Source: an uncultured Bacteroidia bacterium
Lineage (GTDB): Bacteria > Bacteroidota > Bacteroidia > J057 > CALAJH01
DNA length: 64,000 nt
Direction of reading: 5' to 3'
Assembly (NCBI GenBank): GCA_937922655.1
Contig: CALAJH010000011.1
Location: 1 to 64,000 of the forward strand
Shown: in pieces, positions 1 to 64,000 of the stretch
Position numbering within the stretch: the stretch's first letter is position 1
How the letters are laid out: each line of letters begins with the position of its first letter
Notes under the pieces: model-generated
Databases searched by the model: none
The model's input: only the letters and a program-made list of their open reading frames with translations
What the model was told of the DNA's origin: nothing
Program-made: the position numbers and the translations under genes

Positions 1-7
1 CTTGGCT

Positions 8-1132
8 TCAAGATTTTGTGTTGCGGGTCAAAGAAAAAATCGATTTTAGAAAGTCGCCGATGCCCGACGGTTTGGTATCGAGGTTGTTGGTGTCGGAATA
101 AACCAAATAATCGTTAAGCCGGGGTTCGGGGAGGTCGTGAAAGCCAAATGTAGCGAACTCTTTTTTCAAGTTGTCTACAATTCGCGGAAAGCTTTCTTTT
201 TTATCGTCGAGGCTTGTCGTTTTTTTCAAACGCGCGCCGACGCTTATAAGAAACGCTTTTTGGGCATGTCCTTTATCCGACGGTACGCACGTAACGCTTT
301 GACTTTTCTCGTTCAAAACAAAGCCTGCGTATTCGAGTTGTTGAATACACCTCAAACCTAGTTTTTTTATGGGAATTTGAAAGGGAAATTCGTCGTTAAA
401 ATCCGGTTCGACGGTGGCACGATAAACGCCGGCCTCGGAGTCGAAAACAAGTTTTAATCCGCGATACCGTACGTTGTCGAAGATGTCGTCCCACGAAGGA
501 AAGCCGTCGAGATTTATGGGAGTTTTTCCGATGCTTATCGTTGCCTTTTCGGGAGCGAGGGTCAGTGTGGCCTTTTCATTTTTTTCTTCGGGGCCGCCGT
601 TGCATTTGGAGCCGAAAACGGGGTCGTTTCCCGTCAAAACGACGGTGGCCTCTCCGTTTTTGACGAGGACGGGGCTACGCAAAATTTCGGCCAATTTATC
701 GTAACCTTCGGGGGTGAAGGTTTTGGACTTGGAGTCGGGCTTTTGAATTTCCGCTTTCACAATGGCAAGGCGTCCGTTAAAGTTTACCCATGTAAGCGCA
801 AGGGCATGGTCGTCGCCAAGGGGTTGAAAATTCTTTCCCGTAACCGCGATATCCCCGCCTTTGTCCGTGAGTTGAAAAGCGTTGTCGGACGTGGGTTCGG
901 CCGCACCCATTTCCGTGAGTTTGATGCAGATATTTTTACAGGCGAAAAGCGGCATTTTGGGAAAAAGTTCGCTTTTTACCCGTTCGGGCGTGATAGGGGC
1001 GTTGTGTCGGCGGTCGTAAAAATGTTGAACGATGGCCGTCCACGGGTCTTTGGCGTAATGCAATAGGAAGTTGCCGCGCACAAAAGCGGTATAGACAACC
1101 GCATTTTTGGATTCAAATATTAGTTGTTTCAT
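8..1132 (-). CDS. Hypothetical protein, second gene of a helicase operon
   Basis: I do not recognise this 374-residue protein. It has no signal peptide and no membrane segment, so it is probably cytoplasmic. Residues about 30-100 look like a winged-helix fold: a helical stretch with ITPERVKSEL, then KLTEMGAAE, then LTDKGGDIAVTG, which resembles a wing. The middle is beta-rich and the C-terminus is charged and helical. It starts 35 nt downstream of the helicase stop on the same strand, so the two are probably co-transcribed, and the operon may continue past the left edge because the stop codon is only 7 nt from it. A UPF1-like helicase beside an unknown partner recalls multi-gene phage-defence cassettes, but no diagnostic nuclease or effector motif is visible. 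The partner role is inference from gene order alone. Confidence 0.6.
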   Translation of the reverse strand: MKQLIFESKNAVVYTAFVRGNFLLHYAKDPWTAIVQHFYDRRHNAPITPERVKSELFPKMPLFACKNICIKLTEMGAAEPTSDNAFQLTDKGGDIAVTGKNFQPLGDDHALALTWVNFNGRLAIVKAEIQKPDSKSKTFTPEGYDKLAEILRSPVLVKNGEATVVLTGNDPVFGSKCNGGPEEKNEKATLTLAPEKATISIGKTPINLDGFPSWDDIFDNVRYRGLKLVFDSEAGVYRATVEPDFNDEFPFQIPIKKLGLRCIQQLEYAGFVLNEKSQSVTCVPSDKGHAQKAFLISVGARLKKTTSLDDKKESFPRIVDNLKKEFATFGFHDLPEPRLNDYLVYSDTNNLDTKPSGIGDFLKSIFSLTRNTKS

Positions 1133-1167
1133 TAGTTAATTTTGAAATGTCGTTAATTTTTTAGGGT

Positions 1168-3639
1168 TTATCGTTTGGGAATGGATTTGGCGAGCTCGCG
1201 CACGGCCTCGGTAAAACCGTCGCCGACCATGGATTCGGGTTTGCCGAAAAGTACGAGCTTGTGGCGGGCGCGGGTAAGGGCGACGTTCAGGCGATTGGGG
1301 GTGTTGTAAAACGGTTTTCCCGCCCATTTGGTAAAGCAAAGCAGTATTGCGTCCGCTTCCTGCCCTTGAAAACGGTCTACGGTCGAGACCCGTACTTCCA
1401 AATGCGAAAATTTTTTCTCCCCCACTTTGTTGCGCAACAGTCGTTCTTGGCCGCGATAAAAGCTCAGTACGCCCACGCTCAGTGTAACGTGCTTTTCGGC
1501 GGCAAAAGCGTTGAGTTTTTCGAGTTCGTCGAAAACCTTTTCGACCTCTTCGGGATTGACGTTCCGGTCGCGGTCGCCGTCTTTGTTTACCCGACGCCAA
1601 ACGACGACGTTTTCGTCGCCCCGGTAGGCGGCCAAGGGATTGACCCGATTCTTAACGCTTGCGGCGGTGGCGAGGTTTTGGCCGTCGTAAAAATATTTGC
1701 GGGGAATTTCGGCGATTTCGCCGGCCATACGGTTTTGGAACGCCAGCGATTCAAAACGCGCCTCAAACGCCTGTTCTCCGTAGACCTCGGGCATTCCTAG
1801 GGTTAGCGCGTCGTTATATTCTTCTTCGTCGTCGTACTCCGGATAGGAATTGCGTGCGCCGTTACGGTGGTTCAACACCTCGTGGATATCGTTATAAGCC
1901 ACGCCGCGTTGCAGGGCTTCCAAAATGGATGGAAAGCTCAATCTGCGTATGGATTCGATGACGTCCACTTGGCTGTCGGTCAGAGGGGCGAGTTGTTCTC
2001 GAAGTTTTTTGTCGATGTCGCGGGCAAAATCGGGGTTGGCGCGATAGGAAAATCGACGTTCAATTAGACTGACGATTTGGTCGGTTTTTTCGACGTCCAA
2101 GCCCGTTTTTTGAGCGACGAGGTCGGCGACGGCGTCGGCCTCGCAATACGGAGAAAGTTGTTGGACGTCGCCGACCAAGACCCAACGCCGACAAAGGTTG
2201 GCCGGCACCAAAAAAGAGTCTATCGTTGCCTTCGAGGCTTCGTCCACGATGAGGTAGTCGAAGGGTTTTTCGCCGGGTTTGGGGTTGCGGATGACGGGGT
2301 GGGAAAGCAGGCCCGCCATCGTTCCCGCGATAAGGTTGCACTGTTCCATGATGAAACGCTCGAAGGTCTCGTTGCCTTTGGCGACGGTGGCCAATTGTTT
2401 TTGTCCTTCGGTGGCGTCGGGGTCGTGCGACAATTCAACCAACGCGGAAATCTGGGCGTTTATCAAGCGCTTAAGCCCGAATTCCTCTTTGACGTTTTCG
2501 GCGCCGATACGGTTTTCGTTGGAGGCCACGCGTGCGGCGAAGACGTATTTTTGTACCACGTTGCGGATTTTGTCGTCGAGCATGCGTTCGAGGACGTTGT
2601 CCACGGCGACGTGCGTTGAAGAGGCCAACAGTACGCGTTTGTTTCGTACGGCGAGTTGCAAAATCAGTTCAAGGATGACGGTTGTTTTTCCTGAGCCTGG
2701 CGGGCCTTCGAGAACGGCAAATTCGGGGGTGGACAAGGCTTTTTCAACGAAGGCGCGTTGTTGCGCGGCGCCGTCGCGGTTTCCGTCCGTCAATATGTAC
2801 CATTCTTTCACCCGCTCGGGCGTAAATTGCGGCAACGTTCGCTCCTCTTCGAACAGCGCTCGCAAAGGCATTTGGTGTTCGGTCGGGTGGAAGAGCAGTT
2901 GTTTGACGGCTTTTTTGCGTTGCTCGAGTTCGTAGAGGTTGATGGTCGGGTAAAGTTCGATTTTTTCCCTGTTGATTTCGGGAAACTCAAACCATATGCG
3001 TTCGTTCCATGCGTCGGCGTCGCGAAGGTTGTGGCGTTTCCATTTGACGTTGGGTTTTTGGGCTTCGGCTTCGTCGGCAAAACCGCATTGACCGTCCTCG
3101 CCCTCCAACTCCATTTGGCGCAGGCACTGTTCGTAACGTTTCTTGAAGCGTACGGTTTCTTTTTTGTCGTTTTCGTTTTTGACCACGGGGTTGAATCCGC
3201 GCCAATCAATTTCATAACGGGGTTCGCGCCGCTCGGCCGATAGGCGCGTAGCCTTGACTTTGTGTTTTTCTTTGTCGGTTGTCGAATATTCGACCCAAAT
3301 TTCGTTGTTCGTCTTAAACCACGAATTCGGAAGCCAGTCTTCGAAGGTTCCGGTTTTGCGCGGGGCCGGCAGGACGACGTAATCGTCTTTTTTCCCCTCG
3401 GGGCGAACAAACACCACTCCTTTTACCGCGCGGGAAAAGTGTAGCTCCTCGACTTTTGCCTTGACGAATAAAACGAACGACGTTTTGCCTTTTTTAGAGA
3501 AATCGCGTTGGTCTTTTATGGCCGCTTCGATTGAATCCAAGAAGGATTTTAGCATCGGCGAGCGCCTGAAGTTGCGTTTTGGCGCAAAGGCTTCCCCTTC
3601 TCCGCCCAAAATTTGGTACATTTTTTTCTTTGGGTACAT
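1168..3639 (-). CDS. UPF1-like superfamily 1 helicase (AAA domain)
   Basis: An 823-residue protein with an N-terminal region of about 300 residues of unknown fold and a C-terminal SF1 helicase core. The Walker A motif GPPGSGKTT lies near residue 313, the Walker B/DEAS motif (LIVDEASKA) near 465, motif III-like WVLVGDVQQLSP near 490, motif V VDRFQGQEAD near 753, and motif VI NVALTRARHKL near 790. This order is typical of the UPF1/DNA2 group (AAA_11/AAA_12), ATP-dependent RNA or DNA translocases. The RFQGQE and LTRAR signatures are intact, so it is probably active. It is the first gene of a minus-strand operon with the 374-residue unknown. Cellular role is not determinable from sequence; stand-alone UPF1-like helicases of this size are common in defence islands. 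Confidence 0.85.
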   Translation of the reverse strand: MYPKKKMYQILGGEGEAFAPKRNFRRSPMLKSFLDSIEAAIKDQRDFSKKGKTSFVLFVKAKVEELHFSRAVKGVVFVRPEGKKDDYVVLPAPRKTGTFEDWLPNSWFKTNNEIWVEYSTTDKEKHKVKATRLSAERREPRYEIDWRGFNPVVKNENDKKETVRFKKRYEQCLRQMELEGEDGQCGFADEAEAQKPNVKWKRHNLRDADAWNERIWFEFPEINREKIELYPTINLYELEQRKKAVKQLLFHPTEHQMPLRALFEEERTLPQFTPERVKEWYILTDGNRDGAAQQRAFVEKALSTPEFAVLEGPPGSGKTTVILELILQLAVRNKRVLLASSTHVAVDNVLERMLDDKIRNVVQKYVFAARVASNENRIGAENVKEEFGLKRLINAQISALVELSHDPDATEGQKQLATVAKGNETFERFIMEQCNLIAGTMAGLLSHPVIRNPKPGEKPFDYLIVDEASKATIDSFLVPANLCRRWVLVGDVQQLSPYCEADAVADLVAQKTGLDVEKTDQIVSLIERRFSYRANPDFARDIDKKLREQLAPLTDSQVDVIESIRRLSFPSILEALQRGVAYNDIHEVLNHRNGARNSYPEYDDEEEYNDALTLGMPEVYGEQAFEARFESLAFQNRMAGEIAEIPRKYFYDGQNLATAASVKNRVNPLAAYRGDENVVVWRRVNKDGDRDRNVNPEEVEKVFDELEKLNAFAAEKHVTLSVGVLSFYRGQERLLRNKVGEKKFSHLEVRVSTVDRFQGQEADAILLCFTKWAGKPFYNTPNRLNVALTRARHKLVLFGKPESMVGDGFTEAVRELAKSIPKR

Positions 3640-3710
3640 ATTAGTCGGCAGTAAGGTCTGTTGATATATTTATTTAGTTGCTTAACGGTTTGTAAACGTG
3701 TTTTTCCGAT

Positions 3711-3957
3711 GAATGGTTCAAATAATTGAAAAAGTTTCCGTTCTAATCGCGTCTAGAAGGCGTACCGGCGGCCGAGGGAACAGCTTTGCCGTGCTTCGCC
3801 TCGCAACTTGGTTTGTGCCGTTTATGGCCGTGTGGGGCTTGTTTTTCGGATGCATATTGGTTCTTTGGTGTAAAGTTTTGTAATTACTAGTTTTAACTCA
3901 ACGATTGAAAAACGCGCTTGACAAACGAATGGTTCCAATAATCGAAAAAAATTTACG
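3711..3957 (+). repeat. Imperfect direct repeat pair (3711-3740, 3927-3957)
   Basis: Two copies of about 30 nt begin GAATGGTTC and continue AATAAT(T/C)GAAAAA before an A/T-rich run and CG. They differ at a few positions and are 216 nt apart. Origin unknown: possibly protein-binding sites for the helicase-operon promoter or relics of a duplication. Confidence 0.35.
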
Positions 3958-4181
3958 ACCATTTGGCTCGGGCAAGTTGTATGATTGTGGGGAGAGAGGA
4001 TTCGGACGGCGTCAAGGCGGTGCGCCAAGCCGTGTTTTATGGCGGACGAACCCGTTCGGTCTTGTTTCACTTGTAAAAACGTGGTGTGGAATCAAAAGCG
4101 TATGGCGGGGTGGTCGCATAAATTTATTACATTCTTAACGATATCTACTTTTTGTTCATACGAAGGTAACGGAAAGGTGCA

Positions 4182-4189
4182 TAACTTTG
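4182..4189 (+). promoter_or_regulatory. -7 box TAACTTTG upstream of the sphingomyelinase-like gene
   Basis: TAACTTTG matches the Bacteroidota -7 consensus TAnnTTTG and lies 23 nt before the ATG at 4213. I do not see a clear TTTG -33 box at 19-21 nt spacing. Confidence 0.45.
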
Positions 4190-4212
4190 CAATGTAAACA
4201 GATAGAACGTCC

Positions 4213-5124
4213 ATGAATCGGTTATTGGTACTTGCGGCGACGTTGCCGTTTGTGTGGATAAACGCCCATGCGGCGCCGGGCGACACGCTTCGCGTCCTTT
4301 CTTGGAATATTTACATGCTTCCCAAGCCTTTGATTACGGGCCAATTCATGCGCGTTCCCAAAATCGTTGAAACCCTTAAACGCTCGAATTACGACGTTCT
4401 GTGTTTGCAGGAAGCGTTTGTCAAACGGGTGGAACGCCGTTTGAAAACCGATTTGGCCGCCGAATATCCTTACTTTGCCAATCTGCCCGTATACAGAAAA
4501 CCTTTGAAGGCCGCGAATTCGGGTATTGTGGTCATGAGCAAACACCCTATTCGCTTCGCCCACGGCATATTGTACGACGAGGCGACGGGCATCGACAAAA
4601 CGGCTCAAAAAGGCGCGCTTTTGGTTGAAATCGAAATCAACGGCAAACCCGTTCAGGTCGTCTCGACCCACTTGCAGTCCGGCAATTACAAGCGTTCCCA
4701 AAGAATCCGCGACCGTCAATACCTTCAAATTTACGAACGTCTGCTCAAACCATTCGAGCGTCCGGGCGTGCCGCAAATCGTTGCCGGAGACATGAACACC
4801 GAACAGCGCGACAGCGTCCGCTATAGACGAATGCTCCGTACGCTCAAAGCCAAAGACACCAATCCCAAGTCGAAGGAATGCTCCTACAATGGCGGCGTTT
4901 GCGACCTTGTCGGCAAATCCGACCGCAACTATAAGGAATACATCGACTACGTGCTCTATCGAACGAATCGGGCGTTGATACGGCCCGTGGCAGGGCGGGT
5001 CAAACGTTTCATGGCCGATTGGTGCGGGCCGACGCTCGGACGCAAACGCGACCTCTCCGACCATTTCGCCGTCGAGGCCGTTTTCGTTTTGGGCGAAGCC
5101 GACGACAATGCTTTCGACGATTAG
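4213..5124 (+). CDS. Exported endonuclease/exonuclease/phosphatase-family protein, sphingomyelinase-like
   Basis: A 303-residue protein with a signal peptide (residues 1-20, ending AHA) and a metal-dependent phosphodiesterase fold. Catalytic landmarks are in order: SWNIY (about 30-34), CLQEAF with the metal-binding Glu near 67, STHLQ near 150, AGDMNTE near 192, IDYVLY near 245 and LSDHF near 283. The spacing of the STHLQ motif, a KGALL segment before it, and the GDMN motif resemble bacterial neutral sphingomyelinase C more than the nuclease branch, so a phospholipid or sphingolipid substrate is plausible in a phylum that makes sphingolipids. A nuclease or other phosphatase is the alternative. 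It precedes the nucleotidyltransferase gene by 15 nt. Confidence 0.8.
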   Translation: MNRLLVLAATLPFVWINAHAAPGDTLRVLSWNIYMLPKPLITGQFMRVPKIVETLKRSNYDVLCLQEAFVKRVERRLKTDLAAEYPYFANLPVYRKPLKAANSGIVVMSKHPIRFAHGILYDEATGIDKTAQKGALLVEIEINGKPVQVVSTHLQSGNYKRSQRIRDRQYLQIYERLLKPFERPGVPQIVAGDMNTEQRDSVRYRRMLRTLKAKDTNPKSKECSYNGGVCDLVGKSDRNYKEYIDYVLYRTNRALIRPVAGRVKRFMADWCGPTLGRKRDLSDHFAVEAVFVLGEADDNAFDD

Positions 5125-5139
5125 TCGTAAATTCGCGTC

Positions 5140-6270
5140 ATGCAATGGGCGCTCTTCGACGATGGGGACGACTTCTTCCCCTTGACCTTCACCCGACCCG
5201 TTTGGGACCTGCGCATCGGAATTCTTACTTTGCGCGAAAAGTGGCAAAAAGAACTTCCCCAAATATCCGCCGTCGCTCACGACCGGCTCAAAGAACTATT
5301 CGACCGTCCCCCCCCGCCCGGCGATTGCGTCTTTGTTTCGGGCCGCTGTTTCCCGGACGCGGAATTCGTTCGTCGCCTAAAAAACGATTTGGCTCCGGGC
5401 GAGGGATGGGTGGACGAAGAGGGAAAAACTTTGGCGTTCCGCGCCCAATCTTTTCCCGCCGATTTTCGACCCGCAACGTATCCCAACGTTTATCGTTTGC
5501 GCCAAATTGCCGATATTTTTCTTTTTAACGGCAAAGAAATCGTCGCGGACTTGGGACGCTTAAACATTCGGGGGGCTGCCGGCGACCCGCATACCATCGT
5601 ATACGCCCCGGAAAACGTGTACATCCATCCGTCGGCGAAAATCAAGGCGGCGATTTTGGACGCCGAAACGGGTCCGATATACGTCGGTCCGAACGTTCAA
5701 ATTCAAATCGGCGCGATGATACAAGGGCCGGCGGCGTTTTGCGAAGGTTCCGTCGCCAACGTCGGCGTCAAAATTCGGCCCGAAACCACCGTAGGCCCCT
5801 ATTGTAAGGTCGGCGGCGAAATCTCCAATTCCGTTCTTTGGGGGTATTCCAACAAGGCGCACGACGGCTTTTTGGGCAATTCGGTTTTGGGGGCGTGGTG
5901 CAACCTCGGCGCCGACACCAACGTTTCCAATCTCAAAAACAATTATTCCACCGTTCGCGTTCGGCATGTGGCTTCGGGGCAAGATCGCGACACGGGCTTG
6001 CAATTTTGCGGGTTGACCATGGGCGACCACTCCAAGTCGGGCATCAACACCATGTTCAATACGGGTACGGTCGTCGGTGTTTCGTCCAACGTTTTCGGCG
6101 CGGGCTTTCCGCCCAAATATATTCCGTCCTTTGCTTGGGGAGAAAACGAAGTTTACGACGTGGAAAAAGCGATTGCGGTGGCTCGGCGGGTATACGCCCG
6201 GAGAAACGCGGTATTCGGCCCGGCCGACGAACGTCTGTTTCGAGCCGTTTTTGAAGCTGAAAGGCAATAA
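5140..6270 (+). CDS. GlmU-like sugar nucleotidyltransferase with left-handed beta-helix
   Basis: A 376-residue cytoplasmic protein. The N-terminus reads LFDDGDDFFPLTFTRPVWDLRIG and then ILTLREKW, the hallmark of the Bacteroidota 'alternative GlmU' family (UDP-GlcNAc diphosphorylase/GlcN-1-P acetyltransferase-type proteins). The N-terminal half (about 1-160) is the truncated nucleotidyltransferase-like part. The C-terminal half (about 165-345) contains hexapeptide-repeat turns forming a left-handed beta-helix, as in acyl- and acetyltransferases, with GLTMGDHSKSGINTMFNTGTVVG near 290-310. The likely role is production of UDP-GlcNAc or a related nucleotide sugar for envelope synthesis. The start is the ATG 15 nt after the preceding stop. 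Confidence 0.85.
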   Translation: MQWALFDDGDDFFPLTFTRPVWDLRIGILTLREKWQKELPQISAVAHDRLKELFDRPPPPGDCVFVSGRCFPDAEFVRRLKNDLAPGEGWVDEEGKTLAFRAQSFPADFRPATYPNVYRLRQIADIFLFNGKEIVADLGRLNIRGAAGDPHTIVYAPENVYIHPSAKIKAAILDAETGPIYVGPNVQIQIGAMIQGPAAFCEGSVANVGVKIRPETTVGPYCKVGGEISNSVLWGYSNKAHDGFLGNSVLGAWCNLGADTNVSNLKNNYSTVRVRHVASGQDRDTGLQFCGLTMGDHSKSGINTMFNTGTVVGVSSNVFGAGFPPKYIPSFAWGENEVYDVEKAIAVARRVYARRNAVFGPADERLFRAVFEAERQ

Positions 6271-6396
6271 ATCGAAAGAATAACGTACTTTTGTTGATGT
6301 TCGTCGGCCGTTCGGCAGGGAATTTTTACCGTTCAAAGACGAATTGGGTTCGTTAGCGAAGTTCTGTTTGCGCAAGCTACTCATTTTTTAATATTT

Positions 6397-6428
6397 TTTG
6401 GCGGTTGCAATAAATCTACTTAACTTTG
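6397..6428 (+). promoter_or_regulatory. Consensus Bacteroidota promoter (TTTG-N20-TAACTTTG)
   Basis: The -33 TTTG at 6397-6400 and the -7 TAACTTTG at 6421-6428 are separated by exactly 20 nt, the textbook spacing for the phylum's primary sigma factor. Transcription would start near 6434, giving a leader of about 40 nt before the ATG at 6476, and would cover both the small exported protein and the giant T9SS protein. Confidence 0.75.
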
Positions 6429-6475
6429 GGGGTTGAATTTATCTTTAATTATAAGACCCTAATTTAAAAAGGTAT

Positions 6476-6775
6476 ATGAAAAGAATATTTACGATACTGG
6501 CCGTTTGTGCGGCGCCGATAGGGTCGCATGCCGCGGACGGCGTGCTTATCGGCATTCCGCATTTATCGGAAAAGACCCGCCCCGCCGTTGAGGCGACGAT
6601 AACGTCGGCGGGTGGCAAAATCACGGGCTTCTGCGAAAGCCACAACGTTTACGTGGTGGAAAACGCCGAGGCCGAAGCCGTTGTCAAAGCGCTTGCCGAA
6701 AAGAACGTGGAAGCTTTCGTTAAAGTCGGCTCCGTTCAAGAACTTCAAGAAAATTGCCCAAACTTTAAAAACTAG
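6476..6775 (+). CDS. Small exported protein of unknown function
   Basis: A 99-residue protein with a clear signal peptide (MKRIFTILAVCAAPIGSHA, cleavage after residue 19). The mature part of about 80 residues alternates beta strands and helices (VLIGIPHL, then a helix, then KITGFCESHNVYVVE, then a helix, then VEAFVKVGS), consistent with a small ferredoxin-like or protease-inhibitor-like alpha/beta fold. It has two cysteines. I do not recognise the family. It lies 8 nt upstream of the 1733-residue T9SS protein under one strong promoter, so it may act with it, for example as a periplasmic chaperone or inhibitor (inference). Confidence 0.65.
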   Translation: MKRIFTILAVCAAPIGSHAADGVLIGIPHLSEKTRPAVEATITSAGGKITGFCESHNVYVVENAEAEAVVKALAEKNVEAFVKVGSVQELQENCPNFKN

Positions 6776-6783
6776 CTACGGTT

Positions 6784-9700
6784 ATGAATAGAATTTTACT
6801 TTCGTTTTTATTCCTTATTTCTTGGGGAATAGGATTACGGGAAGCCAATGCGCAATGTTCGGGCGGTACCAACAGCGGTACCATTTCACCCATTGCGACT
6901 TGGCAGACGGTGATGGTAGGCGCCGGCGGCGTGGCAAGGTACTTTACCTTTAACGCAACAGCCGGAACGACGTATGAATTTTCATTTTGTGCCGCCGACG
7001 GCGGCTCCGCCGGCTTTGACACTCAAATTACCATCCGCACCAACGCCGACGCTTACGCCGGCGGTTACAACGACGATTTTTGTGGCACACGGTCCAAGCT
7101 TTCTTGGACTTGCGTTACAAGCGGTACCTACCGCGTGTTGATTAATCGTTACAACTGCAACACGTTAACGGCTACATCGACGCTTGCGTATCGAAGCGTT
7201 GCGCCTTTACCCGGGGCTACGTGTAGCAATCCGATAGTCGTGAGCAGTTATCCTTACACCAACGCCAACACCACGTGTGGATCTATAAACGACTATGGAA
7301 CCCAGTGTAGCAGTTCGTACGGCGGCGGAGAAGATTTGGTTTATCAATTGAACATCACCACCACGGGGGTCTACAATTTTAGTTTGACCGGTACGGCGGG
7401 ATGGTCGGGGATGTTTCTCAAATCCGCCGCGAATTGTACTAACGCGGCGAGCTGTTTGACTTACGACGCCAACAGCAGTTCTTCGCAGTCTTTTTCTTAC
7501 AATTTCACTTCCACCGGAACGTATTATTTGATTATCGATACTTGGCCGCCTCCGACGTGCACGGGCTTTACGCTGAACATATCGGCTCCGACCGCTCCGC
7601 CGTCGAACGACAACTGCGCGGGTTCCATCGCTTTGACGCCCGGACCTACGTGCAGCTACACGGCGGGGACGACGGCCGGCGCCACCTTGTCTTTGGCCGG
7701 CTGTTCGGGTACGGCGGACGACGACGTGTGGTATCATTTCGTGGCAACGCAAACGACGCATGTGGTTCAAGTGCAGGGAGGCGCGAGTTTCGACGCCGTT
7801 ATTCAGGTTTACAGCGGTACTTGCGGCGGTACGTCGATAACATGTACCAACGTCAATGGCGCGGGATTGATGGAAACGGTAAGCATTTCGGGCTTGACGG
7901 TCGGCGCCACTTACTGGGTGCGTACGTATCACGCGGGAACGGGTTCTTCGGCCACGCCCACATTCAATATTTGTGTTACCGACCCGCCGCCGGGCGACAA
8001 CTGTTCCTCGCCCGTAGTGGTCAGTTCTTATCCTTATAGTATATCTTCCACTACTTTGGGATTGACGAACGATTACGGTTCCCAAAGTTGCAACACGCTG
8101 TATGGCGGCGGCAACGACGCCGTGTTCCAACTCAACATTTCCACTCCCGGTCCTTATTCCATCGACTTGACCAACACCAGCAGCACCGGCTATATCGGCT
8201 GGTTTTTGGCAACAACGTGCGGTAATACGGGGCCGAGCTTGATGTGCCAAGTTTCGGGTTTTGGTAACAACGCCTCCGGCGTATACAATTTTACCTCTCC
8301 CGGGACTTATTACCTCATTATTGATTATTGGCCTTCCCCCTACAATTCGGGCTATACGCTGAATATTATTCCGCTGGTTTGTCCGGCGGGATTGGGGCCG
8401 ATAGTCAATGTGCCCTCTTTACCTTACAGTTCTTCCGGAAGAACCACTTGCGCTCAAGGCAATGAATTGACGCCCTCCACAGCCGTAACGTGCGGAAGCA
8501 ACCTCTATTTTACCGACATGGACGAGGTTTTTGTATTTACTCCGACGACCAGTGGCTTGATTACCGTCAATTTAACGACTGCGTCCACCAACACGGGTTT
8601 GGCTTTGTATCAAGATTGCCCGTTTAGCGGCACGTGCGTGAATTACAACCAAAGCACCTCGGGAAGTAAAACGATGTGTGCCACCGTGGCCGCCGGTCAA
8701 ACGTACTATTTAATCGTCGATAGTTATCTGACGCCCGGAGGTTGCATCGGTACTTACAGCATCAGCATCACAGCTCCCGGCGCGTCGCCTTCGTGCGTCT
8801 CCGGTTTGGGAACGGGGGTGGTGAACATCCCTACGCTTCCGTATAGCGTTACGGGCCATTCCACGTGTGGACAAGTAAACGACCTGACTTCGTCGAATAC
8901 GCTGGTTTGTGGCAGTTCGTTGTATTACTCTGCCGAAGATCGCGTTTATGTATTTACTCCCACGGTTTCGGGAACCAGCATCATAACCCTGACCAGCACA
9001 AGCTCGTACGTAGGCTTGGCTTTGTACGCCGGATGCCCGCTGGCCGACGCCTGTTATGGCGGCGGCGGAACTTGTGTGGCGCAAGAACAGTCGTCTTCGG
9101 GCTCCCAAACTATGACCGTGTGCCTGCAAGCCGGGCAAACCTATTATCTCTTGGTAGACCAGTGGGCGCCGCCAACCTGCATCCCCACTTACAACCTATC
9201 GATTACCGCGCCGGTTTCGGGGGCGGGGGCTTTGAACGACTTGCCCTGCTCCGCACTTGAATTGCCGATGGGAATTTACGTCGGCGGCACAAACGCATGT
9301 GCAACGGGCGTAGGCGAACCCGGCGTTCCCGGTTGTTGGTCGGGTGGAACCTTGAACACCGTGTGGTATCGTTTTGTCGCTCCTTCGACGACGGTCAAAA
9401 TCCGTACCATTCTTTATTCTTTGACCAACACCCAAATCGCCGTTTATTCGGGTACCTGTTCCGCTTTGTCGTTGATTGCCTGCAACCAAAACGCCCCGGA
9501 TTGCGGATTTACCTCCGTACTCAACTCCGAATTGACGCTTACGGGATTAACCGCAGGCGCGACGTATTTTGTGCGCGTGGACGGCGTCAACGACCTAAAA
9601 GGTAATTTCAGCATCGTTGCCATTGACGGAGCGTCTTCGTTTCCTCCCCTCAATGGGCAGGATTGTCCTTCGCCGGTACCGGTTTGCAACTCGACTTTCG

Positions 9701-11985
9701 CCGTCGGCGACCCGGGTTATCAAGCCGTTGGCGCCACCTGCGACCACGACGGCTCCGGCAACTGCACCACGGGCGAACGTGGATCCGCATGGTATCAAAT
9801 TACCATCGCCAATCCGGGCCCGTTGAACTTTACCATTCGCCCGAACGACGGCATTACCGACTACGACTTTGTTTTGTGGAAGGTGGCGGGCGTGGGGGCG
9901 ACCAATTGTGCAAACATCGCCTCCTCCGGCGGCGGAGGTGCGGTAAGTTGCAACTATTCCTATTTAGGAACTACGGGGATATACACCGGCGGCAACACGC
10001 CCCCTCCGTATTCCGGATACGACGCTGCGTTTGAACCGACGGTGAACGCCGCCGCAGGCGAAGTCTACCTGCTTGCCGTCCAAAACTATTCCAACAGTAC
10101 TTCGGGCTTTAGTTTGGATTTTAGTCACTCAGGTGTCGGGGTCGTGAACTACACCGCTCCGACGACCGTTTATTGGACGGGTAGTGTCAGCACCCAATGG
10201 AACAACCCCCTCAACTGGGGCGGATGCTCCGTACCGGATTGCAGTAAAAACGCCGTTATATTGTCCGGCCCCGCCAATCAACCCGTTATCGACGGAAGTA
10301 TTGTCGCTACGGTCAAGGATTTGACTATTTCCCCCGGTGCGTCGCTGACCATCGTCGCCGGCAATGAATTGCAAATTTGCGGCCATTACACCAACACCGG
10401 TTATTTGTATGCCGACCCGGGTTCCACCGTCCGTCTCGTTGGAAGTCTGACCCCGCAAAACATGGTCGGTTATATGACCACCTTCAGCAAGTTCGACAAT
10501 CTTATCATCGACAAAACCAACCCGGGGGACAACGTCTATTTGTATGCGGATATGGAGTCGGCGGGCGCATTTACCGTCGCACGAGGAAATTTCCGCCTCA
10601 ACGGCAACGACCATTTTGTCGGCGGTGATTTCACCGTCAATTCAGGCGGATTTTACACGCCCGGCACGGGAAGCACCCACTTTAACGGCGCCGGTACCCA
10701 AACTTTCACCAACAACGGTAGTTGTGTTTTCAACCACGTGTATATGGTCAAAAGTACGGCAAGCGGCGTGGTGTTGAACCACAACATGGTATTGAACGCC
10801 ACGGCCAACCTTACGCTTACCAACGGTTGGATAACCACGGGCGCCAACCGTGTTGTTGTGAACAACCCCGCCGTCGGTTCGGTAACCCCGGGCAATTCCA
10901 ACAGCTACGTTCGCGGCAATTTGCGTCGTTTTGTAAACACCACCGGCGCTTACGACCTGCCCGTAGGCAACGCTACCAAAGGGTATCAGCGCATCAACAT
11001 CAACTTTACCACCGCACATGGAGGGGGCGGTGGCGGTGGCTACAACTACCTTGACGCCTCGTTTAGCGACGGAACGCCCGGCGGCGCCGTCATTGGCCAG
11101 CACGAATGTGGCAACAATGGTTACGACGTTTGGCTTTACAATGGCTATTGGACCGTTACCGGCGGACGTACGGACATGACGTCGGTGACCGCTCCCGGCG
11201 TCTACACTGCCATCGGCTATCCTACCGCCTATCCTCCCGCGTTTAACACGTACAACTACACCAACATCACCGGCAACGCTTCCGCCACTTTGGCCAAAGG
11301 GCCGGCGTACACGTCGTTGGCTTTGGAGGGTGAATGCATGTACAATTCTTCGCCGGCTTCGGGCGTTGGGCGCATAGGTTTGATTGGCTTCTCGGACTTT
11401 TCTATCGCCATCGACGTCAGCAATCCCTTCCCGGTGGAGATGTCTCCGCTTGGCGCCCAACCTTTGACGGGCTTTATCCGATTGAATTGGGCTACCTCCT
11501 CCGAAACCAACAACCGCGGCTTTGAAATTCAACGTTCAACCGATGCCGTCGAATTTGCAAACATCGGTTGGGTAGACGGCCTCGGCAACTCCTCGAGTAT
11601 GCGTAACTACTCTTTCGACGACCGCACCGCCAAACCCGGCGTGAAATATCATTACCGTTTGCGTCAGGTGGACTTCGACGGAAACGCACGTTTTTCCAAT
11701 GTGGCCACCGCTACGCTGACGGAAACCGTAAACGAATTAAGCCTTTCGGTATATCCCAACCCGACCGACGGCGCCTTCGTTTTAAGCGTCGCCAGCCCCG
11801 ACAGCCGTAAATTAAGCATTGACGTCTACGACTTGGCGGGCCGACGAGTAATGCAAACAACGGCAACGGCGGAAACGGGAACGACGGAAGTACCGCTCTC
11901 GCTTTCGGGCTTGAGCGCCGGCGCTTACCAGCTCAAAGTAAACGACGGCGAGAAAACCCATACCGTACGCATTCAGAAAAAATAA
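6784..11985 (+). CDS. Giant T9SS-secreted surface repeat protein
   Basis: A 1733-residue exported protein. Signal peptide residues 1-23 (ending NAQ). Between about 130 and 960 it carries repeated beta-sandwich units of pre-peptidase C-terminal (PPC)-like type; each has a CS.P..VSSYPY- or LPYS-type start, a Y/F-rich centre (FTSTGTYYLIID) and a TLNI- or YSISI-type end. A further cysteine-bearing block follows (about 960-1120). Residues from about 1125 (VYWTGSVSTQWNNPLNW) resemble a 'sandwich plus G8/autotransporter-like' segment with a beta-helical look. The C-terminus (about 1650-1733: LSVYPNPTDGAF...LSAGAYQLKV...HTVRIQKK) is a type A T9SS sorting domain. It is probably cell-surface anchored or released. 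Possible adhesin; no catalytic motif recognised. A strong terminator follows. Confidence 0.85.
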   Translation: MNRILLSFLFLISWGIGLREANAQCSGGTNSGTISPIATWQTVMVGAGGVARYFTFNATAGTTYEFSFCAADGGSAGFDTQITIRTNADAYAGGYNDDFCGTRSKLSWTCVTSGTYRVLINRYNCNTLTATSTLAYRSVAPLPGATCSNPIVVSSYPYTNANTTCGSINDYGTQCSSSYGGGEDLVYQLNITTTGVYNFSLTGTAGWSGMFLKSAANCTNAASCLTYDANSSSSQSFSYNFTSTGTYYLIIDTWPPPTCTGFTLNISAPTAPPSNDNCAGSIALTPGPTCSYTAGTTAGATLSLAGCSGTADDDVWYHFVATQTTHVVQVQGGASFDAVIQVYSGTCGGTSITCTNVNGAGLMETVSISGLTVGATYWVRTYHAGTGSSATPTFNICVTDPPPGDNCSSPVVVSSYPYSISSTTLGLTNDYGSQSCNTLYGGGNDAVFQLNISTPGPYSIDLTNTSSTGYIGWFLATTCGNTGPSLMCQVSGFGNNASGVYNFTSPGTYYLIIDYWPSPYNSGYTLNIIPLVCPAGLGPIVNVPSLPYSSSGRTTCAQGNELTPSTAVTCGSNLYFTDMDEVFVFTPTTSGLITVNLTTASTNTGLALYQDCPFSGTCVNYNQSTSGSKTMCATVAAGQTYYLIVDSYLTPGGCIGTYSISITAPGASPSCVSGLGTGVVNIPTLPYSVTGHSTCGQVNDLTSSNTLVCGSSLYYSAEDRVYVFTPTVSGTSIITLTSTSSYVGLALYAGCPLADACYGGGGTCVAQEQSSSGSQTMTVCLQAGQTYYLLVDQWAPPTCIPTYNLSITAPVSGAGALNDLPCSALELPMGIYVGGTNACATGVGEPGVPGCWSGGTLNTVWYRFVAPSTTVKIRTILYSLTNTQIAVYSGTCSALSLIACNQNAPDCGFTSVLNSELTLTGLTAGATYFVRVDGVNDLKGNFSIVAIDGASSFPPLNGQDCPSPVPVCNSTFAVGDPGYQAVGATCDHDGSGNCTTGERGSAWYQITIANPGPLNFTIRPNDGITDYDFVLWKVAGVGATNCANIASSGGGGAVSCNYSYLGTTGIYTGGNTPPPYSGYDAAFEPTVNAAAGEVYLLAVQNYSNSTSGFSLDFSHSGVGVVNYTAPTTVYWTGSVSTQWNNPLNWGGCSVPDCSKNAVILSGPANQPVIDGSIVATVKDLTISPGASLTIVAGNELQICGHYTNTGYLYADPGSTVRLVGSLTPQNMVGYMTTFSKFDNLIIDKTNPGDNVYLYADMESAGAFTVARGNFRLNGNDHFVGGDFTVNSGGFYTPGTGSTHFNGAGTQTFTNNGSCVFNHVYMVKSTASGVVLNHNMVLNATANLTLTNGWITTGANRVVVNNPAVGSVTPGNSNSYVRGNLRRFVNTTGAYDLPVGNATKGYQRININFTTAHGGGGGGGYNYLDASFSDGTPGGAVIGQHECGNNGYDVWLYNGYWTVTGGRTDMTSVTAPGVYTAIGYPTAYPPAFNTYNYTNITGNASATLAKGPAYTSLALEGECMYNSSPASGVGRIGLIGFSDFSIAIDVSNPFPVEMSPLGAQPLTGFIRLNWATSSETNNRGFEIQRSTDAVEFANIGWVDGLGNSSSMRNYSFDDRTAKPGVKYHYRLRQVDFDGNARFSNVATATLTETVNELSLSVYPNPTDGAFVLSVASPDSRKLSIDVYDLAGRRVMQTTATAETGTTEVPLSLSGLSAGAYQLKVNDGEKTHTVRIQKK

Positions 11986-11995
11986 GCGCAATTCC

Positions 11996-12040
11996 AAAAG
12001 AAAGCGGCCCGGGGCGAAAGCTCACGGGCCGCTTTCTTTT
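11996..12040 (+). terminator. Rho-independent terminator after the giant surface protein
   Basis: A perfect 16-bp inverted repeat: left arm 11996-12011, 13-nt loop, right arm 12025-12040. The GC core GCGGCCCG is flanked by an A-run on the left and CTTTCTTTT on the right. It begins 10 nt after the stop codon. Confidence 0.92.
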
Positions 12041-12094
12041 GAGAGACCAACAAGCCAACCATCCATGTTCTTGTGGAAAAATTTTGAACTTCTT

Positions 12095-12127
12095 TTTGCC
12101 GCAATGACGAATAATTAAGCTATTTTG
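12095..12127 (+). promoter_or_regulatory. Near-consensus promoter for the pentapeptide gene
   Basis: TTTG at 12095-12098, a 22-nt spacer, and TATTTTG at 12121-12127, one T short of the -7 consensus. It lies 47 nt before the ATG at 12175. Confidence 0.35.
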
Positions 12128-12174
12128 CCGTATGTTTTCGGCGATAGATTGACTCATCCCCATACGACGGCAAG

Positions 12175-15100
12175 ATGGCACGCAAACTAACGGACGACGA
12201 GCTTCGCCTACTCATTCGGCAAAGGCGGGCGGCGGGCGAAGAGCTTGACCTCTCCGGCCAAGATTTGGCGGGGGCCTATTTGGTTCACGCCGAACTTTCG
12301 GGCGCCAATCTTTCCAACGCCAAGTTTTGGGGCGCCAATCTGCTTTTTGCAGACCTGTCCCATTCGATTGCCGATGGCGCCGATTTTCGCGACGCCGCTC
12401 TTTTGCATGCCGATTTTACCGCCGCCTCGCTCAAAAATGCGGATTTCAAGGGCGCCAATCTCGTTCAAGCCAACTTCTCCGGCGCCGATATTTCCGGTTC
12501 CGATTTGACCGGCGCCGCCACCGCCGGCGCCGTTTTCTCAGGGGTTACGGCTATTGACGCGATACTTCCGTCTTCCGTCGTCATCGTTCCCAAGGTTGCC
12601 GAAGAGACGGACGATTCCGAACGCAATCAAAAAACCACTGCTTCCGAAGAGGGTTCTCGGGATGGTGAAATTCAAACGTCCGCTGAAATGCAAATCGTTG
12701 AAACTCAACCCAAACCTTCGGAACCTCTGCCGTCGGTATCCGGGTCGAGTGAAGACGAGGGCGTCAAAGAAGAGATTGTTAAAGCCCCGGAGACTTTGCC
12801 CGAAGAAAATTTGGACGACGAAATCGAATCCTCCGAACGCGACCCAAGCAACGACGCTCAAGCCCAATCGTCGGAAACTTTGCCGTCCACTTCCGAATCC
12901 GAATCGAACGCCGAAGAAGAGAGCCTGCAAGCGGACGATTTGAAAGCCGCGAGTTTGTCCGTTGGTAGCCCCGCCCTTACGTCGGATTCATCCGCCGCCA
13001 AAACCATTCACCCTTCCGAAGAAGAAAAAATATTGGCCGAACTTACCACCGAACAAAAGGCCGATTTAAGTTTGCTCGCCGTTTCCGAGCAACAAACCCA
13101 TAAATCCTTAATTGAAATGTCCATAGAACACCAAATACCCGACGATGAAATCAAGGCCGGCAAGCCTTCCGCAGACCCCGGAATGTTCTTTTTGCCGCCT
13201 ATCGAGACCGCCGATGCTCCCGGCGACGTCGACTTGGATATGCTTTTGGAAAAAGTGATGAGCGGCGGCAAGCGCCCCGCTTCCCTCGAATCCGAACCTT
13301 CGGCCCCCGCCGAAAACATCGAAATTCCCAAAAACGACTCCGCGGATTTCGGAGCCATCGTAAAAGCCGAATCTTCAACGCAAGACTCGGACCCTACTTT
13401 GTCTCTTTCCGATTTGTTGCCCGAAGTCCAAGCCGTGGGCGAAATCGAATCGCAAGGTTACGACGCGCCCCCTGCAACATTGTCGCCCGGAGAAGAAACG
13501 TCGGCCCGTCCGTCTTTGTCCGGCTTGGGGGCATCCGCTGATTTTTTCCCCACCCCTCCCGTTTCCGAAGATTTGTCGAAAAGCGAAGTCGTTTTGCCCC
13601 AAGCGCCCGACGAGGTCGTACGGGCGTCGGACGACGAATCGTCGATTGATTCGCCCGAAGCCTTGTCTCTTTCCGAAGTTGAAGTCGCCCCCGTTCAACC
13701 GGCGCTTTTGCCCGTCTCTCCCCCCCGTGAAACCCCGAATATCCAACAAACCTCGACCCCATGGATGACCGCAAGCGACGGTGCCGTCCCGATGCTTGAC
13801 ATGTCGGGCATGGAAATGGATTCGGAGAACTATGAGGGCGCCGTTTTGGACGGCAACAGTTTGCGACACGCCAAATTGAACCGGGTTGGAATGTCCGGAG
13901 CAAGCCTTCGCGGCGCCGACGTTTCCGGCTCAAAATGGACCGGAGGCGATGTTTCCAACGTCAATTTTTCCGGCGCCAACATGTCGTTTTCCGTTCTGGG
14001 GGAAATGCAAGCCGAGGGAACCGACTTTTCTCATACCCTGCTTTCGGGTACGCGATGGGAAAAAGTAAACGCCGACGGCGCCAATTTTTTCGAGGCCCGT
14101 GCCGCCAACGTTCGTTGGGTCGACTGTTCGTTGAACGGCGCCAACTTTGAAAGCGCCGAACTGACCGGGGCCCGATTGGAAAAATCATCACTGGAAAAAG
14201 CCAAATTTACGGGGGCGCAATTGACGCGGGCAAGATTTTCCGAGTCGTTGCTTGCGGGGGGCGTTTTTGTCGGGGTCGATGCCGAAGCCGCGGATTTTGA
14301 AGAGGCGAAGCTGACGGGTGCGGATTTTTCCGGCGCCCGATTGCGCTTTTCCGATTTTGAAGAGGCGGAATTGACGGGCGCGGATTTTTCCGACGCCGAC
14401 CTTACCGGCGCCGACCTTGAAGAAGTCCACGCCGAACGCGCCAATTTTTCCCGTGCCGATTTGAGCGGTGCGGAATTCGAAAGCGCCCATCTGATGTTTA
14501 CCCGCTTTGTCGAGGCGCGGTTGGAAAACGCCGATTTGGAAAACGCCAACTTTGAAGGCGCCGATTTGAGCGGCGCCGACCTGCGTTACGCCAATCTGCG
14601 AGGCGCCAACCTCGCCAACGCCAATTTGACGGGCGCCGACCTCGAGGGCGCCGACCTCACCGGCGCCACCCTCGAAAATGCGATTCTCGACCGCACCCGA
14701 TTTGGCTACGCGGATATGGCTAGGGTGAATCTTAGAGCCGTCATCGCCGACGAAGCCGTTTTCGACGGCGCCCGGCTTCACGAAGCCGACGGCGTCGATG
14801 CTTCTTTTGTCGCCTGCGGGTTCGCCGGCGCCCAGCTTAACGGGGCTCGTTTGACCAAAGCGATGATGAAGCAGTCGCGTTTCGAAGGAGCCGACCTTTC
14901 GGGCGCCGATTTCAAGGGCGCGTTTTTGCAGGACGCCAATTTCTACAAAGCCGTGGCACGAGGCACGAACTTTGAAGCCGTCCAAGCCGAAGGCGCCAAC
15001 TTCGACTCGTTTTCGGGCGAAGGCGCCAATTTTTCCGCCGCGAAACTTAAATCCGTAGACATGCGCGGCGCCACCTTGCAAGCCGGCAACTTTACGGGCG

Positions 15101-15396
15101 CCAACCTTGCCGGTTCAACGTTCGAGGGCGCCAACGTCAATGGGGCAAACTTTACCCAAGCGGCCCTCCAAAACGCACGTTTTGCGTATTGCGAGGCCGA
15201 CGGTGTGGTTTTTGCCAAAGCGATAATGAAACATGTTCAAGCGTCGCGCTCAAAATTTTCGGGCGCCGAGTTTTCGGGCGCCGTCTTTGAAGGTACGGAG
15301 TTTTACGAATGCGACCTTGCCGGCGCCCATATCCCCGACCCCAAGGGCGCGACGTTCAAAGGACGCAGTTCGCGCGGATGGTTGAAAAAGTCGTGA
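12175..15396 (+). CDS. Very large pentapeptide-repeat protein with acidic linker
   Basis: A 1073-residue cytoplasmic-type protein without signal peptide or membrane segment. Residues 1-20 are a charged helix. Residues about 22-125 form a first pentapeptide-repeat block (A(D/N)LSG-type units). About 130-540 is a low-complexity acidic linker rich in Ser, Glu, Asp and Pro. About 545-1060 is a second, much longer block of about 100 units that would fold as a right-handed quadrilateral beta-helix. The family includes DNA-mimic gyrase protectors (Qnr/MfpA) and scaffold proteins, but those are about 200 residues; this size and the two-block layout point to a scaffold or envelope-associated role instead. 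The 3' end overlaps bioA by 19 nt, so the two are translationally linked. Confidence 0.85.
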   Translation: MARKLTDDELRLLIRQRRAAGEELDLSGQDLAGAYLVHAELSGANLSNAKFWGANLLFADLSHSIADGADFRDAALLHADFTAASLKNADFKGANLVQANFSGADISGSDLTGAATAGAVFSGVTAIDAILPSSVVIVPKVAEETDDSERNQKTTASEEGSRDGEIQTSAEMQIVETQPKPSEPLPSVSGSSEDEGVKEEIVKAPETLPEENLDDEIESSERDPSNDAQAQSSETLPSTSESESNAEEESLQADDLKAASLSVGSPALTSDSSAAKTIHPSEEEKILAELTTEQKADLSLLAVSEQQTHKSLIEMSIEHQIPDDEIKAGKPSADPGMFFLPPIETADAPGDVDLDMLLEKVMSGGKRPASLESEPSAPAENIEIPKNDSADFGAIVKAESSTQDSDPTLSLSDLLPEVQAVGEIESQGYDAPPATLSPGEETSARPSLSGLGASADFFPTPPVSEDLSKSEVVLPQAPDEVVRASDDESSIDSPEALSLSEVEVAPVQPALLPVSPPRETPNIQQTSTPWMTASDGAVPMLDMSGMEMDSENYEGAVLDGNSLRHAKLNRVGMSGASLRGADVSGSKWTGGDVSNVNFSGANMSFSVLGEMQAEGTDFSHTLLSGTRWEKVNADGANFFEARAANVRWVDCSLNGANFESAELTGARLEKSSLEKAKFTGAQLTRARFSESLLAGGVFVGVDAEAADFEEAKLTGADFSGARLRFSDFEEAELTGADFSDADLTGADLEEVHAERANFSRADLSGAEFESAHLMFTRFVEARLENADLENANFEGADLSGADLRYANLRGANLANANLTGADLEGADLTGATLENAILDRTRFGYADMARVNLRAVIADEAVFDGARLHEADGVDASFVACGFAGAQLNGARLTKAMMKQSRFEGADLSGADFKGAFLQDANFYKAVARGTNFEAVQAEGANFDSFSGEGANFSAAKLKSVDMRGATLQAGNFTGANLAGSTFEGANVNGANFTQAALQNARFAYCEADGVVFAKAIMKHVQASRSKFSGAEFSGAVFEGTEFYECDLAGAHIPDPKGATFKGRSSRGWLKKS

Positions 15397-16616
15397 GTCG
15401 TGTTTGGCGGCCTTTTACCCCGTCGGCATCCGCCCCCGCGGTACGAGTCCTTTCCGCCGAAGGCGCTTTTTTGACGCTTGAAGACGGACGGAGGGTGTTG
15501 GACGCTACCTCGTCTTGGTGGGTGCAATCGCATGGCCATGCTCATCCCTACGTAGCCGCCGCCGTCGCACGGCAAGCTTCAAGTCTTTGTCAAACGCTTT
15601 TCGCCGACTTTACTCACCGTCCGGCCGAGGAATTGGCCGAACGTTTGACCGCGATGACGGGTATGCACCGTGCGTTCTTTTCCGACGACGGAAGCACGGC
15701 GGTGGAAGTGGCCTTGAAGATAGCATTGTTGCATGCGGCGCTCGTACGGCCCGAAGCGCGACGCGTCGCCGCCTTGGAGGGCGCTTATCACGGCGACGCT
15801 TTCGGGGCCATGTCGGTTTCGGCACGCTCGGAATTTTCCCGTCCATTCGAGCGCTTGTTGTTCGACGTGGATTTTTTGCCGTTTCACGACCCCGTCCCCG
15901 CGATGGAAACTTTGTTTTCACGCGGCCAAACGGCGGCCGTCATTATCGAACCTCTTGTACAAGGTACGGCGGGCATGCGTTTTTATCCGCCGCAAATCCT
16001 GTCCGACATGGTTCGCACCGCTCGCAAGCACGACGTTACCGTCATTTTCGACGAGGTTATGACGGGCTTTGGACGCACGGGAAAAATGTTCGCTTGTCAA
16101 TGGATTGACGAAAAACCGGATTTGATTTGCCTATCAAAAGCATTGACGGCGGGAGTTGTTCCTATGGGTTTGACTTTGGCCAACGAAAGGATGTTCGAAC
16201 CGTTTTCGGCGGGCGAGACGCTGTGGCACGGCCATTCCTACACGGGCAACGCCGTGGCTTGCGCCGCCGCCCTCGCTTCGTTGGACTTGTTTGAACAACC
16301 CGAAACTTGGCGGCAAATTCAAGCGTTGGTCGACGCGCAGGCGGCGGGAAAATCCGTATTGACGGCGGCGGGCGCCCAAAACGTTCGAAGTTGCGGGGTG
16401 ATTCTTGCTTTTGAGGTCGAAACCGACGGGCCGCAAGGTTATTTCAACGAAATCAAACACAAAATAAAGTCATATTCCCTGCACCGTGGACTGGCGGTGC
16501 GTCCGTTGGGCAACACCGTTTATCTTTTTCCGCCGTACTGTACCCCGCTTGACGACCTCCGGCGCTCCCACGAAATATTGGCCGAAGGCTTGACGAACGC
16601 TTGGCGCCAAATTTGA
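15378..16616 (+). CDS. bioA: Adenosylmethionine-8-amino-7-oxononanoate aminotransferase
   Basis: A 412-residue class III PLP aminotransferase. It converts 8-amino-7-oxononanoate to 7,8-diaminononanoate in biotin synthesis using SAM as amino donor. Diagnostic BioA features: VWRPFTPS near the N-terminus, SSWWVQSHGHAHP near 40, YHGDAFGAMSV near 140, FDEVMTGFGRTGKMFAC near 225, and the PLP lysine in LSKALTAG near 252, followed by LWHGHSYTGNAVAC. The ATG at 15378 is chosen because it yields the family N-terminus (MVEKVVSRVWRPF); upstream in-frame sequence lies inside the pentapeptide gene. No other bio genes are nearby. Length and motifs are complete, so it should be active. Confidence 0.92.
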   Translation: MVEKVVSRVWRPFTPSASAPAVRVLSAEGAFLTLEDGRRVLDATSSWWVQSHGHAHPYVAAAVARQASSLCQTLFADFTHRPAEELAERLTAMTGMHRAFFSDDGSTAVEVALKIALLHAALVRPEARRVAALEGAYHGDAFGAMSVSARSEFSRPFERLLFDVDFLPFHDPVPAMETLFSRGQTAAVIIEPLVQGTAGMRFYPPQILSDMVRTARKHDVTVIFDEVMTGFGRTGKMFACQWIDEKPDLICLSKALTAGVVPMGLTLANERMFEPFSAGETLWHGHSYTGNAVACAAALASLDLFEQPETWRQIQALVDAQAAGKSVLTAAGAQNVRSCGVILAFEVETDGPQGYFNEIKHKIKSYSLHRGLAVRPLGNTVYLFPPYCTPLDDLRRSHEILAEGLTNAWRQI

Positions 16617-16775
16617 CGCCGGTTTTAAAGTGGCGAGGCAACCTTGACGTTGGAAAAAGCGTATACCAACGAAAGCCTTCATTATTTTATGACGCGGACG
16701 CCGTTGGACAAGCCGGACGACGGCGGAAGTTCGACTTTCTTAGCACGTTTTATTGCATCGTACCAAGATTTTGCC

Positions 16776-17717
16776 ATGATTGTCAAAAAGCGAATAAGGT
16801 CTGCGGGCGTGGCGGCAGTCATGACCGCAACGGCCATCGGAGTGTGGAAAATGGACGCGCCGGCGGGCAAAGTTCCCGTTTCACCGCCGCCTGCCCACCC
16901 CGTGGTTTCCGTGCATCCGACTTTCGTCGTTGGGAAGTCGGATAAATTTGCCGTGCAAATGCTTAAAGAGGGCGTGCGTCGACCGTGGACGGGCTTTTCG
17001 GGTTTTGTCGAAACGAAATTGGAAAAGTTTGCAGGGGTAAGTTACGGCGCCGGTGGCGCGGGTTGCGGCGCCGGAAAAACGCTTGTCAATTTTGAGCAGA
17101 TGGATTGCGTAACGTTTATAGAAAACGTGCTTGCGCTTACGCTTACCGAAAAGGATTACGCCCTCAAACCGGCCGACGAGCGTACGCTTTTCAACGCATT
17201 CGTCCAAAATCTCAACCGGGTGCGTTACTACGAAGGGGTTAATTGCCGGTGGGACGACCGCATCTATTACTTCACCGATGCACTCCGCCAACTCGAGGAC
17301 GCGGGTCTGCTGACCGACCTTGCACGCATCAACGGCGAACCTTTCACCAAAAAAATCGAATATCTTTCCAAAAATCCACAAAAATTTACGGGTATCGAGG
17401 ATTGGAACAAAGTCAAGCGGTTGGAACGTGAAATGAGTTCCCGACGCAGATATTATTATCCGTTGTCGGAGTTGGAAAGGTATGCGGATTTGGCTCGGAC
17501 GGGGGACGTTGTCGCGCTGGCAACGGACGTGCCGGGCTTGGACGTTTCCCATTGTGGTTTTATCCACGTGGACGAAAATCGTTCGGGTGTGGACAAACTC
17601 TTTTTCACCCATGCTTCGAGTGTCAAGAAAAAAGTCGTTTATCGACAAAACTTTTGCGACTATTTGTCCACCCGTACCTCGATTACCGGCGTTTTCGTTT
17701 ATCGTCCGTTGTTTTAG
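16776..17717 (+). CDS. DUF1460 N-acetylmuramoyl-L-alanine amidase-like protein
   Basis: A 313-residue exported protein of the DUF1460 family (NlpC/P60-like cysteine fold; members act as peptidoglycan amidases or cell-wall recycling enzymes in Bacteroidota). The start at 16776 gives a plausible signal or anchor segment (MIVKKRIRSAGVAAVMTATAIG); a non-ATG start would add 44 residues without a signal. The catalytic cysteine lies in NFEQMDCVTFIEN near residue 110 and the histidine in DVSHCGFIHV near 258. YYPLSELERYADLARTGDVVAL is also family-typical. It is transcribed after bioA with a gap of about 160 nt. Likely periplasmic wall turnover. Confidence 0.85.
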   Translation: MIVKKRIRSAGVAAVMTATAIGVWKMDAPAGKVPVSPPPAHPVVSVHPTFVVGKSDKFAVQMLKEGVRRPWTGFSGFVETKLEKFAGVSYGAGGAGCGAGKTLVNFEQMDCVTFIENVLALTLTEKDYALKPADERTLFNAFVQNLNRVRYYEGVNCRWDDRIYYFTDALRQLEDAGLLTDLARINGEPFTKKIEYLSKNPQKFTGIEDWNKVKRLEREMSSRRRYYYPLSELERYADLARTGDVVALATDVPGLDVSHCGFIHVDENRSGVDKLFFTHASSVKKKVVYRQNFCDYLSTRTSITGVFVYRPLF

Positions 17718-17771
17718 ACGCGTTTGGCCCGGGATTTTTATCGTCGTGGTGGCGTGTTTTTACGAATATAT

Positions 17772-17779
17772 TATATTTG
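17772..17779 (+). promoter_or_regulatory. -7 box TATATTTG for the Ter module
   Basis: TATATTTG is an exact TAnnTTTG match between the DUF1460 stop and the first TerD gene. No TTTG -33 is evident at the expected spacing. The leader to the ATG at 17895 would be about 110 nt. Confidence 0.45.
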
Positions 17780-17894
17780 CAACGTTTTTAAGTCGGCCGT
17801 ATTCGGGCTTTGACGCGCTCGGCGTCACGCCGGTCGTAAACATTCAAGCATGATTTGGGGTCGTCTTCGATTTCATTATTATTCAAATCCGGAA

Positions 17895-18458
17895 ATGGCC
17901 ATCAATTTAGAAAAAGGACAACGCCTTGAATTGGATCTTCCCAAATTTTGTGTTGGCTTGGGATGGGACCCCAATGAATCGGCTTCGTCGGAAACTTTCG
18001 ATATCGACGCCTCGATATTCATGCTCGACGAGCGTGGAAAGATTCCGGGCGAACTTTACTTTGTATTTTACAACAATTTGCGTTCTCCCGATGGCGCCGT
18101 CGTCCACATGGGGGATTCTCGGGAAGGTTTGGGCGACGGGGACGACGAGCTTGTCGTCGTGGATACAACCAAAATTTCGCCCGCCATTCGGGAAATCGTC
18201 TTTGTTGTTACGATTCACCAAGCGCCGGAAAAACGACAAAACTTCGGCCAAATACGCAACTCTTACATCCGTATTTACAACAGCTCGACGGGCGAAGAAA
18301 TCGCCAAATACGAGCTTAACGAGGATTTTTCCAACGAAACCAAAGTCGAATTTGGAAAACTGGTTCGTCACGGTCACACATGGCGCTTCGAAGCCGTAGG
18401 CGTAGGGGAAACGGGGACGCTTCAAGACTACGTCAATCGTTGGTACGACGGCAATTAA
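17895..18458 (+). CDS. TerD-family calcium-binding stress protein (first copy)
   Basis: A 187-residue TerD-domain protein. The start is set at 17895 because MAINLEKGQRLEL is the canonical TerD N-terminus; an ATG at 17850 would add 15 residues of non-family sequence. The core has VGLGWDP near 22-28, DIDASIFMLDERGK, and the acidic loop GDSREGLGDGDDE near 83-95, the double calcium-binding site. TerD proteins (tellurite, phage and colicin resistance clusters) are thought to be Ca-dependent scaffolds at the inner face of the membrane. It heads a three-gene run with a second TerD and a TerY-like protein, spaced 10 and 3 nt. Confidence 0.92.
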   Translation: MAINLEKGQRLELDLPKFCVGLGWDPNESASSETFDIDASIFMLDERGKIPGELYFVFYNNLRSPDGAVVHMGDSREGLGDGDDELVVVDTTKISPAIREIVFVVTIHQAPEKRQNFGQIRNSYIRIYNSSTGEEIAKYELNEDFSNETKVEFGKLVRHGHTWRFEAVGVGETGTLQDYVNRWYDGN

Positions 18459-18468
18459 TTTTTTCGAT

Positions 18469-19140
18469 ATGGCTATCATTCTCCAAAAAGGTCAATCGAT
18501 TGACCTCAACAAAGACACCCACGACCTTTCTGCCATTACCATCGGTTTGGGTTGGGACATCAAAAAAGAAAAAAGCGGTGGTTTTTTGAGCCGTATTTTG
18601 GGTGGCGGCAAAAATCAAAACTTTGATATGGACACCATCGCTTTCGTTCTCGACGAAAACGGCAAGGTGCGCAATATGGGCTACGACAAAGACCTTGGAA
18701 AAGGCAGGGTCGTCAAGCTTTTCGCCTCCGACGTCGTTTATTTCCACAACCTCAAATTGATGGACGGCACCGTTCAACACAGCGGCGACAACCGCACGGG
18801 CGAAGGCGACGGCGACGACGAACAGATATACGTCAAGCTCAGCGCCCTTCATTCCGGCTACCACAAAATTTTGTTTTTGGTGTGTATCTACCAAGGAATA
18901 AAATTGGGTCATGATTTTTCGAAAATAGAAAACGCCTTTATTCGCGCGGTCGACGCCAAAGGCAAGGAAATCGTACGCTACAAACTTTCCGGCGACCCCC
19001 AATTTGTCGGTATGCACGCCATGCTTTTTGCCGAAGTCGTTCGTGAGCCGAACGGAGGATGGAAGTTTCGGGCCCTCGGCGAGCCGCGAGAAAGCGATTC
19101 GTTCGTCGACATCCTCCAAGACTACGTTTACGACGTTTAA
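18469..19140 (+). CDS. TerD-family calcium-binding stress protein (second copy)
   Basis: A 223-residue paralogue of the preceding gene. It starts MAIILQKGQSIDL and has TIGLGWDI near 26-33, then an inserted Lys/Gly-rich segment (about 35-52), FDMDTIAFVLDENGK, and the calcium loop SGDNRTGEGDGDDE near 104-117. The insertion lengthens it relative to classical TerD (about 190). The two copies differ strongly, so they are probably non-redundant partners. It lies 10 nt after the first TerD and 3 nt before terY. Confidence 0.92.
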   Translation: MAIILQKGQSIDLNKDTHDLSAITIGLGWDIKKEKSGGFLSRILGGGKNQNFDMDTIAFVLDENGKVRNMGYDKDLGKGRVVKLFASDVVYFHNLKLMDGTVQHSGDNRTGEGDGDDEQIYVKLSALHSGYHKILFLVCIYQGIKLGHDFSKIENAFIRAVDAKGKEIVRYKLSGDPQFVGMHAMLFAEVVREPNGGWKFRALGEPRESDSFVDILQDYVYDV

Positions 19141-19143
19141 GTC

Positions 19144-19791
19144 ATGCGCCGTCTGCCCGTTTACCTACTTTTGGATACGTCGGGGTCGATGCGCGGCGAA
19201 CCGATCGAGGCCGTGCGCGTCGGCCTTGAAGCGATGGTTACCTCGCTTCGCTACGACCCTTTCGCCCTCGAATCGGTTTGGCTGAGCATCATCACCTTCG
19301 ACCGGGACGTCAAATTGGTCTGTCCGCTCACCGAAATCGACCGTTTTCAAATTCCTTTCATTGACGCCCCGAATTCGGGTCCGACCCATTTGGGCGGGGC
19401 GCTTGAACTTTTGCTCGAACGCGTCGAGGTTGAGGTAGTCAAAAACCAAAACGACCGTCCTTCCGATTGGATGCCCCTGCTTTTTATCATGACCGACGGA
19501 AGCCCGTCCGACCTCCAAAAATTTCGAGACGTTGTGCCAAAGGTGCGTGCGGCGGGATTTGGCAACATCGTTGCCTGTGCCGCCGGCAGCCGTGCCAAAG
19601 AAGAATATCTGCGTGAAATTACCTCGAACGTCGTTTGTTTGGACAACACCGATTCCGCCACTTTTCAGCAATTTTTTCGTTGGGTTTCGACGTCCGTCAG
19701 CATCGGCAACCGCACCATGGGCGTCAATGCCAAAATTCCGCCTCCACCCCCGGAAATTTTTATTTCGTTTACGGGAAAAACGCACGGGTAA
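19144..19791 (+). CDS. TerY-like von Willebrand factor A protein
   Basis: A 215-residue VWA-domain protein. The MIDAS metal site is intact: LLLDTSGSM near residues 9-16, a Thr in GPTHLGGAL near 80, and the Asp in FIMTDGSPSD near 117. It matches TerY, the VWA member of chemical-stress Ter clusters, which in the known TerY-P triad is followed by a PP2C phosphatase and a Ser/Thr kinase. Neither is present here: the next gene is an exported carboxypeptidase with its own promoter. The likely role is Mg-dependent adaptor for the TerD pair. The C-terminus is proline-rich (PPPPPEIF). Confidence 0.9.
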   Translation: MRRLPVYLLLDTSGSMRGEPIEAVRVGLEAMVTSLRYDPFALESVWLSIITFDRDVKLVCPLTEIDRFQIPFIDAPNSGPTHLGGALELLLERVEVEVVKNQNDRPSDWMPLLFIMTDGSPSDLQKFRDVVPKVRAAGFGNIVACAAGSRAKEEYLREITSNVVCLDNTDSATFQQFFRWVSTSVSIGNRTMGVNAKIPPPPPEIFISFTGKTHG

Positions 19792-19876
19792 GGCGCAACA
19801 AATCCTCCCCGAGAGCTTCAAACGCGTCCGCCGCCCCACCGTTTAAAAACATGTCGCCCGGCGGAAAAAAAATCGG

Positions 19877-19884
19877 TAATTTTG
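19877..19884 (+). promoter_or_regulatory. -7 box TAATTTTG before the M14 carboxypeptidase
   Basis: An exact TAnnTTTG match 36 nt before the ATG at 19921. Because transcription would start near 19890, it excludes the in-frame TTG at 19882 as the start and supports the signal-peptide ATG. Confidence 0.5.
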
Positions 19885-19920
19885 CGCTATTTCGGTAAAT
19901 ACGGCAACGCTATCAAACGC

Positions 19921-21645
19921 ATGAAAAATATCCTTGTTTTTGCCTTGTTGACGTGGGCAATGTGTCGGCCCGTGTTGGCGCAAACGCCTTTTGCCGCGCC
20001 CGGAACCCCCGTCAATCCGAAAGTGGATATTCGTTGGAACCGTTATTACGATTATCCCGCCATTGCCGAAATTACGCAGAAACTCGCGTCGGCGCATTCC
20101 CCCGTATGTAAGCGTACTTCCATCGGCAAATCTTTCGAGGGGCGCGAGATTTGGTGCCTGACCCTCACCGACGGCGGCAACCCCGACCAAAAACCCGCTT
20201 ATTACATCGACGGCAACATTCACGCCAACGAGGTACAGGCCTCCGAAGTCGCTTTGTATATCGCGTGGTATTTGTGCGAAATGCGCGAACAAAACGCCTT
20301 CGTCAAACAACTCTTAAAAGACAAGACGTTTTATATTGTACCGAGCATTAATCCCGACGGGCGCGAACACTTTTTCAAAAAACCGAACAACATGCACAGC
20401 CCGCGCAGCGGGGTTATGCCCCGCGACGACGACCGTGACGGAAGCGACGACGAAGACGGCTACGACGACCTTGACGGCGACGGTCATATCACGGGCATGT
20501 GGCGAAAGTCGCCCACGGGACGCTTCCGTCCCGACCCCGACAATCCGGGTTTTATGCGTCCGGTTCCCAAGGGGGAGTTTGGAACGTACGAATATTTGGG
20601 CGCCGAAGGCAGGGACAACGACGGCGACGGCGCCGTCAACGAGGACGGCCCGGGTTATTACGACCCCAACCGCGATTATCCGTGGAACTGGCAACCCCAA
20701 CACACCCAGTGGGGTGCGGGTTACATGCCCCTTTTGCAACCCGAAAATCGCGCCGTCCACGAATTTTTCATTGCCCATCCGAACATCGCCGGCGCGATGA
20801 GCTATCACAATACGGGCGGCATGCTTTTGCGCGGCCCCGGCAGCGCCTCCGATAAAGCCGCCTATTCCCCCCAAGACCTTGAAACCTACGACGCCCTCGG
20901 AAAATTGGGAGAATTGCTTTTGCCCGGCTATCGTTACATCACCACCTTCGAAGACCTTTACCAAACCTACGGCGCCGAAACCGACTGGATGCACGGCGCC
21001 CGAGGCGTCGTCGCTTTTACCGGCGAACTCTGGTCTCCTTACCTCATGTTCCACAAAAAAAACGAAGACGACGGTTATTTCGGTGGCGATTCGGCGTCCT
21101 ATGCCTTCAACAAACTCTTGCTTTTTCAAGACGCGTTTGTTCCGTTTAAGCCCTTCAACCATCCCGAATACGGCGAAATTGAAATCGGCGGCTACAAAAA
21201 AAGTTACACCCGCATGGAACCCGGGTTTCTGCTTGAAGAAGACGCACACCGCAACGCCGCCTTTGTCCTACATCATGCTTACCATACCCCCAAACTCGAA
21301 TTCATGGACGTGGAAAAAAAACCGTTGGGCGGCGGGGTTTATCAAATTACGGCCTCGGTGCTTAATTCGCGGCTTACGCCCACGCATTTGCCCCACGACG
21401 TCAAAAATCAAATTTCCCTTCCGAACATCGTTTCGATTGAGGGCGGGGAGGTGTTGGCGGCCATGCGCGTCAAAAACAAAGATTTGAACCTGACCGAAGC
21501 CGTCGAACACGACCGACGCAGGATTCGCGTCGAGAACATTCCCGCCATGGGCAAAATCACCGTGCGTTGGTTGGTCAAGGGCGAGGGAAGCTATGTTGTT
21601 CAATGTGTTTCGCCCAAGGGGGGGACGATAAAAACTACGATTTAA
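19921..21645 (+). CDS. Exported M14 zinc carboxypeptidase
   Basis: A 574-residue protein with signal peptide (MKNILVFALLTWAMCRPVLA). The M14 domain has the zinc-ligand motif HANE in DGNIHANEVQASE near residue 100 (His and Glu), NPDGRE near 145, and the catalytic Glu in FTGELWSP near 366. Between them is a long acidic insertion (about 160-255) with several DxDxDG-type loops (DDRDGSDDED, DLDGDGHITG, DNDGDGAVNEDG), likely calcium-binding and stabilising an extracellular enzyme. The C-terminal 150 residues are a beta-rich domain without a clear T9SS motif. It probably releases C-terminal amino acids from extracellular peptides. The next gene follows by 4 nt, suggesting co-transcription. Confidence 0.88.
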   Translation: MKNILVFALLTWAMCRPVLAQTPFAAPGTPVNPKVDIRWNRYYDYPAIAEITQKLASAHSPVCKRTSIGKSFEGREIWCLTLTDGGNPDQKPAYYIDGNIHANEVQASEVALYIAWYLCEMREQNAFVKQLLKDKTFYIVPSINPDGREHFFKKPNNMHSPRSGVMPRDDDRDGSDDEDGYDDLDGDGHITGMWRKSPTGRFRPDPDNPGFMRPVPKGEFGTYEYLGAEGRDNDGDGAVNEDGPGYYDPNRDYPWNWQPQHTQWGAGYMPLLQPENRAVHEFFIAHPNIAGAMSYHNTGGMLLRGPGSASDKAAYSPQDLETYDALGKLGELLLPGYRYITTFEDLYQTYGAETDWMHGARGVVAFTGELWSPYLMFHKKNEDDGYFGGDSASYAFNKLLLFQDAFVPFKPFNHPEYGEIEIGGYKKSYTRMEPGFLLEEDAHRNAAFVLHHAYHTPKLEFMDVEKKPLGGGVYQITASVLNSRLTPTHLPHDVKNQISLPNIVSIEGGEVLAAMRVKNKDLNLTEAVEHDRRRIRVENIPAMGKITVRWLVKGEGSYVVQCVSPKGGTIKTTI

Positions 21646-21649
21646 CGTC

Positions 21650-23605
21650 GTGAGAGGAGGGGGGGGGTATGCGGCGGTGGCGGCGGCCGTTTTGACGGCG
21701 TTCTTTCCCGTGGCGGCGGGGTGGGGGATTTTGCAGTGGGACACCGCCGACCAAGACTATCCCTATCGTTATTTTTTGGCCGAGGCCCGCGCCGCCGGTC
21801 AGGCGCCGTTGTGGAATCCTTATCTTGGCGGCGGTTTTCCCGTTCACGCCGACCCCCAATCCGAATTTTGGTATATGCCCGTTCGGGCGCTGGGCGTGCT
21901 GTTCGGACGCTATACCTATCCGTTGTTGCATTTCGAGTTTCTTTTGACGCTTGTCGTCGCCGGTTGGGGTATGACGGCTTTGTGTCGTCGTCGGGGCTTG
22001 TCGTTGCGCACGGCGTTTGTCGCCGGGGCGGTGTATGCCACATGCGGTTTTTTCGTTTCCAACGCCCAGCATTTTGTTTATATGATTGCGGGCGCTTGTT
22101 TGCCGTGGTTGTGGGTTTGCGTGTGGGATATGCTTGAACGTCCCGGAACGGGCTCGGCCTTGCGGCTGGGTTTGTGGGGCGCGTTGTTTGTTACGGGCGC
22201 GTATCCCGCTTTCGTTATCGTTTCGGTTTATATGTTTGCGGCGTATTTGTGGGTCGAACGCCGAAAAGTACGCTTGGCGTGGTGGGGCGCGGCGTTTGTT
22301 GTGGCCTTGGTCTTGTCCGCCGGCTATTTGTATTCGGTTATGGAGGCGCGGCCGTATTTTTCGCGCGGCGGCGCGGTGGGTTTGGCGGCGGCGTGTTTCA
22401 ATCCTTTGCCGCCGGCGGGTTGGCTGACCTTCGTCGCCCCCTTTGCCGCCGACGCCCAATCCGACGCTTTCGGTTCCGACCGCTCGATGACCAACGCCTA
22501 TTTCGGTTTGGGTTTGTTGTCGGCGTGGGCGACGGCGGCGTGGCATTGGCGGCGCCTGGAAACATGGGAGCGTTTTGGATTGGTTTTCGGACTAGCGGCG
22601 CTTTTGGCGGCGGCGGGAAACCATACGCCCGTACGCGAGGCCTTGTATCGTTTTTTGCCCGGTTTCGACCTTTTTCGGCATCCGGGCCTGTTGCGTATTT
22701 TTTTCTTGGTTTTTGCGATACCGACGGCGGCGGCGTACTTGCGCCCGCGTCGCGACGCAAAATTTGCCCTTGTCGTTTCGACGGCGTTTTTGCTTTTCGG
22801 CGCTTATCATTGGAACTTTGAAATAGGCGGCGATTGGAAGGCGTGGGTGCGAAGCGACGATTTTTGGGGTCGAATGACGTTGCAGGCCGCCGTGCAATGG
22901 GTTTTGGCGTTGGCGCTGCTTCGGACGCGGTGGGCGGCGGCGGCAGACGTGGCGGTTTCGGCGCTGCTTTTGCAATTCATGACCGTTTTGGACGTCGCGC
23001 CCTTGGCCGAGGTGCAAGCGCGATTGAACAACATGCCCGCCGGATTTCCTTGCCCGGACTCCAACGTACCTATCGGGGAAAAGCCGCCTCATCTCGGCCC
23101 CTTGTGGAGAAACATCAACGTCTATTACAAACAACCGTATTTCGACCTTTACGGCGCCTTCAAGCTCAACGACTACGAACGTTTTAAGAAAACGCAATAT
23201 TTTTCTTCGGCAAAAATGCGTCCGTGGGCGTTCGTTGCGCATGGAAGCGGATGCGATTCTTTGCGTCCCGTATTTGCCGTATGCGCCGATTTCGACGTTC
23301 CCGCCGCCCGCGCCGATTGGCGATGCACTCGTTTTGCTCCGACGCAATTCCGGTTTCGCGTCAGTGCCGAGGATACGGTTTTGTTCGTCGTCAATCAAAC
23401 CCGGTATCCCGGATGGGAGGTCGAAATCGACGGTTGGCCCGCCGTCCTGAGAACGGTGGACGAAGGTCGAATGGCGGTGTTCGTACCGGACGGAGAACAC
23501 GGCGTGGAATTTTTTTATCGTCCCGTTGTCGCTTCGACGCTCGACTTTGTTCAACCGTTGTTGTGGTTTTGGGCCGTGGTTGCGGTACTGTGGATTCGAC
23601 GCTAA
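21650..23605 (+). CDS. YfhO-like polytopic membrane protein
   Basis: A 651-residue integral membrane protein with about 12 hydrophobic segments in the first 450 residues and a C-terminal periplasmic domain. DTADQDYPYRYFLAEARAAGQAPLWNPYLGGGFP near 30-65 is the characteristic first loop of YfhO/GT-C-fold proteins (ADxxxQ.YP and PLWNPYxxxGxP motifs). YfhO is implicated in glycosylation of cell-wall polymers in Gram-positives; the substrate here is unknown. The C-terminal TRYPGWEVEIDG motif and LRTVDEGRMAVFVPDGEH also fit the family. The start is a GTG at 21650 or an in-frame GTG at 21677. A run of nine G lies just after the first GTG, so sequencing accuracy matters for the N-terminus. Confidence 0.8.
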   Translation: MRGGGGYAAVAAAVLTAFFPVAAGWGILQWDTADQDYPYRYFLAEARAAGQAPLWNPYLGGGFPVHADPQSEFWYMPVRALGVLFGRYTYPLLHFEFLLTLVVAGWGMTALCRRRGLSLRTAFVAGAVYATCGFFVSNAQHFVYMIAGACLPWLWVCVWDMLERPGTGSALRLGLWGALFVTGAYPAFVIVSVYMFAAYLWVERRKVRLAWWGAAFVVALVLSAGYLYSVMEARPYFSRGGAVGLAAACFNPLPPAGWLTFVAPFAADAQSDAFGSDRSMTNAYFGLGLLSAWATAAWHWRRLETWERFGLVFGLAALLAAAGNHTPVREALYRFLPGFDLFRHPGLLRIFFLVFAIPTAAAYLRPRRDAKFALVVSTAFLLFGAYHWNFEIGGDWKAWVRSDDFWGRMTLQAAVQWVLALALLRTRWAAAADVAVSALLLQFMTVLDVAPLAEVQARLNNMPAGFPCPDSNVPIGEKPPHLGPLWRNINVYYKQPYFDLYGAFKLNDYERFKKTQYFSSAKMRPWAFVAHGSGCDSLRPVFAVCADFDVPAARADWRCTRFAPTQFRFRVSAEDTVLFVVNQTRYPGWEVEIDGWPAVLRTVDEGRMAVFVPDGEHGVEFFYRPVVASTLDFVQPLLWFWAVVAVLWIRR

Positions 23606-23727
23606 ATTTGCGTTTACGGGGGCTAAAACGTTGTGTGCGGGCGATTGCCGGCCTCAAGAACGCGAAACACGTCGTCTGCCGACGCCTCTACGTCGATTGC
23701 CTTGAAAACAAGCGTCGAACCCTTTGA

Positions 23728-24582
23728 TTAAAAAAAGTAACGATAAACGACGAGTACGGGCATGACGAAGAGGAAGCCGTCGAAACGGTCGAGGATGCCG
23801 CCGTGGCCCGGAAGAATGGTGCCGGAGTCTTTGAGTTTTTGGTTGCGTTTAAGCGCCGATTCCATGAGGTCGCCGAACGTTCCGACGACGGCCACAATGA
23901 CGGCCACCGTCCGCCAATCGTAGCCCGGCACGGCAAGAAAATGTTGCATCGCCGCGCCAACGCCAAAATTGACCACGATACCCGCAACGAAGCCTTCCCA
24001 TGTTTTTTTCGGACTGATGCTTTCCCATAGTTTGTGCCGTCCCAAAAATTTGCCGCCAAAAAACGCGGCGGTGTCGGCTATCCAATGCAAAAGCAGGATG
24101 AAAAGGGGAATGGCGGGATGATATTCGGGCGTGGAAAGTTCGCCAAAGCTCAAGACGTAAAAAAAGATGAAGGGCGGGTGGACGTAAAGCAGGTTGAAAA
24201 AAATATAGATGACGACCTTAAAGCTTGCTTGGCGCTTTTTGAGAAAAAGCATCAGATGGCCAAGCGCCGGCATGAGCGCCGCGTACCATACCAAGGGTAA
24301 AAATCCGTCGCTTTTGACCCCGCCCATACCGAATAAATAGACGGGCACGGCCCAAAGAAAAGGAACCAAACCATAAGCCGCGACCGACTCGAGCCGTAAA
24401 ACCTTGATGTTGTACATTTGGAAAAACTCGCGCATGCCCAGCGTTGCGGCCGACAACGCCGCCGCCAACAGCCCCCACGGACTCAAATAAACGACGAAAA
24501 GCGCCGTCGTTCCCACCGTCAGCGCCGTCATTACCCGCTTGGCCAAATTCGATTTAAATGCCGACGCCTCGTCCGCGTTCAT
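23728..24582 (-). CDS. cdsA: Phosphatidate cytidylyltransferase
   Basis: A 284-residue inner-membrane enzyme with about eight transmembrane segments. It makes CDP-diacylglycerol from phosphatidate and CTP, the precursor of all phosphatidyl lipids. The CdsA signature is complete in the C-terminal third: SISPKKTWEGF near 190, GTFGDLMESALKRNQKLKDSG near 235, and PGHGGILDRFDG near 262. Length is normal. It lies downstream of DUF488 by 97 nt but has its own consensus promoter in that gap, so it can be expressed independently. Confidence 0.95.
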   Translation of the reverse strand: MNADEASAFKSNLAKRVMTALTVGTTALFVVYLSPWGLLAAALSAATLGMREFFQMYNIKVLRLESVAAYGLVPFLWAVPVYLFGMGGVKSDGFLPLVWYAALMPALGHLMLFLKKRQASFKVVIYIFFNLLYVHPPFIFFYVLSFGELSTPEYHPAIPLFILLLHWIADTAAFFGGKFLGRHKLWESISPKKTWEGFVAGIVVNFGVGAAMQHFLAVPGYDWRTVAVIVAVVGTFGDLMESALKRNQKLKDSGTILPGHGGILDRFDGFLFVMPVLVVYRYFF

Positions 24583-24607
24583 TTATTTTTTTTGTGGATA
24601 ATTACGG

Positions 24608-24639
24608 CAAAGCTAAACTTATCGGCTTGATTTTCCAAA
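24608..24639 (-). promoter_or_regulatory. Consensus promoter of cdsA (TTTG-N20-TAGCTTTG)
   Basis: On the minus strand the -33 TTTG is at 24639-24636 and the -7 TAGCTTTG at 24615-24608, with a 20-nt spacer. Transcription would start near 24603, about 20 nt before the cdsA ATG. Confidence 0.72.
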
Positions 24640-24679
24640 CGCGCTTCGGGCGGGCGCCCTAGCCAACGCCCGGCCCCCC

Positions 24680-25144
24680 CTACAAATGCGTGGCTTCCAC
24701 GCCGAAGTGCTTGACGACCAACGAGCGATGACACGCTTGCGGCGGTCCCTCGACGCAAAACAACGCCACGCGCCCCGTTTCGACGCCCACGTCCCGAACG
24801 AAATCCTCCCACGTATAACCCTCCAAACACGTCGCGCGATAACCGTCGCAAAACGCCGGCGACAAATCTTGACGTTCGGATTTGAGGACTTTTCCCGACT
24901 TGTCCGCCAACTTTTGCACTTGACGAAGCTCTTGGGGCGGCGCCAATCGGGGAATGTGGACGCAACGTATGCCCCGGGTCGCCAATTCGGCCTCCAAGCG
25001 ACGCTTGTTGGCGTAGGCGTACGCTTTGCCGCGAACACCCCGGCGGCGGCGGATGTCCGCCAGCACCTCAATCTTTGCCGACTCCAACGCCCCGAAAAAT
25101 TCCTCCGCCTCTTTGCCGTAGGCCCCAATGGTATAGAGTTGCAT
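24680..25144 (-). CDS. DUF488 family protein
   Basis: A 154-residue cytoplasmic protein. It opens MQLYTIGAYGK, then has ADIRRRRGVRGKAYAYANKRRL near 29-50 and the C-terminal CVEGPPQACHRSLVV near 127-142, the diagnostic DUF488 signature (C.E.P..CHR). The function of the family is not established. The start lies 2 nt after the DUF5686 stop, implying translational coupling with that outer-membrane protein gene. Confidence 0.88.
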   Translation of the reverse strand: MQLYTIGAYGKEAEEFFGALESAKIEVLADIRRRRGVRGKAYAYANKRRLEAELATRGIRCVHIPRLAPPQELRQVQKLADKSGKVLKSERQDLSPAFCDGYRATCLEGYTWEDFVRDVGVETGRVALFCVEGPPQACHRSLVVKHFGVEATHL

Positions 25145-25146
25145 AG

Positions 25147-27549
25147 CTATCTAGAATTAAGTTCGATTCCAAAAGTTACGTTCAACCGACGGGCGTCCCC
25201 GCCCAATACCGCATATCGAAAATCCACCCGCAATATCCGAAAAATATTTTCCAAGCCCGCCGAAATTTCAAAATATTCCCTTTGCCTTTCGGCCGACAAG
25301 AAATGCGCTCCGAAAACCTCCTGCCATTTGAGTTTGCGTACGCCGGGTATTTTGTTGAAAATCAAGCCGTTGAAGCGATGTTCCCAATGGGCGGCGAAAA
25401 ACGCGCCGTCGGTCGAACGCACGTAATAGTTCATGGCGTGGAAACGCTCCAACCCTTTTTCCGCGTATATCGTTCGGTTGGCCAAAAAGTGAAAATAGTC
25501 GTTGAAATGCAGGCTTGCGCCGTGTAAAAACAGTTTTCCGGCCGAAAGAGCGATTTCCGACGTGCCGCCCAACCCCATTTTTTGCGCGTGCGTCACGGAG
25601 GCGCTCAAACGGTCGAAATAATTGCCCGTCTTTGGCGCGGCCGTCCAACCTTTTTGATATCGAACGCCAAGCGTCGGAAACCTCGACGAACCCGAGAGCT
25701 TGCCTTCGGGCGTGGAAATGTATTTGACCCCGGGCGTGTACGTCGCCCACGCTTCGGCCAAAATCACGTCGTGGCCGGCAATCGAGAGGTTGTCGGTAAA
25801 TTCTTTGTTTGGAATGCGCACCCACGAGCGCAAGTCGCGGTTGTCCATGGGGATGCGTTTTTCGTAACCCGCCGCCGCACCGCCGAAAAAACCGTTGAAC
25901 AGCTCTTTTTGTCCGCGGATTTCGCCAAAGACGTTGCGGTACAATTTGAGATAGTTTTCTTTCAAAAACAGGGTGTAAAAGGTATTCACCGCCGGGGATA
26001 TTTGTTTTCCGCCGAAGGGTTCGACGTAGGTTCCGCCCGAAATTTTGAGGTAGCTGTCGGACGAGGAAAACGGTCCGCGTCGCCGCCCGCGTCGCAAAAA
26101 AAACGTTCCCTTCGCCCCGAAAACGCCGTTTGTAAAGCCGTAGCGCGTCGAAACGTCGAAACCCCATCCCAATTTTTTCCCCGTCGGCCGAAAATACCCC
26201 CCGCCCAACTCCGCGAAGTATCCTTCGATGGTGTTGAACCCCAAGGAATTTAACGGGGAACGCACGTACCACACCCGGTCGTTTCGGGCGTTTACGTGGG
26301 TGTAACCGAGAATCAGGTCCAAGGTTTTGAATTTGTTTTGGACTTTGTTGAGCGAATCGAGATACCGGGGGTCTTGTTTTCGGCGTTCGAGGGCCGTTTT
26401 GTCGGCAAAGTCTTTTTCTTCCAACGAATCGAGGGCTATGGGGCGAGCCTCCCAAAAGTTGGTGCGTACGCGTACGGCCGTGTCCGCCACGGCCATCACC
26501 TCGTTGTTGAAGTAATGGGCGGGCAACTTGGGTTCAAGCTCGTAATCGGAGAGGGCCGTGGCCGAATAACCGCCGAATTTCAAACCCAAAAATTTTCCCG
26601 TAACGTCGAAACGCACCGACGCCACCGTCCCGTTGGCCGCGTAGTGTTGCGTCACCCGAAGCGAGTCGATTTGTTGGAGTTGGCGTTCGGCCGTCAGGTT
26701 GAGGTCCAAGCCCGCGACGGCGTAGCTCGAATCCCGTATCCAAATGTGGCCCGAAAAAACGGGGTCGAAACGACGCTTGGGGACGACGCGGATTTTATAT
26801 ATGTTGAAGGGTTTTTCTTTGGCCACGCCTTCAAGGACGTAGTCGTAATAAAAAAGGGCGTTGTCGGAAATGGGGGAAACGAAGCCTCGGTCGGAAAGGC
26901 CTTCGAGTTCGACGAAGTTGGTATAGGCGGAAAAACGCAAAAACAGGCTTCCAAACAGACTGTATTGTTTGCTGTCGCCGCTGACGCGGCTGGCCAAAAT
27001 CGTTTCTTTGATTTTGGCGGGTTCGCGTACCGCGACGCGGGAAAAATTTTCCGCCAAGTACAAAATGCCTTCTTCCAAGCCGTCGGTGGCCGGACCTTTG
27101 GCAAGCACGCCGCCTTTTTCGACGAGGTCGATGCGGGTGCGGGTGTAGGCGCGGTACGTGTATTCCGATGCGGGATAGCGATTTTGTTTTTTGTTTTCGA
27201 CGGCACGGCGAATAATGCCGTAGGCAGGGTCGCGTCCGTCGGCGGTGATGAACACCTCGGGCAGTTCCAAAACCTCGGGTTCCAGCACAAAAACCACGAA
27301 CGTATCCGAAAACGTTGATATTGTTTTTCTTAGGGGTTGGTAGCCCGAATAGCGTATTTCGGCTTCGTGTCTTCCGATGGGTAACGAAATACTAAAACGT
27401 CCGTCGGCCCCTGCAACGGCCCCGTGTCTGCCGAAAGCGACGACGGCGCCCGGCAGGCGTTCGCCGTCCACGTCCTTGACCTCCCCGCGTACCGTAACGT
27501 TTTGTCCGAAAACCGTCGTCGCCCCCCAAATCAACGCCGCCCATATCAT
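25147..27549 (-). CDS. DUF5686 and carboxypeptidase-regulatory-domain outer-membrane protein
   Basis: An 800-residue exported protein. Residues 1-15 are a short signal peptide (ending FGQ). About 17-95 is a carboxypeptidase-regulatory-like beta-sandwich (GEVKDVDGERLPGAVVAF...DGRFSISLP), the usual N-terminal module of SusC/TonB-type proteins. The remainder is DUF5686: AYGIIRRAVENKKQN near 110, YRAYTRTRIDL, SGHIWIRDSSYAVAGLDL near 270, and a strand-rich C-terminal half expected to form a beta barrel in the outer membrane, ending in strands up to IELNSR. Function unproven; members are abundant in this phylum. It begins a minus-strand operon with DUF488 and reads divergently from the CxxCH surface protein. 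Confidence 0.85.
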   Translation of the reverse strand: MIWAALIWGATTVFGQNVTVRGEVKDVDGERLPGAVVAFGRHGAVAGADGRFSISLPIGRHEAEIRYSGYQPLRKTISTFSDTFVVFVLEPEVLELPEVFITADGRDPAYGIIRRAVENKKQNRYPASEYTYRAYTRTRIDLVEKGGVLAKGPATDGLEEGILYLAENFSRVAVREPAKIKETILASRVSGDSKQYSLFGSLFLRFSAYTNFVELEGLSDRGFVSPISDNALFYYDYVLEGVAKEKPFNIYKIRVVPKRRFDPVFSGHIWIRDSSYAVAGLDLNLTAERQLQQIDSLRVTQHYAANGTVASVRFDVTGKFLGLKFGGYSATALSDYELEPKLPAHYFNNEVMAVADTAVRVRTNFWEARPIALDSLEEKDFADKTALERRKQDPRYLDSLNKVQNKFKTLDLILGYTHVNARNDRVWYVRSPLNSLGFNTIEGYFAELGGGYFRPTGKKLGWGFDVSTRYGFTNGVFGAKGTFFLRRGRRRGPFSSSDSYLKISGGTYVEPFGGKQISPAVNTFYTLFLKENYLKLYRNVFGEIRGQKELFNGFFGGAAAGYEKRIPMDNRDLRSWVRIPNKEFTDNLSIAGHDVILAEAWATYTPGVKYISTPEGKLSGSSRFPTLGVRYQKGWTAAPKTGNYFDRLSASVTHAQKMGLGGTSEIALSAGKLFLHGASLHFNDYFHFLANRTIYAEKGLERFHAMNYYVRSTDGAFFAAHWEHRFNGLIFNKIPGVRKLKWQEVFGAHFLSAERQREYFEISAGLENIFRILRVDFRYAVLGGDARRLNVTFGIELNSR

Positions 27550-27568
27550 AACACGATTCGTTTGCCCG

Positions 27569-27576
27569 CAAAGATA
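27569..27576 (-). promoter_or_regulatory. -7 box TATCTTTG for the DUF5686 operon
   Basis: On the minus strand, TATCTTTG (27576-27569) lies 19 nt before the ATG at 27549. The nearest TTTG (27596-27593) is only 16 nt upstream, shorter than consensus. Confidence 0.45.
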
Positions 27577-27677
27577 CGACTATCCCGCGACCCAAAAGGG
27601 GGGCCGATTAACCTTCTTCGCCCGCCGACAATTCGTAAAATATTCACGAAATGGAATTTTAACGCAACGACCCGGGT

Positions 27678-27710
27678 TTAAGGTTTTGACCAAATACATC
27701 AAAACCTTAA
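27678..27710 (+). promoter_or_regulatory. Perfect 12-bp inverted repeat plus T-run in the leader of the CxxCH protein gene
   Basis: Left arm 27678-27689 (TTAAGGTTTTGA), 9-nt loop, right arm 27699-27710, followed by seven T's. It ends 14 nt before the ATG at 27725. It looks like an intrinsic terminator, but no gene on this strand ends upstream of it; it may be an attenuator, an mRNA-stabilising hairpin, or an operator. Confidence 0.6.
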
Positions 27711-27724
27711 TTTTTTTGCGAAAA

Positions 27725-28555
27725 ATGAAGACAAAAATTTACGTTTTGGGTGTGGCGCTCTTGGCGTTCGTGCTTTTCGTGCGTGCAACGCAAAACACGA
27801 CGGGTGCACCCAACGGCAACACCGGCGCTCCCGGCGAAGCGAACTGTACCGCCTGCCACGGCGGCACGCTCAACCCCGATACCGACGGCTCGGTTGTCGT
27901 TACCGTTAGCCAAGAAGGCAACGCGGTTGCCCGGTACGTCGTCGGGCAAACTTACGACGTTTCCGTTACCGTTTCCCATCCCCAATCCAACAAGTTCGGT
28001 TTTCAAGTGACGGCGTTGAATTCGGCGGGTAATTCCGAAGTCGGCTCGGTAACTCACGCGGGCGATGTTGCATTGACCGAAGACACGGGCAAAAACCGTA
28101 TTTACTTAACCCACAAAGCGTCTTCGACGGCGGGAACCGGCAACGCAAGAACATGGTCGTTTCAATGGAAGCCGGAAGCCGGGGTTTCCGGGCCGATAAC
28201 GTTCTATGCGGCGGGCAACGCCTCCAATGGCGACGGCGCCCCGACGGGCGACCTGGTTTATACCACGTCTCTGACGTTGAATCCCGGCACGACCCAACGC
28301 CGTCGCGAGTTTTCGACGGAGGCGTTTCGGGTATTGACGGGCGTGGACGGTACAAAGGCGGAAATCACCGTCGAAACCCCGACGGCCGGTACGCTCACGT
28401 TAAGCGACGTTTCGGGCCGAACCCTTTGGAGCCGGAGCGTCGAATTGGCCGTCGGCACGTTGGCGTTGTCCGTCGAGGCGCCCCCCGGCGTTTATGTATT
28501 GACTCTTGCCACCGCTCACGGCGTCGGGGTTCGCAAATTCGTACAAAGGCCGTGA
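27725..28555 (+). CDS. Choice-of-anchor-V-type surface protein with CxxCH motif
   Basis: A 276-residue exported protein; the start at 27725 gives the signal peptide MKTKIYVLGVALLAFVLFVRA. Directly after it comes GAPNGNTGAPGEANCTACHGG (residues about 27-47), containing a CxxCH c-type heme-binding motif, followed by a Reeler-like beta-sandwich (about 50-195). This arrangement fits the 'choice-of-anchor V' family found in Bacteroidota. The last 80 residues (FRVLTGVDGTKAEITVETPTAGTLTLSDVSGRTLW...PPGVYVLTL) resemble a T9SS sorting domain without the classical YPNP. Likely surface exposed; whether heme binds is not known. Its stop overlaps the GTG of the next gene. Confidence 0.8.
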   Translation: MKTKIYVLGVALLAFVLFVRATQNTTGAPNGNTGAPGEANCTACHGGTLNPDTDGSVVVTVSQEGNAVARYVVGQTYDVSVTVSHPQSNKFGFQVTALNSAGNSEVGSVTHAGDVALTEDTGKNRIYLTHKASSTAGTGNARTWSFQWKPEAGVSGPITFYAAGNASNGDGAPTGDLVYTTSLTLNPGTTQRRREFSTEAFRVLTGVDGTKAEITVETPTAGTLTLSDVSGRTLWSRSVELAVGTLALSVEAPPGVYVLTLATAHGVGVRKFVQRP

Positions 28556-28791
28556 AAATCCCGGCGATTCGCAAGTTGGCCGAAGAACACAATCTTCGCG
28601 AGTTGGAAGCGGCGGAAACGGCTCTGCTCGAAGGCCAAGAGCCAAACATCGACGTTCCGGGCGACGACGAAGGCGAACGGCTCACGCACGTCATGGCTGC
28701 TTTGTGGGTAAAACGCGCGATACACGACGGTACGGAGCCCTCGGCCGCGATTCGGGCTTACACCGAAAAGGTGCGCAAAAGCATTTCCTAG
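28552..28791 (+). CDS. DUF6952 family small protein
   Basis: A 79-residue cytoplasmic protein. GTG is the start because it yields MKIPAIRKLAEEHNLREL, the family N-terminus; it overlaps the preceding TGA (GTGA). The block IDVPGDDEGERLTHVMAALWVK near 36-57 and the terminal YTEKVRKSIS are conserved in DUF6952, a short family restricted to Bacteroidota. Function unknown. Overlap with the CxxCH surface protein implies co-translation. Confidence 0.78.
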   Translation: MKIPAIRKLAEEHNLRELEAAETALLEGQEPNIDVPGDDEGERLTHVMAALWVKRAIHDGTEPSAAIRAYTEKVRKSIS

Positions 28792-28965
28792 CTTGCGCCT
28801 CGTCGGGCCGGGCAACGGCTCTCGCTTGAGGCACAGACAGTTTTTGATTTCGTTTTGGGTTTATCCCCAAAGTTGCGCACCCGACTCCGGGAAATTTTGG
28901 GCAAAGTTCCAAGCCCGCGGATTAACCGATTTTTACGTATTTTGCAATTCAAACGTGGCAAGCGA

Positions 28966-30237
28966 ATGGCGAAATCAACACTCAAAACCGCAGTTCCGGG
29001 AGTCGTCGTTTTTTTGAGCCTGACGGTCTGGATTTTCTCCGAGACGGGCATGGCCGGCGATTCCGTCGGCCGACTTTTGCGTTCCGACGGCGACACCGTC
29101 GACGTGTTCGACCCCCAAACCGTTGCCGCCCTCGATTCCATGCTCCGCGTGCGCGACACCGCCAAGTTCAACGGCTGTTTTATGGTCGCGCAAAAGGGCG
29201 TTCCCGTCTATTGCCAATGCTACGGTTACGCCGACTACTTCGCCAAAACCAAAATCGACACCACGTCGGTTTTTCAATTGGCCAGCGTAACCAAGCCTAT
29301 CACGGCCGTGGCGGTGCTTCAGCTCTTTGAACGCGGCCTAATCGGCATCCACGACCCCGTTTATTGGCATATCCCCGAATTTCCGTACAAAAAAATCACG
29401 GTTTACCACCTGCTCACCCACACCGCCGGATTGCCCGACTTTATCAACGACGAATGGTTCTTTCGTCGCTACCTGCCCAACACCACCTATATGGACAACG
29501 AGGATTTGTTGAAAATCCTCGTTAAATACAACATACAGCCGTTCTTTTCGCCCGGATACAAATATTCTTACAGCAACACGGGATACGCGATGTTGGCGCT
29601 GTTGGTCGAACGGGTAACGAAAACAAGTTTTGAAGAGTATTTGGCGAAAAACATCTTCGACCCCGCCGGTATGCGCTATACTTTCGCCACGCGCAACGTC
29701 GCCGATATCAAAGACTCGCCGGCGTTCGTGCGTCCGTACAAATCGCTTTCGGGCTACGCGCCGGGCTACTACCAAAAACTCGACGGCGTCATCGGCGACA
29801 AAGGCGTTTATTCCAACGCGCACGACCTCTTGCGCTTCGACCGCGCCCTTCGCCGCAACCTGCTTTTAAGCCGTCAAACCCAAGAACTGGCCTACCAAAA
29901 AGGACTGACGGCGAAAAAAGACACCTTCGCCTACGGGCTGGGTTGGCGCCAAATGCAGGCGGCCGACGGTTCGCGCGTCGTTTACCATCAGGGGCTGTGG
30001 AACAGCTACAATCCCAGCTTTTTTCGATATTTGGAACGCGACATGACCATCATCGTCATGCACAACAACGTACCCGAGTTTAAGCCGTTGAAAATGATAC
30101 GCGACGCCGAGGCGTACGTTTTGAGTAAAATCGCACCCCGTCCGTCCGACGGCGTGCCGACCACTGTGGACGAAACGGCGGCCGAAACCGTACAAGAATC
30201 CGGCGGCGGAGAACCTAACGTTAACCTTCAACGATGA
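28966..30237 (+). CDS. Exported serine hydrolase, beta-lactamase family
   Basis: A 423-residue protein of the class C beta-lactamase/penicillin-binding-protein-like fold. The start at 28966 gives an N-terminal hydrophobic signal (MAKSTLKTAVPGVVVFLSL); longer starts add 37 residues. Active-site elements: SxxK in LASVTKPI near residues 107-110, YxN in YSYSNTGY near 202, and an HxG in YHQGLWN near 342 in place of KTG. HTAGLPDF near 150 is also typical. These enzymes are usually D-aminopeptidases, esterases or muropeptide hydrolases; resistance function should not be assumed. It is followed by PhoH after 7 nt. Confidence 0.87.
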   Translation: MAKSTLKTAVPGVVVFLSLTVWIFSETGMAGDSVGRLLRSDGDTVDVFDPQTVAALDSMLRVRDTAKFNGCFMVAQKGVPVYCQCYGYADYFAKTKIDTTSVFQLASVTKPITAVAVLQLFERGLIGIHDPVYWHIPEFPYKKITVYHLLTHTAGLPDFINDEWFFRRYLPNTTYMDNEDLLKILVKYNIQPFFSPGYKYSYSNTGYAMLALLVERVTKTSFEEYLAKNIFDPAGMRYTFATRNVADIKDSPAFVRPYKSLSGYAPGYYQKLDGVIGDKGVYSNAHDLLRFDRALRRNLLLSRQTQELAYQKGLTAKKDTFAYGLGWRQMQAADGSRVVYHQGLWNSYNPSFFRYLERDMTIIVMHNNVPEFKPLKMIRDAEAYVLSKIAPRPSDGVPTTVDETAAETVQESGGGEPNVNLQR

Positions 30238-30244
30238 ACACCAT

Positions 30245-31243
30245 TTGAGCGACGTTTCGGAAAAAGACATCCACCTCGGCGGCGTCGACCCCGTCGATTT
30301 CTACGGCGTAAACAACGCCCACATCAATATGCTTAAAGAAGCCTATCCCGAGGTAAAAATCATTGCGCGGGGCACTTCGGTTAAGGCGGTGGGCGAGCCG
30401 GAAGCGGTGTCTGCCCTTTCGCGGGTGATGGAGGGCATCATGCGCGAAATTCGCAAGGCCGGCGGCATCGATTCCACGCGCGTTGCCGAAATCTTGGGGC
30501 GGCGCGACGGCTGGGCCGCCGAAACCGAAAACCTCAATACCGACCCCTTTCAAATCATTCGCGGCGTGTCGGGCAACCTCATTCGCGCCCGCACCGAGAA
30601 CCAAAAAAAATTGGTCGAAGCCGTTCGCGACAACGACGTGGTCTTTGCCGTCGGCCCCGCGGGTAGCGGAAAAACTTATACCGCCGTCGCTTTGGCCGTT
30701 CGCGCCTTGCGAGACAAACAAGTCAAAAAAATCATTCTTGCCCGTCCGGCGGTCGAGGCCGGCGAACGCCTCGGCTTTTTGCCCGGCGACCTCAAAGAAA
30801 AAATCGACCCTTATCTGCGTCCGCTTTACGATTCGCTCGAAGACATGATTCCCGCCGAACGATTGTCGGGCTACATGGAAAAAAACGTCATCGAAATCGC
30901 CCCTTTGGCCTACATGCGCGGACGTACCCTCAACAACGCTTTCATTCTTCTCGACGAAGCCCAAAACGCCACCGAACTCCAACTCAAAATGTTGCTCACG
31001 CGTATGGGCATGGAGTCGAAAATCGTGGTTACGGGCGACGTAACGCAAATCGACCTTCCGCGCACCCAGCCCTCGGGACTCCTGCAATGTCTGCGCATCC
31101 TCAAAGACGTTCCCGGAATCGGGATGGTGTTCTTGGACAAAAACGACGTCGTCAGACACAAGCTCGTCAAAAGAATACTTGAGGCCTACGAAGCCGAGGA
31201 CGCAAGAAAAGAAAAAGTTAAAGGCTCCGCTCCGCCGGCTTAA
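30245..31243 (+). CDS. PhoH-like P-loop ATPase
   Basis: About 332 residues. An N-terminal KH-like region (about 1-100; GVNNAHINMLKEAYPEVKIIARG) precedes the PhoH ATPase with Walker A GPAGSGKTYTA near 137-147, ILARPAVEAGERLGFLPGD near 165, Walker B FILLDEAQNA near 232, and VVTGDVTQIDLP near 260. PhoH/PhoL ATPases act in RNA metabolism, often with YbeY. The only conventional start is the TTG at 30245, which gives a family-like N-terminus (EKDIHLGGVDPVDFYGVNN); however the frame stays open upstream and reads LTLTFNDEHH, so a non-canonical earlier start is possible. It overlaps or abuts the beta-lactamase-like gene. Confidence 0.92.
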   Translation: MSDVSEKDIHLGGVDPVDFYGVNNAHINMLKEAYPEVKIIARGTSVKAVGEPEAVSALSRVMEGIMREIRKAGGIDSTRVAEILGRRDGWAAETENLNTDPFQIIRGVSGNLIRARTENQKKLVEAVRDNDVVFAVGPAGSGKTYTAVALAVRALRDKQVKKIILARPAVEAGERLGFLPGDLKEKIDPYLRPLYDSLEDMIPAERLSGYMEKNVIEIAPLAYMRGRTLNNAFILLDEAQNATELQLKMLLTRMGMESKIVVTGDVTQIDLPRTQPSGLLQCLRILKDVPGIGMVFLDKNDVVRHKLVKRILEAYEAEDARKEKVKGSAPPA

Positions 31244-31364
31244 TACGGCGCCGTTCTCAATTTTTTGCCTCCTTGCCGCCCCAAAAACAAAAACTCCGTT
31301 TCGACCCGCAGGCATAGACCCCAAAAATCCGCCAAGGGTTTGTTCTAGCGACGACGTACGCCGT

Positions 31365-31769
31365 CTAAGTTTGGGCCAACGCCTCCCCAACGGCCGCTCG
31401 GACCAAATCGAGCAAGTGGTTTTTGTCCCATGGTTTGGAGACGAATGCGTACAGATTGGCGTTGGTTTTTGCGTTTTCTATGGCTTTAAGGTCCGCTTGA
31501 CCCGAAAGCATGATTTTATATGTTTCCGGATGTTTTTTATGTAAATCCACTAAAAACTTGTCGCCCTTGACCACCGGCATCAACCAATCGGTAATGACCA
31601 AGCTCAATTTGTAGGATTCCGTGTAATCCTCAATAATTTCCCAAGCTTCGTCGACGCTTTCCGCCGTTTCGATGTCGCACAGGTTGCCCACGGCTTGCGT
31701 CAATTGACGTACAAGAACGTCCAAGATGGCCTTTTCGTCGTCGACGCATAAAATCAAACAAGGTTTCAT
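31365..31769 (-). CDS. Single-domain response regulator (CheY-like receiver)
   Basis: A 134-residue stand-alone receiver domain. The acidic pair is D10/D11 (CVDDEKA), the phospho-acceptor is D61 (VITDWLMP), the switch Ser is near 89 (IMLSGQA) and the conserved Lys is K112 (FVSKPW). No output domain, so it must signal by protein contact, or work inside a phosphorelay. LSGQAD and KPWD are typical of receivers linked to HD-GYP or hybrid-kinase systems. No histidine kinase is in the window. It converges on phoH. Confidence 0.93.
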   Translation of the reverse strand: MKPCLILCVDDEKAILDVLVRQLTQAVGNLCDIETAESVDEAWEIIEDYTESYKLSLVITDWLMPVVKGDKFLVDLHKKHPETYKIMLSGQADLKAIENAKTNANLYAFVSKPWDKNHLLDLVRAAVGEALAQT

Positions 31770-31837
31770 AAATTCGACGACGAATGGATTAATGAAAAAA
31801 GCATAGATCTTACGATAAACTACGAAAATTCAATGCG

Positions 31838-31845
31838 CAAAATTA
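31838..31845 (-). promoter_or_regulatory. -7 box TAATTTTG before the response regulator
   Basis: On the minus strand TAATTTTG (31845-31838) lies about 70 nt upstream of the ATG. A clear -33 box is not seen at standard spacing. Confidence 0.35.
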
Positions 31846-32047
31846 GAAAAAACAATTTTGTTTTTGACGGGAACGTCGTTTTTTGATTGTGTTGCAAGAC
31901 AAGCAAAGGTAATACGCCGTTGAGGTTCGAAGCTCCTCCGGTCTTGTCGGGCCGAAGGCGCCCGCTTTTCGGAAGTCGTCCGCCGACCGACGTTGTTTTT
32001 ACGTCGAATTAACGACCGAATTCGAGTCGTTTATCGTTTAAGGGTTT

Positions 32048-32692
32048 ATGGAAGCGGTGGTTGTAGGTGCGACGGGCTTGGTGGGACGGCAAATCGTCCG
32101 GTTACTGCTCGAAACCCCCGAGTGGAAAAAAGTGCGCACGTTTGTCCGTCGTCCTTCGGGGATGCAACATCCGAAATTGGACGAGCGCGTTGTGGACTTT
32201 GAGGAGTTGTTGAAGGGCGGGCCGCCGTGGCGCAAGGACGTTGCGGGGCAGACGTTGTTTTCCTCCTTGGGCACGACGCTCAAACAAGCGGGCGGCAAAG
32301 CGGCGCAATGGCGCGTGGACTACGATTATCAGTATGCGTTTGCGGCGGCGGCGCGGGAAAACGGGGTTCGGGCGATGGTGTTGATTTCGTCGTACGGCGC
32401 CGACGCGCGTTCGGTGAACTTTTATCTGTCGATGAAAGGCAAATTGGAGGAGGCGGTAAAAAAGTTGGGTTTCGAGCGGCTGACGATACTGCGCCCGGGT
32501 ATGTTGGCGGGTCGGCGGGAAGTTCCGCGTTTGGGCGAAAACGTGGGCGCCGCCGTGCTGAGGGTCGTGTCGAAAATTCCGGGTCTCGGCGCGTGGCGGC
32601 CCATAGACGGCGAAACCGTTGCCCGCGCCGCCATTCGCGCGCCCGCCGGCGTTTTTTCCCTCGGCGAACTTTTCGACTTGGGAAAAGAATAA
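32048..32692 (+). CDS. NAD(P)-binding oxidoreductase-like protein (HTATIP2/YbjT type)
   Basis: A 214-residue atypical short-chain dehydrogenase-like protein. The Rossmann motif GATGLVGRQIVRLL is at residues 7-20, ISSYGAD near 118 replaces the classical SDR catalytic region, with YLSMKGKLEE near 130 (Tyr-x-x-x-Lys spacing YLSMK) and ILRPGMLAG near 148. It resembles the HTATIP2/TIP30-like NAD(P)H-binding family, whose bacterial members are of uncertain substrate. A monocistronic gene between the response regulator and the fatty-acid oxidation gene. Confidence 0.82.
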   Translation: MEAVVVGATGLVGRQIVRLLLETPEWKKVRTFVRRPSGMQHPKLDERVVDFEELLKGGPPWRKDVAGQTLFSSLGTTLKQAGGKAAQWRVDYDYQYAFAAAARENGVRAMVLISSYGADARSVNFYLSMKGKLEEAVKKLGFERLTILRPGMLAGRREVPRLGENVGAAVLRVVSKIPGLGAWRPIDGETVARAAIRAPAGVFSLGELFDLGKE

Positions 32693-32768
32693 AAAGCGCC
32701 GCATGAATCCGGATTCTTGGCGCAATGCGGAAATATTTATAATTTTACGGCACGATACAAACAGGATT

Positions 32769-35216
32769 ATGTCATTTGCCACAGCGACGGCGCCAACCGC
32801 CGTCGAAACCAAAAATCGAAGCATCAAAAAAGCGGCGGTACTGGGCGCGGGAATCATGGGTTCGCGCATCGCCCTCCATCTGGCCAACGTCGGGGTTGAA
32901 GTCTTGTTGTTGGACATCGTCCCCAATCAACTCACGCCCGAAGAAGAGGCCAAAGGCCTGACGCTTGAATCGCCCGCCGTCCGCAACCGCATCGTTCAGT
33001 CGCTTTTCGATACGGCCCTCAAATCCAACCCCTCCCCCGTTTACGACAAAGCCTTTGCCTCGAGAGTCAAACTTGGCAATTTCGAGGACGATTTGTCCAA
33101 AATCGCCGACGCCGACTGGATTATCGAGGTCGTCGTCGAGCGTTTGGACATCAAAAAATCGCTTTTTGACAAAGTCGAAAAGTACCGCAAGCCCGGCACG
33201 CTCATCACCTCCAACACCTCGGGCATTCCCATCGCGATGATGACCGAAGGACGTTCGGACGACTTCAACCGTCATTTTTGCGGTACGCACTTTTTCAACC
33301 CGCCGCGTTATTTGCCGTTGTTGGAAATCATCCCGACGCCGAAAACCGATCCGGCGGTCGTGGATTTTCTCATGCACTACGGCGATTTGTATTTGGGCAA
33401 AAAAGTCGTTTTGTGCAAGGACACGCCGGCGTTTATCGCCAACCGTATTGGCATTTTTGCCATCATGGATTTGTTCTATTTGGTGGAAAAATACGGTTTG
33501 ACGGTCGAGGAGGTGGATAAATTGACGGGGCCGTTGATTGGCCACGCCAAAAGCGCCACTTTCCGCACGTGCGACCTCGTCGGTTTGGACACCGCCGTCA
33601 AAGTGGCCCAAGGCATCTACGACAACTGCCCCAACGACGAACGCCGCGATATTTTCAAGCTCCCCGAATACGTCCAATACATGGTCGACAACCAAATGTG
33701 GGGCGACAAAACGGGCAAGGGCTTTTATCAAAAGGTTAAGACCCCCGACGGCAAAAGCGAAATTTACAGCCTTAACCTCAAAACCAAAGAATACGCTCCG
33801 CAAACCAAACCGAAGTCCAAAACGCTCGACGCCTGCAAAAACATCGACGACGTTGCGGGCAGGATTCGCGCCATTATGAAAGGCGACGACGCCCACGCCA
33901 ACTTCATGCGCGAAAGCACCTTCGGATTGTTTTCCTACGTTTCCTTCCGTATTCCCGAAATTGCGGACGAACTTTATAAAATCGACGCCGCCCTCAACGC
34001 GGGCTTCGGCTGGCAACTCGGCCCCTTTGAAGTCTGGGACACGGTCGGCGTACCCGAGGCCGTTCGCAAAATGAACGAGGCCGGCTATCCCCTTGCCGAT
34101 TGGGTCGAAGAAATGTTGGCCGCCGGTTTCAATTCGTTTTATACCGTCAAGGGCGGCGTTAAGCATTACTACGACGTCAAGGCCAAAGATTACCTCCCTA
34201 TCCCCGGCGCGTCCAACTTTATTTTCTTGGACAACCTCCGTTCGACGAACTTGGTGTGGAAAAACATCGGTACGCACATCATCGACTTGGGCGACGACGT
34301 TATCTGCCTCGAGTTCAACACCAAGATGAACACCCTCGGCGGCGAGGTGCTCGAAGGCATTCACAAAGCCATCGACTTGGCCGAGGAGCATTATAAAGGT
34401 TTGGTCATTGGCAACCAAGGCGAAAACTTTTCCGTCGGGGCCAACTTGATGATGGTTTTCATGATGGCCAACGAAGGCGACTTCGACGAACTCGAATACG
34501 CCACGCGCATGTTCCAAAACACGATTATGCGTGTGCGTTATTCTTCGATACCCGTGGTGGTCGCGCCGCATGCCATGACCTTGGGCGGCGCCTGCGAAAT
34601 GTGTATGCACGCCGACGCCGTACAAGCCGCCGCCGAAACCTATATCGGCTTGGTCGAAGTGGGCGTGGGCTTGCTTCCCGGCGGTTGCGGCACCAAAGAA
34701 ACCGCCGTGCGCATCTCCGACGCTTACCGTAAAGGCGACGTCGAAACCAACGTCATGCAGGAATACTTTATGAACATCGCCACGGCCAAGGTCGCCACTT
34801 CGGCACACGAGGCCTTTAACATGGGTTATTTCCGCAAAGGCCTCGACCGCATCAGCGTCAATAAAGACCGGCTTTTGGCCGACGCGAAAAAAACGGTTCT
34901 CGACCTTTGGAGCCGTGGTTATACCCAACCGCTTGTTCGCAAAGATATTCGCGTGCCGGGGCGTGCGGGTTTGGGCGCGGTTTACGCCGCCACCTATCAA
35001 ATGCAATTTGCGGGTTACGCCACCGAACACGACCGCAAAATCGCCGAAAAAATCGGTTACGTTCTTTGCGGCGGCGACCTTTCCGCTACTTCGTTCGTTT
35101 CCGAACAATACCTGCTCGACCTCGAACGCGAAGCCTTCTTGAGTTTGGCGGGCGAAAGAAAAACCCTTGAGCGCATTCAACACATGTTGCAAACGGGAAA
35201 ACCCCTGCGCAACTAA
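32769..35216 (+). CDS. 3-hydroxyacyl-CoA dehydrogenase/enoyl-CoA hydratase fusion
   Basis: An 815-residue bifunctional beta-oxidation enzyme. The start at 32769 (MSFATATAPTAVETKNRSIKKAAVLGAGIMG) puts the Rossmann GAGIMGSRIA at about 25-34; the longer frame has no family similarity. The NAD-binding dehydrogenase comes first (about 20-310, with NTSGIPIAMM, HFFNPPRYLPLLEIIP and KDTPAFIANRIG), then a second 3HCDH C-terminal segment (about 380-490), and finally an enoyl-CoA hydratase domain (about 500-760; VIGNQGENFSVGANL and GLVEVGVGLLPGGCGTKE). Domain order is the reverse of E. coli FadB. It hydrates enoyl-CoA and oxidises 3-hydroxyacyl-CoA. The partner thiolase is not in the window. A hairpin terminator follows. 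Confidence 0.92.
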   Translation: MSFATATAPTAVETKNRSIKKAAVLGAGIMGSRIALHLANVGVEVLLLDIVPNQLTPEEEAKGLTLESPAVRNRIVQSLFDTALKSNPSPVYDKAFASRVKLGNFEDDLSKIADADWIIEVVVERLDIKKSLFDKVEKYRKPGTLITSNTSGIPIAMMTEGRSDDFNRHFCGTHFFNPPRYLPLLEIIPTPKTDPAVVDFLMHYGDLYLGKKVVLCKDTPAFIANRIGIFAIMDLFYLVEKYGLTVEEVDKLTGPLIGHAKSATFRTCDLVGLDTAVKVAQGIYDNCPNDERRDIFKLPEYVQYMVDNQMWGDKTGKGFYQKVKTPDGKSEIYSLNLKTKEYAPQTKPKSKTLDACKNIDDVAGRIRAIMKGDDAHANFMRESTFGLFSYVSFRIPEIADELYKIDAALNAGFGWQLGPFEVWDTVGVPEAVRKMNEAGYPLADWVEEMLAAGFNSFYTVKGGVKHYYDVKAKDYLPIPGASNFIFLDNLRSTNLVWKNIGTHIIDLGDDVICLEFNTKMNTLGGEVLEGIHKAIDLAEEHYKGLVIGNQGENFSVGANLMMVFMMANEGDFDELEYATRMFQNTIMRVRYSSIPVVVAPHAMTLGGACEMCMHADAVQAAAETYIGLVEVGVGLLPGGCGTKETAVRISDAYRKGDVETNVMQEYFMNIATAKVATSAHEAFNMGYFRKGLDRISVNKDRLLADAKKTVLDLWSRGYTQPLVRKDIRVPGRAGLGAVYAATYQMQFAGYATEHDRKIAEKIGYVLCGGDLSATSFVSEQYLLDLEREAFLSLAGERKTLERIQHMLQTGKPLRN

Positions 35217-35230
35217 GCCTTGACTTTCAA

Positions 35231-35256
35231 CGTCGCCGGCCTTTGTGCCGGCGACG
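35231..35256 (+). terminator. Hairpin terminator after the beta-oxidation gene
   Basis: A perfect 10-bp stem (CGTCGCCGGC at 35231-35240 with its complement at 35247-35256), 6-nt loop, followed after CGC by TTTT. It lies 14 nt past the stop codon. Confidence 0.78.
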
Positions 35257-35314
35257 CGCTTTTCACAACATACCGTTGACACAAAATTAATCCCGCCCAA
35301 CGCGCGTTAAATCT

Positions 35315-35322
35315 TATTTTTG
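35315..35322 (+). promoter_or_regulatory. -7 box TATTTTTG immediately before an ATG
   Basis: TATTTTTG is an exact -7 match and ends only 4 nt before the ATG at 35327, so transcription would start at or within a few bases of the start codon (leaderless or near-leaderless mRNA). Confidence 0.5.
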
Positions 35323-35326
35323 CGGC

Positions 35327-36280
35327 ATGTTCAAGGCTATTTTATTTTTTGTTTTGATTGCCGGCTACGGGCTTCGCGCCCAAAGCCTGCGCATCGTTGC
35401 TTATAACGTCGAAAATCTTTTCGACCTCCAAGACGACCCGCGCACCCAAGACGAGGACTTCACCCCCGGCGGAAAACTCAATTGGACCGAAGAACGCCTC
35501 AAAAAAAAATACCAACGCTTGGCCGAGGTTTGGGATTCGCTCTCGCCCGACGTCGCGGGACTGACCGAAATCGAAAACCGCGCGGTATTGGAGGGTTTCG
35601 TCAAATATTACAAAAAACGCAAATACGCCGTCGTTCTATACGAAGGCAGGGACGAGCGCGGCATCGACCCCGCGCTTGTCTACGACCCCAAAAAATTTCG
35701 TTTGCTTTCGTCGCGTGCGTTGCGGGTGAATTTGTCGGGCATGCCCGATTCTTCGACCCGCGACGTACTCGTTGCCGCTTTGGAAACCAAAAAGCCCTTC
35801 AAGGACACGCTGCATTTGGCGGTGAACCATTGGCCGTCGCGCCGCAATCCTCCTTTGGCCCGTTACCGCGCCGCCCAAACCGTCAAAACTTGGGCCGACT
35901 CGCTTAAAAAAGTCCGTCCCAACGCCAAAATTATCCTCATGGGCGACTTTAACGACGAACCTACGGACTCGTCCATCGTCCACGGACTTGTCGAAAATCA
36001 TTGGGTCAATCTTTGGAAACCGATTCACGCCCGGGGCGAAGGCTCCTACTACCACAACAAAAAATGGACGGCCATCGACCAAATCATTGTTTCACCGACC
36101 CTCCACGCCGCCCCCAATCGCTGGACGTTTTCCGACGCCCAAATCTATAAACGCGAATTTCTTTTGGAAAAAAATCCCAAATATCATCCCGCCCCTTTTC
36201 GCACTTACGCCGGGGACAAATACTTGGGCGGTTACAGCGACCATTTGCCCGTTTATCTGGATTTGAAAATCAGAAAATAG
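35327..36280 (+). CDS. Exported endonuclease/exonuclease/phosphatase-family protein
   Basis: A 317-residue protein with signal peptide (MFKAILFFVLIAGYGLRA). Fold landmarks: IVAYNVENLFD near 23-33, AGLTEIENR with the metal Glu near 80, VNHWPSRR near 165, MGDFNDEP near 205, and GYSDHLPVYLDL near 304, the catalytic Asp-His pair. The VNHWPS motif and NVENLFD group it with Bacteroidota exported 'endonuclease' proteins rather than with the sphingomyelinase-like protein at 4.2 kb. Substrate could be extracellular DNA or a phospho-ester. It is monocistronic. Confidence 0.85.
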   Translation: MFKAILFFVLIAGYGLRAQSLRIVAYNVENLFDLQDDPRTQDEDFTPGGKLNWTEERLKKKYQRLAEVWDSLSPDVAGLTEIENRAVLEGFVKYYKKRKYAVVLYEGRDERGIDPALVYDPKKFRLLSSRALRVNLSGMPDSSTRDVLVAALETKKPFKDTLHLAVNHWPSRRNPPLARYRAAQTVKTWADSLKKVRPNAKIILMGDFNDEPTDSSIVHGLVENHWVNLWKPIHARGEGSYYHNKKWTAIDQIIVSPTLHAAPNRWTFSDAQIYKREFLLEKNPKYHPAPFRTYAGDKYLGGYSDHLPVYLDLKIRK

Positions 36281-36742
36281 ATTTTTTAGCACGGGCAAAA
36301 CGTATTTTTTTGTTGTTTTTCCGGAATGTAAAGGTCGGCTGCCGTGCGTAGGGCGGTCGAGGTTCCGGCCAAGAGCAAAAGTGTATTACGCCATTTTTAT
36401 CTTTGGTTTTAGTTTCATAGCATGGCGTGTAAAAATTATTTGTATTTTTGTATCAGGATAAATCGTTATCGTTTGTTGTTTTGAGTAGCGTTAAACAGAT
36501 AATGACGGGGATTATCTTTGGCGCATTTAAATTAATTCTTGATGTCGGGGATAAATGATTAACGTCTTTTATCCGTACGGATTTTTCATTGTTAGTCTAC
36601 ACCAACACTATCGCCCCAAAAACAAATTTTACGTTCCCAAAAGACAAATAAAAAACGCCGTCGTTTGTTTGGAATCAAACAATTTCCCCCAATGAAGCAA
36701 AGTATCGTTTTAATTTGCTAACTTTGGGATAAAATTAACGCA
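36281..36742 (+). other. Intergenic region, 462 nt, with orphan -7 boxes
   Basis: A/T-rich, no ORF I can defend. Two exact -7 matches (TATCTTTG at 36398-36405 and TATTTTTG at 36443-36450) face rightward about 300 nt ahead of the next gene without a reading frame behind them, so a long leader or a small RNA is possible. A third -7 box at 36719-36726 belongs to the gene at 36743. Confidence 0.4.
36719..36726 (+). promoter_or_regulatory. -7 box TAACTTTG for the surface-protein pair
   Basis: An exact TAnnTTTG match 16 nt before the ATG at 36743. The -33 element is degenerate. Confidence 0.5.
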
Positions 36743-37225
36743 ATGAAAACGGCAACGCTATTGGCGATAGGGGTTGTGACGGCGAAGGTTGTCGTCGCGC
36801 AAGAAATAACGGTGGAGCGATACGTCTTCGGGGCTACGGGCTCGTCGCGAACTTCGAACGAAATCCATGTGTCCGCCACGGCGGGGCAAACCGCCGTAGG
36901 AACGCGAACCGCCGAGAACGTCGTGTTTACGCAGGGATTTCAGCAACAATGGCTCGAAGCCCCGGTTTCGAGAATACAAGTCCCCGGCAGAAATATTTCC
37001 TTGTTTCCCAATCCCACGGACGGCGTTTTTGAAATTTCGGGTTTGGACGACGTGCACGTCGAAGTTTTCGACCTTATCGGCAAACGCATCGAACTTCGTC
37101 AAGACGGCCGTCGCTTCGAATTTCCCGAAAATGCGGCGGAGGGGGTGTATCCCGTACGCATGACCCTGCTTCGGCCCGACGGCACGGTGGATTACGTCAA
37201 TTTCAAAATTCAACTTTATCGTTAG
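36743..37225 (+). CDS. Small T9SS-secreted protein
   Basis: A 160-residue exported protein. Signal peptide about 1-19 (ending VVAQ). The short mature region EITVERYVFGATGSSRTS...SATAGQTAVGT and FTQGFQQ near 66 is the pattern commonly seen in Bacteroidota proteins that are little more than a T9SS sorting domain. The C-terminus (NISLFPNPTDGVFEISGL, then VEVFDLIGKRI and GVYPVRM) is a complete type A sorting domain. It precedes a 900-residue modular surface protein by 4 nt, and the pair is probably co-expressed, possibly as an anchor or accessory for it (inference). Confidence 0.8.
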   Translation: MKTATLLAIGVVTAKVVVAQEITVERYVFGATGSSRTSNEIHVSATAGQTAVGTRTAENVVFTQGFQQQWLEAPVSRIQVPGRNISLFPNPTDGVFEISGLDDVHVEVFDLIGKRIELRQDGRRFEFPENAAEGVYPVRMTLLRPDGTVDYVNFKIQLYR

Positions 37226-37229
37226 AAAA

Positions 37230-39932
37230 ATGCAGAAATATATTATTTTTTTCGTCGCCGCGCTAATGTTCCATTCGGCGGGGGCGCAAAACGTTCCGCA
37301 AGGAATCAATTACCAAGCGGCGGTACGCGACGTCGACGGCAAACCTTTAACCAACAAGCGCATTACCGTACGATTCAGCGTTCGCGACGGCGCCGTCAAC
37401 GGTCCCGTTGTTTTTTCCGAAACCCATTCCGTCGACACCGACGCTTACGGTCTTTTCGACCTTGTCATCGGTACGGGCAACGCCGTTTCAGGGTCGTTTT
37501 CGTCGGTCAACTGGGCGCAATCGGCAAAATTCTTGCAGGTCGAGGTAGACCCTGCGGGATTGACGAACTTCAAACCCTTAATGACCACGCGATTTTGGGC
37601 CGTGCCTTACGCCGTCATTGCCGACAGCGCGTTAAAGGTCGCGGGCGGCGGAGGAGGAGGCGACAATTGGGGCAGCCAATCGGCGGTGGTATTGCCGCCG
37701 TTGACGGGCTCGGGCACGACGTCGGCGCCGGTGCGCTTGCAAAATGCGAGCGCCGCGGGACACGCTTGGGTGTGGGACGGTGCGGCTTGGGTTTCGGCTC
37801 CCGTCGGCGACCACTGGGGAAGTCAAACGGCCAACGTCGTGGCGCCGCTTGTCGGCGACGGCACCCCGGCCAATCCTATTCGTTTGCCTTCCCCCGCCGA
37901 AACGGGCGTATTAATTTGGGACGGCGTTCAATGGACGGCGGCAAGCTTGGCCACCGACGCCACCCTTACGGGTTCGGGTGCAACGGCCCATCCCCTTTCC
38001 ATCGCTCCGCAAGGAGCCGCGGCGGGACAAGTCTTGAAATGGAACGGCCAAACATGGCTTCCGTCCAACGACGACGTTTCCGGCACGGGCGAACCTTTGC
38101 AAGTAACGCCGAGATTGGCGGGCAACGGTACGACGGGCAGTCCGCTCGACATCGCCGGACAGGGCGCAAGCACGGGTCAAGTGCTGAAATGGAACGGAAC
38201 GTCGTGGACCCCCGCCAACGATGAAACCGGTTCCGGCGGCGGAAGCGCCTACACCCCCGGCGCCGGCATCAGCATCAACGCCAACGTCATTTCCGCCACC
38301 GACGCTGTAGTGGGCAACGAGGTCGTCAATGCAACGTTTGGCGGCGGTTTGGTGCGTTCGGGCGACGGCTCGGCGGGCAATCCCTACACCCTCGGACTGC
38401 CCACCACGGGCGTAACCGTAGGTCAAGTGATGACGTGGAACGGTTCCAATTGGGCGCCGGCCGCTCCGCAAACCGGAAACATTACCATGACCGGAACCAA
38501 CGGTATTTCCGTTACCCCCGCCTCGGGTACGTCGTTTACCGTTTCGCTTCCCGCCGGCACGACCTCCGGGCAAGTCATGACATGGAACGGCTCCACGTGG
38601 ACGGCACAAGCTCCGTCCGGCGGCGGCGCTTACACCGCGGGCAACGGTATTTCCATCACGGGCAACCAAATCACCCACACCATCTGGACCGAGGCCGCCG
38701 GCAACGCCTACAAAAGTACGGGCAGGGTTGGGGTCGGTACTTCCAACCCCGCCGCCACGCTGGACGTTTCCGCCAATTCGACCGACGCCTTGCCCTCGCT
38801 GCTCATCAACGAAACCGAAAACGACTTTGCCCGCCTCGGTTTCAAAAACAGCGCCGCCACGCCGCAATGGGGTATTTTCGCGCGTCCGCAAGCCACGGGA
38901 GCCACGGGCATGCTTAAATTTAATTACAGCACGGGCAATCTGGACGTCATGACCCTTACGCACGACGGCAAAGTCGGCATCAACAACAATGCGCCAAGCA
39001 ACGAGGGCCGTGTACACATGCTGACGAGTACGCGTTTGGGCGGCATTTTTGAAACCAACCACACCACCGACGGCAATCGCGCCGTAGCGCTCGAAGGCAT
39101 TTACTCATCGACCCAAGCCTATGACGGGACGGGTGTACGCGGTACGTCCGAACCCCAACCGGGCCGCGGCACGGGAGGACGTTTTTACGGCGGCGCCATC
39201 GGCGCGGTCGGTTCGGTGATGCAAAACTTCGTCGGTACTTACGCCCTTACCGGCGTTTACGGAGAAGCGGGTACCGCAACCCCCAACCAACAAGGCACCC
39301 GTATGGGCGTTTACGGCTTAGGCGCGGGTGGACAGTACAGCATCGGAATTTACGGTACGGCCAACGGCGCCGCCGCCAACGGCGAAAATTACGCCGGCTA
39401 TTTCAACGGCAACGTCGGCGTCGAAGCCGGGGACATGGTCGTCCAAGGGTTTATCGACAAATTGGGCGGCACCTTCAAAATCGACCATCCCCTCGACCCC
39501 GAAAACCGATATCTCAGCCATAGTTTTGTCGAAAGTCCCGACATGATGAACGTTTACAACGGCAACGTCGTCACGGACGCGGCGGGCTACGCGACCGTTG
39601 AATTGCCGACGTATTTCGAGGCGTTGAACCAAGACTTTCGTTATCAGCTGACGACCGTCGGAGAATGGGCGCAAGCGTGCGTTTGGCGCGAAATTCAAAA
39701 CAATCGTTTTGTGATTCGCACCGACAAACCCGGAGTAAAAGTTTCTTGGCAGGTAACGGGCGTTCGCAAAGACCCCGTCGCGCAAATGCGTCGCGTCGTC
39801 CCCGAAACCGAAAAACGCCCCGAACATCGCGGAAAATACCTTGCACCCGAAGCTTACGGCAAATCCGACGACTACCGTATTGCCGTACCGAATCAAAAAA
39901 TCCTGCCGGGATTGAAAAACGAAATCAAATAA
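37230..39932 (+). CDS. Modular surface protein with tail-fibre-like repeats
   Basis: A 900-residue exported protein. Signal peptide 1-19 (ending AGAQ). N-terminal domain about 20-130 begins NVPQGINYQAAVRDVDGKPL, a beta-sandwich common at the start of large Bacteroidota surface proteins. About 140-500 is repetitive: units with G.GTT..PL.IA, GQV(L/M).WNG..W.P and a D-rich linker occur at least four times, recalling phage tail-fibre or collagen-like shafts. About 500-740 contains trimeric-fibre-like strands (GRVGVGTSNPAATLDVS). The C-terminus (about 745-900: FKIDHPLDPENRYLSHSFVE, MMNVYNGNV, YFEALNQDFRYQLT, KVSWQVTGVR) is a conserved terminal domain shared across phyla. Probably an adhesin or fibre. 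Confidence 0.82.
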   Translation: MQKYIIFFVAALMFHSAGAQNVPQGINYQAAVRDVDGKPLTNKRITVRFSVRDGAVNGPVVFSETHSVDTDAYGLFDLVIGTGNAVSGSFSSVNWAQSAKFLQVEVDPAGLTNFKPLMTTRFWAVPYAVIADSALKVAGGGGGGDNWGSQSAVVLPPLTGSGTTSAPVRLQNASAAGHAWVWDGAAWVSAPVGDHWGSQTANVVAPLVGDGTPANPIRLPSPAETGVLIWDGVQWTAASLATDATLTGSGATAHPLSIAPQGAAAGQVLKWNGQTWLPSNDDVSGTGEPLQVTPRLAGNGTTGSPLDIAGQGASTGQVLKWNGTSWTPANDETGSGGGSAYTPGAGISINANVISATDAVVGNEVVNATFGGGLVRSGDGSAGNPYTLGLPTTGVTVGQVMTWNGSNWAPAAPQTGNITMTGTNGISVTPASGTSFTVSLPAGTTSGQVMTWNGSTWTAQAPSGGGAYTAGNGISITGNQITHTIWTEAAGNAYKSTGRVGVGTSNPAATLDVSANSTDALPSLLINETENDFARLGFKNSAATPQWGIFARPQATGATGMLKFNYSTGNLDVMTLTHDGKVGINNNAPSNEGRVHMLTSTRLGGIFETNHTTDGNRAVALEGIYSSTQAYDGTGVRGTSEPQPGRGTGGRFYGGAIGAVGSVMQNFVGTYALTGVYGEAGTATPNQQGTRMGVYGLGAGGQYSIGIYGTANGAAANGENYAGYFNGNVGVEAGDMVVQGFIDKLGGTFKIDHPLDPENRYLSHSFVESPDMMNVYNGNVVTDAAGYATVELPTYFEALNQDFRYQLTTVGEWAQACVWREIQNNRFVIRTDKPGVKVSWQVTGVRKDPVAQMRRVVPETEKRPEHRGKYLAPEAYGKSDDYRIAVPNQKILPGLKNEIK

Positions 39933-40051
39933 TTCGTTTTGAATTGTCCCAACGTCGTTATCGACGTTTTATTTTCGCAAATGCAACGCCACGCGGCCAA
40001 CGACATCGTTTATCGATAAACGTAAGTGTTTTGCCGCGAACAGAAATAAAA

Positions 40052-40080
40052 AAACGCGCCTTCGTTTCGAGGGCGCGTTT
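40052..40080. terminator. Bidirectional terminator between convergent genes
   Basis: A 13-bp stem with one G-U pair (left arm 40052-40064, right arm 40068-40080, loop TTT), GC-rich in the centre. A T-tract follows on the plus side (AATTTT) and an A-run precedes it, which gives T's on the minus side. It lies between the plus-strand surface protein and the minus-strand lipoprotein. Confidence 0.85.
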
Positions 40081-40101
40081 AATTTTGCTTAATAAAGTAG
40101 G

Positions 40102-40881
40102 CTAGCGAAACTTAATCTCGAATTCGTGCATCGTTCGATGCTCTTCCTTGTTGATTAACAAAACGTGGAGGGCGTACGAGTGAGCTTGGTCGTATTTGGC
40201 GACGGCATGGAAGTCGAAAGGAAACTCGGGCTCGCCGTTGAACGTAAAATCTTTTTCAAAAATAACGTTTTCGTCGCCGTGGGAGGTTTTGTGGCTGTGG
40301 CCGTCCTCTTTTTTGATTTTAAATTCGGCCTTTTCCAAGCCCGCGGACGCAATGCTTTTTATCAAGCCTTTGATGTGTAAACGAAGGCTGTCGGAATGCG
40401 TAAATTCGATATGTTCGCTCACGTCTTGACCGTTTACTTTAAAGTTAAGAAGAGCGGGCATTTCGGGATGCATAAGCGTCAAGTCGATTTCGACGAACGC
40501 GGCCTCGTTGCCTTCTTTATCGGTGCAATAAAGCATGACGTGATAAAAGCCGGCGGTGGCGTTGGCGGGAATGGGAATTCTGAAATCGTGCACGAAGCTT
40601 TTGCCCGAAAGCGAGACGATTTGGTTAAACGCGAACTTTTGCGACGCGGTTTTATGACTGTGGCCGTCAAACGCATCGTGGATTTCTATTTTTGCGCTTC
40701 CGAGTTCACGGTCGTCGGAAAAGGCGGCGGAAATAACGAGCGTGTCGCCGGCGGTGGCCGAGATTTTCAATTTGTTTTGATTGACGGCAATAACGGGCTT
40801 GACCACGTCGGGGTCTTCTTTCTTTTTGCATGCCGTTAGCGCGAAAACGGCTACGGCGCCCAGATAAAGGAGTTTTTTCAT
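40102..40881 (-). CDS. Histidine-rich DUF4625 lipoprotein, probably metal-binding
   Basis: A 259-residue lipoprotein. The start at 40881 gives MKKLLYLGAVAVFALTAC with lipobox LTAC (Cys18) followed by KKKEDP; an upstream in-frame ATG would lie inside the operator region. Two DUF4625-like beta-sandwich domains are visible (about 30-145 and 150-259). Each has a histidine-rich loop: DAFDGHSHKTASQ in the first and KEDGHSHKTSHGDEN in the second. DUF4625 lipoproteins are Bacteroidota specific and often sit with metal or heme uptake genes. The HxH clusters suggest binding of a transition metal (inference). The promoter is overlain by two TTGCAAC palindromes, implying tight regulation. Confidence 0.85.
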   Translation of the reverse strand: MKKLLYLGAVAVFALTACKKKEDPDVVKPVIAVNQNKLKISATAGDTLVISAAFSDDRELGSAKIEIHDAFDGHSHKTASQKFAFNQIVSLSGKSFVHDFRIPIPANATAGFYHVMLYCTDKEGNEAAFVEIDLTLMHPEMPALLNFKVNGQDVSEHIEFTHSDSLRLHIKGLIKSIASAGLEKAEFKIKKEDGHSHKTSHGDENVIFEKDFTFNGEPEFPFDFHAVAKYDQAHSYALHVLLINKEEHRTMHEFEIKFR

Positions 40882-40888
40882 ACTTTTT

Positions 40889-40948
40889 ATTTTTGCAACT
40901 TGGTTGCAAAAATACGACAAAATCCTCTTTTGCAACCACGTTGCAGAA
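40889..40948 (-). promoter_or_regulatory. Two tandem TTGCAAC-N3-GTTGCAA operators on the lipoprotein promoter
   Basis: Copy 1 (40889-40913) is a perfect 11-bp inverted repeat with a TTG spacer. Copy 2 (40928-40948) is a 9-bp inverted repeat with one mismatch and a CAC spacer. Centres are 37 nt apart. Copy 1 covers the -7 box; copy 2 covers the -33 region. The architecture is that of a repressor operator; the palindrome resembles targets of Fur-superfamily metalloregulators, but the regulator is not identified. Confidence 0.75.
40907..40914 (-). promoter_or_regulatory. -7 box TATTTTTG of the lipoprotein gene
   Basis: On the minus strand (40914-40907), an exact TAnnTTTG match. Transcription would start near 40901, about 20 nt before the ATG at 40881. 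A GTTG at 40936-40933, 18 nt upstream, may serve as the -33. Confidence 0.6.
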
Positions 40949-40992
40949 AAAAAAATGCGCTTAAACAAAAATATTTGGCGGGGTTAAACCCA

Positions 40993-41655
40993 TTAGGTAT
41001 ACATGGCCAAACCGCCGGAAGCGATGAGCGCGTCGAGGAATTTGGCAAAGGAAACTTTTTCGGACCCGGCGCGAGACTTTGGAGCGCAACGTGCCGTTGA
41101 AACGCTCGACGTAGTGGGTTTGTCCCCTTTGGGATTGGGGGCGATGCACGTCTTCAAGAACAACGCTTGGGCATACTTCGTATAATTCGATATCGAAAAA
41201 GTGAGTTTTCTTACGTTTTTGACCATACGATTTTAAAAACGTTTCGGTCTCCGACGGCGAAGGCCGTCGCCCGGCTTGTTTGACGGCAAAGCAACATCCA
41301 CCTCCGGTTTTTTATTGTTTTTGCGCCCTACAAACACACAAAGTTCGTCCACCTTGAAGATTAAATTTTTTGAGTTTTTTTAACGTCTTTACATCCCGAA
41401 CGACATGGGACGCTTTTATACAAACTTGGTGCAAACTATAGTCGAACTTACGTCGAGGACGCGGCAACCGGTGCGAAGCCAAATCCGTTCTTTGCGCATG
41501 CGCTCGGCAAGAATGCGAACCTCGGTTTCGACGATTTTATGAGTCGTGGACGAACCTTCTCCAATAGTCTTTACACAAAAAGCGTGGTTTTGTGTTCGTT
41601 TTTCATTTTTCACGATATTGCGGCTTGATCGGGCCGGGCATGTTGCGTTGTTCAT
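40993..41655 (-). pseudogene. Decayed IS1-family transposase
   Basis: Remnants of an IS1-family transposase read across three minus-strand frames. From the 5' end (41655): a zinc-finger-like start (CPARSSRNIVKNEKRTQNHAF, second Cys lost), an HTH (ERIWLRTGCRVLDVSSTIV) ending in a stop at 41416; then after a frameshift KVDELCVFVGRKNNKK with the first catalytic Asp of the DDE domain, ending in a stop; then another frame with QTHYVERFNGTLRSKVSRRVRK including the catalytic Glu; then a final shift to EKVSFAKFLDALIAS. The central DDE section is shortened. Clear terminal inverted repeats or target duplications could not be defined. The element is inactive and lies between the lipoprotein promoter and ffh. 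Confidence 0.8.
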
Positions 41656-41736
41656 TGTGCAAATGTTTTCCGACCCGCGGATTTTTTTTATCGTTACCCG
41701 GGGTACACTAACATGGTTTGATAAATACGATAAAAA

Positions 41737-41768
41737 TTTCCAAATCCCCGGCAAACGCCGTATTTTTG
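41737..41768 (+). promoter_or_regulatory. ffh promoter (TTTC-N20-TATTTTTG)
   Basis: The -7 TATTTTTG at 41761-41768 is exact; a near-consensus TTTC at 41737-41740 sits 20 nt upstream. It lies 17 nt before the ffh ATG and just outside the transposase remnant. Confidence 0.6.
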
Positions 41769-41785
41769 CAATTCGCAAAAAGAAT

Positions 41786-43132
41786 ATGTTTGAGTCGTTA
41801 AGTACCAAGCTGGAGCGGGCCTTCAAAACCCTTCGGGGGGAAGGTAAAATCAGTGAAATCAACATCGCCGAAACGGTGCGCGAAATACGTCGCGCGTTGT
41901 TGGACGCGGACGTGAATTACAAGGTTGCCAAGGATTTTACGGACAAGGTCAAGGCCGAAGCCCTTGGCCAAGACGTACGTTTGGCCGTTTCTCCGGGGCA
42001 GTTGATGGTCAAAATCGTCCACGACGAGCTCGTCAAGCTCATGGGCGAACGCAACGTCGGCTTGCAGTACGCCAAAACGGGACCGACCGTCATTCTCATG
42101 GCGGGCCTGCAAGGTTCGGGAAAAACGACGTTTTCCGCCAAACTCGCCAAGTTTGTCAAGGCCCGGGGAAAAAATCCGCTTTTGGTCGCCTGCGACGTTT
42201 ACCGTCCCGCCGCCATCGACCAGCTTTCCGTTTTGGGCGAACAAATTTCGATTCCCGTTTACAAAGAACCGTCCAACACCGACCCCGTCAAAATCGCGCT
42301 GGCCGCCGTCGAGGAGGCGAAAAAGACGGGTAGGGACGTGGTCATCGTCGATACCGCCGGTCGCTTGGCGGTGGACGAGCAGATGATGGACGAAATCGAA
42401 CGGCTCAAGAACGCGCTCAAGCCCCACGAAATTCTGTTCGTCGTCGACAGCATGACGGGTCAGGACGCGGTCAATACGGCCAAAGCCTTCAACGACCGAC
42501 TCGACTTTACCGGAACGATACTTACCAAACTCGACGGCGACACCCGGGGCGGCGCCGCCATTTCCATTCTGGCCGTCGTCAATAAACCGATAAAGTTCAT
42601 CGGTACGGGGGAAAAGATGGACGCCATCGACCTGTTCTATCCCGAGCGTATGGCGGGCCGGATTTTGGGCATGGGCGACGTCGTTACCCTCGTCGAACGC
42701 GCCCAAGAACAGTTCGACCGCGAAGAGAGCGAAAGGCTCCAAAAGAAAATTCGTAAAAACCAGTTTGATTTTGAGGATTTTCTCAACCAGTTGGCCCAAA
42801 TCAAAAAAATGGGCAATCTTAAAGAGCTTATCGGCATGATTCCGGGCATTGGGAAAATGGCCAAAGACATAGACATCGAAGACGACGCCTTCAAACACAT
42901 CGAGGCCATCATTCTTTCCATGACCCGCGAAGAACGCCGCAATCCTGCGGTCATCAACGGCTCGCGCCGGGCGCGCATCGCCAAAGGTTCGGGACGAACG
43001 GTGCAGGAGGTCAACCAACTGCTCAAACAATTCAACGAAATGAAAAAAATGATGCGCACCATGAACAAAATGATGGCCGGCGGGCGCGACCTCAAACATA
43101 TGGAAATGCTTAGGCAGCGGTTGGGACGATAA
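41786..43132 (+). CDS. ffh: Signal recognition particle protein Ffh
   Basis: A 448-residue SRP GTPase. With 4.5S RNA and FtsY it targets nascent membrane proteins co-translationally. N domain about 1-90 (MFESLSTKLERAFKTLRGEG); G domain with P-loop AGLQGSGKTTFSAKLA near 106-120, DTAGRLAVDEQMMDE near 190, TKLDGDTRGGAA near 248, and FIGTGEKMDAIDLF near 272; methionine-rich M domain about 325-448 ending MLRQRLGR. The start is ATG 41786: upstream in-frame sequence runs through the transposase relic. dnaX begins at the very next base after the stop, so the two are probably co-transcribed. Confidence 0.97.
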   Translation: MFESLSTKLERAFKTLRGEGKISEINIAETVREIRRALLDADVNYKVAKDFTDKVKAEALGQDVRLAVSPGQLMVKIVHDELVKLMGERNVGLQYAKTGPTVILMAGLQGSGKTTFSAKLAKFVKARGKNPLLVACDVYRPAAIDQLSVLGEQISIPVYKEPSNTDPVKIALAAVEEAKKTGRDVVIVDTAGRLAVDEQMMDEIERLKNALKPHEILFVVDSMTGQDAVNTAKAFNDRLDFTGTILTKLDGDTRGGAAISILAVVNKPIKFIGTGEKMDAIDLFYPERMAGRILGMGDVVTLVERAQEQFDREESERLQKKIRKNQFDFEDFLNQLAQIKKMGNLKELIGMIPGIGKMAKDIDIEDDAFKHIEAIILSMTREERRNPAVINGSRRARIAKGSGRTVQEVNQLLKQFNEMKKMMRTMNKMMAGGRDLKHMEMLRQRLGR

Positions 43133-44254
43133 ATGGAGCAATTTATTGTATCGGCGCGGAAGTATCGTCCGGGGACGTTCGAGACGGTCGTGGGGCAAAC
43201 GCACATTACCCATACGCTTCGAAACGCGCTCAAAACCGGACAGCTGGCGCACGCCTTTTTGTTTTGCGGTCCCCGGGGGGTGGGAAAAACCACGTGCGCC
43301 CGTATTTTGGCCAAAGCCGTCAATTGTTTGAACCTCACCCCCGAAGGCGACCCCTGCAACGAATGCGCGTCGTGCACCGCCTTCAACGACGGCCGCAGCA
43401 TGAACATCTTCGAACTCGACGCGGCCTCCAACAACGGCGTCGACGATATTCGCGGCCTCATCGACAGGCTTCGCTTCATTCCTCAGGGCGGAAGTCGAAG
43501 CGTTTACATCATCGACGAAGTGCACATGCTTTCGACCGCCGCCTTCAACGCCTTTCTCAAAACCCTTGAAGAACCGCCTGCCCACGCCCTTTTTATCCTC
43601 GCCACCACCGAAAAACACAAAATTCTGCCCACCATCCTTTCCCGTTGCCAAAAGTTCGACTTCAAACGCATCAAGACCGAGGAGATTATCGGTCAAATGG
43701 TACGCATCGCCGAACGCGAAAACATCGCCTACGAACGCGACGCGCTTTACCTCATCGCCCAAAAAGCCGACGGCGGCATGCGCGACGCCCTTTCCATCTT
43801 TGACCAAATGGTCAATTTCGGAAATAAAAACGTTACCTACGCCGTCGTGCTGGAAAATCTTTCCATCCTCGACCACGACTATTTTTTTCGGGCGACGGAT
43901 TACATGCTCGCCAAAGACCATGCGGGGCTTCTGCTTCTGCTCAACGAAGTGTACGAAAAAGGCTTTGACGGACTTAGTTTTCTCCAAGGCCTTATCGAAC
44001 ATTTGCGCAACCTCTTGGTCGCACAACAAGCTCAAACCCTCGACCTGCTCGAAACAACCGAAACGGCCCGACAAAAATATTTGATGCAGGTCAAAAGTTT
44101 TTCGCCGACCCTGCTTTTGAACGCGTTTCATTTGTCGTTGGAGGCGGAATCGGGATTTAGGTCGGCGATGGCGCCACGTCTCCAACTCGAACTTTTTTTG
44201 ATAAAACTGGCGCACCTGACGACGGCCGTCGAGGTGGCGGAAAAAAAAAACTAA
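43133..44254 (+). CDS. dnaX: DNA polymerase III gamma subunit (zero-frame product of dnaX)
   Basis: A 373-residue clamp-loader ATPase. P-loop CGPRGVGKTTCARIL near 45-60, zinc-binding CNECASC near 75-81 with an upstream Cys, DEVHMLSTAAFNAFLKTLEEPP near 125-147 (Walker B), SRCQKFDFKRI near 170 (sensor 1/arginine finger). The zero frame stops at TAA 44252-44254 directly after ten consecutive A's. The product therefore has domains I-III only, like the gamma form of E. coli. The usual C-terminal tau domain is encoded just downstream in the -1 frame. A gene of this size is complete as gamma but not as the tau that bridges two polymerases. Confidence 0.95.
   Translation: MEQFIVSARKYRPGTFETVVGQTHITHTLRNALKTGQLAHAFLFCGPRGVGKTTCARILAKAVNCLNLTPEGDPCNECASCTAFNDGRSMNIFELDAASNNGVDDIRGLIDRLRFIPQGGSRSVYIIDEVHMLSTAAFNAFLKTLEEPPAHALFILATTEKHKILPTILSRCQKFDFKRIKTEEIIGQMVRIAERENIAYERDALYLIAQKADGGMRDALSIFDQMVNFGNKNVTYAVVLENLSILDHDYFFRATDYMLAKDHAGLLLLLNEVYEKGFDGLSFLQGLIEHLRNLLVAQQAQTLDLLETTETARQKYLMQVKSFSPTLLLNAFHLSLEAESGFRSAMAPRLQLELFLIKLAHLTTAVEVAEKKN
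44241..44250 (+). promoter_or_regulatory. A10 slippery tract in dnaX
   Basis: Ten A's follow GCGG and precede CTAA. The zero frame reads GAA AAA AAA AAC TAA; slipping back one base gives GAA AAA AAA AAA CTA and continues in an open frame of 198 codons. A purine-rich GAGGTGG lies directly upstream. Polymerase slippage on the same tract could have the same effect. Confidence 0.8.
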
Positions 44255-44844
44255 CGGCCGATAACACGGGCGCCTCGACGCAAAACGCCGCCGTCGCAAC
44301 GGTCGGGGAAGCTTCCAAAGTCTCGCCGTCGGGTACGTTTGCCGTTTCGGGCACGCCTCGAAGTGAGGTGAAACGCCCCAAAAAAGCGCTTAGTTTGGCC
44401 GATTTCGACGCCCAACTCGAAGCCGAAGAAGAGCGCAAACGTCAATTGGCGGCGCAAGGCCCGCCGCCCGAACTCAAACACGAACAAGTCACCGCGTTGA
44501 TTCCCGCTTTGAGAAACGTCGTTTTCGCCGAAAAGCCCTCCGTTGCGCAACTTTTGCGTGAAGACAACTTTCGCGTCGAGGGATATAAATGGATTTTGGA
44601 GGTACCCAACCCCTTCAGCCGCCAACAACTGCTCAACGAACGCGAAGCCTTGTTGGATTATGTGAGAAGGGCGCTGAACCACCCCGCCGTGACGATGGAA
44701 GTCGTCGTCGTCGAGTCGTCGCTCCCCGAACCGGCCGACCGCCCCATGACCGAAGACGAAAAACGCAAAAAGTTCCACGAACTTAACCCCGCCCTTCGCC
44801 TTCTCGAAGAAAAATTCAACACTCAAATCGACTACGGCGGCTGA
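44251..44844 (+). CDS. dnaX: DnaX tau-specific C-terminal region in the -1 frame
   Basis: An open frame of 197 residues plus stop that becomes part of a 570-residue tau if reading shifts by -1 at the A10 tract. It begins LTADNTGASTQNAAVATVGE, a low-complexity linker, then a charged helix (KRPKKALSLADFDAQLEAEEERKRQ), then a globular domain of about 125 residues (HEQVTALIPALRNVVFAE ... WILEVPNPFSRQQLLNEREALLDYVRRALNHP ... KFHELNPALRLLEEKFN) that matches the C-terminal domain of Bacteroidota DnaX (LNPAL..L...F). There is no ATG in a sensible position; the first start-like codon (GTG 44368) would cut the linker. Without the shift this conserved domain could not be made. Confidence 0.85.
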   Translation, partial: LTADNTGASTQNAAVATVGEASKVSPSGTFAVSGTPRSEVKRPKKALSLADFDAQLEAEEERKRQLAAQGPPPELKHEQVTALIPALRNVVFAEKPSVAQLLREDNFRVEGYKWILEVPNPFSRQQLLNEREALLDYVRRALNHPAVTMEVVVVESSLPEPADRPMTEDEKRKKFHELNPALRLLEEKFNTQIDYGG

Positions 44845-45626
44845 TGGCTTTCGAACATCACTTGGACATCCGATTGCAATTCAAACAGCAGTTGGAAACG
44901 ACGCGGGAATACATTATTCCCTTCGTGGCGCGTCATGTGCGCGTCGGCGAGGGGACGAGGGTTTTGGACATCGGTTGCGGAACGGGAGGCGTGTGCATGG
45001 CTTTCGCCGAAGCCGGCGCCCTGACCTTGGGGGTCGATTTGAGCGATACCTCCATTGCCGTCGCCCGAGAATTTTGTGCCGAACGCGCCGGGCAAATGCG
45101 TTTTTTGTTGCAAAACGTTTACGAATTCGAGACCGACGAAAAGTTCGACCTCATCGTTTTCAAAGACAGCATCGAACACATTCCCGAACAGGCCCGCATC
45201 ATTGCCCACGTCAAGCGTTACCTCGCCCCGGGCGGCAAAATATTTTTTGGATTTCCGCCGTGGTTCATGCCTTTCGGGGGGCATCAACAAGTCATAAGAA
45301 ATTCGAAATTTTTGAGTCTTTTGCCCTATTGCCACCTTTTGCCCAAAGCCGTTTATCGGGCCATGATACGCGCGGCCGGAGAGTCGCCTTCGATTGAGGC
45401 GTTCTTGATGGAAACCAAAGATTTGGGTATTTCCACCGCCCGTTTCGAGCGCATCGTCAGGCAAACGGGCTACAAAATCACCGACAGCGTCTTTTACCTT
45501 TTCAACCCCATTTATCGCTATAAATTCGGAATTCGCCCTCGAAAGCAATGGAAGTGGGTCAAGGCCCTGCCTTTTGTGCGCGACTTCGTGACCACGGGCG
45601 TGTATTATTTGATAGAACCCGAATAA
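44844..45626 (+). CDS. Class I SAM-dependent methyltransferase
   Basis: A 260-residue cytoplasmic protein. SAM-binding motif I VLDIGCGTGGVCMAF near 40-54, motif II-like LGVDLSD near 62, motif IV FDLIVFKDSIEHIP near 100-113. The C-terminal half contains aromatic-rich sequence (FGFPPWFMPFGGHQQ near 138) and a region that may contact a lipid or quinone-like substrate. Substrate unknown. The ATG overlaps the dnaX tau-frame stop (TGATG), which means the upstream frame that ends here is genuinely translated into this region, supporting the tau extension. Confidence 0.87.
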   Translation: MAFEHHLDIRLQFKQQLETTREYIIPFVARHVRVGEGTRVLDIGCGTGGVCMAFAEAGALTLGVDLSDTSIAVAREFCAERAGQMRFLLQNVYEFETDEKFDLIVFKDSIEHIPEQARIIAHVKRYLAPGGKIFFGFPPWFMPFGGHQQVIRNSKFLSLLPYCHLLPKAVYRAMIRAAGESPSIEAFLMETKDLGISTARFERIVRQTGYKITDSVFYLFNPIYRYKFGIRPRKQWKWVKALPFVRDFVTTGVYYLIEPE

Positions 45627-45696
45627 AACAAGGTCGAATGCAAAAACTTTGTTTCTCACGCGGCCGCGTCGATAATCAAGTCCGAGCGGGGGGCGG

Positions 45697-47148
45697 CTAA
45701 TCCCTGCCGGTTTTTCGCGTCAATCGTTCTCGCAAATCTCTCATCAGATAACGCCAATTCGCGGTCTCGAAAATTTTGGAGTCGGTGGCCGACTGATAGG
45801 TCAGGTAAATGGCGATGGGGGTCATAATCCATATGGGCGCCCAAACGCCGACGGCGACGTCGATCACGCCTTCGCGGGCCAATTTGCGTCCGTGGGTCAT
45901 CATTACGTAAAAAAAGACGAAAAACAGTACGGCGACGACCGTCGGCATACCCAAACCGCCTTTACGAATGATGGCGCCCAAAGGGGCTCCGACGAAGAGC
46001 AGCACCACGCATGCCAAGGGAAGGGTAAATTTCAGGTGCAGTTCGATGAGGTATTTTCTGAAGTCTTCTTGCCGGGCGTTGTAATTGCGTTCCGCACCTT
46101 CGACGTAGGATTTGAAGGCGCGGCAACGGTTGAGGGCGCGCTCGTAAATTTGCACCCGGTTTGCGGCAAAACGCCGGACGACGTCGGAGGTGTCGAGGGG
46201 AAAATGCATTGCGTCCGCCGGCAAGCGTCCCAAACTGTCGGGCATGAGTCGCTCTTCGAGGCGGAGGTATGGTTTGTGGGCTTGCCACATGAGTTCGGCC
46301 TCGGTTTTCGGTCCTTCGGCCACGCTGTCGAGGGCGGAAAACATTTCCGGAAGCGTGAGCATGTATTGGTGTTGTCGGAACCATTTTTCGTCCGAACGTT
46401 TCAATCCGAAGCCCGACATATCGAGTTTGAAAACGAGGGTGTCGAAGACGATGCGTCCGAAGGCGGGTTCGGCGCTTTTACCCGCGCCGCGTCCGCCCTG
46501 CGCCTCGTGCTGTTCGCCGTTGTAGAGCTTGAGCTTGAGGTACATCGTTTCGCGGTCGTTAATCATCCGTGCGGAATCGGCGGCGATGAGCGTACCGTTG
46601 TTCGTGCCTTGCGAATGCTCCCAAATTTTTATGTCGTAAAGCATTCCGTTTTCCCCGCGTCGCGAAAAGAAAAGCATGGTGTTGGGAATGCCGCCGTTGA
46701 AGTATCCCGGTTTGAGGGCCAATTCGGGTTTGGCCTGCTGAACGTCGTACAAAAGCGTGTATAATTTGAGGTTGGCGCGAGGGACGAGAAACCACGCGAA
46801 CGCAAAAGCCACGAGCGTAACCCCGCCCGTGGCGACCATCATCGGGCGCATGACCCGAAACAGACTGATTCCCGACGCTTTTATCGCCGCCAATTCGTAC
46901 GTTTCCCCCAACCGGCCCAACGTCGTCAGCGACGCCATCAGCACCGCTATCGGAAACGACAACAGCGACAGCTGTACCCCCGTGTAAAAAAACAACCGAA
47001 ACACCACCCAAGCGCCGAAGCCTTTGCCAAAAATGTCGTCTTGATACCGGGCCAAGAACTGCAAAACCAAAACGAACAGCGTAATGGAAAAACCCGCGAA
47101 AAACGGCGGCAAAAACGCCGTTATCAACATGCGATGGAGTTTTTTCAT
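45697..47148 (-). CDS. LptF/LptG-family permease
   Basis: A 483-residue inner-membrane protein of the YjgP/YjgQ family, the transmembrane part of the ABC transporter (LptB2FG) that extracts lipopolysaccharide for transport to the outer membrane. The start at 47148 gives MKKLHRMLITAFLPPFFAGFSITLFVLVLQFL, the first helix; longer starts fall within ddl. Three N-terminal helices (about 10-120), a periplasmic beta-jellyroll about 130-390, and three C-terminal helices (about 395-465; LKFTLPLACVVLLFVGAPLGAIIRKGGLG) fit the family exactly. Its start overlaps the ddl stop by 4 nt (ATGA). LptF versus LptG cannot be decided. Confidence 0.9.
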   Translation of the reverse strand: MKKLHRMLITAFLPPFFAGFSITLFVLVLQFLARYQDDIFGKGFGAWVVFRLFFYTGVQLSLLSFPIAVLMASLTTLGRLGETYELAAIKASGISLFRVMRPMMVATGGVTLVAFAFAWFLVPRANLKLYTLLYDVQQAKPELALKPGYFNGGIPNTMLFFSRRGENGMLYDIKIWEHSQGTNNGTLIAADSARMINDRETMYLKLKLYNGEQHEAQGGRGAGKSAEPAFGRIVFDTLVFKLDMSGFGLKRSDEKWFRQHQYMLTLPEMFSALDSVAEGPKTEAELMWQAHKPYLRLEERLMPDSLGRLPADAMHFPLDTSDVVRRFAANRVQIYERALNRCRAFKSYVEGAERNYNARQEDFRKYLIELHLKFTLPLACVVLLFVGAPLGAIIRKGGLGMPTVVAVLFFVFFYVMMTHGRKLAREGVIDVAVGVWAPIWIMTPIAIYLTYQSATDSKIFETANWRYLMRDLRERLTRKTGRD

Positions 47149-49745
47149 GGACGGCGGGCTTTGGCCTTGCCTTCGTCGATGACCGCCTCGATGAATTGAA
47201 GGGGCGTGAGACCGTCGGCAAGGCATTGGTGGAAAATGGCGGTGGCCGGGGTCATGCCCGGCAGGGCGTTGACCTCAATGAAAACGACCTCGACACCGGA
47301 TTTTTCGGCCAAAAAATCGTCTATCGGAATGCGGACGAAAGCGTCCAATCGGGCGTATCCGTGTAAGTTCAAGGCCCGGGCGGCGGCGGCGACCGCGGCT
47401 TGGACTTGTCGGTTGATAATTTCGTCGGTTTCGGCGACGGTTTTGCCCTTTATGACCAATCCGTAGCTTGGGGGGGTGAGGTTTTGACCTTCACCCGCCA
47501 AAAATTTTTCTTCCAAACTCAACACCGCCCCCGCCGCCGGCGTTTCCGACGGCCAAAACACACGGTATTCCACATTTGGACCGCGCGTTTCGGTAACAAA
47601 ACCCACCGTGACCTCTTTGACCAATTCACCCGGTTTGGCTTCGACGCATTCTTCAATCAACACGGCGTTCTTGGCGGGAAACGGCGCCCCTTGCGGCAAA
47701 CCCAACGCCGTTCGCGTTTTTTCTTCGATATCCTCGTTTTCCCGGAACGCGGCACGCAAATAAATTTCGAGTTCGCCTCGGCTTTTTAGTTTCAACACGG
47801 CGCTGCTGCATCCTTCGTCGGGCGGTTTGGCTACGACGGGAAACCCCAATTTTTTTTCGGCCGCGTCGAGGATGTCGGCGAGGGGAGTGTTTTTTTCGGC
47901 CAAGATTCGTTTTGGAGTGTAAAAGCCGTGTTCGCTTAAAAATTCGTTGGTTCGGAACTTGTCCATGCACAAGGCGCAGGCTTCAACGCCCGAACCGTTG
48001 TAAGGAATGCCCGCTTTTTCCAATAGGGCTTGAAGCGTACCGTCTTCTCCGGGGCGGCCGTGTAGGGCGATAAACGCAAAGTCGGCTTGCAGTTCCGCAA
48101 CCGTGAACGGACGCGGGGTAAAATCCACGTTCGCCGCCACGCCCAAAACTTCTTTTGCCGAGTTGCGGTATTGATGGATGAAGTCGTCGATTTCGGTCTC
48201 TTGCGGAGGATGGGAAACGAGTTTGGCGATGTCGTCGGCGTTGTCTTTAAGCAAAATATTGACGGGCAAACGCCAAAGCGTCATGTTTTTGTCCAAAAAG
48301 TACGGCACGGGTTGGTAGCGCTCGCTGCCCGAAAGTTTTTGATAGACATTACGGCCCGATTCGACGGAAATGTGCCGTTCGGTCGAATAACCCCCGAAAA
48401 TTACGGCGACTTTTTGCTTTTTTACGGTTTGCCCGCTTGTCTTTGCGAACGAAGTGAAACCTCGAATGCGTCGGCGAAGCGACGTTTCGACGATATAGGT
48501 TAAAAATTCTTGGGGCGACCAACCCACTTCCGCCGCTTGATGAAAAAAAAACGATGCGGGAGTCATGCCCGAGGTGGTGTTCGGGTCGTTGAAATAAATT
48601 TGTTTGTCGGGCAAAAGCATGCCGTCCAAACGGGCGTAGACCTCGGCGCCGATGACGGTTTTGAGGGTTTCGGCCTCGGCACGCAAGCGTTTGAGAACGC
48701 TTGACGCGGCGCGGAGCGGCGTTTCTTTGCGTGCAAAGCCCGGAAGGTATTTTCCGCGATAGTCGTAAACGTCGCCGGACTTGTAAATTCCCGTGGGTGG
48801 CAGAGCGAAATTGTTGCCGTTGAGGTCTTCGACGACGACGACCGAAAATTCACGGCCTTCAAGGAATTCTTCAACGATGACGGCGTTGGGAGCGTCGTCG
48901 GCCATGACGGGCAAAGGACGCGGCAGAAGCAAGGCTCCGACGACCGATTCCTTGCGCCATTGACTTTCGTCGAAGACCTTGATTTTACCGCCGACGCCCG
49001 TTTTGAGGTCGAAAAACTCGTTGGGGTCGGAGGAGTCTTTGAGTACGCGGACCATGGCGGCGGCCGAAAGCGCGGGCGCAAAATCCTGCCAATCGCGTAC
49101 CACGGCCACGCCGATGCTCGACCCTTGTCGCGGGTGTTTCAATACGAAGGGCGGTTCCCAACCTTTGTTTCTAAGGTCGATTTCGGCCTTTTGGGCGAAA
49201 TCGATTGAGGCGGCGTTGTCGAGGGATAATTCGAGGGTTTTGGGGGTTAAAAATTGGGCGGCGGCGAGGTAGCGTCGTTGGACGAGTTTGTCCACGGCCA
49301 TGGCCGAACCCAAGATTCCCGCCCCGGAGTACGGAATGTCCAGCCATTCCAAAAGTCCTTGAATACTTCCGTCCTCGCCTCCTTGGCCGTGCAAACAAAG
49401 AAACGCGAAGTCGATTTCGTTTTTGAGGTTTTCCAAAAGGATTCGTCCGCCCGCCGCGGCCATCGAGCGAAGGTGCAGGTCGTCGAACGGACGGCAAACA
49501 TGCTCGATATAAGGCGCGGCAAGGGGAAAATTTTTCGGAACGGCCCCCGGCAAGGGGTAAAAGTCGCGTATCGAACCTTTGTAAACAAGGGCGGGATTGA
49601 GGCGGACGAAAGCGTTGAACGAGTCGATAAAAATGGGAACGGGATGGAAATAGCGCCGGTCGAGGTTGTCGAAGACGGTTCTTCCGCCCGCGAAAGAGAC
49701 CTCTCGCTCGCGCGATGCCCCACCCATAAGTATGCCCACCCGCAT
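47145..49745 (-). CDS. ddl: Tandem-fused D-alanine--D-alanine ligase (two ATP-grasp copies)
   Basis: An 866-residue protein that is two Ddl-type ligases head to tail. Copy 1 (about 1-430) has GILMGGASREREVS at the start, CLHGQGGEDGSIQGLLEWLDIPYSGAG near 115-140, ATP-grasp VLKHPRQGSSIGV near 210 and YFNDPNTTSGMTPAS near 400. Copy 2 (about 440-866) has VIFGGYSTERHISVE, ALHGRPGEDGTLQALLEKAGIPYNGSG, VVAKPPDEGCSSAV and FIEVNALPGMTPAT. Both keep YARLD. Copy 2 has the family Glu-x-Asn pair; copy 1 has Asp and SGMT in place of PGMT, so its active site may differ. Classical Ddl is about 310-360 residues. It forms D-Ala-D-Ala for peptidoglycan. It sits in efp-atpC-ddl-lptF/G. Confidence 0.9.
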   Translation of the reverse strand: MRVGILMGGASREREVSFAGGRTVFDNLDRRYFHPVPIFIDSFNAFVRLNPALVYKGSIRDFYPLPGAVPKNFPLAAPYIEHVCRPFDDLHLRSMAAAGGRILLENLKNEIDFAFLCLHGQGGEDGSIQGLLEWLDIPYSGAGILGSAMAVDKLVQRRYLAAAQFLTPKTLELSLDNAASIDFAQKAEIDLRNKGWEPPFVLKHPRQGSSIGVAVVRDWQDFAPALSAAAMVRVLKDSSDPNEFFDLKTGVGGKIKVFDESQWRKESVVGALLLPRPLPVMADDAPNAVIVEEFLEGREFSVVVVEDLNGNNFALPPTGIYKSGDVYDYRGKYLPGFARKETPLRAASSVLKRLRAEAETLKTVIGAEVYARLDGMLLPDKQIYFNDPNTTSGMTPASFFFHQAAEVGWSPQEFLTYIVETSLRRRIRGFTSFAKTSGQTVKKQKVAVIFGGYSTERHISVESGRNVYQKLSGSERYQPVPYFLDKNMTLWRLPVNILLKDNADDIAKLVSHPPQETEIDDFIHQYRNSAKEVLGVAANVDFTPRPFTVAELQADFAFIALHGRPGEDGTLQALLEKAGIPYNGSGVEACALCMDKFRTNEFLSEHGFYTPKRILAEKNTPLADILDAAEKKLGFPVVAKPPDEGCSSAVLKLKSRGELEIYLRAAFRENEDIEEKTRTALGLPQGAPFPAKNAVLIEECVEAKPGELVKEVTVGFVTETRGPNVEYRVFWPSETPAAGAVLSLEEKFLAGEGQNLTPPSYGLVIKGKTVAETDEIINRQVQAAVAAAARALNLHGYARLDAFVRIPIDDFLAEKSGVEVVFIEVNALPGMTPATAIFHQCLADGLTPLQFIEAVIDEGKAKARRP

Positions 49746-49751
49746 CCGTCG

Positions 49752-50003
49752 CTAAACGGCTTGGGCGCTTTCGGTCAAAAGCGTAACCCGGTTTTTCAAC
49801 ACTTCGGCCACGCCGCCGCCCACCTCGAAAATTTTTTCTTCGCCGCCCGTCGTTATTTTTACCCGGCCTTTGGTCAGCGTGGAAATAAACGGTGCGTGGC
49901 CGTCGAGAATGGTAAAAAGGCCTTCGGCGCCCGGGGCTTGTACGGCCGTCGCCTCGCCCGAAAACACCGGTCCCCCGGGGGTCATAAAGTCTACTTTGAG
50001 CAT
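49752..50003 (-). CDS. atpC: F1-ATPase epsilon subunit, short form, detached from atpD
   Basis: An 83-residue protein matching the N-terminal beta-sandwich of the F1 epsilon subunit: VDFMTPGGPVFSGEATAVQAPGAEGLFTILDGHAPFISTL and a GGGVAEVLKNRVTLLTESA end. The C-terminal helical hairpin (about 50 residues in E. coli) that inhibits ATP hydrolysis is absent, as is common in this phylum. Normally atpC sits directly behind atpD; here it lies between efp (6 nt) and ddl (6 nt), with no other ATP synthase gene in view. It would assemble with the rotor stalk in the membrane complex. Confidence 0.9.
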   Translation of the reverse strand: MLKVDFMTPGGPVFSGEATAVQAPGAEGLFTILDGHAPFISTLTKGRVKITTGGEEKIFEVGGGVAEVLKNRVTLLTESAQAV

Positions 50004-50009
50004 CGTCTG

Positions 50010-50576
50010 TTAATTTTTAACCCTTTCCATGTAGGATTTGGTGCGGGTGTCTATGCGGATTTTTTCGCCGATGTCCACAAACAACGGCACTTTTATTTGG
50101 GCGCCCGTTGAAAGCGTGGCGGGTTTGAGGGTGTTGGTGGCGGTGTCGCCTTTAACGCCCGGCTCCGTGTACGCCACCTCCAAAACAACAAAGTTGGGAA
50201 GGTCGACGGCCAAAATTTGGTCGTCGTCGGCGTTGATGGTGAAGTCGCACACCATGTTTTCTTCCAAGAATTCTTTGCCTTCGATGATGTGTTCGCTCAC
50301 GCCGATTTGTTCGAAGGTTTCGGTGTTCATGAACTGAAACTCCGAACCTTCGCGATAAAGAAACTGATACGGTCTACGTTCGATGCGGACGGGGTCGATT
50401 TTTTCGCCCGAACGATACGTGTGTTCGATGACTTGGCCCGTGGTGGCGCTTTTGAGCTTGGTGCGGACAAAAGCGCCGCCTTTGCCCGGCTTGACGTGCA
50501 AAAATTCAATTATTTGGAAGATGTCGTTGTTGAAACGAATCATCATCCCGTTGCGGATGTCGGCGGTGGTTGCCAT
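50010..50576 (-). CDS. efp: Translation elongation factor P
   Basis: A 188-residue EF-P, which rescues ribosomes stalled on consecutive prolines. KOW domain with HVKPGKGGAFVRTKL near 28-42; the loop Lys in PGKGGA is the usual modification site. Central OB domain (about 65-127) and C-terminal OB domain (about 130-188; GDTATNTLKPATLSTGAQIKVPLFVDIGEKIRIDTRT). Complete length. It is the first gene of a four-gene minus-strand operon with atpC, ddl and lptF/G under a strong promoter. No lysine-modifying enzyme is adjacent. Confidence 0.97.
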   Translation of the reverse strand: MATTADIRNGMMIRFNNDIFQIIEFLHVKPGKGGAFVRTKLKSATTGQVIEHTYRSGEKIDPVRIERRPYQFLYREGSEFQFMNTETFEQIGVSEHIIEGKEFLEENMVCDFTINADDDQILAVDLPNFVVLEVAYTEPGVKGDTATNTLKPATLSTGAQIKVPLFVDIGEKIRIDTRTKSYMERVKN

Positions 50577-50598
50577 CTAACTTATAATAATTTGCCCG

Positions 50599-50631
50599 CA
50601 AAAATACGATAACGCCGCCAAAAGCGCCAAA
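50599..50631 (-). promoter_or_regulatory. Consensus promoter of the efp operon (TTTG-N21-TATTTTTG)
   Basis: On the minus strand the -33 TTTG (50631-50628) and -7 TATTTTTG (50606-50599) are separated by 21 nt. Transcription would start near 50593, about 17 nt before the efp ATG. Confidence 0.75.
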
Positions 50632-51083
50632 AGTCGTAAAAATTAAATGCCGTGCCCGTAAATGCCGCCCTCTCTTGCTTCGACGGACGATAGCGTTCCC
50701 TGAAAAAAGACGACGCTTTTTTCGGAAGACGTAACTTTGGTCGTTTGGGGGCAAGTTGGTTTTACGGTCGGGCGGCGTTTTGTCAAACATAGGGATGCCG
50801 ACGCGTTGTTCTAAAACGGTACAAAGCTTTTGTTGGGATAACAACGGCAAGCCCGTTTTCGATATAAGTACGGTTTTATTGTTTAATTTTATATTTTTAA
50901 CAAATACGTGATTTTAAGCCGCGTCGAGTATAAAATTTCACGTCCTTTGCCGTTTATTTTTTCGGTATCGTCCGCCAATCCACGGGTTACATCCCGTCAT
51001 TGAAAGCATGTGGATAAAATGTTTGGCAATGTGCAAAAGTTGCCAATTTGTCCCCAAATTAACGCGCTAAAAAAAAACGCGCT
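50632..51083 (+). other. Intergenic region upstream of parB, 452 nt, with a 7-bp palindrome
   Basis: No convincing ORF. It holds an AT-only 8-bp hairpin (50702-50723), an orphan -7 match TAACTTTG (50732-50739), and, closer to parB, a TTGGCAA/TTGCCAA inverted repeat (51023-51029 and 51040-51046, 10-nt loop) that could be an operator. No parS-like site (TGTTTCACGTGAAACA) is visible here. Confidence 0.45.
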
Positions 51084-51091
51084 TATCTTTG
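51084..51091 (+). promoter_or_regulatory. -7 box TATCTTTG before parB
   Basis: An exact -7 match ending 6 nt before the ATG at 51098, which predicts an mRNA with at most a few untranslated bases, or a start at the in-frame ATG 51113. Confidence 0.5.
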
Positions 51092-51097
51092 TACGTT

Positions 51098-51991
51098 ATG
51101 GGAGCGCAAGTCATGCAAACGAAACGGGGCGGCTTGGGCCGCGGCCTAAGCGCCATATTGGAAGATGCGGTGCAAGAACCGGCGGCGGGCGCCGGCGGGG
51201 TAGCGATTAATGAAATTCCGCTTGCTTTTATCGAACCCAATCCGTTTCAACCGCGGACGCATTTCGACCCCGAAGCCTTGCAGGAATTGGCCGATTCCAT
51301 CAAGGCCCTTGGAGTGATACAGCCTATCACCGTCCGCCGTCTTTCCAACGACAGTTATCAAATCATTTCCGGGGAACGGCGCCTGCAAGCGTCGAAAATG
51401 GCGGGACTCAACGCCATTCCGGCCTATGTGCGCACCGCCGACGACGAGCAAATGCTCGAAATGGCCATCGTCGAAAACGTTCAGCGTCAAGACCTTAATC
51501 CCATTGAAATCGGCTTGGCCTACAAACGGCTCATGGACGAATGTCGTTTGACCATCGAACAGACGGCCGAAAAAGTGGGAAAAAAACGACCGACGGTCAA
51601 CAACTACCTTCGCTTGCTTCGCTTGCCCCCCGAAATTCAAGCCGGCCTCAAAGAAAACAAAATCACCATGGGCCACGCCCGGGCGCTGATTTCCGTGGAC
51701 AACCCTCTGGTCCAACTCTCGATTTACAAAGACGTCGTCGAAAAGGGACTTTCGGTGCGGGACGTCGAAGAAAAAGTCAAAAATTTGGGCGAAAAACCCA
51801 AAATCGAAAAAAAAACCCCTGTGCCAAGTTCGCCCATGGAAATTCAACTCAAAACGGTGCGCGAAAGTTTGGAGTCGCGGTTTCAAACGCGGGTGCAAGT
51901 CAATGCCAAAGACGACGGCAAAGGCGAAATTAGACTCAAATTCTATTCGATGGACGACCTCAACCGGCTTTTGGAACTCTTGGGGCAATGA
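51098..51991 (+). CDS. parB: Chromosome partitioning protein ParB
   Basis: A 297-residue ParB/Noc-type protein. The N-terminal KRGGLGRGLSAIL box (residues about 7-19), which normally contacts ParA, is intact. IPLAFIEPNPFQPRTHFDPEALQELADSIK near 36-65 begins the CTPase/clamp domain, with SGERRLQASKMAG near 97-109 (the GERRxRA nucleotide motif) and ENVQRQDLNPIE near 130. The HTH about 150-175 (TIEQTAEKVGKKRPTVNNYLRLLRLP) binds parS. C-terminal dimerisation region about 240-297. parA is not adjacent. The start could also be ATG 51113. The stop overlaps coaE by 4 nt. Confidence 0.95.
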   Translation: MGAQVMQTKRGGLGRGLSAILEDAVQEPAAGAGGVAINEIPLAFIEPNPFQPRTHFDPEALQELADSIKALGVIQPITVRRLSNDSYQIISGERRLQASKMAGLNAIPAYVRTADDEQMLEMAIVENVQRQDLNPIEIGLAYKRLMDECRLTIEQTAEKVGKKRPTVNNYLRLLRLPPEIQAGLKENKITMGHARALISVDNPLVQLSIYKDVVEKGLSVRDVEEKVKNLGEKPKIEKKTPVPSSPMEIQLKTVRESLESRFQTRVQVNAKDDGKGEIRLKFYSMDDLNRLLELLGQ

Positions 51992-52590
51992 AGGTTGTAG
52001 GAATTACGGGTGGTATGGGCAGCGGAAAAACCACGGTCTGCAAGGCGCTCACGGCTTTGGGTTACGCGGTTTACGACGCCGACGCCCGGGCCAAACGGTT
52101 GATGGTCGAAGACCCGGCGCTTAAAACGGCGATTGTCGCCGCCTTTGGAGAACGGTCGTATTTGTCCGACGGCGCCCTTGACCGCGCCTTTCTCGCCCAA
52201 ACCGTTTTTAACGACGACGACGCCCTCCAAAAACTTAACGCTCTTGTGCATCCCGCCGTCGGAATCGATTTTTCACGTTGGCTTGCCGGGCAAAATCCCG
52301 AAAACCGGTTCGTTTTCAAGGAGGCGGCCATCATGTTCGAGTCGGGTACTGACGCCGGATGTCGTGTCGTCGTTTACGTCGCCGCCCCGGAACACGTGCG
52401 CATCCAACGCGCCGTGCAACGCGACGGCCTTTCGCGCGAGCAGGTCCAAAAACGGCTCCAAAAGCAATGGCCCGACGAAAAAAAAATCCCCCTCGCCGAT
52501 TACGTCGTCGTCAACGACGGCCAAAATCCCATTCTCCCTCAGATTTACGTACTTCTTCAATGGTTGCGGCATGAGGTTGTTGTCGATTAA
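51988..52590 (+). CDS. coaE: Dephospho-CoA kinase
   Basis: A 200-residue P-loop kinase catalysing the last step of CoA synthesis. P-loop GITGGMGSGKTT at residues 5-16, YDADARAKRLM near 30 (the substrate-binding DxxAK-like motif), HPAV near 89, EAAIMFESG near 112-120 (LLFE-like), and R.QRA and RDGLSREQVQKRLQKQW near 140-160 (lid). It overlaps parB (ATGA) and its 3' end overlaps the next lipoprotein gene by 20 nt, so the three form one operon. Confidence 0.95.
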   Translation: MKVVGITGGMGSGKTTVCKALTALGYAVYDADARAKRLMVEDPALKTAIVAAFGERSYLSDGALDRAFLAQTVFNDDDALQKLNALVHPAVGIDFSRWLAGQNPENRFVFKEAAIMFESGTDAGCRVVVYVAAPEHVRIQRAVQRDGLSREQVQKRLQKQWPDEKKIPLADYVVVNDGQNPILPQIYVLLQWLRHEVVVD

Positions 52591-53134
52591 CCCGCTTTGG
52601 AGCTTTGTGTTTTCGGCTATGTGGGTTTTGGGCGCCTGCAATCGTCCCGAAAACGGAGAAACGGCGGTTGCCGATGTGCTGGAACGCTTGGCCGAATACG
52701 AGCGATTGTCCCAAAACTTGCTCGAACGCAACCAAGCGATGAGCGTCGCCGCCGATTCGTTAATTGTCCAAACCATCAACGACAATTTTTCCCCCGCCCA
52801 ACAAAATCGAATCCTTCGAGACACTCAAAAAATGGACGATTATCGCCGTTGGGTCGAAGCGTCGGAAGAGGCGTTGTCGAAACACTCGTCGGCGACGGCG
52901 GCCATGATTCAAGAGGTACAGGCGGCGCGTTCGCGCGTCGAACCTTTTCTCGCCCGCAAAGCCCCCGCGCATGAATGGACCCCCGAAATCGAAGCGGTAA
53001 TCGGGCTATTAAAAAATCACGCCCTTATGGCCAAAGAAGCCGACGCACAATTTCAACGTTGGCAAAAAGACTACGGCGCTTGGCTGGAAAATTTAAAAAT
53101 CGTTTATCCGCCCGACACCGTCGCCGCTCCTTAA
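52571..53134 (+). CDS. Lipoprotein with a helical periplasmic domain
   Basis: A 187-residue putative lipoprotein. The ATG at 52571 starts inside the end of coaE. The N-terminal hydrophobic segment (NPLWSFVFSAMWVLGAC) ends in lipobox LGAC, placing the lipid-modified Cys near residue 23. The mature part is mostly alpha-helical (VLERLAEYERLSQNLLERNQ, then DYRRWVEASEEALSKHSSATAAMIQEVQAARSRVE), probably coiled-coil forming. I do not recognise the family. Close coupling with coaE is positional only. Confidence 0.72.
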   Translation: MRLLSINPLWSFVFSAMWVLGACNRPENGETAVADVLERLAEYERLSQNLLERNQAMSVAADSLIVQTINDNFSPAQQNRILRDTQKMDDYRRWVEASEEALSKHSSATAAMIQEVQAARSRVEPFLARKAPAHEWTPEIEAVIGLLKNHALMAKEADAQFQRWQKDYGAWLENLKIVYPPDTVAAP

Positions 53135-53157
53135 TTTCCTTCGTCGTCGTTGAGTCG

Positions 53158-53532
53158 TTAGCGTTTCGACCATTCGACGCGCAAAACCGTCCTGCCGTCG
53201 CGCATCGTCAGGCACAGGCGTTCGCCCGTGCATTCCACTTCCGCCCGAAGCGCTTCCGCTCTCGTCGTTTCAAAAATCAACGTTCGCGTGGAAGGAATGT
53301 ATTGCCAATTCCCAACGACGGATTCACTGCCGACGTCCAAACGAAATTCACCGTCGTCGCCAAACGACAACGCGGCGTCGCGGCCGAACAGCGCTTCGTG
53401 CAATCGGGCGGCTATGGGGGCGTGTTGCGGTTCGACCGTCCATGACTCCAACGCCCATCGACCGCTAAAACTTTCCTGCGTTTGGCCCCAAACTACGCAC
53501 GTGCCCAGCCAAAACGCCCATAAAAACATCAA
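53158..53532 (-). CDS. Small exported lipocalin-like protein (second of a pair)
   Basis: A 124-residue protein with signal peptide (MMFLWAFWLGTCVVWGQ). The mature region begins SFSGRWALESW, the GxW start typical of lipocalin-like domains, and alternates strands (ALSFGDDGEFRLDV, GNWQYIPSTRTLIFE, RLCLTMRDGRTVLRVEW). It resembles the neighbouring 135-residue protein in layout, so the two are probably duplicated paralogues. Its start overlaps the stop of that gene (ATGA). Ligand unknown. Confidence 0.65.
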   Translation of the reverse strand: MMFLWAFWLGTCVVWGQTQESFSGRWALESWTVEPQHAPIAARLHEALFGRDAALSFGDDGEFRLDVGSESVVGNWQYIPSTRTLIFETTRAEALRAEVECTGERLCLTMRDGRTVLRVEWSKR

Positions 53533-53936
53533 CTTTTGGTCAAATACATCACCACTTTGCCTAGTCCGGGAATGTCACGGGTCATTTCCATCGCCCCCGA
53601 CTCCAAAAAACGCACGGGAACGGATTCGCTTTTTTCCGAAACCGAAAAAACAACGGCGGACTTGGCGGCGTCGTAACGCCAGTTGCCTTCACCCGAGGAG
53701 CCAAAAGCGGCGACCGTCGCCTTGCCGTGGTTGAAAAATTCAAACGTGGCGGATTTTTTGAAGTTTTCGGCGTAAGCGGCGATGCGTTCCGGCGACAAGA
53801 GCGGAGAATCCACGCCCTCGTTCGGACTCAATTTCACTTCCGCGACCACCCATTTGCCCAAAAATCGGGCGTCGCTTTGCGCCCACGCCTTGCCTCCCAA
53901 AAGCACGACGGCGGCGAAGATCAGCATTTTTTTCAT
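53529..53936 (-). CDS. Small exported lipocalin-like protein (first of a pair)
   Basis: A 135-residue protein; the start at 53936 gives the signal peptide MKKMLIFAAVVLLGGKAWAQ. The mature part starts RFLGKWVVAEVKL and has lipocalin-like strands (ATFEFFNHGKATVAAFG, GNWRYDAAKSAVVFSV, MEMTRDIPGLGKVVMYL). The GKW and GNWRYD motifs recur in the second gene, which overlaps by 4 nt. Likely periplasmic or surface; function unknown. Confidence 0.68.
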   Translation of the reverse strand: MKKMLIFAAVVLLGGKAWAQSDARFLGKWVVAEVKLSPNEGVDSPLLSPERIAAYAENFKKSATFEFFNHGKATVAAFGSSGEGNWRYDAAKSAVVFSVSEKSESVPVRFLESGAMEMTRDIPGLGKVVMYLTKS

Positions 53937-54060
53937 TTTACCTCCTTGTTTAAACCCCAAATTTATCGTTTTAAGGTCAAATCTCCAAGCAAAAACGAAA
54001 GTTCCGCAACGGTTTCATTTGCGTCGAAAAAAGTTTGTATATTGCGTTAAAATTCATAAA

Positions 54061-57000
54061 ATGAAACGGATATCGTTTTTTACCGTTTTGCTTACCGTTA
54101 TTGGCGCCGCCGGTTTGTGGGGCCAACCTCGTCTACCTCAAGAACCGCATTGGTTTCACGCTTCGATTAAGCGACCGCTTTTCGTTGATTTAAGCCGGAT
54201 GTTTGTCGGTCTGCCCGAGGGCGCAAGCGACGCCTCGATTGTCCAAACACTGGCGCGACTCGGCCTGCCGCTTCGACCCTTCGACCCCAAAGACCGAAAA
54301 ATCAGCCCGAGCGCCGTCGTTTTGTACACTTACAACGTATCGTCGGTTTCCCGGTATCTTCGCGTATTGAAAACGCTCAAAAACGAGCCGTTTTTTACCT
54401 TCGCTTCGCCGTGTTTTTCGGGACCGATGGGCGAATGGAAAACCTACGCCGACGAAATCGTCGTCAAAACCGGGCTTTCCGAACCCGAATTGAACGGCTT
54501 GGTCAAAAATTACGGGGTTAAAATCGTCAAGGCCGACCCTTATATGCCCGGGGTTTGGCTTTTGAAAGTCATTGACCCGAAGGGGGAAATTACGCCCGTG
54601 ACGGCGGCGAACGCCCTTTACGAAACGGGCCGGTTTGTTTACGCCGAACCCAATTTCATGCGCCAAATCAAACCGGCGACCAACGACCCGTATTTCAACC
54701 AACAATGGGCGTTGAAAAACGCGGGCGCCTCAAGCGTGCCGCAAGGCGGCTCCGTCGCCGGCGCGGATATAGCTATTGAGGAGGCTTGGACGCTGACCAC
54801 CGGCTCTCCGAATATCAAGGTTGCCATCCTCGACCAAGGCGTGGATTTCAACCATCCCGACTTGCCCGGCGTTTTGCCCGGCTTCGACCCCGGCGGCAAT
54901 TCCCTTCAAGGCGAACCCGTCGACCCCTACGGGGACGCCCACGGTACACCCTGTGCGGGCATTGTCGCCGCCCAAATCGACAACAACGTCGATATCGCGG
55001 GCATCGCTCCCCAGTGTAAAATCCTTCCGATTTATTTGATAGGAAGTGCGTCGATGACCGACGACTACGAGGTAGCGACGGCGTTTAACTGGTGCAGGGT
55101 CGAAGGTCAGGCCGACGTGCTGAGCAATTCATGGCGTGTGTACGACGTTGTCGGCACCGCCACTTACGACGCCATTACGCTTTGTGCCACACAGGGGCGC
55201 AACGGCCTCGGGTGCGTGATTTTAGGGGGGGCGGGCAACGAAGACCAACCGGTTATTGGTTTTCCCGCCAATCACCCCTACGTTATTGCCGTCGGCGGTT
55301 CGAGTCCTTGCGACGAGCGCAAATCCTACACTTCGTGCGACGAAAGCGGATGGGGCGCGTGTTACGGGCCGAATTTGGATTTCGTCGCCCCCGCCGAGCA
55401 TATCTATTCTTTGGACAACGTCGATGACGCGGGTTACGGACCCGAAAACGTTACCTTGTTTGGCGGTACGTCGGCGGCCTGCCCGATAGCCGCGGGCGTC
55501 GCCGCCCTCGCGCTCTCGCTCGACCCCTCCTTGACGCGCGAACAGGTCAAACGCGCCCTCGTACGCGGTTGCGAAAAAGTGGGCGGCTACGTCTATGCCG
55601 ACAACCCCGCCCATCCCCTCTCCTCATGGAACAACGAAATGGGCCACGGACGTCTCAACGCCAAAAACACCCTCGACATCGTCATGGGCGGCGTGCCTTT
55701 CTGCGAAGGAACCGTCACGCTCAACACCACCAACGGAAGCGTTTCCGACGGCTCGGGTCCCATCAATTACCAACCCCTCAGCGATTGTTGTTGGCTTATT
55801 CAACCCTTTGGCGCCACTCAAATCACCATTAATTTCACCGAACTTGAAACCGAACTCGGACAGGATATCGTTCGCGTCTATTCGGGCAATACGACGGCCA
55901 ATCTCGTTGGCGAATATTCGGGTTCCAACCTTCCGCCCACGCTCAATATCAACAACTCCGCGGCGTTGATTTGTTTTTCCTCCGACGACGACGACGTCGT
56001 CGGTCAAGGTTTTTCGCTCAATTACACCTCCAACGGCATTCCCGATTATTGTTCGGGCCACGTGAATTATACGGCGGCGAGCGGTTCGTTTTGCGACGGT
56101 TCGCCCGTGATGAACTATGCCGGCAGCGCCTATTGTACCTTCCGCATTCAACCGCCCGCCGGCACCACCGCCATTCGCATCAACTTTACCGAATTTGACG
56201 TTATCCCCGGATGGGGCGACGGCGGCGATTATTTGCTTGTGTATCGTGGCGCGAACTCCTCGGGACAACTCATCGGTCAATTCAACAACAACAACGTTCC
56301 CGACGAGGTTGTCGTCATCGGCAACGCCGCGTATTTGGTCTTCGTCAGCGACGAATGGGAAACGGGCGCGGGTTGGTGCTTGAACTATCAAGCGATTACC
56401 GACCCCGTTTATTGCCTTGGCACGCAAACGTTTTCGACCGTTTCGGGCACGCTTACCGACGGTTCGGGCGCCAACAACTACTACGACAACGCCGCTTGCT
56501 GTTGGCGTATTCGCCCGGCCAACGTACAGGAAGGCGTTTTGGAATTGAACTTTACCCAGTTTCAACTGGCAAACGAAGATACGCTCTACGTCTACGACGG
56601 TCCCAACGACAACGCCCCGTTGTTGGGCGCCTTCACGGGCAACGACTTGCCCGGAACGTTTTTTGCCTCCAACCGCGTCTTATTCCTTTGTTTGAACTCC
56701 AATCCCGGTCAAACGGGCCAAGGTTTTGCCGCCGATTGGACGCTGCGTTATTGCATCGCCCAACAAAACTTATCCGCGCCGACGGGCAACATAAGCGACG
56801 GTTCGGGATGGGAAACCTATGCGCCCGGCACCGATTGTTGTTGGTTGATTGACGCGGGCGACGGCGAGGGGGAACTCGTGTTTAAGTTTGAAAACTTTGC
56901 CACCGAACCGGGCGACGACTATATCGTCGTCTACGACGGTGAAACGTCTTCCGCGCCCGTTTTAGGGACGTTTAGCGGATATTCGGATTGGCCGCCGCCG

Positions 57001-59445
57001 TCGCTCTTTCCTACTTCCAACCGTTTTTTGGTTTGTTTTCATTCCGACGACGACCAAATCGTTGAAGACGGGTTCCGCGCCCGATGGTATCGACAATACT
57101 GTTCGGGAACGACGACGCTTACCGACGTCGAAGGTACGTTTTGCGACGGTTCGGGTTCGTATTTTTACGCCCCCGGCACCGAGTGTTCGTGGTTGATTAA
57201 CGTTGAGGGCGCCACGCACGTCACGCTTGAATTCACCGAATTCGAACTTGAAGCGGGCGGTTGGGGCGGCACCCAGCTGTCGATATACAACGACGCCGCG
57301 GGCGCAAACGCCCCCTTGTACACGTTTAGCAACTGGCAGGCTCCGTTGGGGCCGATTGCCGTTTTGGGCAACGTGGTTTTGGTGCGTTTCAGCGTGCCGG
57401 ACTGGGGCTCGGGAGGCGCCGGATGGTGCATTAATTACTCCGCCTCTTTCGACCCCGTTTTTTGTCTGGGCACCCAAACCCTAAACGAAAATTCCGGCAC
57501 GATTTCCGACGGTTCGGGCAACGAAAACTATCTCGACAACTCCAATTGTTGTTGGTACATTTCACCGTGGGCTTGGGAAGGCCAAATGCAACTGACGTTT
57601 ACCGAATTCGACCTTGCCCCCGGCGATTTTGTTACCGTATGGGGCGGCAATCCACAATGGGGCGGGGCGCCGTTGTTGGGAACGTTTTCGGGAAACGAAC
57701 TCCCCCCTATAATTAACGCCCCGGCCACGGAGCTTTACATTTGTTTTACCAGCAACGAATCGGGTACGGCCGGCGGTTTTTCCGCCGACTATCAGTTGGT
57801 CGTTCCCATGTACTGTTCGCCGACGACGACGCTTTTCAATCCTTCGGGCGAGGTTTGCGACGGTTCCGGAGACGCGTTTTATTACAACAACACCAACTGT
57901 TCGTGGCTTGTTTCCCCCGAAAACGCCACCCAAATCACGATTCGTTTTACCGAATTCGCCACCGAAAATTTCTATGATTACGTGCGCATTTATCGCGGCA
58001 ATCAAGCCCTTCCCCTCAACCTGCTTTACGAATACACCGGCTATTTAAATACGCCCTTTGAAATAACCGTTCCGTACGGGCAGGCGCTGGTGGTGTTTAC
58101 CACCGACGGTTCGGTCAACGAGCAGGGCTGGTGTTTTACGTACACTTCGGATGGAACGGCGCCGACGTGTTCGGGTGAACAAACGCTGACCGCGACGACG
58201 GCGGCGTTTTGCGACGGCTCCGGACCCGAAAACTACTCCAACAACCTCGATTGCCGATGGAAAATCGTCCCCTTGGGCAATCCCGTTTCCATACGTTTGC
58301 GGTTCGACGAATTTGACTTGGCGCCGGCGGACAAAGTGTTGATTTTCGCATCCGATTCGCCGAACGAAAACCCTATTGCCGCCTTTAACTCGGAGAATTT
58401 GCCCGTCGAATTAATTATCGAAAATTCGGCGGCGTACGTTCAATTTCTTACCAACGAGACGAATACGGCGGCGGGCTGGTGCGCCCAATACGAGGCCGTT
58501 TTTGTCGTTCCGGGATGCATCGGCGCCGCCGAACCCATGACCGCTTCATCGGGGGTTTTTTCCGACGGTTCCGGCGAATCCGATTACGCCAACAATCTGT
58601 TTTGTACATGGACGATACGTCCGTCCGCGCCCCATACGAACATTGTTTTAAGATTTAACGCCTTCGCCACCGAAGAAAACAAGGATTTGGTCCGCGTTTA
58701 CGACGGGCCGAATCAACAAAGCACGTTGCTGGCAACGTTGAGCGGAACCCCGTCCGTGCCGTTGGAAATCGTCGGCACGGCGCAGGAAATGCTCGTTACG
58801 TTTACTTCCGATGCAACGGGCGTTGCGGCGGGTTGGGACGCCGAATATTACATTCTCAACGAGCCTTCGCGCTGTTCGGGAACCCAAACTTTGAACACGA
58901 CTTCGGGCGAATTTTCGGACGGTTCGGGCGCCGAAAACTACGGCGTAAACTCCGAATGTTATTGGTTGATTCAACCGCCGGGCGGGCCGCAAATCGAACT
59001 CGAATTTACCGAATTCGAGTTGGAAAACGGCGCGGATTTTGTCAGGATATACGACGGGGTTTCGACGCAATCTCCGCTGTTGGCCACCCACACGGGTGCG
59101 AACCTTCCGCCCAAGCGCACGTACAAAAGCCCGATTTTGGTCGGTTTTCGCACCGACGGCAAAAACAATTTCGCGGGCTTTTCGGCGCAATACGCCGCGC
59201 TTGTTTCCCGCGAAAACGCTTTGAATCCGATATTCGGCGTCTATCCGAACCCCAATCGCGGAAGTTTTGTTATTCAAACCGCCCTCCCGGCCCATGTTAC
59301 CGTCACCGACGCCAAAGGCGCCGTCGTTCGCACGCTCCAAGTCGAAGGGCTGACGGAAACAACGTTGGAAAAACCCGGGATTTACGCCCTAACCTTTCAA
59401 GCGGGGACGCGGGTGGAAACCGTCAAAATAACGGTCGTTAAATAA
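54061..59445 (+). CDS. T9SS-secreted subtilase (S8) with ten CUB-like domains
   Basis: A 1794-residue exported protease; the start at 54061 gives signal peptide MKRISFFTVLLTVIGAAGLWGQ. Propeptide-like region about 25-235 ends before DPYFNQQWALKNAG. The S8 catalytic triad is intact: Asp in VAILDQGVDFNHPDL near 257, His in GDAHGTPCAG near 293, and Ser in GGTSAACPIAAGVAAL near 470. From about 545 to 1713 there are ten CUB-like domains, each of 110-120 residues with a YC.G..(T).... start, DGSG..(N)Y, a central (C)W.I and E(F/L) strands with (D)...VY.G; the fold typically binds calcium and protein or glycan partners. C-terminus (FGVYPNPNRGSF...PGIYALTFQAG) is a T9SS type A domain. Confidence 0.9.
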   Translation: MKRISFFTVLLTVIGAAGLWGQPRLPQEPHWFHASIKRPLFVDLSRMFVGLPEGASDASIVQTLARLGLPLRPFDPKDRKISPSAVVLYTYNVSSVSRYLRVLKTLKNEPFFTFASPCFSGPMGEWKTYADEIVVKTGLSEPELNGLVKNYGVKIVKADPYMPGVWLLKVIDPKGEITPVTAANALYETGRFVYAEPNFMRQIKPATNDPYFNQQWALKNAGASSVPQGGSVAGADIAIEEAWTLTTGSPNIKVAILDQGVDFNHPDLPGVLPGFDPGGNSLQGEPVDPYGDAHGTPCAGIVAAQIDNNVDIAGIAPQCKILPIYLIGSASMTDDYEVATAFNWCRVEGQADVLSNSWRVYDVVGTATYDAITLCATQGRNGLGCVILGGAGNEDQPVIGFPANHPYVIAVGGSSPCDERKSYTSCDESGWGACYGPNLDFVAPAEHIYSLDNVDDAGYGPENVTLFGGTSAACPIAAGVAALALSLDPSLTREQVKRALVRGCEKVGGYVYADNPAHPLSSWNNEMGHGRLNAKNTLDIVMGGVPFCEGTVTLNTTNGSVSDGSGPINYQPLSDCCWLIQPFGATQITINFTELETELGQDIVRVYSGNTTANLVGEYSGSNLPPTLNINNSAALICFSSDDDDVVGQGFSLNYTSNGIPDYCSGHVNYTAASGSFCDGSPVMNYAGSAYCTFRIQPPAGTTAIRINFTEFDVIPGWGDGGDYLLVYRGANSSGQLIGQFNNNNVPDEVVVIGNAAYLVFVSDEWETGAGWCLNYQAITDPVYCLGTQTFSTVSGTLTDGSGANNYYDNAACCWRIRPANVQEGVLELNFTQFQLANEDTLYVYDGPNDNAPLLGAFTGNDLPGTFFASNRVLFLCLNSNPGQTGQGFAADWTLRYCIAQQNLSAPTGNISDGSGWETYAPGTDCCWLIDAGDGEGELVFKFENFATEPGDDYIVVYDGETSSAPVLGTFSGYSDWPPPSLFPTSNRFLVCFHSDDDQIVEDGFRARWYRQYCSGTTTLTDVEGTFCDGSGSYFYAPGTECSWLINVEGATHVTLEFTEFELEAGGWGGTQLSIYNDAAGANAPLYTFSNWQAPLGPIAVLGNVVLVRFSVPDWGSGGAGWCINYSASFDPVFCLGTQTLNENSGTISDGSGNENYLDNSNCCWYISPWAWEGQMQLTFTEFDLAPGDFVTVWGGNPQWGGAPLLGTFSGNELPPIINAPATELYICFTSNESGTAGGFSADYQLVVPMYCSPTTTLFNPSGEVCDGSGDAFYYNNTNCSWLVSPENATQITIRFTEFATENFYDYVRIYRGNQALPLNLLYEYTGYLNTPFEITVPYGQALVVFTTDGSVNEQGWCFTYTSDGTAPTCSGEQTLTATTAAFCDGSGPENYSNNLDCRWKIVPLGNPVSIRLRFDEFDLAPADKVLIFASDSPNENPIAAFNSENLPVELIIENSAAYVQFLTNETNTAAGWCAQYEAVFVVPGCIGAAEPMTASSGVFSDGSGESDYANNLFCTWTIRPSAPHTNIVLRFNAFATEENKDLVRVYDGPNQQSTLLATLSGTPSVPLEIVGTAQEMLVTFTSDATGVAAGWDAEYYILNEPSRCSGTQTLNTTSGEFSDGSGAENYGVNSECYWLIQPPGGPQIELEFTEFELENGADFVRIYDGVSTQSPLLATHTGANLPPKRTYKSPILVGFRTDGKNNFAGFSAQYAALVSRENALNPIFGVYPNPNRGSFVIQTALPAHVTVTDAKGAVVRTLQVEGLTETTLEKPGIYALTFQAGTRVETVKITVVK

Positions 59446-59497
59446 AACCATGAAAACGCCGCGTGCAAGATTTTTGGGGCGCGGCCAGACTTAAATT

Positions 59498-59944
59498 ATG
59501 CAAACACGTTGGATATTTCAATTGAGCGAACAACTTTTACCGCCCCGAGACGACGAATATTTGCGCGAACTGCGTCAATATCTGTCGCAGTGGACGGCGC
59601 ACGACGCACCGGTCGAATCCCGTTCGGGTTTGGTGGACGGCATGTTCGTTTGCATCGAGGCGACGAGCGCGACCTCGGGATGCGGCATTGATTCGATGCG
59701 CAAAATGGTCGAAAACCTGACGGCAAAATACGGATTGGAACTCATGGACGCGGGAACGATATGCTACCGAACCCGCATGGGCGTGGGCAAAGTTTCGTTT
59801 TTTGAGCTTGAGGACGCGGTCAAACGCGGGGTTATCGACGAGGATACGCCGATTTACGACCTGACGGCGGTCGAAAGGGACGGTTTTGCCGATTTTTTGC
59901 GCCCGTTCAACCAAACGCCGTTGGCATTGCGCATCCCCGTGTAA
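59498..59944 (+). CDS. Conserved Bacteroidota protein, misnamed 'ABC transporter ATPase'
   Basis: A 148-residue cytoplasmic protein. The motifs QYLSQWTAHDAPVE near 27-40, MFVCIEATSATSGCGIDSMRKMVENL near 50-76 and VSFFELEDAVKRGVIDEDTPIYDL near 98-122 define a family that databases label 'ABC transporter ATPase', although no Walker A or B motif is present and the size is far too small. Function unknown. It precedes the FtsB/DivIC gene. Confidence 0.78.
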   Translation: MQTRWIFQLSEQLLPPRDDEYLRELRQYLSQWTAHDAPVESRSGLVDGMFVCIEATSATSGCGIDSMRKMVENLTAKYGLELMDAGTICYRTRMGVGKVSFFELEDAVKRGVIDEDTPIYDLTAVERDGFADFLRPFNQTPLALRIPV

Positions 59945-59997
59945 TACCGGTGCGTAAAATGGGGATTTTCGCCGCAAACAAGCCGCGTTTTTGGGCG

Positions 59998-60005
59998 TAA
60001 ATTTG
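59998..60005 (+). promoter_or_regulatory. -7 box TAAATTTG immediately before the FtsB/DivIC ATG
   Basis: An exact -7 match that ends 4 nt before the ATG at 60010; predicted transcript would be leaderless or nearly so. Confidence 0.5.
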
Positions 60006-60009
60006 CGTT

Positions 60010-60324
60010 ATGCGATTGCCTTTTTCCGCCAAACAAGCGTGGGGCTTCCTTGGAAAATGGGGACGCAACCGCTATGTCCTCACCTTGACCGTTTTTGCGG
60101 TGTGGATGCTTTTTTTCGACGCTTACAACGTCGGAACACGCCGCAAAATCGCCGCGAAAATCAAGCGTTACGAAGCCGACAAAGCCTATTATTTGGCTAA
60201 AATCGAGGAGTTGAAGCTCCAAAACGACCTGCTCAAACGTGACGGAAAAGCCGTCGAACGTTTGGCGAGGGAAAAATATTTAATGAAAAAAGACAACGAG
60301 GATTTATACATCGTACGCAAGTGA
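60010..60324 (+). CDS. FtsB/DivIC-family septum formation protein
   Basis: A 104-residue bitopic membrane protein of the divisome, where FtsB/DivIC pairs with FtsL and FtsQ to activate septal wall synthesis. A short cytoplasmic N-terminus, one transmembrane helix (about 23-40; YVLTLTVFAVWMLFFDAY), then a coiled coil (about 45-85; RRKIAAKIKRYEADKAYYLAKIEELKLQNDLL), and the conserved terminal AREKYLMKKDNEDLYIV. This last motif is the DivIC hallmark. The stop overlaps the miaE start (TGATG). Confidence 0.9.
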   Translation: MRLPFSAKQAWGFLGKWGRNRYVLTLTVFAVWMLFFDAYNVGTRRKIAAKIKRYEADKAYYLAKIEELKLQNDLLKRDGKAVERLAREKYLMKKDNEDLYIVRK

Positions 60325-60911
60325 TGTTGGGGTTAAAGTTGGCGACGGAGCCGCGATGGGCGGAGCTGGTGCAGTCCAACCTTTGCGAGGCCATGACCGA
60401 CCACGCCTATTGCGAACAAAAAGCCGCATCGAACGCCATTTCGTTGATAGTTCATTTTCCCGAAAAAAGCGAACTGGTGTCGTTGATGGCCAAACTGGCG
60501 CAAGAGGAAATGTCGCATTTCGAGGCCGTCCACCAAAAAATTTTGGAGCGCGGATGGACTTTGGGGCGTGAAAGAAAAGACGAATACGTCAACGAAGTGA
60601 TGAAACTTGTCCGTAAAGACAAAGGACGGGACGTGTATTTGATGGACAGACTTTTGTTTGCGGCGATGATTGAGGCGAGAAGTTGCGAGCGTTTCAAACT
60701 TCTTTCCGAACGGGTGGACGACCCCGATTTGGCACAATTTTATCGCGAACTCATGGCTTCGGAGGCCGGACATTACACGACGTTCATCAAATTGGCCAAG
60801 ACGTATGCGCAGGCGTCGGGCTTGGATGTGGACGGACGTTGGCGCGAATTTTTGGACGAGGAAGCAAAAATAGTCGGCGCTTACGGCGTTAAGGAAACAA
60901 TGCACGGTTAA
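60324..60911 (+). CDS. miaE: tRNA-(ms2io6A37) hydroxylase MiaE
   Basis: A 195-residue non-heme diiron enzyme hydroxylating 2-methylthio-N6-isopentenyl-adenosine at tRNA position 37. Helical ferritin-like fold with diiron ligands: Glu/His in EEMSHFEAVH near 68-77, EARSCERF near 115-122 and SEAGHYTTF near 147-155, plus the first Glu in CEQKAASNA near 31. The start is ATG 60324, overlapping the previous stop; a GTG one codon earlier is possible. The stop lies 1 nt before the glycosyltransferase GTG. Confidence 0.93.
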   Translation: MLGLKLATEPRWAELVQSNLCEAMTDHAYCEQKAASNAISLIVHFPEKSELVSLMAKLAQEEMSHFEAVHQKILERGWTLGRERKDEYVNEVMKLVRKDKGRDVYLMDRLLFAAMIEARSCERFKLLSERVDDPDLAQFYRELMASEAGHYTTFIKLAKTYAQASGLDVDGRWREFLDEEAKIVGAYGVKETMHG

Positions 60912-60912
60912 G

Positions 60913-62091
60913 GTGAACGTCGCCATTCTTTCTTTGCCGTCCAATTTTCATTGTCGCAAATGGGCCAAAGGATTGCGGCAGGCGGGCGCCAAGGTTTGCG
61001 TGTACAGTTTCGAGGACGGAGACGCGGGCCCCGGTATTGACACCGTCAAAATTACGCCGCCCGCGGCATTCGGCAAGCGTTATTTTTATCCTTCTTACGA
61101 GCTTTTGGGCGGAAAACTTTTGCGCGAACTCCGAGCTCGACGAACGGACGTTTTGCATCCCTTGCACGTAACGCCGTTTGGAACATGGGCCGTGAAAACA
61201 GGGTTTCATCCGACGGTTGTTGCCGCCGTCGGCGCCGATATCTTCGATTATTCCCCCGTTCCGCCGCCCGTTCAATGGCAACAAAACACGTCGCTTTTTT
61301 CGGCGGTAAAACGCAAACTCTTGCGCCCGTTTTACCGAAACCGCGTGCTATCGGCATTGAATTTTGCCGACAAAATTACGGCCGACAACCAAGCGCTTTG
61401 TAAGGGAATCATTCGATGGTTTGGTGTGGAAAGCGAAAAAATTGTTCTCTTGCCTTGGGGGGTGGACCCCGATATGTTCCAAGAAAATCCCGTCGTCAAT
61501 CGTAATATCGAAGAGCTTTTGCGTCCGCTTTCCCCTCCCATCGTTCTCGTTCCCCGGGGATTGAAACCCGTCTATCGCGCCGACGTCGTTCTCGAAACGT
61601 TGGAAGTGTTTTTACAAAAACATTCGGTATATCCATGCGGATTTGTATTCATGACCGCGGGATATTCTCCCGATCCGCGTTTGTATTTTCGCGCTCAAAA
61701 ACTGCAATCGAATCATTCCGACAAAGTGGTGTTGGTGGACCGCCGGCTCAACGAACGCGAAATGGGAGCTTTATGGAAACGCGCCGACGCGTTTGTTTCC
61801 GCACCCGTTTACGACGGATATTCGGCGACGGTCGCGGAAGGAAGATATATCGGCGCCGTACCCATCGTCGACGATTCGGAGGCTGTTTTGGAATGGTTCG
61901 ACGGGGAAAACGCCGTCGTCGTCTCTCCGTTTAACGCCGAAAATCTTTTAAAGGCCTTGAAAAATTTTGTTGAAAATCCACGGGAATACAAACAAAGATT
62001 TGCGGCCCGCAACCGAAAATGGATAGAAGAACATTCGATGCTTTCGACTTCCTCGCGTCGTTTTTTGCGGATGTGTGAAACGTTTTTATAA
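60913..62091 (+). CDS. GT4-type glycosyltransferase
   Basis: A 392-residue GT-B-fold protein. It starts with a GTG 1 nt after miaE. N-terminal Rossmann-like part (NVAILSLPSNFHCRKWAKGLRQAGAKV) recognises an acceptor; middle has ADNQALCKGIIRWFGVESEKIVLLPWGVDPDMF near 175-205, a GT4 signature in the linker; the C-terminal nucleotide-sugar domain has SAPVYDGYSATVAEGRYIGAVPIVDDSEAV near 295-325 (the E-x7-E region). Sugar and acceptor unknown, possibly a cell-surface polysaccharide. The 3' end overlaps the convergent corA by 6 nt. Confidence 0.88.
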   Translation: MNVAILSLPSNFHCRKWAKGLRQAGAKVCVYSFEDGDAGPGIDTVKITPPAAFGKRYFYPSYELLGGKLLRELRARRTDVLHPLHVTPFGTWAVKTGFHPTVVAAVGADIFDYSPVPPPVQWQQNTSLFSAVKRKLLRPFYRNRVLSALNFADKITADNQALCKGIIRWFGVESEKIVLLPWGVDPDMFQENPVVNRNIEELLRPLSPPIVLVPRGLKPVYRADVVLETLEVFLQKHSVYPCGFVFMTAGYSPDPRLYFRAQKLQSNHSDKVVLVDRRLNEREMGALWKRADAFVSAPVYDGYSATVAEGRYIGAVPIVDDSEAVLEWFDGENAVVVSPFNAENLLKALKNFVENPREYKQRFAARNRKWIEEHSMLSTSSRRFLRMCETFL

Positions 62092-62994
62092 CCATTGTTT
62101 GCGTTTGAAATAAATATAAATAATCAAAACGACGACAATCATCAGTCCCCACGCCATGGGATATCCCCACCAAACATGAAGTTCGGGCATGTTGTCGAAG
62201 TTCATTCCGTATACGCCCGCAATAAACGTCAGCGGAAGAAAGAATACCGAAAGCATGGTTAGTACGCGCATGATTTCGTTGGTGTTGTGCGCGGAAAGGG
62301 ATAAATAAACGTTGAGAATGTTGGCGAGATTGTCGGTGATGGCCGTGGCGCGGTAGAGATGGTTGCCGACGTTTTCCTCGACGCTTTTAAGACAATGTTG
62401 GTAGGCGGGATATTCCGACCATAATTTTACGACGATGTTTTGTTGCATTCTCAAAAGACTCTTGACGACCGAGGAATGTTGTTTGAGTTCGTAAAATTCT
62501 TTGAAAGTAAACGGTTGTTTGACGTTGTCAAAAATTTTGCGTTCGAAACCGTCGATGGTATTTTCGGCTGCTTCGAGAGTAATGGAATAGCTGTCGGCTA
62601 CGGCCGCCATGATTTCGGCCGCCAAAGCCATTGCCCTTCGATCGTATTCTCGTTCATTGGTTTGCGTCCATTCGCGTTTAAATTTTTCAAAAAAAGGCAT
62701 TTGCCCGCGATGCAAAGTAAGTACGTAATCATCGCCGATAAAAATGGCCAGTTTTCGAGACAAATCGTGTATGGTTTGGGCTTGCAGGTTCGCGCGTTCG
62801 TCGAAACATCGCAACATTATAAACTGTACGCCGTGCAATTTTTCGGCTTTGGGAAGGTGGTGCGGCTCCAAAAAATCCTCGAGCATGTCGGGATGAAGAC
62901 GATATTTTTCCCCGATGGCCGTCAATTCGTCCTGCGTGGGATTGGTTACGTCCACCCACACGTAACCCTCGTTTTGATATACCTGTGTTATCAC
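62086..62994 (-). CDS. corA: CorA-family magnesium/cobalt transporter
   Basis: A 302-residue inner-membrane channel for divalent cations. GTG at 62994 is the start (MITQVYQNEGYVWVDVTNP); it overlaps the namZ stop (GTGA). Large cytoplasmic domain about 1-240 with DMLEDFLEPHHLPKAEK near 38, then two C-terminal transmembrane helices with the selectivity-filter YGMN near 266 (FFLPLTFIAGVYGMNFDNMPEL) and a final basic tail (YFKRKQWL). The MPEL motif in the periplasmic loop is also conserved. Coupled translation with namZ. Confidence 0.95.
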   Translation of the reverse strand: MITQVYQNEGYVWVDVTNPTQDELTAIGEKYRLHPDMLEDFLEPHHLPKAEKLHGVQFIMLRCFDERANLQAQTIHDLSRKLAIFIGDDYVLTLHRGQMPFFEKFKREWTQTNEREYDRRAMALAAEIMAAVADSYSITLEAAENTIDGFERKIFDNVKQPFTFKEFYELKQHSSVVKSLLRMQQNIVVKLWSEYPAYQHCLKSVEENVGNHLYRATAITDNLANILNVYLSLSAHNTNEIMRVLTMLSVFFLPLTFIAGVYGMNFDNMPELHVWWGYPMAWGLMIVVVLIIYIYFKRKQWL

Positions 62995-64000
62995 GGATAA
63001 AGCAAGTATTTGTTGCGAACGGCTTTGAATTTGTCGATGTCTTCCTGCCAACTTTGCCAAATATCGACGGAGGGTTTGTCGGCAACAACGTCCGCTTTTA
63101 GCTGTTCGCTTCCCGTCAGTTTTTCAAAAAAAGAATTGAAAAAAGGTTTGTCTCCGTCGTAAGATTTATACATAAGTTTCAACAATTCGACTCCGGCGAT
63201 AAAACGATTGTTGCCCGAACTTTGAGGGTCCAACGTCAGCAAATATCCATGACAAACTTGGTCTTTGTACAAGGGATTGGCCGATTTTCCCGGCGTCGGA
63301 CGCGGGGTAAAGGTGGTGGATTTGAGGGTTAAAGCGCCTAAAACCGTATCGTTGAATGTACGCGAAGTGGGAAATCCGACGACGGAAAACGGTGTTTTTG
63401 TACCTCGTCCGACGCTGACGCTTGTGCCTTCGTACCAGCACAGTACGGGATAAAGTTCGGCGGATTCGGGTGTGGGAAGGTTGGGCGACGGCGCGACCCA
63501 ATCCATTTTCGTATCGTTCCAACGCATGTCGTGCCGATAGTTTTGAGTGGTTACCACGTGCAACTTTGCTTTTTTTCCGGTTTTGAGCCAGCCTTCTTCA
63601 TTGACCATTGTCGCGTATTCGCCGACGGTCATACCGTGAATTATGGGTACGTTGTGCATTCCGACAAACGATTTGTACGCGTTTTTCATTAAAGGTCCGT
63701 CCACGAAAAAACCGTTGGGATTGGGACGGTCCAAGACAATCAACTCGACTTCGGCTTGTGCGCAAGCGTCCATGACGTAAGTCAAAGTGGAAATATAAGT
63801 ATAAAATCTTGCGCCGACATCCTGTACGTCGAAAACGACGAAGTCGAGGCCCGAAATTTCGGATTGACGGGGGCCGTGGCGCTCGCCGTAAAGGGAAACG
63901 ACGGGAATACCGGTTTTGGGGTCTTTGCCGTCCACAACCGATTGTCCCGCTTCGGCTTGTCCTCGAAAGCCGTGTTCGGGGGCGAAAATGGAAACGATTT
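62991..64000 (-). CDS. namZ: Exo-beta-N-acetylmuramidase NamZ (DUF1343), 5' end outside window
   Basis: The frame enters at the right edge and stops at 62991; about 336 residues are visible and the N-terminus is missing. The edge holds APEHGFRGQAEAGQ, the DUF1343 active-site-region motif, followed by TGIPVVSLYGERHGP, FDVQDVGARFYTYISTL, VLDRPNPNGFFVDGP, and WVAPSPNLPTPESA, all family hallmarks. NamZ removes terminal MurNAc from peptidoglycan fragments, and DUF1343 proteins of Bacteroidota are usually periplasmic lipoproteins or exported. Translationally coupled to corA. With DUF1460 it gives this window two wall-recycling enzymes. Confidence 0.92.
   Translation of the reverse strand, partial: IVSIFAPEHGFRGQAEAGQSVVDGKDPKTGIPVVSLYGERHGPRQSEISGLDFVVFDVQDVGARFYTYISTLTYVMDACAQAEVELIVLDRPNPNGFFVDGPLMKNAYKSFVGMHNVPIIHGMTVGEYATMVNEEGWLKTGKKAKLHVVTTQNYRHDMRWNDTKMDWVAPSPNLPTPESAELYPVLCWYEGTSVSVGRGTKTPFSVVGFPTSRTFNDTVLGALTLKSTTFTPRPTPGKSANPLYKDQVCHGYLLTLDPQSSGNNRFIAGVELLKLMYKSYDGDKPFFNSFFEKLTGSEQLKADVVADKPSVDIWQSWQEDIDKFKAVRNKYLLYP

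Follow-up and report, generated by a model that had tools for sequence, protein, structure and literature searches.

The window, meaning the whole 64,000-nucleotide stretch of contig C11 that was analysed, carries a minus-strand gene for a lipoprotein of the DUF4625 family, ahead of which two palindromic operators lie on the promoter (Table 1). The encoded protein has a signal peptide with an LTAC lipobox, a DUF4625 domain at residues 17-128 (PF15418, E = 2.6e-29, 102.6 bits against a cut-off of 27) and a His-rich sequence, in which the two HSHK loops reported in an earlier, sequence-only reading appear in the translation as two GHSHKT loops. A PDB sequence search with the lipoprotein gave no significant match, and its single-sequence AlphaFold model reached a pLDDT of 46.6. 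On the plus side of the operators nothing obvious is encoded up to an SRP-type GTPase gene at about 41787, which we take by eye to be Ffh.

Table 1. Features of the DUF4625 lipoprotein gene and its promoter, in window positions
Feature	Position	Strand	Description
DUF4625 lipoprotein gene	40102..40881	-	259 aa; ATG begins at 40881
Operator 1	40893..40909	none	perfect TTGCAAC-N3-GTTGCAA
-7 box TATTTTTG	40907..40914	-	DUF4625 lipoprotein promoter; fits TAnnTTTG
Operator 2	40930..40946	none	TTGCAACCACGTTGCAG, one mismatch to TTGCAAC-N3-GTTGCAA
TTG fitting -33	40933..40935	-	within right half of operator 2; placed by known promoter spacing

The sequence-only reading had described a perfect 11-bp inverted repeat and a near-perfect second copy on the -7 and -33 regions of this gene. 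The perfect repeat stands, but its arms reach 12 bp (TATTTTTGCAAC at 40888-40899 and GTTGCAAAAATA at 40903-40914); the second copy is as near-perfect as claimed, and the two operators lie 37 bp apart from centre to centre. The -7 promoter consensus of Bacteroidota is TAnnTTTG. Within the minus-strand sequence ahead of the lipoprotein ATG, CTGCAACGTGGTTGCAAAAGAGGATTTTGTCGTATTTTTGCAACCAAGTTGCAAAAATAAAAAGT, the final three bases of the -7 box are the opening bases of operator 1 (offset -5), and the TTG fitting -33 lies 18 nt upstream of this box in operator 2. Each promoter element therefore has bases in common with an operator, which bears out the placement originally proposed. The 12-bp arms at 40888-40914 also create TATTTTTG -7-like boxes on both strands.

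Across a set of 39 operators, TAnnTTTG stands at offset -5 on the gene strand of 12, against 3 on the opposite strand, with other offset clusters at +22 to +24 and +32 to +34. The operator TTG can also form the end of the -7 box, as in those 12 cases, or serve as the -33 TTG; the window promoter unites offsets -5 and +32. Furthermore, tandem sites 36-39 bp apart were found again in several other genomes. This spacing nearly equals the separation of the -7 and -33 elements, which may be the reason for it. Since the operators overlap promoter elements, we infer repression rather than activation.

Frequency of the motif in the genome, order and class

The reversed version of the TTGCAAC-N3-GTTGCAA pattern served as the control. 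In the window, 5 matches with up to three mismatches compare with 4.6 expected, and operators 1 and 2 are the sole matches with 0 and 1 mismatch. Loose matches in the window's own genome are noise, because 22 sites with up to two mismatches compare with 45 for the reversed pattern; 18 other matches were examined there, and every one but C1:213653 is contained in a reading frame at least about 190 aa long. At up to one mismatch the same genome has 5 sites against 0 in the control. Among 22 genomes of the order, 58 sites with up to one mismatch (4 reversed) and 11 exact sites (0 reversed) were found, and 295 genomes of the class hold 21 exact sites (0 reversed). Several sites fall within coding sequence and are chance-like (L054-L056, L153 and L177).

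Upstream regions of DUF4625 genes carry a site with up to two mismatches in 11 of 40 cases; the reversed pattern gave 0 of 40 and shuffles gave 0.25%, with a slight overlap between the samples from the order and from the class. Occurrence is bimodal in this sample (n = 40), many of the genes having no box, and at up to two mismatches none precedes the second DUF4625 gene of the own genome (C5). Many, not all, of the DUF4625 genes without a box are His-poor. The motif is thus neither randomly placed genome-wide nor absent upstream of orthologous lipoprotein genes, the two outcomes that the sequence-only reading had set against its own proposal.

Chance or structural palindromes without a regulator would account for the abundance of loose matches in the own genome, and the AT-rich operator ends do resemble a -7 box. 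However, the exact and one-mismatch sites are far above the control and are concentrated ahead of genes of a single functional class, and the probability of this explanation is negligible; the occurrence of the motif is not due to chance.

Genes adjoining the motif

The promoter-placed sites of the own genome are the C11 pair, C16:59290 and C2:8200, plus C1:213653. The C16 site lies in the promoter of a ZIP transporter (PF02535) and the C2 site in that of a ZnuD-like TonB receptor (ZnuD model E = 5.7e-35, far under the cut-off), both belonging to the gene types, metal transporters and TonB receptors, before which the sequence-only reading had suggested looking for the motif. The C1 site (L002 1501-1517) reads TTGCAACCCAATTGCAA, has TATTTTTG at the -5 offset as in the window, and lies ahead of an S46 dipeptidyl-peptidase gene (Dpp7 model E = 2.5e-143) with no obvious zinc link. 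MerC was not found in this genome, and the cobW model gave three weak matches, one of them the neighbouring GTPase gene.

A family scan of 39 proteins adjoining order-level sites, chosen by adjacency alone and including the neighbours of chance sites, identified 11 MerC proteins, 8 TonB receptors, 2 COG0523 proteins, 2 DUF4625 proteins and one each of DUF1826, FUR and ZIP. Other His-rich lipoproteins and short Fur-family regulators are also among the motif neighbours across genomes. The COG0523 GTPases adjoining the motif have a His-rich loop, and in one genome (G079) DUF4625 lipoprotein genes come after a box-bearing TonB receptor on the same contig. For the motif-adjoining TonB receptors, ZnuD and hemin are the best models, with similar scores. 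In the manner of a Zur box, the motif is a conserved odd-centred palindrome overlapping the promoters of zinc-uptake genes, and it is most likely a zinc-repressor (Zur) site, because it is found again before zinc-uptake and zinc-sensor genes across the class.

Further gene contexts were observed beside the box. At L173 (site 1515) it precedes a minus-strand gene (726-1439) whose product matches the LCIB-type beta carbonic anhydrase family and, judged by that family, could possibly fit zinc-sparing. Small secreted or membrane proteins are encoded directly beside the box at L045 (1521-1859, His-rich, ahead of a TonB receptor), L044 (1549-1947, ahead of a DUF4625 lipoprotein gene) and L181 (1107-1529, His-rich). 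In five genomes (L048, L157, L167, L175 and L176) a box-bearing MerC gene and a LolD-like ABC ATPase gene point away from each other.

Fur-family proteins and the candidate repressor

The window contains no Fur gene, in agreement with the sequence-only reading; the two Fur-family proteins of the genome are encoded at C11:93205, 29 kb beyond the window end, and on C38 (C38:8531). The C38 protein is a short Fur/Zur-like protein of 131 aa (PF01475 above cut-off), and most genomes of the order have one long and one short Fur form. Short and long forms are split in a maximum-likelihood tree (support 100/97, with long branches), in which the own short Fur and every motif-bearing Fur gene fall on the short side. 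Both CxxC pairs (C89, C92, C125 and C128), as well as H84, H86 and C97, are kept in 28 of 28 short Fur sequences, and the own protein has the structural CxxC...CxxC zinc site. Position 78, a possible sensor ligand, is Cys in 23 of the 28; the sensing site of the own short Fur is uncertain because T78 replaces this usual Cys. Compared with solved structures, the protein matches Zur (4mtd, E = 2.3e-6) and FurB (2o03, E = 1.3e-4). The NCBIfam Zur model gives 28 bits against a cut-off of 167, and the best NCBIfam scores are for the Fur and PerR models, all far under cut-off.

The motif was found in the short-Fur promoters of six genomes (L052/L133, L135, L057 and L060-L062, the last three representing one genus), and the long-Fur promoters that were examined had no match with up to two mismatches. 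The own genome has a candidate cognate Fur-family gene, for which the box lies in the gene's own or adjacent promoters in relatives, the promoter of the own short Fur gene being without the box. One genome, G021, has no short-form Fur that could be found and no site, and is the sole order genome of that kind; G009 has a short Fur and no site at up to one mismatch, and in G005 the short Fur appears only as a fragmentary, sub-threshold match.

The boxes could be iron-responsive targets of the long Fur, with the lipoprotein and receptor importing haem or iron, given that 19 of the 22 order genomes yielded a long Fur and that hemin and ZnuD models score the motif-bearing receptors alike. This is very unlikely, however, as the motif occurs in short-Fur and not in the examined long-Fur promoters, and the genes most often found with it encode MerC, DUF1826, ZIP and COG0523 proteins, the last with a His-rich loop, rather than being Feo or siderophore genes. 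On the comparative evidence, the regulator is most likely Zur, responding to zinc, and not Fur, responding to iron.

The regulator may also belong to another family, for example of MarR/AdcR, LacI or MerR type. The motif is unlike described Fur or Zur boxes, and the GATAAT-type 7-1-7 core of the classical Fur box is missing from the sequence, as had been recognised from the start. TTGCAA-like halves can occur in LacI-family operators. Nevertheless, the palindrome is odd-centred (17 bp) like Fur-family boxes, whereas LacI-type operators are usually even, and Fur-family genes are the sole regulator genes found adjoining sites, making a non-Fur regulator quite unlikely. The steric repression by a Fur-superfamily protein first suggested for this locus is favoured by the presence of the motif in short-Fur promoters of several genomes and ahead of zinc-type genes.

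Proposed zinc control and comparison with known systems

It is highly probable that the tandem palindromes are Zur boxes repressing a DUF4625 lipoprotein used in zinc acquisition, with the short Fur encoded on C38 as the candidate repressor. Under sufficient zinc, a dimer of a short Fur-family protein (the 131-aa protein being the candidate) would occupy each box, one dimer over the -7 element and the other over the -33, and RNA polymerase would be kept off. When zinc is scarce the repressor would depart and the His-rich lipoprotein would be made. At the outer membrane it probably captures zinc destined for two proteins with the same box in their promoters, the ZnuD-like TonB receptor and the ZIP permease.

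More broadly, we lean towards the view that Bacteroidia use an undescribed Zur box within promoter elements to control new zinc-acquisition families, most often MerC-type small membrane proteins, with DUF4625 lipoproteins as receptor partners. If true, this would reveal the sequence bound by the zinc repressor in a major bacterial class, suggest a likely function for DUF4625 and for Bacteroidota MerC proteins, and make zinc acquisition in Bacteroidia testable straight from sequence. Bacteroidota are not mentioned in a 2018 review of Zur regulons (0 occurrences; PMC6103462), and in a 2009 study of COG0523 the copies linked to Zur came mostly from other phyla (PMC2770081). The literature search, which covered papers and not databases such as RegPrecise, found no Bacteroidota Zur box and no paper on DUF4625, and priority is not certain. 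As far as found, the box sequence has no earlier description, and the type of regulon (Zur) is already known.

The Zur regulons of Bacillus, Streptomyces, E. coli and Caulobacter likewise have an odd-centred palindrome in the promoters of genes for COG0523 proteins, TonB receptors and ZIP transporters, and Fur-family boxes in general are odd-centred (7-1-7 or 9-1-9; PMC6103462). The paired-box layout has precedent, because B. subtilis yciC and S. coelicolor znuA each have two Zur boxes on the -35 and -10 elements (review, PMC6103462), the same layout as the window pair. Unlike in these regulons, the box here is fitted to Bacteroidota -7/-33 promoters, its main targets are MerC and DUF4625, and its sequence, TTGCAAC-N3-GTTGCAA, differs from the boxes of that review and from the proteobacterial Zur box GTTA-N5-TAAC (PMC4176598). 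Similarly, ZnuD and Caulobacter ZnuK-ZnuL are TonB receptors under Zur, resembling the receptor here in its Zur-type box and in ZnuD being its best NCBIfam match, although the receptor scores far under the ZnuD cut-off and, in G079, the box-bearing receptor is followed by DUF4625 genes. XusAB of B. thetaiotaomicron, a receptor and lipoprotein for xenosiderophores (PMC12574912), offers an analogy in which a surface lipoprotein and a TonB receptor cooperate to take up metal, but XusAB takes up ferric siderophores, whereas the metal here would be zinc.
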